Source: Clostridia bacterium | GTDB taxonomy: Bacteria; Bacillota; Clostridia; Oscillospirales; Acutalibacteraceae | Direction of reading: 5' to 3' | Assembly (NCBI GenBank): GCA_017381035.1 | Contig: JAFOCW010000046.1 | Span: forward strand, 1 to 33,592 | DNA: 33,592 nt | Shown: one piece after another, positions 1 through 33,592 of the stretch | How positions within the stretch are numbered: position 1 is the stretch's first letter | How the letters are laid out: each line of letters opens with the position of its first letter | The notes under the pieces: generated by a model | Seen by the model: the letters and a program-made list of their open reading frames with translations, nothing else | Told to the model about the DNA's origin: nothing | Databases searched by the model: none | Translations under genes and position numbers: made by a program

Positions 1-123
1 GGTGAACTTTATAACACTGGGGAAATCCGCAGGGATTTGAAGGCATTGGGACACAATTTTCAGGGCCACTCAGATACAGAAGTGGTGCTGCATGCCTATG
101 CGGAATATGGCCCGGACTGTTAA
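1..123 (+). pseudogene. Asparagine synthetase (AsnB) fragment, glutaminase domain
   Basis: Frame 1 is open from the window edge to a TAA at 121-123. It reads through GELYNTGEIRRDLKALGH and then HSDTEVVLHAYAEYG, which match the N-terminal class II glutamine amidotransferase domain of AsnB-type asparagine synthetases (family forms resemble NGEIYNYRELR and HSDTEVLLHAY). Those enzymes are over 500 residues long and continue well past this point, so the stop just after GPDC truncates the protein. The sequence then turns directly into an unrelated ABC permease. I read this as a broken gene at a rearrangement junction; an assembly misjoin is the alternative. The 5' part lies outside the window. Confidence 0.75.
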
Positions 124-623
124 GCGCCCTTTTGCAGAGATTGTACACAACACCCCTTACGGGATTTGATTTCATTATGGGCTATATGCTCCCGATCCTT
201 CCCATCGCAATCGGGCAGACCGTCATCTGCTATTTGTTTGCGATTCCTTTAGGACTTGAAGTTAGCTTAAGCATTATTTATTCCGTTATTGGCATTATCC
301 CCATGGCAATTTTTAATATTGCACTCGGACTTTTGTGTGGCAGTGTTTTGGGAGTGAAACAGGTTGGCGGTATTTGCGGAGCACTATTTACCAATCTTTC
401 TGCTTGGTTTTCGGGCGTTTGGTTTGATTTGAATCTTGTAGGAGGTGCTTTCAAAAAAATAGCAAATGCATTTCCGTTTGTTCACGCAGCAGAACTGGAA
501 AAAGCGTTATTTAACGGAAATTTCGAGAGCGCAGCTTCACACATTCTGCCGATTATTCTGTATAGTGTAGTAATAACGGCGGTTGCTGTGTTCTGCTTCC
601 TAAGACAAATGAAAAAACAGTAA
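124..623 (+). pseudogene. ABC-2 type transporter permease, C-terminal part (5' truncated)
   Basis: The open frame has a TTG at 132 and yields 163 residues beginning QRLYTTPLTGFDFIMGY. This resembles the middle of ABC-2 permeases, where an LERLxxTPL-type segment normally follows about 80-150 residues of N-terminal sequence. Roughly four hydrophobic membrane segments follow and the protein ends in QMKKQ. No ribosome binding site precedes the TTG, and the missing N-terminal half is replaced by asnB sequence ending at 123. The substrate cannot be told. The likely partner ATPase is not in the window. It is probably a remnant of a drug or peptide exporter; expression from a new upstream start is possible but unsupported. 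Confidence 0.7.
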
Positions 624-635
624 GGACTTGAGGCG

Positions 636-770
636 ATGAAATACAAACTTATTATCGACAAAAACGCAGATGAGGAAATCATAGCAATCGTTCATGCTCC
701 ATCATCTTTGACACAGCGGATAGAAGAACTTGCCGTTGTTTTTTTGCAAAATTTTAAAAAGCAACCTTAA
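636..770 (+). pseudogene. LytTR-family regulator N-terminal remnant (44 codons)
   Basis: An ATG at 636, 12 bases after the permease stop, opens a 44-residue frame beginning MKYKLIIDKNADEEIIAIVH and ending KKQP. The start resembles small clostridial LytTR DNA-binding regulators, which often sit beside ABC-2 permeases, but those are about 140-150 residues and carry the DNA-binding domain in the part missing here. GAGG at 629-632 gives a weak ribosome binding site. The reading as a remnant is inference from the short length and the broken neighbours; a genuine small protein cannot be excluded. Confidence 0.45.
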
Positions 771-819
771 GTTTACAAAAAGACCCGTGAAATTGGTGGA
801 ATGTTTTTTATAAATAGGT

Positions 820-825
820 TATAAT
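820..825 (+). promoter_or_regulatory. -10 element for the XRE regulator
   Basis: TATAAT lies 28 bases before the ATG at 854, and AGGGGGAA at 841-848 is the ribosome binding site. No good -35 is seen at 16-18 bases spacing; TTGGTG at 794-799 is too far away, so the promoter is probably weak or activated. Confidence 0.4.
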
Positions 826-853
826 CAAAACATCAAAGTCAGGGGGAATTACT

Positions 854-1654
854 ATGACGTTCGGCGATAAGTTGGCAAATCTTAGAAAACAGAAAAATCT
901 TACACAAGAACAGCTTGCAGATATGCTCGGCGTTTCAAGGCAATCGGTCAGCAAATGGGAATCTGATATATCGTACCCCGAAACCGAAAAGCTTATAAGT
1001 TTAGCAAGGCTATTCGAATGTTCGACAGATTACCTGCTGAAAGACGAGTGTTCTACCTATTCTGTGTGTAACCACAAATATCAAAACAGCAAACCGAAAA
1101 GTATATCAAGCCATCAAAAAACAGTTGGGTATATTCTTTTGGCTATTTCACTTATTACCGGCGTATTATCTATATTGCTTGCAAGCAGCGAAGAAAGCTT
1201 AGTGTTGGCGCTCGTAATGACGGCAACACTGTTGGTATTAAGCATTATTTGTCTGGCAGTAAGGCAAAATGCCGGTTACTGGTGCGCTTGGGCAGGTTTT
1301 GCACCCTTTGTTTTATTGGCGCCCCAAATGGTTAGTATGACGTTTTTGGTGGGAATTGACATTGCGGTTATTTGTTTTTACGTTATTATGTTTTTTGTTG
1401 CAAGGAAAATATTTGATGCTAACGTAATACCGAACCGTACAAAGAGCGCACTTATTATAACCGGTTGGGTTTTGCTTGTAATAGCGAACTTTAGCATACA
1501 CGTTATTCCGCTTATTCTTGCTAAATACTCTTTTGTCTTTATTATTAGTCCGTTGTTCTATATACAAATTGACTTCATTTTTTACGTTATAATGGCGTTT
1601 TTAATGACCTATACGGTTCGTTACCTAAAAAGCTTAAAGCGTGCTAAACCATAA
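854..1654 (+). CDS. XRE-family transcriptional regulator with C-terminal membrane domain
   Basis: A 266-residue protein. Residues 1-62 form a Cro/CI-type helix-turn-helix (LRKQKNLTQEQLADMLGVSR then QSVSKWE). A short polar linker with three cysteines follows, then about five hydrophobic membrane segments over residues 90-260 and a basic tail. This architecture, a DNA-binding head tethered to a membrane domain, is common in Firmicutes and is thought to couple membrane or envelope state to transcription. Its targets are unknown. It is convergent with the sdpRI-type pair and shares a terminator with it. The start is supported by AGGGGG at 841-846. Confidence 0.85.
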   Translation: MTFGDKLANLRKQKNLTQEQLADMLGVSRQSVSKWESDISYPETEKLISLARLFECSTDYLLKDECSTYSVCNHKYQNSKPKSISSHQKTVGYILLAISLITGVLSILLASSEESLVLALVMTATLLVLSIICLAVRQNAGYWCAWAGFAPFVLLAPQMVSMTFLVGIDIAVICFYVIMFFVARKIFDANVIPNRTKSALIITGWVLLVIANFSIHVIPLILAKYSFVFIISPLFYIQIDFIFYVIMAFLMTYTVRYLKSLKRAKP

Positions 1655-1660
1655 ATAAGA

Positions 1661-1692
1661 AGGCTTGGAAGTAAACTTCCAAGCCTTTTTTA
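1661..1692. terminator. Bidirectional intrinsic terminator
   Basis: Twelve-base complementary arms, AGGCTTGGAAGT at 1661-1672 and its complement at 1675-1686, are followed on the plus strand by a T run. It ends the XRE gene and, on the minus strand with a weaker T-rich tail, the SdpI-like gene. Confidence 0.85.
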
Positions 1693-1701
1693 GTTAATAG
1701 A

Positions 1702-2349
1702 TTATTTGTCTGTATTGTGCTTTTTGTAGAAACGGTAGGAATAGATTACGGGAATTAACACCATGGGTATTATTGCAACCAGTACCCAGGGTAAGAAGGT
1801 TACCGGTAAAAAGGCGGCAGGCAGTATTAGTATACCGCCGATAACCCAAAGCTTGCCTGCAAAGCGGTGGGTAGCGTTCCAGTTGGCTTCGTCGTTTAAG
1901 GTCCAGGCAATTTTTATACCAATTGTGTAATTTTGTTTGCATTTTGGCATATAGTTGCCGATTATTATGAAGAGAAGCCCCATAAACGCAATGCAGATGC
2001 TGCCGACATTAAGTTCTACGTCAAAGGCGTAAAAGTAAGTGAACGCAGAGCAAAGTATTGATACAACGGGACAAATCCAGAAAACAAGGCCGATTATTTT
2101 TTTGTGTTGGTCTTTATTTTTAGGGTCGAATTTGCTTATAAAAAGGCAGAGCCAATGAATTGCAAAAGTTATGAGCGGTAAACAAAGCACCGCAAAAAGT
2201 TTGCTTGAATACTGGTCGGGGTTGCCATCGGGGCCCCAGTGGGTTGCAATTTTTTCGGGAAGCTTTTCCCACGATATTACACCAAACAAAATGGGTAACA
2301 GTATTACAATTGATGAAACTACGGCTTTAAATTTATTTTCTTTAATCAT
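1702..2349 (-). CDS. SdpI-family (DUF1648) membrane protein
   Basis: A 215-residue membrane protein. After the first transmembrane segment comes KIATHWGPDGNPDQYSSK, the characteristic DUF1648 region, and then about five more hydrophobic segments with a polar stretch near residues 140-165 (NDEANWNATHRFAGKLW) typical of the SdpI C-terminal domain. In Bacillus subtilis SdpI gives immunity to the SdpC toxin and sequesters the SdpR repressor; many homologues sit in genomes without sdpC, and no toxin gene is seen here. The start overlaps the end of the upstream ArsR-type gene by 8 bases, implying translational coupling. Immunity or sensing is family knowledge; the actual role here is unknown. Confidence 0.85.
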   Translation of the reverse strand: MIKENKFKAVVSSIVILLPILFGVISWEKLPEKIATHWGPDGNPDQYSSKLFAVLCLPLITFAIHWLCLFISKFDPKNKDQHKKIIGLVFWICPVVSILCSAFTYFYAFDVELNVGSICIAFMGLLFIIIGNYMPKCKQNYTIGIKIAWTLNDEANWNATHRFAGKLWVIGGILILPAAFLPVTFLPWVLVAIIPMVLIPVIYSYRFYKKHNTDK

Positions 2350-2617
2350 TATTATTTTCCCCTTTCAAATCAGATAGCCAAAGCAGAGTTTCTTCGAGCA
2401 CCGAAGTATTCAGTTCATAATAAATGAACTGTCCTTCCCTTGTGTCCCGTACCAAATCGGCTTCCTTAAGCACAGACAGATGTCGGGAAATTGAAGCGCC
2501 CGTAACGTTGAACTTTTCACATATTTCGCCTGCCGCCATTCTTCCGTTTTTTAGCATATTCAGTATTTCGCGCCTTATGGGGTCGGCAAGGGCTTTTAAA
2601 GTGTTTTGTAGGCTCAT
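2342..2617 (-). CDS. ArsR/SdpR-type winged-helix repressor
   Basis: A 91-residue winged-helix protein of the ArsR superfamily. LKALADPIRREILNML is the first helix pair, and NVTGASISRHLSVLKEADLV is the recognition helix region, followed by the wing (RDTREGQFIYYEL). It has no ArsR-type cysteine metal site, which fits the SdpR branch. Family knowledge: SdpR represses its own sdpRI operon until SdpI binds it at the membrane. The gene overlaps the downstream SdpI-like gene and is preceded by AAGGAG at 2625-2630. An inverted repeat upstream (2632-2658) is a plausible operator. Confidence 0.88.
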   Translation of the reverse strand: MSLQNTLKALADPIRREILNMLKNGRMAAGEICEKFNVTGASISRHLSVLKEADLVRDTREGQFIYYELNTSVLEETLLWLSDLKGENNND

Positions 2618-2631
2618 TTTTTCATCTCCTT

Positions 2632-2689
2632 ATTTAACATTTAACCTAATTGTTAAATATAGTATAAACTAATTCCCCACTTTTGTCAA
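2632..2689 (-). promoter_or_regulatory. Promoter and candidate SdpR operator
   Basis: On the minus strand TTGACA (2689-2684) and TATACT (2666-2661) are separated by 17 bases. Just downstream, ATTTAACA (2632-2639) and its complement TGTTAAAT (2651-2658) form an 8-base inverted repeat with an 11-base centre, placed where a bound repressor would block transcription. Autoregulation is inferred from the SdpR family. Confidence 0.6.
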
Positions 2690-2700
2690 GTGGGGAATTT
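2671..2700. terminator. Hairpin between antiporter and sdpR-type genes
   Basis: AATTCCCCAC at 2671-2680 pairs with GTGGGGAATT at 2690-2699. It sits right after the stop of the antiporter gene and may act as its terminator, although the T tract on the minus strand is poor. The loop contains the -35 box of the next promoter. Confidence 0.5.
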
Positions 2701-2707
2701 AAAAATT

Positions 2708-3688
2708 TTACATAAATGCTCGGGTAATGATATACGCAAGATAACCGCCGTAGCAAAGAACGGCTACAACACCTTCCGCTTTTTGAAGCTTGTTGCCCGT
2801 TGCAGAGAAGATATACATCATAACCGTAACGGCAAGAAGAATTATTGTATCGATAAGAATACCGGATGCTAAATCTATTGCTACAGGCATAATGGTTGCC
2901 GTCATACCGAGTATGAAAAGCAGGTTGAAGAGGTTAGAGCCAATAACGTTACCAATTGCCATATCGCTTTCACCCTTGCGAGCTGCTACTATAGAGGTTA
3001 CAAGCTCGGGCAGTGAAGTACCCATAGCTACTATTGTAAGGCCAATAAGCGCATCGGAAACGCCCCAAGAACGCGCAATAGAGGTAGCAGAATCTACTAC
3101 TAAATCGCCGCCGACAATAACAAGGGCAAGACCTATTACAAGGAAGATAAGGCTTTTTGCCAAAGATACTTCTTCGATTTCATCATCTTCGTCGGCAGAC
3201 TTTCTGTCTTTAAGGGTTTTGTAAAGAAGATAGCCCATATATGAAACGAAGAGCACGAGAAGAGCAATACCCTCAAGTCTTGTGATTTTTGTATCAAAAA
3301 ATACTATAAACGCAATGATTGCAACGGTTGCAATTACGTTCCAAGGAAAATCTCTTTTTAAGGTTTCTTTTTGAGTTGGCAGCTTGGTTATAATCATACA
3401 AATACCAAGAACCATAAGCAAGTTAAAAAGGTTCGAGCCTACGACGTTTCCAAGGGCAATTTCGTTGCTTCCCTTAAGAGCGGCCGAAATGCTGACTGCG
3501 GCTTCGGGTGCAGATGTACCCATCGCAACTATTGTAAGACCGATAACTGCGGCAGAAACACCAAGCTTTTTAGCAAGTGAAGAAGCGCCCTCAACAAAGA
3601 TATCGGCGCCCTTAATAAGTGCTACAAAGCTGACAACTAATACAATGTAGGGAATTACGGGACTTAAAGACATTATTTGTTCTATCAT
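2708..3688 (-). CDS. CaCA-family Na+/Ca2+ (cation/cation) antiporter, YrbG-like
   Basis: A 326-residue polytopic membrane protein with the two inverted alpha repeats of the Ca2+:cation antiporter family. The first has AMGTSAPEAAVS and GNVVGSNLFNLLMVLG; the second has AMGTSLPELVTS and GNVIGSNLFNLLFILG. The two acidic residues in TSAPE and TSLPE are the expected cation ligands. A charged loop near residues 160-178 (DRKSADEDDEIEE) separates the halves. Length is normal for YrbG-type proteins. The gene follows a likely yybP-ykoY Mn2+ riboswitch, so Mn2+ or another divalent metal may be an export substrate; that is inference. The ATG at 3688 follows an AGGAGG ribosome binding site at 3694-3699. 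Confidence 0.9.
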   Translation of the reverse strand: MIEQIMSLSPVIPYIVLVVSFVALIKGADIFVEGASSLAKKLGVSAAVIGLTIVAMGTSAPEAAVSISAALKGSNEIALGNVVGSNLFNLLMVLGICMIITKLPTQKETLKRDFPWNVIATVAIIAFIVFFDTKITRLEGIALLVLFVSYMGYLLYKTLKDRKSADEDDEIEEVSLAKSLIFLVIGLALVIVGGDLVVDSATSIARSWGVSDALIGLTIVAMGTSLPELVTSIVAARKGESDMAIGNVIGSNLFNLLFILGMTATIMPVAIDLASGILIDTIILLAVTVMMYIFSATGNKLQKAEGVVAVLCYGGYLAYIITRAFM

Positions 3689-3715
3689 AAAAAACCTCCT
3701 GTTTTATGGCAAAAA

Positions 3716-3754
3716 GAAAAGACTATTGCCGTGATTAACACGATAATAGTCTTG
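3716..3754 (-). terminator. Terminator of the riboswitch expression platform
   Basis: On the minus strand AAGACTATT-ATCGTG pairs with CACGGC-AATAGTCTT around a 5-base loop and is followed by TTTTCTTTTT. It lies between the aptamer and the antiporter start, as expected for transcriptional control. Confidence 0.8.
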
Positions 3755-3755
3755 T

Positions 3756-3840
3756 TGTTTAATACATTAACCGAGCCATTTGGCTGTGATGACGACTAAT
3801 GTAACGCTTTTAAAAAAGCGCCAACTACTCCCTAATATCA
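3756..3840 (-). ncRNA. yybP-ykoY type (Mn2+-sensing) riboswitch aptamer
   Basis: The minus-strand leader carries GGGAGTAG (3832-3825), a stem-loop of GCGCTTTT-like pairing, then CGTCATCA (3794-3787), GCCAAATGGC and a closing segment. The GGGAGTAG start and the CGTCA element match my recollection of the yybP-ykoY consensus. That class binds Mn2+ and is known upstream of MntP, TerC, P-type ATPases and cation exchangers. The downstream gene is a cation antiporter, and a terminator lies in between. Covariance-model scoring was not possible here. Confidence 0.7.
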
Positions 3841-3845
3841 TTAAT

Positions 3846-3874
3846 ATTATATGCAAAAATTAACATTTTGTCAA
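3846..3874 (-). promoter_or_regulatory. Sigma-A type promoter of the riboswitch-antiporter unit
   Basis: Perfect TTGACA (3874-3869), 17-base spacer and perfect TATAAT (3851-3846) on the minus strand. The -35 box starts only 4 bases past the stop of the alaX-type gene. No separate terminator for the upstream tRNA operon is visible, so read-through into this leader is possible. Confidence 0.85.
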
Positions 3875-3877
3875 CTT

Positions 3878-5017
3878 TTATTTAAATATGTCTATTAGGT
3901 TTTGTTTATCTGTTTTAGTGATTTTTCCTTGAACGCAGTCGGGTCTGCCGCCGCCCTTACCCGAAAAGCTTTCGTTTAAGGCTTTGGCAAAACTTCTTGT
4001 ATCTCCAGTTTTTGATGTTACAAGGTAATTGAAGCCGTCGGCCGTTTCGGCAAAGAGCGCAATAAATAAGGCGCTATCGAGTTTTGCGTTTGCAATATTT
4101 CTAAGGGTATTAAAATCTGCTTCACCCGTAAAGCCAACAAGGGCATCGCCTACCGTTTGCATTTCAAGGGATGCTGCGGCAAGTTTTTCGGTAAGGCCTC
4201 TGATTTCTGAGCGAGCCGCCGATAAATCGTCGCCAAGCTTTTTAACCTGCTCGGCTATTTCTTCACGTTTGGCGGAAAGCTGTTTCATAATGGCCTTTGC
4301 GACGCCGTGCAAATAAGAATAATCTTGAAGCGCGAGCGAGCCTGCAACCATTTCTATACGGGTTCCGCCCTTAAAGGCGCAGAAATTAACAATTTTAATA
4401 AGGCCAATTTCCCCTGCTGACATAGGATGCGGTGCACAACAAGCGCAGGTATCGAACCCTTCGACAGTTATAAGTCTTACCCCTTCGGTAAGTTCAATTT
4501 TGCTACGGCAGTCTATGGTAGCAAACTCTTGTGCGGTGGGGTAAGAAACGGTGATTTTTGCATTTTGGAACACGGCTTTATTGGCCGCATCTTCAACCTT
4601 TTCAATATCATTTGCCGAAAGAGGACCGTCTACGTCGAAGGTAACAAGGCTGTCGTTCATATGGAAGCCGACGTTGTTATAGCCGAACATTTTATGAATA
4701 ACGCCCGAAAGCACGTGTTCGGCGCAGTGGTTTTGCATGCGGGAAAAGCGAAGCTCCCAATCGATTTTACCGGTAACGGTTTCACCGACACTAAGGGACT
4801 TTTCAAGGGTATGCACAATATCTTCGCCCTTTTCTTGAACGTCGAGCACAGCAATACCGTTAATTTCGCCCTTATCGGCCGCCTGACCGCCGCCTTCGGC
4901 GAAGAAGGCGGTCTTATCTAAAACAACTTCGTAGCCGCCGTCTGCCATATTACAGGAAAGCACGGTGGCGGTAAATTCCTTAATATAGGAATTGTTTTCG
5001 TAAAGCTTTAAGGTCAT
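3878..5017 (-). CDS. AlaX-L type alanyl-tRNA editing protein
   Basis: A 379-residue stand-alone editing protein that would hydrolyse mischarged Ser-tRNA(Ala) or Gly-tRNA(Ala). The N-terminal part has the AlaRS-type entry sequence TAFFAEGGGQAADKG (about residues 36-50). The zinc and catalytic site is visible as H97-x3-H101 (NHCAEH) and C193-x3-H197 within CACCAPH. A coiled coil spans about 245-285, and the end (FSGKGGGRPD) matches the DHHA1-type C-terminus found only in long AlaX proteins. The length is normal for AlaX-L. The ATG lies 1 base after the gatB stop with an AAGGA ribosome site inside gatB, so it is the last gene of the T-box operon. Function is family knowledge; its link to the amidotransferase genes is inference. 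Confidence 0.88.
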   Translation of the reverse strand: MTLKLYENNSYIKEFTATVLSCNMADGGYEVVLDKTAFFAEGGGQAADKGEINGIAVLDVQEKGEDIVHTLEKSLSVGETVTGKIDWELRFSRMQNHCAEHVLSGVIHKMFGYNNVGFHMNDSLVTFDVDGPLSANDIEKVEDAANKAVFQNAKITVSYPTAQEFATIDCRSKIELTEGVRLITVEGFDTCACCAPHPMSAGEIGLIKIVNFCAFKGGTRIEMVAGSLALQDYSYLHGVAKAIMKQLSAKREEIAEQVKKLGDDLSAARSEIRGLTEKLAAASLEMQTVGDALVGFTGEADFNTLRNIANAKLDSALFIALFAETADGFNYLVTSKTGDTRSFAKALNESFSGKGGGRPDCVQGKITKTDKQNLIDIFK

Positions 5018-5018
5018 A

Positions 5019-6428
5019 TTAGTTACCGAGTTCCTTGGTTAATAGTGCGCGAATAACGGCAGGGTCGCCATTGCCCTTAAGTTCACGCATACAAGCGCCG
5101 AATATAGCGCCGAAGGCTTTTTCTTTACCACCCTTGAAATCGGCTACTGCGGCAGGATTTGCGGCAATTGCGGCCTTTACAGCGGCAAGAACTGCGCCTT
5201 CATCAACCTTAGCGTTAAAGCCCTGCTCATCGCAGTACTTATCGACGTCAACGTTATTTTCGAACACGGCGGCAAGCACCTTTTTGCCTGCGGCACGTGT
5301 AATTTCGGAGCTGTCTACGAGTTCAATTATACGTGAAAGCTTTTCGGGTGCGATATTTAAGGTTTCAATACCTAAATAGCGCATACGGCTCATACATTCG
5401 GTAAGAATCCAGGAAGCAACACTCTTGGGTTCACGGCCCATTGCAACAACCGCATCGAACACAGAGCAAAGCTTAGCATCGCTTGCGAGCACTGCGGCTT
5501 CTTTGGTGGCAATACCCATATCTACGTATTTTTGGCCCTTTTCTTCGGCAGTAGCAGGCATACTTGCTTTAATTTCGGCAAGCCAACTATCGTCAATTAT
5601 GATGGGCATAAGGTTCGGGTCGGGGAAATAGCGGTAATCGGCCGCAGTTTCTTTATTACGCATTGGGAAGGTGCGACGTTTAACCTCGTCCCAACGGCGA
5701 GTTTCCTGAACGAGCATTTCGGTACGGCGTTCAATTGCGTCTACATGGCGCACCTTTTCAAATTCGATTGCATCTTTAATTTCTGCAAAGGAGCTCATAT
5801 TCTTGATTTCGGAACGGACGCCCAACTGGTCGGAGCCTTCGGGACGAACAGAAATGTTTACGTCGCAACGCATTGCGCCTTCTTCACATTCCGAAATACC
5901 TGCAAACTGAAGGGCTGCCTTAAGCTTTTTAAGGTAGGTTATAACTTCATCGGAGCTTCTGAAATCGGGTTTAGAAACAATTTCGATAAGGGGTACACTT
6001 GTACGGTTATAGTCTACAAGCGAAGTGTTGGTTGCGTCGTCGTGAACGAGCTTACCTGCGTCTTCTTCAATGTGAATTTGTTTAATACCGATTTCTCTTT
6101 CGCCAACCTGAACGGTACCTTCAACACAAACGGGGTTAAACCACTGTGTAATCTGGTAAGCGGAAGGAAGGTCGGGGTAATAGTAGCTCTTCTTATCGAA
6201 GGTGGTGTACTGATTAATTTTGCAGTTAAGCATTAAGCCTGCTTTAACTGCAAGCTCTATTGCGTGTTTATTGGTAACGGGAAGCATACCCGGCATACCC
6301 GCACAAGCAGGACAAACGCAATCGTTCGGCTCGTCGGCTGCAGCATGACCGCCGCAAGAGCAGAACAGTTTAGAATCGGTAGCAAGCTCTACGTGGGTTT
6401 CAAGACCAATGACAAGTTCGTACTTCAT
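5019..6428 (-). CDS. gatB: Asp/Glu-tRNA amidotransferase subunit GatB
   Basis: A 469-residue GatB, the subunit that phosphorylates tRNA-bound Asp or Glu and swaps in ammonia. The N-terminal catalytic cradle shows VIGLETHVEL, a four-cysteine zinc motif (CSCGGH and CVCPACAGMPG), KSYYYPDLPSAYQITQ, HIEEDAGKLVHD, YNRTSVPLIEIVSKPD, EGAMRCDVNIS and ADYRYFPDPNLMP, all well conserved. The C-terminal helical and YqeY-like tail domain is present (KGGKEKAFGAIFGACMRE). Nothing suggests inactivation. The ATG lies 1 base after the gatA stop, with AAGGAGG inside the end of gatA. An intact GatB next to a degenerate GatA is the odd point. Confidence 0.96.
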   Translation of the reverse strand: MKYELVIGLETHVELATDSKLFCSCGGHAAADEPNDCVCPACAGMPGMLPVTNKHAIELAVKAGLMLNCKINQYTTFDKKSYYYPDLPSAYQITQWFNPVCVEGTVQVGEREIGIKQIHIEEDAGKLVHDDATNTSLVDYNRTSVPLIEIVSKPDFRSSDEVITYLKKLKAALQFAGISECEEGAMRCDVNISVRPEGSDQLGVRSEIKNMSSFAEIKDAIEFEKVRHVDAIERRTEMLVQETRRWDEVKRRTFPMRNKETAADYRYFPDPNLMPIIIDDSWLAEIKASMPATAEEKGQKYVDMGIATKEAAVLASDAKLCSVFDAVVAMGREPKSVASWILTECMSRMRYLGIETLNIAPEKLSRIIELVDSSEITRAAGKKVLAAVFENNVDVDKYCDEQGFNAKVDEGAVLAAVKAAIAANPAAVADFKGGKEKAFGAIFGACMRELKGNGDPAVIRALLTKELGN

Positions 6429-6429
6429 A

Positions 6430-7593
6430 TTATGCTTCCTCCTTTTCTAAAACTTTTGCAAGGCTTAAAAGTTTGCCGTCGCAGAAGTAATCGCCTACAA
6501 GCTGAACGCCTGCGCTTACTACTGCCGGAAGGCCTGTAATAGATGCAGGTGCAGTAAACAGGCTTGCTTCGTAAACCTTTTCGAAGGCTTCTTCTTCGGG
6601 GTAGGTTTCATACTCTGTTTTAGCGTATGCAGGAAGTAAAAGCGCATTGTACTTAGATAAGATGGTCTTTAAGTTTTCAACTGCAATACGGCGTATTTTA
6701 AGGGCCTTATCGTAGCAGGCATCGTACTTGCCTTTTGATAACACGTCGGAGCCATATATAATGGTAGCCTTGGTTAAGAAACCGAAGGCTTCGGTGCGGC
6801 TGCCAACATAAAGCTCGTCGATATTCTTGTATTTTTCGGTGCGGTAACCGTACTTTACACCGTCGAAACGGGAAAGGTTGTTGGTTGTTTCGGCCGACAT
6901 AAGAATTGTCCAAGCGGTTTTAATTTCGGGAAGGTTGCCAACAACAACGAAGGCTACTTCTGCGCCCTGCTTTGTATAAGCCTTTGCGGCGGCATCAATT
7001 TTAGCCTTAACGCTTTGGTCTGCGGCATCGTAAAGCTCTTTTACAATGCCTATTTTCATACCCTTAACCGAAGCATTAGTATTGTATTCATACTTTTCGG
7101 TTTTAAGGCTTGTGCCGTCTTTAGCATCGTGGCCGGCAATAACGCCAAGAACTTCGGCGGCGGTATCGGCGCTGTTTGCTGTAACGCCAATCTGTTCGCC
7201 CGAGCAAGCGGCGGCAATTACACCGTAACGTGAAACAGTGCCGTAGGTGGGCTTTACAAAGGTAACGCCTTCAAGTGCGGCGGCACGACGGGGTGCGCCG
7301 TTTAAATCTACGTTTAGTGCGGCCTTAACACTGCCTTCTTTTACAAGTTTGGCGGCGGCAGAAATTTCGGAGCCGGTTTCGCCATAAAGGTCTAAGCCAA
7401 ATTCGCCAACTGCGGTTTTGCCCGAGATGGTGTAACCCTTGGCGGTAAGTCTTTCTACTGCTTCGGCAGAGAAAAGGGGCTTAAAGTTTTGAAGCATTTT
7501 GGAGCCTGCGGTAGAAGCAACGTCTTTTATAAGAATTGTATCGTCTACTGCGATAGTTCCGTTTTTGTTGATTTCAGTAATATATTTAGCCAA
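6430..7593 (-). CDS. Shortened GatA-like (amidase signature) protein lacking the nucleophile serine
   Basis: 387 residues from the TTG at 7593, placed 6-7 bases after AGAGGTG; the GTG at 7602 lies inside that ribosome site. GatA is normally about 485 residues and frees ammonia from glutamine with a Lys-cisSer-Ser triad. Here the conserved core is clear: ILIKD (Lys23 aligns with the catalytic Lys), TAGSKMLQNF, VKPTYGTVSRYGVIA, VIAGHDAKDGTS, NNLSRFDGVKYGYRT and GKYDACYDKALKIRR. But about 55 N-terminal residues are absent, the GGSSGGSAAA loop is reduced to TGSEISAAA, and the DTGGSIRQPA nucleophile motif reads DLNGAPRRAA, with Ala100 (GCA) where the Ser should be. The frame is intact, so it is under selection as a protein; a structural or scaffold role in GatCAB is inferred. 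Confidence 0.85.
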   Translation of the reverse strand: MAKYITEINKNGTIAVDDTILIKDVASTAGSKMLQNFKPLFSAEAVERLTAKGYTISGKTAVGEFGLDLYGETGSEISAAAKLVKEGSVKAALNVDLNGAPRRAAALEGVTFVKPTYGTVSRYGVIAAACSGEQIGVTANSADTAAEVLGVIAGHDAKDGTSLKTEKYEYNTNASVKGMKIGIVKELYDAADQSVKAKIDAAAKAYTKQGAEVAFVVVGNLPEIKTAWTILMSAETTNNLSRFDGVKYGYRTEKYKNIDELYVGSRTEAFGFLTKATIIYGSDVLSKGKYDACYDKALKIRRIAVENLKTILSKYNALLLPAYAKTEYETYPEEEAFEKVYEASLFTAPASITGLPAVVSAGVQLVGDYFCDGKLLSLAKVLEKEEA

Positions 7594-7608
7594 TTTACAC
7601 ACCTCTCT

Positions 7609-9714
7609 TTACTTTACAAGTCTTGGAACCTGCCAGCTGTCTTCGGTTGCCTGGGGCGCGCCCTTAAGCAAAGCTTCACGGCTGAAGGGTTGTTCTCTTT
7701 TATCGGTTCTGAGTACATTGGTCATTTCCTGAACGTGTACCATTACCTTTGTGTTTTCGGTATTGATATTACCAAGGTCTGCTTCTTTTTCGGCCATGGT
7801 TTTAAAGATTTTTTCCATTGCCTTCTTTTCGGCATCGGTGAATTTAAGCTCGTTCACCTGCTCGAGAGCTTCGAGCTTAGCCTTGCCCGAAGTTACGCCT
7901 GCCTTAGATGCAGAAACAACGTCTGCAAAGTTAGAGCCGTCGCCTGCGGTACCGAAGGTATCGGCGCCTTCTTTGCCACGAATGGAAACGTTGGCTTCGA
8001 AGAGCTGAAGTTCGGTTACTTCGCTGGGTGCGCCAAGAAGCTGGTCTTGTGCGGCGCCGTCGAGCGGGAATGCAATAACATCACGTATGGTTTCGGTATC
8101 AGCAAGGAGCATTACGATACGGTCTACACCCGGAGCCATACCTGCGTGTGGGGGTGCGCCGAACTGGAATGCATTATAAAGGGCAGAGAAACGCTTTTCA
8201 ACTTCGCTTTCTTCGTAGCCAGCAATAGAGAACGCCTTTCTCATAATTTCGGGGCTATGGTTACGAACAGCGCCCGAAGCAAGCTCTATACCGTTACAAA
8301 CAAGGTCGTACTGGTAGGCGTTAATGGTGCAGGGGTCTTTGGTTTCAAGCGCTTCAAGTCCGCCCTGCGGCATTGAGAAGGGGTTATGTGTGAAAATAAT
8401 GCTATCGGTAGTTTCGTCGAGTTCGTACATGGGGAAATCTACCACGAAGCAGAATTCGAAGGAGTCTTTATTAATAAGGCCGAGTTCGTTACCGAGCCAG
8501 GTACGAATAACGCCTGCGTTTTTATCGGCGGTGGAAGATACGTTGTCGCAAATGAAGAAGATGGTTTCGCCTTCTTTTACGCCGGTAAGCTCAACAATTT
8601 CCTTCTTCTGCTCGTCGGATAAAACCTTGGAAATGGGGTCGTCTTTAAAGGTATAGGTTGCGGCATTAAGCAAGGTGATGTGGGCAAGACCTGCCATTTT
8701 AGCCTGCTTTTGCGCAAAATCTAACGATTTGTCGAAGAACCAACGCTCTGCCTTACAGGGTGCAACAATGGCTCTTACGGGTTTATTCATAAAGGGCTTG
8801 AAGGGGGCACGAGTAAAGAAATCGGTTAAATCGCAGATAATAAGGGGGTTGCGAAGGTCGGGCTTATCGGAGCCGTAATTTGCCATTGCTTCTGCGAAGG
8901 GAATTCTTCTGAAAGGGGTAGATGAAATCTTTTTATCAGAGAAGGTGCGGAAAACGTCGGCAACAACCGATTCGCACACTTCCAATACTTCGTCTTGTGT
9001 GGCGAAAGCCATTTCGAAGTCGAGCTGATAGAATTCACCGGGTGAACGGTCGGCACGAGCATCTTCATCACGAAAGCAGGGCGCAATTTGGAAATATCTG
9101 TCGAAGCCCGACACCATAAGAAGCTGCTTGAACTGCTGGGGTGCCTGGGGAAGCGCATAGAATTTGCCCGGATGCTTACGGGAAGGTACAAGGAAATCTC
9201 GTGCGCCTTCGGGTGAAGAAGCGGTAAGAATGGGGGTTTGAATATCTAAAAAGCCTCTTTCTTCCATAAGGCGACGCATATGGCCGATAACCTTGGAACG
9301 AAGAATGATATTATCGTGAAGCTTTTTAGAACGAAGGTCTAAGAAGCGGTGCTTTAAACGAATATTTTCGTTTGTATTTACTGCGCCAACTTCGAAGGGA
9401 AGGTCCCTTGTGCAAGCGCCAAGCACGGTAACGCTGTTTGCAACAAGCTCTACGTCGCCTGTAGCAATTTTTGGGTTTTCGGTGCCTGCATCACGAAGGG
9501 TAACGGTTCCCTTAGTGGAAATTACCGTTTCCTTTGCTATGCCCTTTAATAAATTTTCGTCGTGAACTACAACCTGCGTTACACCGGTTTCATCACGAAG
9601 GTCCACAAAGAGCACGCCGCCGTGGTCTCTGATAACCTCGACCCAGCCGGCAAGTTCTACTTCTTGGCCGATGTGGTCCTTTCTTATGTCATTGCAACGA
9701 TGGGTTCTGTACAT
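7609..9714 (-). CDS. aspS: Aspartyl-tRNA synthetase fused to GatC
   Basis: 701 residues against about 590 for bacterial AspRS. Residues 1-100 are the OB-fold anticodon domain. Then come class II motif 1, motif 2 (CFRDEDARADRSPGEFYQ, about 213-230), the bacterial GAD insertion (about 290-415) and motif 3 (GMAPGVDRIVMLLAD). AspRS ends near 575 (APSEVTELQLFE). A Gly/Ser/Ala-rich linker (575-615) leads to a complete GatC-like domain at about 618-701, with FTDAEKKAMEKIF, NVLRTDKREQPFSREALLKG and WQVPRLVK matching GatC. It would charge tRNA(Asp), perhaps also tRNA(Asn), and carry the GatC clamp for GatA/GatB in cis. It is the first gene behind a T-box; stop to gatA start is 15 bases. AspRS specificity cannot be judged by eye. 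Confidence 0.93.
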   Translation of the reverse strand: MYRTHRCNDIRKDHIGQEVELAGWVEVIRDHGGVLFVDLRDETGVTQVVVHDENLLKGIAKETVISTKGTVTLRDAGTENPKIATGDVELVANSVTVLGACTRDLPFEVGAVNTNENIRLKHRFLDLRSKKLHDNIILRSKVIGHMRRLMEERGFLDIQTPILTASSPEGARDFLVPSRKHPGKFYALPQAPQQFKQLLMVSGFDRYFQIAPCFRDEDARADRSPGEFYQLDFEMAFATQDEVLEVCESVVADVFRTFSDKKISSTPFRRIPFAEAMANYGSDKPDLRNPLIICDLTDFFTRAPFKPFMNKPVRAIVAPCKAERWFFDKSLDFAQKQAKMAGLAHITLLNAATYTFKDDPISKVLSDEQKKEIVELTGVKEGETIFFICDNVSSTADKNAGVIRTWLGNELGLINKDSFEFCFVVDFPMYELDETTDSIIFTHNPFSMPQGGLEALETKDPCTINAYQYDLVCNGIELASGAVRNHSPEIMRKAFSIAGYEESEVEKRFSALYNAFQFGAPPHAGMAPGVDRIVMLLADTETIRDVIAFPLDGAAQDQLLGAPSEVTELQLFEANVSIRGKEGADTFGTAGDGSNFADVVSASKAGVTSGKAKLEALEQVNELKFTDAEKKAMEKIFKTMAEKEADLGNINTENTKVMVHVQEMTNVLRTDKREQPFSREALLKGAPQATEDSWQVPRLVK

Positions 9715-9740
9715 TTAAAATGCCTCCGTTTGCTAAAAAT

Positions 9741-9784
9741 TAATAAATAAAAAGCCCCGAGAATACTAAAAAAGTATTCTCGGG
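9741..9784 (-). terminator. T-box leader terminator
   Basis: CCCGAGAATACT (9756-9767) pairs perfectly with AGTATTCTCGGG (9773-9784) around a 5-base loop, followed on the minus strand by TTTTTATTTATT. It is mutually exclusive with the T-box antiterminator. Confidence 0.9.
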
Positions 9785-9964
9785 ACGAATAAACAAAAGT
9801 TACCCGCGGTGCCACCCGTTTTGACGTTAAAAAATAACGCCCGCTTTTAATATTGAATTGTGGTAAACCGTCGAAGTGTTCCCATACTTACTACTCGTCT
9901 GAAATGCGCTTACAGTCGGCGACGCATTCTCCCTGGCAGACTTTCCACAAAAGCAGAGTCTTCG
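9785..9964 (-). ncRNA. T-box leader controlling the aspS-gatC / gatA / gatB / alaX operon
   Basis: The minus strand carries the T-box core GGGTGGCACCGCGGGT (9817-9802), which pairs with the CCA end of uncharged tRNA, directly before the terminator. The linker GAGTAGTA and a small stem-III-like hairpin precede it. The candidate Stem I is compact: GTCT/AGAC at the base and AATGCG/CGCATT above (9941-9897), closing a 14-base loop that contains GAC, an Asp codon, at 9917-9915. The T-box identity is secure from the core; the specifier assignment is tentative because Stem I is shorter than in canonical T-boxes. Confidence 0.88.
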
Positions 9965-9970
9965 CTAAAT

Positions 9971-9998
9971 ATTATAACAAAAAACTGAGATTTGTCAA
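9971..9998 (-). promoter_or_regulatory. Promoter of the T-box operon
   Basis: TTGACA (9998-9993), 16-base spacer, TATAAT (9976-9971), both boxes perfect matches. Transcription should start near 9964, giving a leader of about 250 bases before the aspS ATG at 9714. Confidence 0.88.
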
Positions 9999-10009
9999 TA
10001 TTATTATTG

Positions 10010-10690
10010 TTACAACACCGTTTTTATACAGGTGTAAATATCTTCCAAAAAACTGAAGTTATTTATGTAGTCTAAATTAAGTTTCATTTTTTCGGGAAGA
10101 ATATAATTCACATAGGCTTCATCTACGCTAATTCCCTTTTCGGTTAAGGCGGCGATTTTTTCGTCTTCGTTCCTAAAAAGCAGGCTTGCTTTAGACGTTA
10201 TGCCTGCAGGAAGAAGCAAGGTAGCCAGCATTTCGGGGGTGTACATATCTACGTAACGTCTGACTTCGGGGCGTGTGCCGACAAAGCTCATTTGACCGAT
10301 AAACACGTTAAAAAGCTGTGGTATTTCATCGAGCCTGGAGCCCCTGATTTTAGCGCCGATTTTGGTAATGCGGCTATCGCCAGAGACGGTGATTAAAGCG
10401 CCGATTTTATCGGCACCTACACGCATTGTGCGGAACTTAAAAATAGTAAAATCTTTATTATATCTTGTTACCCTTGTGCTTTTATACAGCACGGGGCCGC
10501 CGTCTTCGGCCTTTATGAGTATAGCCAGAACGAGCATTACGGGTGATAATAAAACTATTAAAAGAGCTGAAGCAAAAATATCGAACGTTCTTTTTAAAAA
10601 GAGCGAAAAGCCCTTAGATTTAAGGGCTTTGTAGTAGGGTTCTATTTCGCTTTGTTTGAAGATTTCGGGAAGGTTTTCCCACTTTTTCAT
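10010..10690 (-). CDS. PglC-like monotopic phosphoglycosyl transferase
   Basis: A 226-residue sugar transferase of the bacterial sugar transferase family. It would move a sugar-1-phosphate from a UDP-sugar onto undecaprenyl phosphate, the first membrane step in building a surface glycan. It shows the re-entrant membrane helix (residues 34-60, preceded by KRTFDI), FKFRTMR, and the catalytic Asp121-Glu122 dyad in RLDEIPQLFNVFIGQMSF followed by VGTRPE. An N-terminal extension of about 30 residues precedes the usual start. Its ATG overlaps the aminotransferase stop (ATGA). The pair suggests an amino-sugar-initiated glycan, but no glycosyltransferases, flippase or polymerase are in the window. Confidence 0.9.
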   Translation of the reverse strand: MKKWENLPEIFKQSEIEPYYKALKSKGFSLFLKRTFDIFASALLIVLLSPVMLVLAILIKAEDGGPVLYKSTRVTRYNKDFTIFKFRTMRVGADKIGALITVSGDSRITKIGAKIRGSRLDEIPQLFNVFIGQMSFVGTRPEVRRYVDMYTPEMLATLLLPAGITSKASLLFRNEDEKIAALTEKGISVDEAYVNYILPEKMKLNLDYINNFSFLEDIYTCIKTVL

Positions 10691-11889
10691 ATAACTTCCT
10701 CCACACAGCGTATGAAGTTTTCTATAACGTAGTCTACCTGCTCGTCGGTAAGACGGCTGTAAAGCGGCAGAGTTATTTCGTTTTGGTATTGGGCATAAGC
10801 GTTGGGGTAATTTTGAATATTATACCCTAAGTTCTTGTAAGCGGTAAGCATTGGAAGCGGCTTGTAATGAACGTTGCAGGCAATGTCTTTTTGAGCCATT
10901 TTTTCAATTATTAAATTCCTTTTTTCTTCGTTTATGCCGTTTACACGAACAAGGTAAAGGTGGCCGCAGGAAGTGTAGTCTTCTGTTTTGTGGGCAAGCA
11001 CCTGAAGATTTAAACCCTTAAGAGCGCTATTATATTTCCCTATAATTTGGTGTCTTCTTTCGAGCATGGCTTCGTAACGCTGAAGTTGGGCTAGGCCTAT
11101 GGTTGCGGCTATATCGGTCATATTGCATTTATAAAAGGGAGCAATAACATCGTATTCCCAAGCACCCGGCTTGTTTTTGTTAAGGGTTGTTTTATTTTGG
11201 CCGTGAAGCGACATTAACTGAAAGGCTTCGTAGATTTTTTCGTTATCTACCCCGTCAATGTTTTTCCAGGTAACTGCGCCGCCTTCTGCGGTGGTAAGGT
11301 TTTTAACGGCGTGGAAGCTAAAGCAGGTAAAGTCGGCAATAGCACCTGTTTTTTTGCCGTGTCTTTCGGAACCGAGTGCGTGAGCACAGTCGGCTAAAAC
11401 AACAACTCTGCCAAATTTATTTTGAAGGGTACCATTTGGCCTGAAGAGCGATTTTTTATTTTCTACAGCTTTAAAAATGCGCTCGTAATTGCAAACCATA
11501 CCGCCAAGGTCTACCGGCATAATGGCCTTTGTTTTTTGGGTAATAGCGGCTTCCATAAGGTCGTAATTCATTTCGAAGCTGTCTTTAGCAACGTCGACCA
11601 TAACGGGTGTTGCGCCCACGTGGCAAATAACACTGCAGGTAGCGGTGTAGGTGTATGCCGGAACAATAACCTCGTCGCCGGGGCCAATTTCCAACAAGCG
11701 AAGCGTTAGCTCGAGTGCTGCGGTAGCAGAGCTTAAGGCGCAGGTTTTATTAGTGCCGCAATAAGCGGACAATTTATTTTCGAATTCAACTTTTTTAGGA
11801 CCTGAAGTAATCCAACCGGAAAGTATAGTTTGTTTAACAAGTTCAGCCTCGGCCTGGGTCATATCGGGTGGAGAAAAAGGAATGTACAA
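10687..11889 (-). CDS. DegT/DnrJ/EryC1/StrS sugar aminotransferase
   Basis: A 400-residue PLP-dependent aminotransferase that makes 4-amino (or 3-amino) nucleotide sugars. It has ALSSATAALELTLRLL near residue 51, GDEVIVPAYTYTAT, the cofactor-binding Asp167 in LADCAHALGS, and the PLP lysine Lys196 in SFHAVKNLTTAEGGAV. The C-terminal region (HYKPLPMLTAY) matches PglE/PseC-like enzymes. The start is TTG at 11889: AAGAGGAG lies about 10 bases upstream, and the nearer ATG at 11899 is out of frame. It is coupled to the phosphoglycosyl transferase by a 4-base overlap. The exact sugar substrate is unknown; bacillosamine-type UDP-sugars are a reasonable guess. Confidence 0.9.
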   Translation of the reverse strand: MYIPFSPPDMTQAEAELVKQTILSGWITSGPKKVEFENKLSAYCGTNKTCALSSATAALELTLRLLEIGPGDEVIVPAYTYTATCSVICHVGATPVMVDVAKDSFEMNYDLMEAAITQKTKAIMPVDLGGMVCNYERIFKAVENKKSLFRPNGTLQNKFGRVVVLADCAHALGSERHGKKTGAIADFTCFSFHAVKNLTTAEGGAVTWKNIDGVDNEKIYEAFQLMSLHGQNKTTLNKNKPGAWEYDVIAPFYKCNMTDIAATIGLAQLQRYEAMLERRHQIIGKYNSALKGLNLQVLAHKTEDYTSCGHLYLVRVNGINEEKRNLIIEKMAQKDIACNVHYKPLPMLTAYKNLGYNIQNYPNAYAQYQNEITLPLYSRLTDEQVDYVIENFIRCVEEVI

Positions 11890-11950
11890 CTAAATTCATC
11901 TCCTCTTAAGAAAGAGTAAAGCCTATAAAATATATACGCTATACACCTAT

Positions 11951-11978
11951 ATTTTACCACATATTTTTATTTTTTCAA
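11951..11978 (-). promoter_or_regulatory. Promoter of the aminotransferase / phosphoglycosyl transferase pair
   Basis: TTGAAA (11978-11973), 16-base spacer and TAAAAT (11956-11951) on the minus strand, about 60 bases before the TTG start. Confidence 0.55.
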
Positions 11979-11993
11979 CCTTTATTATCTTTA

Positions 11994-12022
11994 TTGACTT
12001 TTTTCGCCGATTATGATATTAT
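11994..12022 (+). promoter_or_regulatory. Promoter of the pnuC leader
   Basis: TTGACT (11994-11999), 17-base spacer and TATTAT (12017-12022). Transcription would start near 12029, about 105 bases before the translation start. Confidence 0.7.
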
Positions 12023-12028
12023 TCTATG

Positions 12029-12119
12029 CGATATATGTAATCTGCCACCGGGTAGAAATGCGTAAGCATTCGTAACGTATCGTTAGGTCTTTGAAGATAC
12101 GTTGTACGAATGTTTTTTT
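12029..12119 (+). ncRNA. Attenuator-type leader of pnuC, class not recognised
   Basis: The leader contains a small hairpin CTGCC-ACCG-GGTAG (12042-12055), then ATGC-GTAA-GCAT (12058-12069) with a GNRA tetraloop, then a strong terminator. The GCAT arm of the GNRA hairpin overlaps the first bases of the terminator's 5' arm, so the two compete. A terminator between promoter and gene shows premature termination is possible and implies a signal, perhaps NAD+ or a vitamin. I cannot match the sequence to a known riboswitch class by eye. Confidence 0.55.
12067..12119 (+). terminator. Intrinsic terminator upstream of pnuC
   Basis: CATTCGTA-ACGTATC (12067-12081) pairs with GATACGT (12096-12102) and TACGAATG (12105-12112), 15 pairs with a 2-base bulge, followed by seven T residues at 12113-12119. 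It lies 15 bases before the start codon, so it is an attenuator and not the end of another gene. Confidence 0.88.
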
Positions 12120-12133
12120 GTTAGGTGATGTTT

Positions 12134-12820
12134 ATGAAGTTTAAAAATCCTTTTAAAAGTCTTAGTAAATTTGAAATGGGGCTATGGCTTAGCTCGGTTA
12201 TTGTAATTGCGGTTTCGTCGGTTGTTGGCGGACAGTCGGGTTTGCTTGCAACGGTAGCTTCGCTTTTAGGGGTAACTGCACTTATATTTATCGCTAAGGG
12301 CATGCTTGCGGGGCAATTCTTTATTATTGTGTTTGCAATTCTTTACGGTATTGTATCGCTTGAAGCCAAATATTACGGCGAAATGATAACCTACGTGGGA
12401 ATGAGTCTTCCAATGGCGGTTGTATCAACTGTTTCCTGGATTCGACACCCACATAAAGATTCCGACCGTGTTGAAGTTGCCTTTATGACGGCCAAAAAAA
12501 CCTTGGCAATAATTTTGGCAACCGCCGTTGTAACCGTTCTGTTCTTTTTTATACTGCGTGCACTCGGTAATGCAAGCCTTTATATTAGCACACTTTCTAT
12601 TGCAACAAGCTTTATTGCCGCTTCCCTAACCTTTTTCAGAAGCCCCTATTACGCTTTAGCTTACGCCGTAAACGACGTTGTACTCATTGCGCTTTGGGTT
12701 ATTGCAAGCATAAAAGATATATCTAATCTTTCAATGGTTTTCTGTTTTGTTATGTTTTTACTTAACGACATTTACGGTTTTTACAATTGGAAGAAGATGC
12801 AAAAGGAACAAGAAGAATAA
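12134..12820 (+). CDS. pnuC: PnuC-family vitamin/nucleoside facilitator
   Basis: From the ATG at 12134 the protein is 228 residues. TAGGTGAT at 12122-12129 matches the 16S 3' end and sits about 5 bases upstream, so this ATG is preferred over the GTG at 12125 and ATG at 12128. It has about seven membrane helices. YYALAYAVNDVVLIALW and LNDIYGFYNWKKM at the C-terminus are typical PnuC signatures. The family facilitates uptake of nicotinamide riboside (PnuC), thiamine (PnuT), riboflavin (PnuX) or deoxynucleosides (PnuN), trapped by phosphorylation inside. The substrate cannot be assigned with confidence. A kinase gene (for example nadR) is not adjacent. The attenuator leader suggests control by the product pool. 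Confidence 0.85.
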   Translation: MKFKNPFKSLSKFEMGLWLSSVIVIAVSSVVGGQSGLLATVASLLGVTALIFIAKGMLAGQFFIIVFAILYGIVSLEAKYYGEMITYVGMSLPMAVVSTVSWIRHPHKDSDRVEVAFMTAKKTLAIILATAVVTVLFFFILRALGNASLYISTLSIATSFIAASLTFFRSPYYALAYAVNDVVLIALWVIASIKDISNLSMVFCFVMFLLNDIYGFYNWKKMQKEQEE

Positions 12821-12877
12821 ACAATAAACTAAAAAAACTCCTACGGAAAACCGTAGGAGTTTTTTTAGTTTATTGTG
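12821..12877. terminator. Long palindromic bidirectional terminator
   Basis: Near-perfect arms of about 26 bases around an AAAA loop; the core is ACTCCTACGG / CCGTAGGAGT, flanked by A and T runs. It ends pnuC on the plus strand and the large phosphoesterase gene on the minus strand. Confidence 0.92.
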
Positions 12878-12879
12878 TT

Positions 12880-15800
12880 TTAGATGCCGTTTGCAAGTAA
12901 AACAAGGTCACAAATATCGGTTACACCGTCGCCGTTAAGGTCGGCATTCTGGAGTGTAACTGCGCCGATAATGTGCTGTCTTAAAAGAGCAACGTCGGTA
13001 TAGTCTGCAGTTCCGTCGCCGTTTAAGTCGCCGAATACAGCTTCGGGAACGGTAAGTTCAGTAGGTATGCTGTAGAAGGCATAGACTTTGTTAATTTGAA
13101 TAGTAACGTAAATAGGTGTATCTGCATCGATACCGGTAATAGCACCTGTGTACTCATTTGTGGTACCGCTTGTGTCTTCACCAACACTGTAATAAATCTT
13201 ATAGTCGGTAAGGGTTGTAACGGTATCGGTATTCTTGTTCTTATACTTAACATCGCCGTCTACCGAAAGAACAACATTGCCGTCGGCATCTCTGTCTGCG
13301 GAAACAGTTGCGTTTCTGTAGTCCATAATATAAGCGTTGTATCTGTAAGCATTACCAAGAAGCTGAGTAGAGCCTTCAAGAATGAAGAAGCCCTGATAGA
13401 ACACCCAGTTACCCTGAACAGTACTGTCAACCAGACGGAAGGTTGGCTTGGTGTTTGTACCGAACACAATGGAGCTGAGCGCAATACCCTTATCGGCTGC
13501 CGAGGGAGAAATAACGGTAGAATTGTTAAGCTCTACGTAGCCGGTTGAACCGTCATAGCGGTAAATCTTAATCATAGATGCGGTTGAGCAACCCATATTG
13601 GTAAGGAGCGACTCATAACGGCAGTTATTAAGATAAAGCTTTGCTCCGGTTTTAACGGTGATATAGCCGTTATAGTAAGCATCGTTTGCAGAGTCGGTAA
13701 TAGGTGTAGCGGTTGCTGCAAGATAGAGTTTAACGTTGTTGAAGGTAAGCGTTTTATTTGCCGCAACGGTTATACGTGTATTGCCGTCTAAGATGATGGA
13801 ATACTGCTGACCACTCTTGCTTTGAATTACGGTGTTTGCGCCAATGGTAAGAGTACCAAGGTCGGTAAGGGTAATATCGGAAGTAAGGGTTAAAAGTGAA
13901 TCGCCGTTTGCAAGTGCTTCTGCGAAGCCTTCTGCGGTAGATACGGCAACACCTTCAACATATTCGCCGCAAACCTTTTCTTCGGTTAAGCCATAGTGAG
14001 AAGTGCCGGTATAACGGATGGCAACGTAAATAGGTGTTTCGTAATCTATGTCAGCTATAGGTGCGGTATATTCGGTTGCAGTGCCTGATGCGAATGCATC
14101 TTCGCTTAAGGCGTAGTAGATTACGTAATTTGCACTGTTTACAGCGGTGCCGGAGCCTATTTTGCTAAGTTCAATAAGGTTATCTTTATTTCTGGCGGCT
14201 TTAACGGTTACGTTTGTGAAATCGTAAAGCTTATAGCCGTTACCCTTGTAGCCCCTGTAATTTACAGTACCACGAATAACAAGGTTGGTAGATGTGCAGA
14301 GCCAGTCTGCGTTTACTCTTGCCAACACATCGGAATTTGTAATATAGAAGGTTGCGTTTGCGCCTGCAAGAAGTACGCCGTTATTGCCGCTGATAGAAGC
14401 GGTAATTTTAGAATTTTCAACGTAAATCTTACTTGCGGCATTCTGGTCGGCTCTTAAAAGAGCGTGGTCAGTTGAGCCAATGTCGGAAGACAAACAATTA
14501 ATGGTGCTGTTTTTAATATAGAGTGTAGCTGCGGTATTATCGCTACCTACGGTAATGTAACCCTGTCCCCAGGAAGTAAGCTGAGTAGCGGTTGCTGCTA
14601 CGGTTACGTTAACACCGTTAATGGTTGCGGTCTTGCCCTGAGCTACAACAAGGCGTGATGTGCCGTCAAGAGTAATGGTAAAGTTGTTGCCCTGTGTGCT
14701 CTTGATAGTAGTATTGGCATTAATTGTAAGGTTGCCGAGGTCAGCAAGGGTAATATCTGAAGTTAAGGTAATAACGGTTTCGTAATTTGCAAGTGCTTCT
14801 ACAAAGCCGTCGGCGGTAGATACTGCAACACCTTCAATATATTCGCCGCAGGTTTTAGAAGTAACGTCGCCATAATAGGAAGTTCCTGTATAATAAACCG
14901 TTGCATATACGGGTGTTTCGTAATCAACGTCTGCGATGGGGCCTGTATATTCTATAGCTGTACCTGCAGCAAATGCAGTATCTTCAAAAGCATAATAAAT
15001 TTTGTAATTATCGCTTGTTACCGCTGTGCCTGTGCCAACCTTAGAAAGCTCGATAAGGTTATCTTTATTTCTTGCAATTTTTACGGTTGCATTTCTGAAA
15101 TCGTAAAGCTTAGCGCTGTTATGCTTCCAACCAACGTAAGAAGAGTTGCCGTACAGAATAATTTTAGCCGAAGAGGTGCAGAACCAAGCGCCCGATTTAG
15201 CGTTGGTCATAGAAGTATCGGTTGCATAAACAGTAATGTACTGTCCTAAAATTGAACCACCTGAGCTTGTATTGGTAACCGCTGATGTAACAACAGAATT
15301 TTCAAATCTTACAGCACTTGATGCGTTTTTAGAAGAAGCAATTATACCTGTGTTTGCAGCGCCTAAATTGGTTGAAAGATTTTTAATTGTAGAGTTGTAA
15401 ATGTATAAATCGGCTCTGTTACCGCCGCTACCAACGGTAATGTAGGTGCCGTTATTATATGCGTCGGCAATGGTGTTTGCTGTAGCTGCTATGGTAATAC
15501 CGATGCCGTCGAAGGTAACCTTCTTACCCTTTGCAACAACAAGCCTTGCGGCGCCGTCGAGTGTAAGGGTGTATTTTTGTCCTTCTACGCTCTTAACGGT
15601 TGTATTTGCATTAAAGGTAACAACGTCTGTAAGGGTAATGTCCCCTGCCAAAATAATTTCTTTATCTCCGCGGTTTACTGCTTCTGCGAAAAGGTCAGCA
15701 GTGGTGGTTGGGGGAATATCTTCGTAAACTGCAGTTAAAACGGTGTCTTCGGTAAGGGTTGTAGCAAAATCGAATTTGGTTTCGCCGTCGAGTGTCCAAT

Positions 15801-17550
15801 ATTTGAAGGACTTACCTGTCATAATGGGGTTTGCAGGCTTGGCAACTGCTTCGCCCGAATTAATCTTGCGGGTAAAGATTCCTCTGTCGGTGCCTCCGTC
15901 AAAGGTAACCTCAACATCCTTTACGGGTGTAGTCTTATGAATGGTATAGGTGTCATAAGGAGTATCTTCAATAAAGTCATCGTCAAGAAGACTTAAAGGT
16001 TTGCTGTCGGATACTCTGGGAGTGCCACCGTTATTAATCCAGAAGGTTTCTACTTTAAGTTGGTCGTTACCCTGGGCATCTTTGCCAACGGTAACCTTGG
16101 TTATAGCGCCTTGACCTTCCTTTGTGTTTATAGAGAAGGCACTGGTTGCAGCGAGTGTAGAACCTGCTATAGTTGCATACTGGTCGTGGCCTTCTGCAGT
16201 AAGAGAATCAAGATGAACATAGGTAATACCTTGTGGATCATATCTTTCTACGGTTTTATTGTAATCAACACCGGCGAGTTCATCGTAATAATGTCCTGTT
16301 GTATGTTTTACGGCGCCAACAAAGGTATCCTGAACTTGAACATCGTTTGCGCCAAGTGGCTCAACCGAGCCGGAGCAAGCTGCGCAAGAGAATACGGGTG
16401 AGCTCTTTTCGTGGGTACAGGTAAGGGCCGAATCGTAAACTAAAGACTCTGTACGGGTGTAAAGATGGTGATGTCCGTTGAAAACAAGGTCGATATCATA
16501 CTTGCTGATAACCGAAGTGAAGTCTTTTCTCCAGTTCTTTCCACCACCACCATTAGCATAGAAGCCCTGATGTGTTTGAAGGATGGTCCAACGGGTATCG
16601 GGATGAGCTGCTTTTGCATCTTTAATAAGCTGGTCAAGGTCGGTCATCATAGAAGTCTGCTGTGGACCACTGTTAAAGGTAATGAAAAGCACGTCGCCGT
16701 AACGGAACCAATGGTCCTGACGTCCGTTTGCTGCAGGAGGATTCTGTAAAGCGAGTGTTGGATGGTCGGAGAAATTGATTCTGTCGCCATTTGTGCAAAG
16801 GTTAAGCTCGTGGTTGCCCACAACAACTGCTATGGGGTAGGTTGCTAAAACATCCTGCGCGGTAAAGTAAGCGTTATAGTTTCTGTCATTATTCTCGTGA
16901 ACGTTGTCGCCGAGATTCATAATAAAATCTATATCGTCAAACTTATCGACTGATAGCTCAAGAGCCTTTTTCATATAGTCGCCGTAATACTGGTCGGCAG
17001 TCTGAGAGTCGCCGAAAACGAGATATGAAAAGCCTTCGTTAGGGTCGGAATCGGCAACTTGGGTGGTGTAATCTTTACTCCAGTTAGTGCCGTCGCCGAG
17101 CTGATAGGTATAGCTTACTCCGTATTCAAGGCCGGACACGGTTACCATATTATAATAAGGTAAGGTGTAAGTTCCGTGGTAGCACTGAGAAGCGGTACAA
17201 GCTTCGTGGCCGCAAATATCACTGCAGGTATGGCCACAGTTTTTAACAAAGGTATCGTGGTAACCTTCCTCGTAGCCGTCCTTTATAACGAATGCCTTGC
17301 TTTCGCCTGTAAAGACGGTCCATTCATCAGAGCCTTCGGCTTTGATACGAACCGAAGCAGGGTTGGCAAGTTCTTCACTTTGCCAAGAGAAATTAAGATA
17401 TGTATCGTCAATACCAGGATGAATGTTGATGCGGCTTGCAGTGTAAACGCCGTCTTCAGCAAAGGCGGTTACTCCCGTGAAAAGAGATACAACAAGCATT
17501 ACAACACTTAAAAGCAAAGATAGTGCTTTTTTAAACATTTTGTTTTGCAT
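12880..17550 (-). CDS. Secreted metallophosphoesterase with beta-helix repeats and C-terminal dockerin
   Basis: 1,556 residues. Signal peptide 1-31 (cleavage near VTAFA-ED). Residues 34-165 resemble the fibronectin-like domain of purple acid phosphatase-type proteins but carry a Cys/His insertion (C105, C109, C113, C118, C123). The phosphoesterase core (about 175-500) has GDSQ (180), LGDNVHEN (213), VVGNHE (243), QTH (325) and NGHHH (358), the metal ligands of the calcineurin-like family; a second cysteine cluster (C378, C389, C392) follows. Residues 547-611 resemble an InlB B-repeat. Three homologous modules of about 290 residues (615-905, 906-1200, 1201-1490) look like right-handed beta helices. 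Residues 1506-1556 are a type I dockerin with two DLNGDG calcium loops. The start follows AGGAGG at 17559-17564. It is last in the glycan operon, 20 bases after the CBM gene. Substrate unknown. Confidence 0.88.
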   Translation of the reverse strand: MQNKMFKKALSLLLSVVMLVVSLFTGVTAFAEDGVYTASRINIHPGIDDTYLNFSWQSEELANPASVRIKAEGSDEWTVFTGESKAFVIKDGYEEGYHDTFVKNCGHTCSDICGHEACTASQCYHGTYTLPYYNMVTVSGLEYGVSYTYQLGDGTNWSKDYTTQVADSDPNEGFSYLVFGDSQTADQYYGDYMKKALELSVDKFDDIDFIMNLGDNVHENNDRNYNAYFTAQDVLATYPIAVVVGNHELNLCTNGDRINFSDHPTLALQNPPAANGRQDHWFRYGDVLFITFNSGPQQTSMMTDLDQLIKDAKAAHPDTRWTILQTHQGFYANGGGGKNWRKDFTSVISKYDIDLVFNGHHHLYTRTESLVYDSALTCTHEKSSPVFSCAACSGSVEPLGANDVQVQDTFVGAVKHTTGHYYDELAGVDYNKTVERYDPQGITYVHLDSLTAEGHDQYATIAGSTLAATSAFSINTKEGQGAITKVTVGKDAQGNDQLKVETFWINNGGTPRVSDSKPLSLLDDDFIEDTPYDTYTIHKTTPVKDVEVTFDGGTDRGIFTRKINSGEAVAKPANPIMTGKSFKYWTLDGETKFDFATTLTEDTVLTAVYEDIPPTTTADLFAEAVNRGDKEIILAGDITLTDVVTFNANTTVKSVEGQKYTLTLDGAARLVVAKGKKVTFDGIGITIAATANTIADAYNNGTYITVGSGGNRADLYIYNSTIKNLSTNLGAANTGIIASSKNASSAVRFENSVVTSAVTNTSSGGSILGQYITVYATDTSMTNAKSGAWFCTSSAKIILYGNSSYVGWKHNSAKLYDFRNATVKIARNKDNLIELSKVGTGTAVTSDNYKIYYAFEDTAFAAGTAIEYTGPIADVDYETPVYATVYYTGTSYYGDVTSKTCGEYIEGVAVSTADGFVEALANYETVITLTSDITLADLGNLTINANTTIKSTQGNNFTITLDGTSRLVVAQGKTATINGVNVTVAATATQLTSWGQGYITVGSDNTAATLYIKNSTINCLSSDIGSTDHALLRADQNAASKIYVENSKITASISGNNGVLLAGANATFYITNSDVLARVNADWLCTSTNLVIRGTVNYRGYKGNGYKLYDFTNVTVKAARNKDNLIELSKIGSGTAVNSANYVIYYALSEDAFASGTATEYTAPIADIDYETPIYVAIRYTGTSHYGLTEEKVCGEYVEGVAVSTAEGFAEALANGDSLLTLTSDITLTDLGTLTIGANTVIQSKSGQQYSIILDGNTRITVAANKTLTFNNVKLYLAATATPITDSANDAYYNGYITVKTGAKLYLNNCRYESLLTNMGCSTASMIKIYRYDGSTGYVELNNSTVISPSAADKGIALSSIVFGTNTKPTFRLVDSTVQGNWVFYQGFFILEGSTQLLGNAYRYNAYIMDYRNATVSADRDADGNVVLSVDGDVKYKNKNTDTVTTLTDYKIYYSVGEDTSGTTNEYTGAITGIDADTPIYVTIQINKVYAFYSIPTELTVPEAVFGDLNGDGTADYTDVALLRQHIIGAVTLQNADLNGDGVTDICDLVLLANGI

Positions 17551-17570
17551 CTGTATTTCCTCCTATAATT

Positions 17571-20500
17571 TTATATTTTAATTACTGTTTTCTTTTTTCT
17601 TAAAACAATAAAAACTACAACCGCTGCTGTGATAAGAACTACTGCTCCTGCCACAATAAACCATACAAATACGGGAATTACATTAGCATCGCCCGAAACT
17701 GAAGTTTCGTCTTCGGGTATTCCCATAAAGTACATATTTTCAAAAATGCCTTCTTCTGCTGTGTGTACGGTATCGTCGAATTCGGTGAGAGTGAATTCAT
17801 CGAAATAGGCAGTACCTACTGCTTTTGTAAGGGCAGCCTTAACCACCATTTTAGTACAGTTTTCGGGGAAGGAAAGCTTCATTTCGAAGGAAGTCCAGTC
17901 GGTTTGTTCACCCGTAACATAGGCGGTTCTGTAGGTTCTGATAAGGTGTCCGTCGGGGTCGTAGAATTCTACGAATACTGCGGCGCCGCCATCTTCACTT
18001 ACTATCATATCGGAGAAAATGAAGCCCGAAAGCAGATAGTCTTTCTTAGTATCTAAGTTTTCGAGTGCCTGTTCCCAATATGAAACCGTTTTGTTATCAG
18101 AATTGAATATGGAAGCCGATGCAATAGAGTCTTTTGTTTTGTCGGTGTTTCGGTCGAGTACAGAGAAAAGGTCTTCCGCATAGGCGCTCCAACCGGCAAT
18201 GATGGTATCTTCATCGGCCGCATCGAAGCCGCTGTTTTCAAGTAAGGAATCGGGCTTCGGAACGTAGTCGCCTGTAATTCTCATGCTTGCGTCGTCGACG
18301 TAAATGGTACCTGTAAGGAACTCTGCCATAATGGCAAACTGAATTCCCCACTCGTCTCCCTTAAGGTCGCCGCCGCCAACCTTGACTTCAAGCTTTTGCC
18401 AGCCGGTATCTTCCTTAATGGCTTTAGAACGAACGGGTGTTGTGTTGTTGTAGCCGAGAGCTAAGTAAATGCCTTCGGCACCTGCCCACTGAAGTTCAAT
18501 ATTTTCAGCCTTAATCCATACCGAGAAGGTGTATTCTTTCTTGGGGTCTAAGGTTATGCCCTGATAGAGAGAAACGATGTTGTTATTATCGTCAATTACG
18601 ATTTTTGCGGCTTTTCCGGTTTTACCCGAAACCTGAGAAAGCTGAGTATTACCCTTGTTACCTTTATTAAGGCTCCATCTTGCGAAGTTGTAGCCCGAAT
18701 AAAGTTCAAAGCTGCTGTTCTGAAGCTTTTCGTCGGGGTGTTCTGCGGGGACGGGTGTTCCCTTGCCCGTTACCTTAACAGATGCATCGTCTACGTAAAT
18801 AGTACCTGTAAGGAATTCTGCGGCAATATCGAGAGAAACTCCCCATTCGTTACCCTGAAGTATTCCGCCGTTAACCTTAAGTTCAAGCTTTTGCCAGCCT
18901 GAATCTGCGGTTACGGGTTTAGACATAAGGATTACGTTGTTATTATATTTAAAGTTAAGGTAAACACCCTGAGCGCCGGGCCACTGAAGCTTGATGTTTT
19001 CGGTTTTTACCCATACAGAGAAGGTATACTCTTTATCTTTTTCAAGCTTTAGTTCCTGATACAGATTAACAATATTGTTGTTATTGTCAACCGTAATTTT
19101 AACGCCTTTTCCTGTTCTGCCGTCTACTTGTTCGAACTTGGTGTTGCCTTTATTACCCTTCCAAGCGGTCCAGTTAGCAAAATTGCCTGCCGAATAGATT
19201 TCAAAGCTGTTATTCTTAAGCATTTCGTCTTCGTCGGGCTGTGCTATGGGGGTTGCTTTTCCGGTTACTTCAAGGGTAGCGTTATCAATATAAATGTTAC
19301 CCTTAATGTACTCTGCGGCAATATCGAAGCAAACGCTCCATTCCTTGCCGGTTAAAACTGCGCCGTTTATTACAACCTTAAGTTGCTGCCAGTCGGAATC
19401 TTTATTAATAGATTCGGATGCTAAAACCTTAGCGTTATCTAAAGCAAGGTTTACGTACACACCGGGGGCGCTTGGCCACTGAAGAGCGGTGTTTTCGGTT
19501 TTAACCCATACAGAGAAGGTGTATTCGAGGGTTGGGTCAAGCTTTACTTCCTGGTAAAGTCTTACAATGTTTTCGTCGTTATCAATAACAAACTTTGCGG
19601 CCTTGCCGTCTTTACCGTCTGCCTGAGCAAGCTGAGTGTTACCCTTATTGCCCTTCCAGAAGGTCCAATGGTTGAAGTTACCGTTTTCGAACTTTTCGAA
19701 GCCGCTGTTTTTAAGGGGTGCGGTATCTTCTTCGGGGGTGGTGGGTGGCTCATCACCGGGGCCTGGTGCGGGTTGTTCGGTGGTTTCGGTTATTGATGCA
19801 TCATCAATATATACGTTACCCGTAAAGTATTCCGATACAACGTCTAACTGAACGCTGGTTTCGTTTCCGCTAAGCACGCTACCCTTTACGGTAAGTGTAA
19901 GCTCGGTCCAGTCGGAATCGGTCTTAATGGAAGAAGACTTTGCAAGGACGATATTGTTATTATAGGAAAGTGCTAAATATACACCGGGCGCCGCATCCCA
20001 CTGAAGAGCGATGTTTTCGGTTTTTACCCAAACCGAAAGCTTATAGGTTTTGTCGGCTTCAAGTGTTACCGACTGATAAAGGTTAACAATATTATTATTG
20101 TTATCTATAGTAATTTTTGCGGCCTTACCTGTTCTGCCGTCTGCCTGTGCAATAGTGGTATTGCCTTGATTTCCGGGCCATAAAGTCCAGTTTGTGAAGC
20201 TACCGTTTTCGAAGGTTTCAAAGTCTGTGTTTTTGAGGGGTGCGGTATCTTCTTGGTCTTCATCGGGGTTTGTTGGGGGCTCGGTGGGGGGCGGTGTAGG
20301 TGTAGTTTCGTTCTTTTTAAAGCTTACGTCGTCTACGTATATATCGCCCATTACGTATTCGATAGTTAAATCGAATGCCAAATTTGCGGTGGGAAGTGCC
20401 GATGCATCTACGGTGAATTCGATTTTTTGCCAATCGGTATTAACGTTAATTGCCGAAGATTCTGCCACCTTAGCATTACCTGCATCGGTGTTTCTGATGC

Positions 20501-21860
20501 TGAGATATACGCCGGGTGCGGTTTCCCACTGACGAACAATGTTTTCTATTTTTATATAGGCGCTTAAGGTGTACTCACCTTCGGCTTCGGGTGTTATTGC
20601 TTGTGAAAGGTTTGCGACACTACTGTTATCGTGAACGCTGATTTTGGCGGCCTTGGCCGTTCTGCCATCTACCTGCGCTATAGTTGAGTTGCCGTGGTTA
20701 CCGGGCCAGAAGGTCCAGTTTGTGAAGCTACCTGTGATAAATTCTTCAAAACCGTTGTTGCCAAGTAGTTCATCGGGGTCTGCAGGAGCAGGCGGTGTGG
20801 GCTCAGCCACCTTCTTTTTAAAGCTAAGGTCATCAAGGTAGATGTCGCCCTTTACGTATTCGATAGTTACATCGAAGGCTAAGTTTGCGGTAGGAAGGGC
20901 CGATGCATCTACGGTGAGTTCGATTTTCTGCCAGTCGGTATCGACATTGATTGCAGAAGATTCTGCCACCTTAGCGTTACCTGCATCGGTGTTTCTGATG
21001 CTGAGATATACGCCGGGTGCAGTTTCCCACTGGCGAACAATATTTTCTATTTTTACCCATGCGGTTAAGGTGTACTCACCTTCGGCTTCGGGTGTTATTG
21101 CCTGCGAAAAGTTTGCAATACTGCTGTTGTCGTTAACGCTGATTTTTGCGGCCTTATTTGTTCTGCCTTCTACCTGCGCTATATCGGTATTGCCGTGATT
21201 ACCTTTCCAGAGCGTCCAATCCTTGAAGTTGCCTTCAGCGAATTCTTCAAGTCCGTTGTTTTTAAGAAGTTCTTCGGGGGTCTGCTCGGGCTCTACCTTG
21301 CTGAATACAGCGTCATCAATGTAGATGTCGCCCATAACGTATTCAATAGTTAAATCGAATGCTAAGTTTGCGGCAGGAAGTGCCGATGCATCTACGGTGA
21401 GTTCGATTTTCTGCCAATCGGTATTTACGTTAATTGCCGAAGATTCCAAAACCTTTGCGTTGCCTGCATCGGTATTTCTGATGCTGAGATATACGCCGGG
21501 TGCGGTTTCCCACTGACGAACAATGTTTTCTATTTTTATATAGGCGCTTAAGGTGTACTCACCTTCGGCTTCGGGGGTTATTGCTTGTGAAAAGTTTGCT
21601 ATACTGCTGTTGTCATTAACGCTGATTTTTGCGGCCTTATCTGTTCTGCCGTCTACCTGCGCTATATCGGTATTGCCGTGGTTACCTTTCCAGAGTGCCC
21701 AACCCGTAAAATTACCTTCTGAAAAGTCTTCAAAGCCGCCGTTGTTAAGCAAATTTACGGGGCTTGCCGAAGCTATGTTTAAAAGTCCGCCGCTAAACAT
21801 TGTAGCAACGAGTGCAAAGGCAAGCAGAATTGACAAAAGTCTTTTTGCTGTTATTTTCAT
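17571..21860 (-). CDS. Membrane-anchored surface protein with eight tandem CBM-like modules
   Basis: 1,429 residues from the ATG at 21860, 8 bases after AAAGGAG; an upstream in-frame start at 21908 would overlap the preceding gene. Signal peptide 1-32. Seven modules of about 155 residues (34-190, 197-350, 365-516, 541-692, 715-867, 880-1032, 1045-1197) share NxGFExF, WxxWxGNxGNT, GRTxKAAKI, VKxENIxxQW, APGVYLxL and the ending GxIYxDDA. An eighth (1206-1361) is divergent. The pattern fits jelly-roll carbohydrate-binding modules of the CBM4/9/22 type. Pro/Thr-rich linkers sit between modules 3-4 and 4-5. A stalk leads to a transmembrane helix (1396-1420) and a basic tail. No catalytic domain is seen. 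It probably holds a glycan at the surface for its operon partners. Confidence 0.87.
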   Translation of the reverse strand: MKITAKRLLSILLAFALVATMFSGGLLNIASASPVNLLNNGGFEDFSEGNFTGWALWKGNHGNTDIAQVDGRTDKAAKISVNDNSSIANFSQAITPEAEGEYTLSAYIKIENIVRQWETAPGVYLSIRNTDAGNAKVLESSAINVNTDWQKIELTVDASALPAANLAFDLTIEYVMGDIYIDDAVFSKVEPEQTPEELLKNNGLEEFAEGNFKDWTLWKGNHGNTDIAQVEGRTNKAAKISVNDNSSIANFSQAITPEAEGEYTLTAWVKIENIVRQWETAPGVYLSIRNTDAGNAKVAESSAINVDTDWQKIELTVDASALPTANLAFDVTIEYVKGDIYLDDLSFKKKVAEPTPPAPADPDELLGNNGFEEFITGSFTNWTFWPGNHGNSTIAQVDGRTAKAAKISVHDNSSVANLSQAITPEAEGEYTLSAYIKIENIVRQWETAPGVYLSIRNTDAGNAKVAESSAINVNTDWQKIEFTVDASALPTANLAFDLTIEYVMGDIYVDDVSFKKNETTPTPPPTEPPTNPDEDQEDTAPLKNTDFETFENGSFTNWTLWPGNQGNTTIAQADGRTGKAAKITIDNNNNIVNLYQSVTLEADKTYKLSVWVKTENIALQWDAAPGVYLALSYNNNIVLAKSSSIKTDSDWTELTLTVKGSVLSGNETSVQLDVVSEYFTGNVYIDDASITETTEQPAPGPGDEPPTTPEEDTAPLKNSGFEKFENGNFNHWTFWKGNKGNTQLAQADGKDGKAAKFVIDNDENIVRLYQEVKLDPTLEYTFSVWVKTENTALQWPSAPGVYVNLALDNAKVLASESINKDSDWQQLKVVINGAVLTGKEWSVCFDIAAEYIKGNIYIDNATLEVTGKATPIAQPDEDEMLKNNSFEIYSAGNFANWTAWKGNKGNTKFEQVDGRTGKGVKITVDNNNNIVNLYQELKLEKDKEYTFSVWVKTENIKLQWPGAQGVYLNFKYNNNVILMSKPVTADSGWQKLELKVNGGILQGNEWGVSLDIAAEFLTGTIYVDDASVKVTGKGTPVPAEHPDEKLQNSSFELYSGYNFARWSLNKGNKGNTQLSQVSGKTGKAAKIVIDDNNNIVSLYQGITLDPKKEYTFSVWIKAENIELQWAGAEGIYLALGYNNTTPVRSKAIKEDTGWQKLEVKVGGGDLKGDEWGIQFAIMAEFLTGTIYVDDASMRITGDYVPKPDSLLENSGFDAADEDTIIAGWSAYAEDLFSVLDRNTDKTKDSIASASIFNSDNKTVSYWEQALENLDTKKDYLLSGFIFSDMIVSEDGGAAVFVEFYDPDGHLIRTYRTAYVTGEQTDWTSFEMKLSFPENCTKMVVKAALTKAVGTAYFDEFTLTEFDDTVHTAEEGIFENMYFMGIPEDETSVSGDANVIPVFVWFIVAGAVVLITAAVVVFIVLRKKKTVIKI
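18264..21761 (-). repeat. Tandem array of CBM-like coding modules
   Basis: Seven similar units of about 460-525 bases plus one divergent unit. Modules 1 (around 21477-21600) and 3 (around 20493-20600) are almost identical in DNA over more than 100 bases, whereas the intervening module 2 differs at several sites. That pattern points to duplication in two-module blocks or gene conversion. Confidence 0.85.
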
Positions 21861-21882
21861 AAAAGCTTCTCCTTTCAAAAGG

Positions 21883-23493
21883 TTATTGTACCGAGTTGCC
21901 CATTTCAATACGCTTGTTTATAATTACGTCGCCGCTTCTTTCCCAATTTACAAAGTCGGCACCTAAAAGCTGTGCGTATTCATCGGCTATATCCTTATGT
22001 CCCATTGCTTCAATTGCCTTTAAGAGTTCGTAGTCCTGAAGACCGTCTCTTATAGCTTTGGCACGAATTGAAGGAGCATAGGAATCTACAAGGCCTACGT
22101 CGTCTCCGGGGTAGAAAAGGTTTCCGTCGCCGTTATAAAGGTTGCCAAGACTTGATTCACCAAGGCAGGTCCAGGGGTCTTCAAGAACCTTCCAGTTATC
22201 TACAAGCCAGTATAAGAAACCGTCGAAACCTAATGCGTAATTTATAAAGCCGGGCTGAATTCTGAAGCCTGTAATTGAATAGTCGAGCTGCCATTTGGGT
22301 GAAAACTCGTCTTGAACTAGGCAGTTATATGACCAAACCTGGTCGCCCTTTTGCTGAGCCTTTTTTATAAGCTCTTTACAGGTTTCGTACTGACGGGGAA
22401 GCACAACCCAGATATCTACTGCCGACCTGCCTGTGCCCGAACCATCGTCGAAAAGGTCTTCGTCGGGGGCCATAACAACAAGCTGGTTAACGTTTGCCTG
22501 GTGAAGAACACGTGCCCATTCCTTTAAGGGTTCGTAAAGGCTTTTAACACCACTGATTTCGTCTGCGGTGTAGGCATATATGGGAAGCCCTTCAAGTCTG
22601 CTGGCGGCCGCACTTTGCACCTTTTCAAGCTTAGGTGCCGCATTCATTGTGTGGGTTGCTTCGTTTGCACCACTCCAGAAGCTTACGGAAGAAAGGTTAA
22701 GGCCGTATTCCTTTTTAAGTTTCTTTTCAAGCTCTGCATCGTAACCGGGGGCGAACATTTTGTGCTGAGCCGCAATAATTGCGCGCTGTTCGGTTTTAAC
22801 TTGTGCCGTGCGGAAATGCACACCCTGGGACAGTTCTTTTGCAAGTTCAATATTCCATACGGTAAGCTTTACGGTTCCCTTCTGAATACCGCTGTCGGTC
22901 TGAAGGGCGTAGGTGGCGGTATATTCGCCTGCTTCTGCCGTTCTTGGAATTTCAACGTCAATCCAGTAAGGTTGACATTCTTCTGTGGTTAAGGTAAAGG
23001 GGAAGGCGTTAAAGCGGTTGCCCGAAAGCTTTTCACCCGTTGTGTTATCTACTGCGGGTATTAATGCATCGGGTATCATTCCGGTACCTTCGACCTTTAC
23101 GTTTGTGCCTATTTGGGGGCTGTTTTCGTTAACAGCAATATAATGTTCTCTGTACACGGTAACGTATTTTTCGGCTTCAATAACACCGTTTTCACCTTCG
23201 AAATCGGTGAAAACAAGGTCGGTAAGCTCTATGTTGCCGCTTTTAGAGTTGGCTACTATCTGGAAGGACTGATACTCGCCCTTGGCGCCGTACAGTTCGA
23301 AATCTTTAGTGCCTTCGGGCTGACGGTTTTTACGCACACGGTCAAGCGAGTGTGTTGTCCAGATTGCTAAATTATTATTGAGCTCGGAATTCATAATAGC
23401 TTCTACTGTGCTATTCTTACCCGAGCCTCCACAGCCGGCAAACGAGCAGATAATAAGGGCTGTTATCAGAATTAATGATATGGCACGTTTCAT
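21883..23493 (-). CDS. DUF4091 / GH123-like glycosidase lipoprotein
   Basis: A 536-residue lipoprotein with lipobox FAGC (Cys21). An N-terminal beta-rich region (about 35-215: GEYQSFQIV, PYWIDVEIP, AGEYTATYAL) is followed by a barrel-like region and the end RDGLQDYELLKAIEAMG, the typical DUF4091 C-terminus found in GH123-related proteins. GH123 enzymes are beta-N-acetylgalactosaminidases that use a neighbouring Asp-Glu pair; Asp311-Glu312 in YAYTADEIS is the matching candidate. The length fits. It starts after AAAGGAG and lies 22 bases upstream of the CBM-array gene. Removal of beta-GalNAc or a related sugar is inference; many DUF4091 proteins are uncharacterised. Confidence 0.78.
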   Translation of the reverse strand: MKRAISLILITALIICSFAGCGGSGKNSTVEAIMNSELNNNLAIWTTHSLDRVRKNRQPEGTKDFELYGAKGEYQSFQIVANSKSGNIELTDLVFTDFEGENGVIEAEKYVTVYREHYIAVNENSPQIGTNVKVEGTGMIPDALIPAVDNTTGEKLSGNRFNAFPFTLTTEECQPYWIDVEIPRTAEAGEYTATYALQTDSGIQKGTVKLTVWNIELAKELSQGVHFRTAQVKTEQRAIIAAQHKMFAPGYDAELEKKLKKEYGLNLSSVSFWSGANEATHTMNAAPKLEKVQSAAASRLEGLPIYAYTADEISGVKSLYEPLKEWARVLHQANVNQLVVMAPDEDLFDDGSGTGRSAVDIWVVLPRQYETCKELIKKAQQKGDQVWSYNCLVQDEFSPKWQLDYSITGFRIQPGFINYALGFDGFLYWLVDNWKVLEDPWTCLGESSLGNLYNGDGNLFYPGDDVGLVDSYAPSIRAKAIRDGLQDYELLKAIEAMGHKDIADEYAQLLGADFVNWERSGDVIINKRIEMGNSVQ

Positions 23494-23535
23494 AATTTTT
23501 ACTCCTTTAAATTATCCGACAAAGCCGGTTTATAA

Positions 23536-23572
23536 CCAAAAAGGGTTTAGCCTTATACCTTACCCTTTTTGG
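23536..23572 (-). other. Intercistronic hairpin
   Basis: CCAAAAAGGG (23536-23545) pairs perfectly with CCCTTTTTGG (23563-23572) in the 99-base gap between the solute-binding protein and the glycosidase-like gene. It has no T tract directly after it, so it is more likely an mRNA-stabilising or partial attenuation element than a full terminator. Such hairpins often let a binding protein accumulate above its operon partners. Confidence 0.5.
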
Positions 23573-23592
23573 CTTAAAGCGTTAAAATTACC

Positions 23593-25008
23593 TTAAGGTT
23601 TTTCTTCTAACAACTGATTTGCACTGTCTACTGCGGTTTGAAGCTTATTTAAGTATGCGCTTCTTGCAGTTTGTGCGGTAGTACCCTGATAAAGCGGGTC
23701 ATACATAAGGTCTTCAACGGTTGTCTTGAGGGTGGAATTGAAGGTATCTGTTCCAAGGGAAACAAGCTTAACCTTCTGATAACTGCCTTCGTGGGCTGCA
23801 ATATCGAAAGCAAGAATGTGAGCACTGTTTTCGTCCCAACCGTCTGCCATATAGGCCTGCTTTTCTTTTTCTAAACGTTCTTTTGTGGGGAAGTCGTCAA
23901 GTCTTGTTGAAGTAAGGGTTGCAATTGCGCCAAGCACGTTGCCCTTAGAGGGAATTGCGTAACCCGAAGTAACTCCGTAGCAGTAATAGTCGTCGGCCTT
24001 TTCGTTACGGGGAAGCATTACAAGAGCAAGCTCGCCGCTGTTTTTCATTGCATTTAAGTCTTCGTTTTCAAGAATGGTCCAACGTCCTGCGAAGGAGAAT
24101 ACAAGTCTGCCCGAAGAAAGTAAATCTACAGTTGTACCGTTACGGCCGTCTACGTCGGGCATATAGCCGTTAGACTGCTTGCGGCACATTTTATTAAGGA
24201 AATCTGCTAAGGTTTCATAATTCTTGCCTGTGATGGGGTCAAGTGTAATTTTGCCGTCCTTGAACTGTGTAACGCCGGTACCTAAGGAAGTTAAATAACA
24301 ATGGCTCATGGGGTAGTTGTCGGTACCGAAAAGGTCTACTGCATAGTCGCCGTCGGTATCGCCGCAAAGCTTTTCTATGTATTCTTCAAGCTTGCCCCAG
24401 GTCCATTCACCTTTTTTGTAAAGCTCAACCGGGTCGGTAAGGCCTGCATCGCTGATTATTTTTTTGTTGTAAATCATTTCGTTGGGGGTGTATGCGCCAA
24501 GCGAAAGAGCATAATAATTGTCGCCGATTTTATAGTTGCTCATTGTGTTTACTTCGTCTTTCCAAAGAAGGTCTTCGAAATTAACGTAATCGCTTATAGC
24601 AACAAAGGTGCCTTCGCTACACATTCTGGGGAACCAACCGGGAAGCTTTGAAGTTTCAACAATATCGGGGGGTGTATCGGACGCAATCATACTGATAATA
24701 CGTGTGGTTTGCTGTTCGAGCGGAATAACTATTGGCTTGAGTTCAATGCCATAGTGATTCTTTGCCGACTGTGCAATACGTGCCCAGGTATTAGTTTCGG
24801 GGTCTTTGCCTGTGAAATCGGCGTCTACGATAACTTCTACCACCTTGTCTTCTACGTTATACTCAGGTGCAGCAAGTTTTTCGGTGTTAGCTGCGGGTCT
24901 TTGAGATTTATCACCCGAGTTTGCGGTGTCGCCGTTGCCGCAAGCCGCACAGGTGATAAGCATTATGGCAGCTAAAACTAAACAACCAATACGTACAAGT
25001 TTTTTCAT
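23593..25008 (-). CDS. ABC-type extracellular solute-binding lipoprotein (family 1)
   Basis: 471 residues from the ATG at 25008, which follows AAGGAGATG at 25014-25022; a longer frame from 25083 would run through the neighbouring AraC gene and lacks a signal peptide. The lipobox is ITCAAC (Cys23). The mature protein has the features of sugar-type binding proteins: DTPPDIVETSKLPGWFPRM, EMIYNKKIISDAGL, KGEWTWGKLEEYIEKL and SFAGRWTILEN. Family members deliver oligosaccharides to MalFG-type permeases, but none are in the window, so partners must be elsewhere or it acts as a sensor ligand carrier. It lies 31 bases after the AraC gene. Confidence 0.88.
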   Translation of the reverse strand: MKKLVRIGCLVLAAIMLITCAACGNGDTANSGDKSQRPAANTEKLAAPEYNVEDKVVEVIVDADFTGKDPETNTWARIAQSAKNHYGIELKPIVIPLEQQTTRIISMIASDTPPDIVETSKLPGWFPRMCSEGTFVAISDYVNFEDLLWKDEVNTMSNYKIGDNYYALSLGAYTPNEMIYNKKIISDAGLTDPVELYKKGEWTWGKLEEYIEKLCGDTDGDYAVDLFGTDNYPMSHCYLTSLGTGVTQFKDGKITLDPITGKNYETLADFLNKMCRKQSNGYMPDVDGRNGTTVDLLSSGRLVFSFAGRWTILENEDLNAMKNSGELALVMLPRNEKADDYYCYGVTSGYAIPSKGNVLGAIATLTSTRLDDFPTKERLEKEKQAYMADGWDENSAHILAFDIAAHEGSYQKVKLVSLGTDTFNSTLKTTVEDLMYDPLYQGTTAQTARSAYLNKLQTAVDSANQLLEEKP

Positions 25009-25039
25009 AAATAGCATCTCCTTAAATATATAATATTTT

Positions 25040-25882
25040 TTAATTTTCAACTTTTTTACTGCGAGATATGCGGCGGTATTCAAGCGCCGTCATACCCGTA
25101 TATTTTTTAAAGGCCTTCATAAAATGGTCGTTATTTGCAAAACCGACCGAACGGCCAACTTCGCCTACAAAAAGTTCACTTTCGGAAAGTAACCTTTTGG
25201 CTTCTTCAATTCTTTTCTTGATAAGTATGTCTTTAACGGTGTCGCCATCTTTGAACAGAGAACAAAGATAAGAATGACTTATGTTGAAAAAAGTGCATAT
25301 GTTGCTTATTTTAAAGTTTGATTCGGGAAAATGAATGTCTATATAAAACAACACCTGCTCCTTAAGGGTTTGTGCCTTAACCTTTTTTTGCTTGATGCTT
25401 ACAACATCCATTATGGAATAGAAAAGAGCCAGTGCTGAAAAGTAGCCGCTTTCCCCCGTTTGCTCTTTATTATCGAAAAAGTTTTTAAAAAGCGAATAGA
25501 CCGAAAAGGGTGCGCTGCAGGTAAAAAAAGGTGTATCGTTACTAAAACCCATTCTATCGACAAAAAAGGGAGCAATGTCTCCGACAAAATCAATCCACGC
25601 ATATGACCACGGGTCTTTTGGGTCGGGATAATAGCAAACATCTGCGTCAATAGGAATTAAAAACATCTGGTTTTCGGAAAGTCTGTATTTTTTGCCATAC
25701 AGTTCCATAACGCCGTGCCCCGATAAAATAAAATGAAGTGTATAAATTTTTGGCAAACGTTTCATTTTAAAGGGTTCAATATAGTGGAAGTTGTGATAGC
25801 CTACACTCATTACCGAAAAATTATTATCGAATACTTCCATATATTCAGATATTATTTCAGATTTATCTGTAAAAAGTTCCAA
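25040..25882 (-). CDS. AraC-family transcriptional regulator
   Basis: 280 residues from the TTG at 25882, 6 bases after GAGGTGG; the alternative TTG further upstream lies within the ribosome site. The N-terminal cupin-like ligand domain contains LPKIYTLHFILSGHGVMELYG and RLSENQMFLIPIDADVCYYP. The C-terminal 95 residues carry two helix-turn-helix motifs: FKISNICTFFNISHSYLCSL and VGRSVGFANNDHFMKAFKKY followed by TGMTALEYR. Such proteins sense sugars and activate adjacent glycan-uptake genes. It is first in the secreted-glycan unit and probably autoregulated through repeats upstream of its promoter. Confidence 0.92.
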   Translation of the reverse strand: MELFTDKSEIISEYMEVFDNNFSVMSVGYHNFHYIEPFKMKRLPKIYTLHFILSGHGVMELYGKKYRLSENQMFLIPIDADVCYYPDPKDPWSYAWIDFVGDIAPFFVDRMGFSNDTPFFTCSAPFSVYSLFKNFFDNKEQTGESGYFSALALFYSIMDVVSIKQKKVKAQTLKEQVLFYIDIHFPESNFKISNICTFFNISHSYLCSLFKDGDTVKDILIKKRIEEAKRLLSESELFVGEVGRSVGFANNDHFMKAFKKYTGMTALEYRRISRSKKVEN

Positions 25883-25902
25883 GCTACACCACCTCAAGAA
25901 TA

Positions 25903-25931
25903 TGATATAACCAAATACAGCTATTTGTCAA
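25903..25931 (-). promoter_or_regulatory. Promoter of the AraC / glycan locus
   Basis: TTGACA at 25931-25926 on the minus strand. The -10 is less clear: TATATC (16-base spacing) or TATCAT (18-base spacing). A strong -35 with a poor -10 suits an activated promoter. Confidence 0.55.
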
Positions 25932-25938
25932 CTTTATT

Positions 25939-25972
25939 GTAAAAAATCACATAAATACAGTAAAAAATGACA
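25939..25972 (-). promoter_or_regulatory. Two direct repeats spaced 21 bp, candidate AraC sites
   Basis: On the plus strand GTAAAAAATCACA (25939-25951) and GTAAAAAATGACA (25960-25972) match at 12 of 13 bases and start exactly 21 bp apart, two helical turns. The nearer copy ends 7 bases upstream of the -35 box. This is the usual geometry for a dimeric AraC-type activator. Confidence 0.5.
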
Positions 25973-26004
25973 CAGTTTTAAGGAGATTTTGACATAAATA
26001 CTGT
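25949..26004. repeat. Second direct repeat pair upstream of araC-type gene
   Basis: ACATAAATACAGT (25949-25961) and ACATAAATACTGT (25992-26004) differ at one base and start 43 bp apart, about four helical turns. They may be extra regulator sites or the trace of a duplication. Confidence 0.45.
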
Positions 26005-26021
26005 TGTGTATTAAAAAAAAT

Positions 26022-26051
26022 AAAACGGTGTGGCAAAACCCACACCGTTTT
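26022..26051 (-). terminator. Terminator of the EF-G-like gene
   Basis: AAAACGGTGTGG (26022-26033) and CCACACCGTTTT (26040-26051) form 12 pairs around a 6-base loop, followed on the minus strand by ATTTTTTTTA. It starts 9 bases after the stop codon at 26060. Confidence 0.93.
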
Positions 26052-26059
26052 AATATGTT

Positions 26060-28117
26060 TTATTCTGCTTTACTTTCGGCTATGATTTTTTGTGCGATGG
26101 AAGCAGGTACTTCTTCATACCTTGCAAATTCGGTATAGAAGGAGCCGATACCACGTGTTACAGAACGCAGAACTGTTGGGAAGTCGGCGAGCTCGCTTTC
26201 GGGAACTTCGGCCGAAATTACCATAAGCTTTCCGTCGGGGTCCATACCGAGAACACGGCCGCGGCGCTTATTAATATCGCCCATAATGTCGCCCGAATTA
26301 TCGGTGGGAACGGTTGCAACAAGTGTTACAACGGGTTCAAGAAGCACAGGAGAAGCTTCGGGTATACCTGCCTTGAAGGCAAGAGAAGCAGCAGTTTTGA
26401 ATGCAAGTTCGGAAGAGTCAACGGGGTGGTAAGAACCGTCGGTGAGGGTTGCCTTAACGCCAACCATTGGGTAACCTGCAAGAACACCGGTCTGAGCCGA
26501 TTCTAAAAGACCCTTTTCAACTGCCGGGAAGTAGTTCTTGGGAACCGAGCCGCCGAATACTGTTTCGGCAAATTCGATGCCTTCGCAATCCCACGGTTCG
26601 AACTCAATCCAAACGTCGCCGAACTGACCGTGTCCGCCCGACTGCTTTTTATGACGGCCCTGAGCCTTTGCCTTTTTGCGAATAGTTTCGCGGTAGGCAA
26701 CCTTGGGTGCATCGAACTGAACTTCAACACCGAACTTGGTTTTAAGCTTGTTGGCGACGGTATCGAGATGCTGTTCGCCAAGACCTGCTAAAATCATTTC
26801 GCCGGTTGCATCGTTATTGTAAACGCTGATGGTTGGGTCTTCTTCGGCAAGCTTATAAAGACCTGCGGCGAGTTTTTCTTCTTCGCCCTTCTTCTTGGGA
26901 CGAACTGCCATTTTATAATTGGGAAGCTCGTAAGAAATTTCGGGAAGTCTTACGGGGCGTGCGGGTGAGCAAAGAGTATCGCCCGTGCCGGTTGAACTGA
27001 GCTTTGCAACCGCACCGATGTCGCCTGCGGAAACAACGTTTGTTTCAATTTGCTTTTTACCGCAAACGTAGTAAAGCTTACCAATGCGTTCGTTAGCGCC
27101 TGTGCGCATATTAAGAAGGGTCATATCGGAAGCAACCTTACCGCTTACAACCTTGAAGTAAACAAGTTTACCAACGAAGGGGTCAACCACTGTTTTGAAT
27201 ACAACGGCGGCAGTTTGAGCGTCTTCGTTAACGGTTAACTGAATTTCGTTACCGTCGTTATCTACACCGGTTTCACCTGCAACTGTTTCTGCCCAGGGTG
27301 CAAGCCAGATAAGACCGTTTAAAAGCTGGTCGATAGCCTCTAGGCCACTTGCGCTTCCGCAGAAAACGGGTGCGATTTCACCACGGCGTACACCGGTAGC
27401 GAGACCCATAATAAGTTCGTCGGGTGTGAATTCTTCGCCCGAGAAATATTTTTCCATAAGCTCTTCGCTGGTTTCGGCAACCGCTTCGTTAATGGCGGTG
27501 CGAAGACCTTCAAGACGGTGGCCCATATCGGGCATGGGAACAACCGTTGCCTTGCCGTCTTTATAAGCGTATGCACGGAAGTCGATAAGATTTATGTAGC
27601 ACTGAACCTTGTGTTCTTCAACGTAGGGTACAACAATGGGGCAAACCATTGGACCGTAGGTAGATTTCAGGTCTTCGAACACCTTGTAGAAATCGGCGTG
27701 TTCGTGGTCCATTTTATTAATGAAGAATATTTTTGCAATTCCCTTTTTAGAAGCAGAGTCGAAAGCCTTTTGTGCGCCAACCGACAAACCACTTTTACCC
27801 GAAATTACAATTACCGAGCTTCCTGCAGCACGGAAACCTTCGCTGACAGACGCCGAAAAATCGAACTGGCCGGGAGTATCTATAATATTAAGCTTAACAT
27901 CCTTCCATTCGCAAGGAACAACAGATGCCGATATACTTGATTTTCTGCGGATTTCTTCTGCATCAAAGTCGGACACGGTGTTGCCTTCTGCGATGGTGCC
28001 TAAGCGGTCGGACTTACCGGTAAGATAATAAGCCGCCTCGACAAGAGAGGTTTTACCGGCCGAAGCATGACCGGCGAAAACGACATTTCGAATGTTTTTA
28101 GCCTTGTAGTCTTTCAA
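26060..28117 (-). CDS. EF-G-like translational GTPase paralogue
   Basis: 685 residues with the five EF-G domains. G1 is GHASAGKTSL (16-25), G3 DTPGQFDF (80-87), G4 NKMD (134-137) and G5 CGSA. Domain IV has GRHKKQSGGHGQFGDVWIEF, and domains IV-V continue with PKNYFPAVEKGL and GRVLGMDPDGK. This is the EF-G paralogue group common in Clostridia, separate from the housekeeping fusA that sits with ribosomal genes. The catalytic His of G3 (DTPGH) is Gln84 here, and the RGITI switch I sequence reads RRKSSISAS. The start is a TTG preceded by GAAAGGAG. It is monocistronic with its own terminator. A role in ribosome recycling or stress is possible but not shown by the sequence. Confidence 0.9.
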   Translation of the reverse strand: MKDYKAKNIRNVVFAGHASAGKTSLVEAAYYLTGKSDRLGTIAEGNTVSDFDAEEIRRKSSISASVVPCEWKDVKLNIIDTPGQFDFSASVSEGFRAAGSSVIVISGKSGLSVGAQKAFDSASKKGIAKIFFINKMDHEHADFYKVFEDLKSTYGPMVCPIVVPYVEEHKVQCYINLIDFRAYAYKDGKATVVPMPDMGHRLEGLRTAINEAVAETSEELMEKYFSGEEFTPDELIMGLATGVRRGEIAPVFCGSASGLEAIDQLLNGLIWLAPWAETVAGETGVDNDGNEIQLTVNEDAQTAAVVFKTVVDPFVGKLVYFKVVSGKVASDMTLLNMRTGANERIGKLYYVCGKKQIETNVVSAGDIGAVAKLSSTGTGDTLCSPARPVRLPEISYELPNYKMAVRPKKKGEEEKLAAGLYKLAEEDPTISVYNNDATGEMILAGLGEQHLDTVANKLKTKFGVEVQFDAPKVAYRETIRKKAKAQGRHKKQSGGHGQFGDVWIEFEPWDCEGIEFAETVFGGSVPKNYFPAVEKGLLESAQTGVLAGYPMVGVKATLTDGSYHPVDSSELAFKTAASLAFKAGIPEASPVLLEPVVTLVATVPTDNSGDIMGDINKRRGRVLGMDPDGKLMVISAEVPESELADFPTVLRSVTRGIGSFYTEFARYEEVPASIAQKIIAESKAE

Positions 28118-28146
28118 AACAAGCGCTCCTTTCGTATGTAACGCAA

Positions 28147-28209
28147 TTTTTCTTGTATTTGCCTCTTAAGCGACAAAAAACTATTGCTTGCCACCTTATA
28201 CAAGAAAAA
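28147..28209. repeat. 11-bp inverted repeat in the EF-G-like upstream region
   Basis: TTTTTCTTGTA (28147-28157) and its exact complement TACAAGAAAAA (28199-28209) are separated by 41 bases in the 154-base gap upstream of the EF-G-like gene. A TATAAG lies at its distal arm on the minus strand. It may be a protein site or leader structure; no riboswitch class is recognised. Confidence 0.4.
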
Positions 28210-28271
28210 CCGCAAAATTTTGACAAATTGCACAAAAGACAATGTCTTTAGTGAAATTTTATGCTATAATA

Positions 28272-29168
28272 TTACCACATTTCTTTACGCTTTTCAATAG
28301 TAAAGTTAAAAAAATTTGCTTTAATTTCGCAAAAAAACGAAAGGGCAATTTCTTTTGCCGAATATATACAAACGGCTATTCGAATAAGGGCGGTAAAAAA
28401 TGCGACCGCATAGAAAAAGCCGTCGAGCCGCGAAAATATTTCACCCATAGATGCGGTGCTTACCGAAACGGAATAGGGGTAATTGAGGGTGGCGGCCAAT
28501 TCGCTTCCGAAAAGGGCTAAAACGTTAACGACCGACAGTATAAACACAAAAAAGCTTAAAAGATAAGAGGCTACAAGACTTTTCCCTTTTTGTTCTTTAC
28601 CCAAAAACACAATAGGCACAGCCGATGCCGAAAGATTTAATAATAAGGGTACAAACGATGAAAGCAAGCTTATATTTATAGGTTTATGGGGCAATAGATA
28701 TTTTATATTCATAAACTGAACCGAAAAGGCGAACATAAAAACAATTACCACAAACACTAGTGGGAATGTCAGCACAGAAATTTTTAAAAGCACCTTTTTG
28801 CCGCCAAACGCCAGAAAGAGCGCAATTGCAAAAACTGAAACGAAGGGCAAAAAGACGTCATTTACCGAAAGCATTATCTGAGCTGCATAACAAGAGAAGT
28901 TGTGGGCTGTGAAAAGTGCTGTTGTGATAAGAATTAAAACCGACAAGAACAAAAAGGTTAAATGGAGTATTTTTTTGCCTTTAAAGTTTAACTTGTCCCA
29001 AATACTTACAATATATTTAATTACAAACAGCAATAATACGGCCGCCAAAAAGGCGAGCAAAAAGCCAAAAGCATCGCTTAAAAGATTGCCCGAAAACTTA
29101 AGGCTTAAAAGAAGGTCGCCGAGTACGGTTATTGACGATATGCAAATTATACCTGCTTTATTTTTCAC
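28272..29168 (-). CDS. GerAB-family spore germination permease
   Basis: 298 residues from the GTG at 29168, which follows TAAGGAG by 7 bases; the ATG at 29186 has no ribosome site. The protein is almost entirely hydrophobic with about nine membrane helices and belongs to the APC-like GerAB family. In the germinant receptor this subunit binds the small-molecule germinant. Family members are usually about 365 residues, so this one is short by one or two helices. It is the last gene of the operon, order A-C-B. Sequence similarity to GerAB is modest by eye, and operon context carries much of the call. Confidence 0.8.
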   Translation of the reverse strand: MKNKAGIICISSITVLGDLLLSLKFSGNLLSDAFGFLLAFLAAVLLLFVIKYIVSIWDKLNFKGKKILHLTFLFLSVLILITTALFTAHNFSCYAAQIMLSVNDVFLPFVSVFAIALFLAFGGKKVLLKISVLTFPLVFVVIVFMFAFSVQFMNIKYLLPHKPINISLLSSFVPLLLNLSASAVPIVFLGKEQKGKSLVASYLLSFFVFILSVVNVLALFGSELAATLNYPYSVSVSTASMGEIFSRLDGFFYAVAFFTALIRIAVCIYSAKEIALSFFCEIKANFFNFTIEKRKEMW

Positions 29169-29200
29169 CCGTTTGCTCCTTAGCATAGATTTGACTTTGT

Positions 29201-29830
29201 TTAAGGTTTAAAAGTTTTTTTCTTTTGACTGCCTTTATATTCGGCAAGACCCGAAAATTTAATTTCTTCATTTTTAGTTTCAATATGGCAGAGTGCAAAA
29301 TTGCCGCCGTTTTCCAAAACGGCGGTCTTTATTTCGAATAGTGCCGTATGTCCGCCAAAACCCCATTCTTTTGCGTTTTGCTTTATTAGCGAAACCATTT
29401 CGTTTCCGCTTGTAATTTTGCCGCTTGAGAGTGCGTCTTCTATATTTTTGGTGTAGGCGAGCGTTACCCTTTGCGACATACCGAGCCGCACCAAACAGTC
29501 AAGGGTGTGTTTTAAAAGTTCACCTTCAATTCCGTCGGACAAAAAGACGATTTGACAGTGTTCGAATGAAGGCGCCTTTGAAAGCTTAGATTTTATATTG
29601 CTAAGCGCAAGTGGTATATTGTCCCCTTCCCCTTGAGTTAAAAAGGTGTTTATATTGCCGTTTTCGGTGGTGGCAAAATCTATTGCCTGAAGATATGCAT
29701 TTACGGTATTCTTTTCTTCCGAAAAGCCAAGTGCAGTTACGGTGAATTTGGCATCGGGCTCGGAATAGGCGCAAGAAGAAAGGGTTAGTATCAGTATTAA
29801 CGGCAGTATTAATTTATATATTTTTTTCAT
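29201..29830 (-). CDS. GerAC-like spore germination lipoprotein, N-terminal half only
   Basis: 209 residues with signal peptide and lipobox LSSC (Cys20). AKFTVTALGFSEEKNTVNAY, APSFEHCQIVFLSDGIEGEL and KEWGFGGHTALFEIKTAVLE follow the N-terminal domain of Ger(x)C proteins, ending at FSGLAEYKG, the usual end of domain 1. GerAC is normally about 370-400 residues; the C-terminal domain is missing and is not found in another frame before GerAB begins 33 bases later. It overlaps gerAA by 4 bases. It anchors to the inner spore membrane by a lipid. The short form may be natural in this lineage. Confidence 0.8.
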   Translation of the reverse strand: MKKIYKLILPLILILTLSSCAYSEPDAKFTVTALGFSEEKNTVNAYLQAIDFATTENGNINTFLTQGEGDNIPLALSNIKSKLSKAPSFEHCQIVFLSDGIEGELLKHTLDCLVRLGMSQRVTLAYTKNIEDALSSGKITSGNEMVSLIKQNAKEWGFGGHTALFEIKTAVLENGGNFALCHIETKNEEIKFSGLAEYKGSQKKKTFKP

Positions 29831-31281
29831 TTTGTTTTCCTTATAACGTTTCTTTTTTGAATTAAGGGTCTTGTTATCATTTTAGTCCAGGGGGCTCTTA
29901 CGAAAACATCCTTTAGAGTCTGGCAGGTAGGGTTGTTTAAAGACAGGGTTGCATCTACCCCGAACGATTCCATTTTTAAAACCGATATTACGGTTACCGC
30001 AAACACGCACAAAATTCCGTAAAGGCCGAAAAGTGCGGCGGCAAAAATCATAATAAACCTTAAATAGAACACCGCCGTTTTAAGACGGGGCACCATAAGG
30101 CCGCAAATTCCCGAAAAGGCAACCGCAATAAGCATTGGGGCACTTACAATTTTGGCTTCTACCGCCGCTTGACCTACCACAAGACCGCCAACAATACTAA
30201 GGGCGTGGCCAACACTTTGGGGCATTCGTATTCCCGTTTCGCGAAGCACCTCAAAAATAAGGGTTAATATTATACATTCAAGGGCCGACGGAAATGGCAC
30301 GCCCATTCGTGCAGACGATACGGTTATGGCGAAGGCCGGCGGCAGAAACTGAAAATGAAAGGTTGCAAGCGCTAAATACACCGCCGAAACGGTGGTGGCA
30401 AGAAAGAAACAGATTATTCTTAAAAGTCTGCCGAAGGTGGCAAGCTTATAGTTTATATAATAGTCTTCGTCCGACTGGAAATTTTCGGAAAACAGATAAG
30501 GCAGTGTTATTACAACGGGGGTTGAATCTACCACCAGGGCTATACGGCCTTCAAGAAGTCTTGCGGCTACTATATCGGGGCGCTCGGTTGCGCCAACCGA
30601 CTTAAACAGCGATGCTTTGTGGTCGGTTATTTGTTCGGTGATATAGTTGGAATCGAGCACCGAATCTATATCTATTTTAGAAAGTCGGTATTTCAGTATT
30701 CTAAGGGTTTCTTCGTTTACAAGTCCCTTAATATAGCACACGAAAACGTAGGTATTCGTTTTACGGCCAAGGCGAATAACCTTGGCGCAAAAATCGGGGG
30801 TTTGAAGCCGTCTTCTGAGCATTGCTACGTTGAACATTGCCGCTTCGTCGAAGCCTTCACGTGGGCCCTGAAGCACACGCTCGTTTTCGGGCTCGGAAAT
30901 GCCCCTTGTGCGCCAACCTTTTGTGTTTATAACTATTGCCGTATGACTGTTTTCAATAAGCAGAAGCGTATCGCCGTAAAGGGCGGCAGAAACTGCTTCG
31001 TTTATGTTTGACGTCATTTTGATTTCGCTTGCAAAAAGCAGTCTTTCGGCAACCTGTTTTGCCGCTTTTTGCTTATTTATTTCGGCTTTCGATTTTACAA
31101 GGGGCTTTATTATAGATTCGTTTATAAGCTCTACGTTAACCATTCCGTCGAAATAAAAAAGGCAGGCCGAAAGCGAGCAAAAGGTAAATTTCCTTTTCCT
31201 TAGTATGCTATCGCCCGAAAAAATATCTTCTACTGTTTTTATGTTGTCGGTAAGATTTATTTTAAAATTTTTATCTGCCAC
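29827..31281 (-). CDS. GerAA-family spore germination protein
   Basis: 484 residues of normal family length. The N-terminal soluble region contains GPREGFDEAAMFNVAMLRRR. The membrane domain starts near residue 285 and has five or so helices. Conserved family sequence is clear: EGRIALVVDSTPVVITLPYL, ETGIRMPQSVGHALSIVGGL and VVGQAAVEAKIVSAPM. GerAA forms the oligomeric channel of germinant receptors in the inner spore membrane. The start is a GTG at 31281 after AAGGGTGA. It is first in a gerAA-gerAC-gerAB unit and is divergent from the 31376 gene. Expression in the forespore is expected, but no convincing sigma-G promoter was identified. Confidence 0.94.
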   Translation of the reverse strand: MADKNFKINLTDNIKTVEDIFSGDSILRKRKFTFCSLSACLFYFDGMVNVELINESIIKPLVKSKAEINKQKAAKQVAERLLFASEIKMTSNINEAVSAALYGDTLLLIENSHTAIVINTKGWRTRGISEPENERVLQGPREGFDEAAMFNVAMLRRRLQTPDFCAKVIRLGRKTNTYVFVCYIKGLVNEETLRILKYRLSKIDIDSVLDSNYITEQITDHKASLFKSVGATERPDIVAARLLEGRIALVVDSTPVVITLPYLFSENFQSDEDYYINYKLATFGRLLRIICFFLATTVSAVYLALATFHFQFLPPAFAITVSSARMGVPFPSALECIILTLIFEVLRETGIRMPQSVGHALSIVGGLVVGQAAVEAKIVSAPMLIAVAFSGICGLMVPRLKTAVFYLRFIMIFAAALFGLYGILCVFAVTVISVLKMESFGVDATLSLNNPTCQTLKDVFVRAPWTKMITRPLIQKRNVIRKTK

Positions 31282-31345
31282 TTACTTCACCCTTGTTAGT
31301 GTTTGCAGGTATTACCGAACTATTCTTTAATAAACCGCATATAAA

Positions 31346-31351
31346 TATAAT
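31346..31351 (+). promoter_or_regulatory. TATAAT-like -10 for the SpoIID-like pair
   Basis: TATAAT 24 bases before the ATG at 31376, but no matching -35 is seen. The overlapping CATATAAATATAA could instead serve a sporulation sigma factor; it does not match any consensus well. Confidence 0.25.
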
Positions 31352-31375
31352 AAACATTTATTAAAGGAGAAGATT

Positions 31376-31906
31376 ATGGACAAATCGATTTTTGATAAAT
31401 ACATAGCCGAAATGAAGGCAATGAAGGCATCCGCTATGCCGGGAACGGCGGCAAAAGCTGTTGTAAGTGAAAGCGTTATGCCCGAAGAAATTACCACTGC
31501 CGCAAACGCCGAAACAATGATTGGAAGCGGCAATATCATTGTTATTGCAACGGCAATAAGGGGTCTTTACCCCGTTGAAAACGCAAAGGTTACTATTTTT
31601 ACAGGAAGGGGCGAAGACGAAAGAATAATTGCCGAGCAGTTTACAAACCGAAGCGGAAGAACCGCACCTTTTTCACTTCCTGCGCCGTCGGCAAGTTTTA
31701 CCGATGCGCCGAATCCTGCACAACGTCCGTTTGCGTATTATAACGTAAGAACTACCGCCGACGGCTATATTGAAACGGTTAACTATAACGTTGCGGTTTT
31801 CGATAACACAACGTCGCTGCAAAACGTTTCGATGTACCCCTTAAGCTCCGAGCCCGATAAAAACAAGCCGATTATTATTGACGAGTTTGAAAACTACGAG
31901 CTTTAA
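31376..31906 (+). CDS. Beta-sandwich (carboxypeptidase-regulatory-like) domain protein
   Basis: 176 residues without a signal peptide. The first 48 residues are Ala/Met-rich and polar (MDKSIFDKYIAEMKAMKASA). Residues 50-155 resemble a CarboxypepD_reg/Cna-B-like fold: GNIIVIATAIRGLYPVENAK, VTIFTGRG, TNRSGRTAPFSLP and YYNVRTTADGYIETVNYNVA. A charged tail follows. It starts after AAAGGAG and precedes the SpoIID-like gene by 13 bases, so they form one unit. A spore-envelope role is plausible from context because it lies opposite the ger operon; no direct functional evidence is visible. Confidence 0.7.
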   Translation: MDKSIFDKYIAEMKAMKASAMPGTAAKAVVSESVMPEEITTAANAETMIGSGNIIVIATAIRGLYPVENAKVTIFTGRGEDERIIAEQFTNRSGRTAPFSLPAPSASFTDAPNPAQRPFAYYNVRTTADGYIETVNYNVAVFDNTTSLQNVSMYPLSSEPDKNKPIIIDEFENYEL

Positions 31907-31919
31907 GGGGGGCTAATAT

Positions 31920-33287
31920 ATGCCTGAACAAATTTTTCAACCCATACCCGAAACAATAACGGTACATTTGGGGCGTCCTGATGCGGCGGCGGAAAACGTT
32001 ACTGTTCCATTTGCCGATTACATTAAAAACGTGGCGTCGAGCGAGATTTACCCCAACTGGCCCGAAAGTGCGCTAAGGGCCAATATTTACGCCATTACCA
32101 CCTATGCGCTTAACCGAATTTACAGCGAATACTACAGGTCCAGAGGGTACGATTTTGACATTACAAACTCAACCGCATTTGACCAGGCCTTTGTACCCGA
32201 CCGAGATATTTTTGAAAACATAAGTGTAATTGTTGACGAGCTTTTTAACGATTACGTTGTGCGGCAAGGCACGGTAAACCCGCTGTTTACGCAGTTTTGT
32301 AACGGAACAACTTCCACGTGTAGCGGTCTTAGCCAATGGGGCACCGTAAGCCTTGCTGAAGAAGGCCTTACCCCTTACGAAATACTGCAAAGATACTACG
32401 GCGACGACATAAATATTATTAACAATGCGCCCGTTCAGAATATTGAAGAATCCTACCCCGGTGCAGAGCTAAGAATTGGGGATGCGGGCAACGACGTGGA
32501 AATAATTCAGGATGAGCTTAACCGAATAGCGCAAAACTACCCTGCTATTCCCAAAATTACCGACCCCGACGGAATTTTTGGAGTTACCACCGAAGCGGCG
32601 GTAAGAAACTTTCAGGAAATATTTAATTTACCCATAACGGGTGTTATAGATAAAGCCACCTGGTACAGAATCAAACGTTATTACACGGGGGTTAAAAGCC
32701 TTGCCGAGCTTGTGAGCGAAGGGGTTTCACTTGAAGAAGCGCAGGTACCTTTTGAAACCACTTTAAGCATAGGCTCGGTGGGCCCTGCTACCGCACTTGT
32801 TCAGTATTACCTTAATATTATTGCTTACTTTGGCGGAAACTTTAATTTGTTCCCCATAACTGCGGTGTATGATGAACAGACGGCAGATGCCGTAAGGGCA
32901 TTTCAGCAATTTTATTCCCTGCCCGAAACCGCACAGGTTGACCGCACAACCTGGAATAAGCTTAAAGACGTTTACCTTGAAACAATAAGTTCTATTCCCG
33001 AAAGCTTTTACGGCAACCGTGCCAAGCTTTACCCCGGTTACGTTTTAAGCTTTGGTCAGCGAAGTGCCGACGTAGAAACACTTCAAACCTACCTAAGCTT
33101 TATTGCCGACTACTACAGCGCGCTGCCCAAAATACCCGTTACAGGCTATTTTGGCGAACAGACACGTGAGGCGGTTGAAGAATTTCAGCGACTTTTCGGC
33201 CTGGAAGTTACCGGTTTTGTGGGTGCGCTTACCTGGGCAGAAATTGGCGAACAGTATAACTTTTTGGTAGATACCGAACTAAACTAA
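31920..33287 (+). CDS. SpoIID-like domain protein with three peptidoglycan-binding domains
   Basis: 455 residues, no signal peptide. Residues 12-165 resemble the SpoIID/LytB lytic transglycosylase domain: PNWPESALRANIYAITTYAL (compare EALKAQAVAARTYAL), C127-x6-C134, then SGLSQWGTVSLAEEGLTPYE and ILQRYYGD. In SpoIID the Glu directly before ALKAQ is catalytic; here that position is Ser50, with Glu49 one residue earlier. Three PG_binding_1 domains follow (about 185-255, 282-350, 376-445), each with the DxxTxxAVxxFQ pattern, for example EAAVRNFQEIF and DAVRAFQQFYSLP. It starts after AAGGGGGG and ends at a strong terminator. It probably binds cortex or cell-wall glycan; cutting activity is uncertain. 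Confidence 0.85.
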   Translation: MPEQIFQPIPETITVHLGRPDAAAENVTVPFADYIKNVASSEIYPNWPESALRANIYAITTYALNRIYSEYYRSRGYDFDITNSTAFDQAFVPDRDIFENISVIVDELFNDYVVRQGTVNPLFTQFCNGTTSTCSGLSQWGTVSLAEEGLTPYEILQRYYGDDINIINNAPVQNIEESYPGAELRIGDAGNDVEIIQDELNRIAQNYPAIPKITDPDGIFGVTTEAAVRNFQEIFNLPITGVIDKATWYRIKRYYTGVKSLAELVSEGVSLEEAQVPFETTLSIGSVGPATALVQYYLNIIAYFGGNFNLFPITAVYDEQTADAVRAFQQFYSLPETAQVDRTTWNKLKDVYLETISSIPESFYGNRAKLYPGYVLSFGQRSADVETLQTYLSFIADYYSALPKIPVTGYFGEQTREAVEEFQRLFGLEVTGFVGALTWAEIGEQYNFLVDTELN

Positions 33288-33319
33288 AAAAGACCTTACT
33301 CGGCCGAGTAAGGTCTTTT
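33287..33319. terminator. Bidirectional palindromic terminator
   Basis: AAAAGACCTTACTCGG and its complement form a perfect palindrome with A and T flanks. It closes the SpoIID-like gene (plus) and the partial membrane gene (minus). Confidence 0.92.
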
Positions 33320-33321
33320 AA

Positions 33322-33592
33322 TTATTCTTCACATTTAAGGGCGAAAGCGAAGGCGAAAATTGCCGCCGCAAAGGTTGTTAAAACAGGAATGTTAGCAAAA
33401 TATTCAAAAGAGTTGCCGCTTATTAAAAAGCACACCATTCTTGGAACAGAGCCAACCGCACAAGCGTATGAGCAAAGCATTGCAACCGATTTGCACAAAC
33501 GAATGTTTTTAAGCGGTATGCCGCAACTGAGCTTTGCATAATTCAGGCATGTAACCAACGCTAAGCACATACAAATAGTTTCAATAATTGTA
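33322..33592 (-). CDS. Membrane protein of unknown function, C-terminal part
   Basis: The frame ending at the stop at 33322-33324 is open to the window edge, so the ATG at 33570 is probably internal. About 90 residues are visible, with two or three hydrophobic segments, several cysteines and the end ALKCEE. I do not recognise the family. It lies convergent to the SpoIID-like gene with a shared terminator. Confidence 0.55.
   Translation of the reverse strand, partial: TIIETICMCLALVTCLNYAKLSCGIPLKNIRLCKSVAMLCSYACAVGSVPRMVCFLISGNSFEYFANIPVLTTFAAAIFAFAFALKCEE

Follow-up and report, generated by a model that had tools for sequence, protein, structure and literature searches.

Our analysis reveals that an operon in the window (the whole stretch of 33,592 nucleotides analysed) probably specifies an Asp-tRNA(Asn) amidotransferase that has abandoned glutamine as its amide donor. 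Its GatA subunit, termed GatA* here, is a glutaminase-dead protein of 390 aa (gatA*, 6430–7602, minus strand). On comparative sequence evidence, the GatA* complex is very probably an Asp-tRNA(Asn) amidotransferase with GatA* as a scaffold, because the T-box leader of the operon carries the Asn specifier AAC, AsnRS was not found in 23 of 26 GatA* genomes, and GatA* is the only GatA found in nine genomes that are at least 90% complete. The initial annotation had proposed a scaffold-only GatA supplied with ammonia from elsewhere, a proposal well supported by the conserved GatA* clade, purifying selection, the retained fold, the AAC T-box and the failure to find AsnRS in those 23 genomes or another GatA in those nine. 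Loci and genomes are given below by our L and G numbers.

The gatA* frame is open throughout, in agreement with the stop-free GatA-like frame described initially. Its start was first placed at 7593, which is an alternative in-frame TTG giving 387 aa; the GTG at 7602 gives the 390-aa product. The protein matches the Pfam Amidase family (E 1e-47) and, with 243.3 bits over profile positions 60–463, the TIGR00132 gatA model, whose curated cut-off is 481.1 bits; the GatA fold spans the whole protein. Ahead of the catalytic Lys position, it has about 59 fewer residues than the canonical GatA of L034, close to the 55 or so N-terminal residues first estimated to be missing. The other neighbours reported at the outset, namely an intact gatB, an AspRS–GatC fusion and a T-box leader, were all recovered at the locus.

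As read from the alignments, the glutaminase site of window GatA* is gone as a whole, because the nucleophile Ser, the cis-Ser loop, the catalytic Lys, Arg358 and Asp425 are all lost. The Ser–cisSer–Lys triad is missing through replacement of Lys79 (L034 numbering) by Asp, deletion of the Ser154 loop and replacement of Ser178 by Ala. At the nucleophile position, within DLNGAPRRAA, the codon is GCA (7294–7296, minus strand; Ala100 counted from TTG, Ala103 from GTG), and the GGSSGGS loop bearing the cis-Ser is cut down to TGSEIS (7360–7377, minus strand). Both losses had been noticed before and are borne out by alignment with canonical GatAs. The accompanying statement that the catalytic Lys survives in ILIKD proved wrong: that residue is K26, a different Lys that is nearly invariant in the alignment, canonical GatAs included. 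The catalytic Lys column instead falls on Asp20 (codon 7543–7545, minus strand), where canonical IAIKDN reads IAVDDT, both in phmmer comparisons with the T. maritima and A. aeolicus GatAs and in a MAFFT alignment with canonical relatives. These three positions were placed by hand. Furthermore, Thr and Ser replace Arg358 and Asp425 in columns that we take, by motif, to hold the glutamine-binding Arg and Asp. The roles of the amidase triad in GatA and the binding of glutamine by one Arg and one Asp are described in PMC4027206. Near-invariance (at least 97%) across 36 canonical GatAs holds for 120 columns. Of these, 54 are kept in at least 80% of 34 core GatA* relatives, 58 are not and 8 are deleted; some of the 58 still have the canonical residue as their most frequent one.

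The same GatA* occurs in seven of nine other genomes of the window's genus, with 58–81% identity. Among the best 80 loci of a contig scan, L013–L033 and L054 are of the GatA* type, L013–L015 being contigs also counted among the genus genomes. A Pfam search of 120 family genomes yielded 12 further GatA* proteins, chosen by match shape, and a profile search of 293 class genomes yielded at least six, chosen by their short frame; both sets were confirmed by alignment. At least 7 of the 293 class genomes, the window's own included, carry GatA*. All five glutaminase positions are present in 36 of 36 canonical rows. By comparison, among 45 distinct GatA* proteins (the window's and 44 relatives), none has Lys79 (Asp in 40, Glu in 3, Gly in 1, Thr in 1), the GGSS motif or Asp425, and Arg358 is found in two (L152 and L153). 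The cis-Ser column holds an aligned Ser in L161 alone, without the motif, and the GatA* of L162 is only 300 aa long. Relatives with a normal nucleophile Ser, which the initial annotation would have taken as a sign of error, do exist (6 of 45: L029, L152, L153, L157, L158 and L222), but since none has the Lys or GGSS, the active site is not restored in them.

Phylogeny sets these proteins apart. In a maximum-likelihood tree, 39 of the 45 GatA* proteins fall on one side of a branch separating them from the 36 canonical rows (support 99/98), and the 32 GatB rows from GatA* operons are likewise split from 52 canonical GatB rows (support 100/100), a few of these being duplicate retrievals of a single gene. 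Both trees are unrooted, six class-level GatA* proteins were left out, and L054 and L161 form long branches. GatA* is clearly under purifying selection, weaker than that on its neighbours: in eight pairs (Nei–Gojobori, own script) its dN/dS is 0.063–0.191, against 0.028–0.066 for GatB and 0.030–0.058 for AspRS–GatC. These values are 1.2 to 5 times those of the operon neighbours, and the constraint on GatA* is therefore reduced. Because the window comes from a metagenome assembly that is 73% complete, an artefact of sequencing or assembly, or a pseudogene, might be suspected; this reading is refuted by 44 proteins from other assemblies, which show the same kind of loss in open frames evolving at low dN/dS, and its probability is practically nil.

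The partners of GatA* are retained. Upstream lies a 701-aa aspS–gatC fusion (7609–9714, minus strand) composed of a bacterial AspRS (residues 1–579) and a C-terminal GatC domain (residues 625–694, at 7633–7842, minus strand; PF02686, E 1.3e-7). Downstream, gatB (5019–6428, minus strand) encodes 469 aa with intact ATP- and Mg-binding residues. Glu10, His12, both Glu residues of HIEEDAGKL, Glu149, Asn191 and Ser193 are present in 32 of 32 GatBs from GatA* operons. So are K79, T94, S144 and H228 (window numbering), in columns that read R, S, G and Q in at least 51 of 52 canonical rows. The gene order in the examined loci is AspRS, GatC (fused or separate), GatA* and GatB, with about 2.5 kb between AspRS and GatC in L154 and one other frame intervening in L161; in L152, GatC was not recognised by BLAST. 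Loci cut by a contig end show a partial operon. Directly after gatB, the window encodes an AlaX-like protein for alanyl-tRNA editing that has a DHHA1-type tail (3878–5017, minus strand), whose membership in the GatA* system is uncertain. An alaX-like gene follows gatB also in L013, L014, L015, L159, L165, L166, L217, L218 and L219. Elsewhere in the window (12880–17550, minus strand) lies a gene for a 1556-aa protein with a purple-acid-phosphatase N-terminal domain, a calcineurin-like phosphoesterase domain, repeats and a C-terminal type I dockerin.

The operon is preceded by a T-box leader with a shortened stem I (9778–9964, minus strand), recognised by an RF00230 match at 9778–9931 and by stem I covariation. 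The match scores 41.2 bits (E 7e-8), below the gathering score of 93, and an Rfam scan of the window at gathering level gave no match. Folded as a single sequence, the leader is no better than shuffled versions (z +1.68; 193 of 200 shuffles matched or surpassed it). With the low RF00230 score and this unremarkable fold, the case for a T-box rests on motif and covariation. The antiterminator motif GGGTGGNACCGCG is present together with stem I and a specifier codon, AAC for Asn, at 9878–9880 (minus strand) by leader alignment. The T-box motif was found upstream in 30 of 33 loci tested, the exceptions being L152, L153 and L154, whose searched upstream regions gave none. It also precedes four of the five class loci in which the AspRS start is present; the region searched ahead of L221 gave none. 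In the alignment of 28 of the 30 leaders, the shortened stem I is shared, the specifier is AAC in all 28, changes on both sides occur in 20 of 29 stem I pairs, and the stem I covariation score is 0.402 versus at most 0.136 with slid partners. The two leaders left out of the alignment, in L030 (about 7620–7830) and L032 (about 7656–7866), lie upstream of AspRS, have another layout and contain GAACAC where the specifier might lie.

The inventory of aminoacyl-tRNA synthetases was read in the 26 genomes with GatA*. Among 20 family genomes, AsnRS scored above its cut-off in three (G023, G065 and G090) and GlnRS in 17; the six class genomes have no detected AsnRS, and five have GlnRS. Altogether, AsnRS was not found in 23 of the 26 and GlnRS is present in 22. 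Full-length AsnRS-like matches in G002, G009 and G174 were rejected, being by NCBIfam archaeal-type aspartate-tRNA(Asn) ligases, like that of G003. Formation of Gln-tRNA as the main task is likewise rejected, in view of GlnRS in 22 of 26 genomes and the AAC specifier; in G022, G105, G073 and G346, where GlnRS was not found above cut-off, the complex may have a Gln-tRNA role. In nine genomes at least 90% complete (G001, G002, G084, G269, G174, G373, G346, G250 and G243; G001 is 97% and G269 92% complete), GatA* is the sole GatA found and AsnRS was not found. Where AsnRS and another GatA are both absent, Asn-tRNA must come from the GatA* complex or from an unknown route. Neither tRNA-Asn nor an asparaginase was found in the window's own genome, absences that prove little because it is only 73% complete.

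Could a canonical GatA in the same cell supply the ammonia, or do the real work beside GatA*? Both types coexist in 7 of the 26 genomes (G003, G009, G010, G016, G021, G023 and G045), but the earlier suggestion of a second, active GatA as partner is not supported for the nine nearly complete genomes; the search covering G001 and G002 did detect the canonical GatAs of G003 and G009. We consider this explanation highly improbable. An archaeal-type AspRS is also encoded in L167 (G003), L168 (G009), L169 (G002) and L240 (G174); in G003 and G009 it lies next to canonical gatA/gatB, and in G002 and G174 canonical GatA was not found. In G001, the GatC fusion is the only AspRS found. Part of the family has lost Gat wholly: a PF01425 match is absent in 39 of 120 family genomes, and three of these that were tested (G012, G024 and G025) have AsnRS and GlnRS and no GatB.

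The tRNA-Asn genes bear on another alternative, a vestigial operon on its way to being lost, with Asn-tRNA made by an unrecognised route such as an AspRS turned AsnRS. A first search pattern found tRNA-Asn in none of the 26 genomes and a looser one in 14, with 17 hits. Two of these were rejected, L230 as a tRNA-Ser and L229 as lying inside the AspRS gene of G003; L238 and L239 were left out. tRNA-Asn was read in 12 places, and its first base pair was scored. It is U1–A72 in G001, G002, G010, G045, G016 (two genes), G021, G250 and G373, all without AsnRS, and G1–C72 in G024 and G065 (L224), both with AsnRS; in G012, which has AsnRS, the gene (L233) starts at a contig end and only position 72 is visible, a C. 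U1–A72 is the pair recognised by GatCAB according to PMC4206432. G269 (L235) breaks the pattern, with G1–C72 though AsnRS was not found. This exception, the co-occurrence of AsnRS and GatA* in three genomes and the faster evolution of GatA* relative to its operon neighbours favour a vestigial operon; purifying selection, the full operon with an AAC T-box in deep relatives, the conserved GatB catalytic residues and the missing AsnRS in most genomes oppose it, and we regard it as very unlikely. In G023, G065 and G090 the GatA* complex may be idle or doing something else, since AsnRS is present in all three and the tRNA-Asn of G065 is G1–C72.

We thus favour an amidotransferase with a scaffolding GatA*, which would work as follows. 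Uncharged tRNA-Asn would be sensed by the T-box, which would activate the operon. Within the fusion, the AspRS half would charge tRNA-Asn with Asp, and the GatC half would tether AspRS to the amidotransferase. GatB would phosphorylate the Asp side chain with ATP and then amidate it, with GatA* as a structural partner that probably forms the GatA half of an ammonia path, through which free NH3/NH4+ would reach GatB. Complex formation, transamidation activity and a relaxed tRNA specificity of AspRS are what we infer from these genes. The nature of the amide donor is the least certain part of the explanation, and free NH4+ appears the likeliest. According to PMC4027206, yeast GatFAB accepts NH4Cl, and its activity with NH4Cl rises on truncation of a GatF extension reaching as far as the glutaminase site; free ammonium is favoured as donor for this reason.

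Alternatively, a linked asparaginase-like protein might stand in for the glutaminase and pass ammonia (and Asp) to the complex, in the way that archaeal GatD serves GatE. In one scan, an asparaginase-like gene lies within the retrieved stretch of 7 of 21 GatA* loci versus 1 of 58 other gatA loci (56 of which have the active-site motifs), although the 21 include near relatives that are not independent events and flank lengths differ. Such linkage recurs among the family loci (4 of 12, examined with short flanks) and the class loci (3 of 6). In all, linked genes were seen in L020, L021, L025, L027, L028, L029, L033, L158, L160, L161, L162, L217, L218 and L219, directly behind gatB in L027 and L160 and between gatB and alaX in L218 and L219. 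In addition, PF00710 is present in 15 of 17 GatA* genomes without AsnRS versus none of three with it, and a scan of four linked copies gave matches to type I asparaginase and GatD models, below the cut-offs of those models.

The asparaginase-like proteins themselves argue against such coupling. In the alignment column that we take to be the catalytic Lys, only 2 of 26 aligned proteins have Lys (G022 and the control L072), and three further ones have Lys one column earlier. Many share a QC motif beside the place of the missing Lys. Unlinked copies are also without it, including that of G025, which has no Gat at all. No asparaginase-like gene is adjacent in the window's genus, and in L028 it is preceded by an additional gatA, the longer of the two, and an additional gatB. 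The gene may more simply serve salvage, turning imported Asn into Asp, because a cell that has no AsnRS can use free Asn only once it is split into Asp and NH3. Since 24 of the 26 aligned proteins are without that Lys, we hold the coupled model to be unlikely, and the case for an asparaginase as obligatory partner is weakened. It is fairly unlikely, too, that Asn from the gut is dismantled and rebuilt on its tRNA in an independently arisen bacterial counterpart of archaeal GatDE.

The GatA* system has several implications. As a rule, an amidotransferase is coupled to a glutaminase, which spares it the need for free ammonia; a dead glutaminase half in a protein that is kept suggests that the structural role of GatA is separable from catalysis. 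The GatA* lineage would be a natural system for testing the uptake of outside ammonia by GatB, and it would make the reading of Asn codons in gut bacteria dependent on how much ammonium (or asparagine) is supplied. For annotation, the presence of GatA does not prove that glutamine is the amide donor. We found no report in the open-access literature of a cell whose sole GatA is a conserved protein lacking the glutaminase site. Already known are GatCAB, the control by a T-box of tRNA-dependent Asn synthesis in Clostridia, AspRS–GatC fusions and archaeal GatDE.

The operon resembles bacterial GatCAB in its GatA fold, intact GatB, GatC, gene neighbourhood and AspRS partner, and in the U1–A72 tRNA-Asn of most genomes read. 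It differs from GatCAB in a GatA* without a glutaminase site, in the fusion of GatC to AspRS in the window, and in a GatB that forms its own clade with K79, T94, S144 and H228. Judging by its title, a 2012 study concerns clostridial tRNA-dependent Asn formation that is controlled by a T-box, a feature shared with our system. The fusion has the architecture of the bifunctional AspRS/GatC family PRK12820 (NF009460), an AspRS with a C-terminal GatC, but its 438 bits against a cut-off of 1379 place it outside that family. Ammonia-dependent asparagine synthetase, AsnA, also takes the Asn amide from free ammonia; its substrate, however, is free Asp and not Asp on tRNA. Archaeal GatDE pairs a GatB homologue with an asparaginase-type GatD. 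Both systems have a GatB homologue without a GatA glutaminase, and an asparaginase-type ammonia source would match; unlike GatDE, the operon described here retains a GatA-fold subunit, and its coupling to an asparaginase-like protein is putative.
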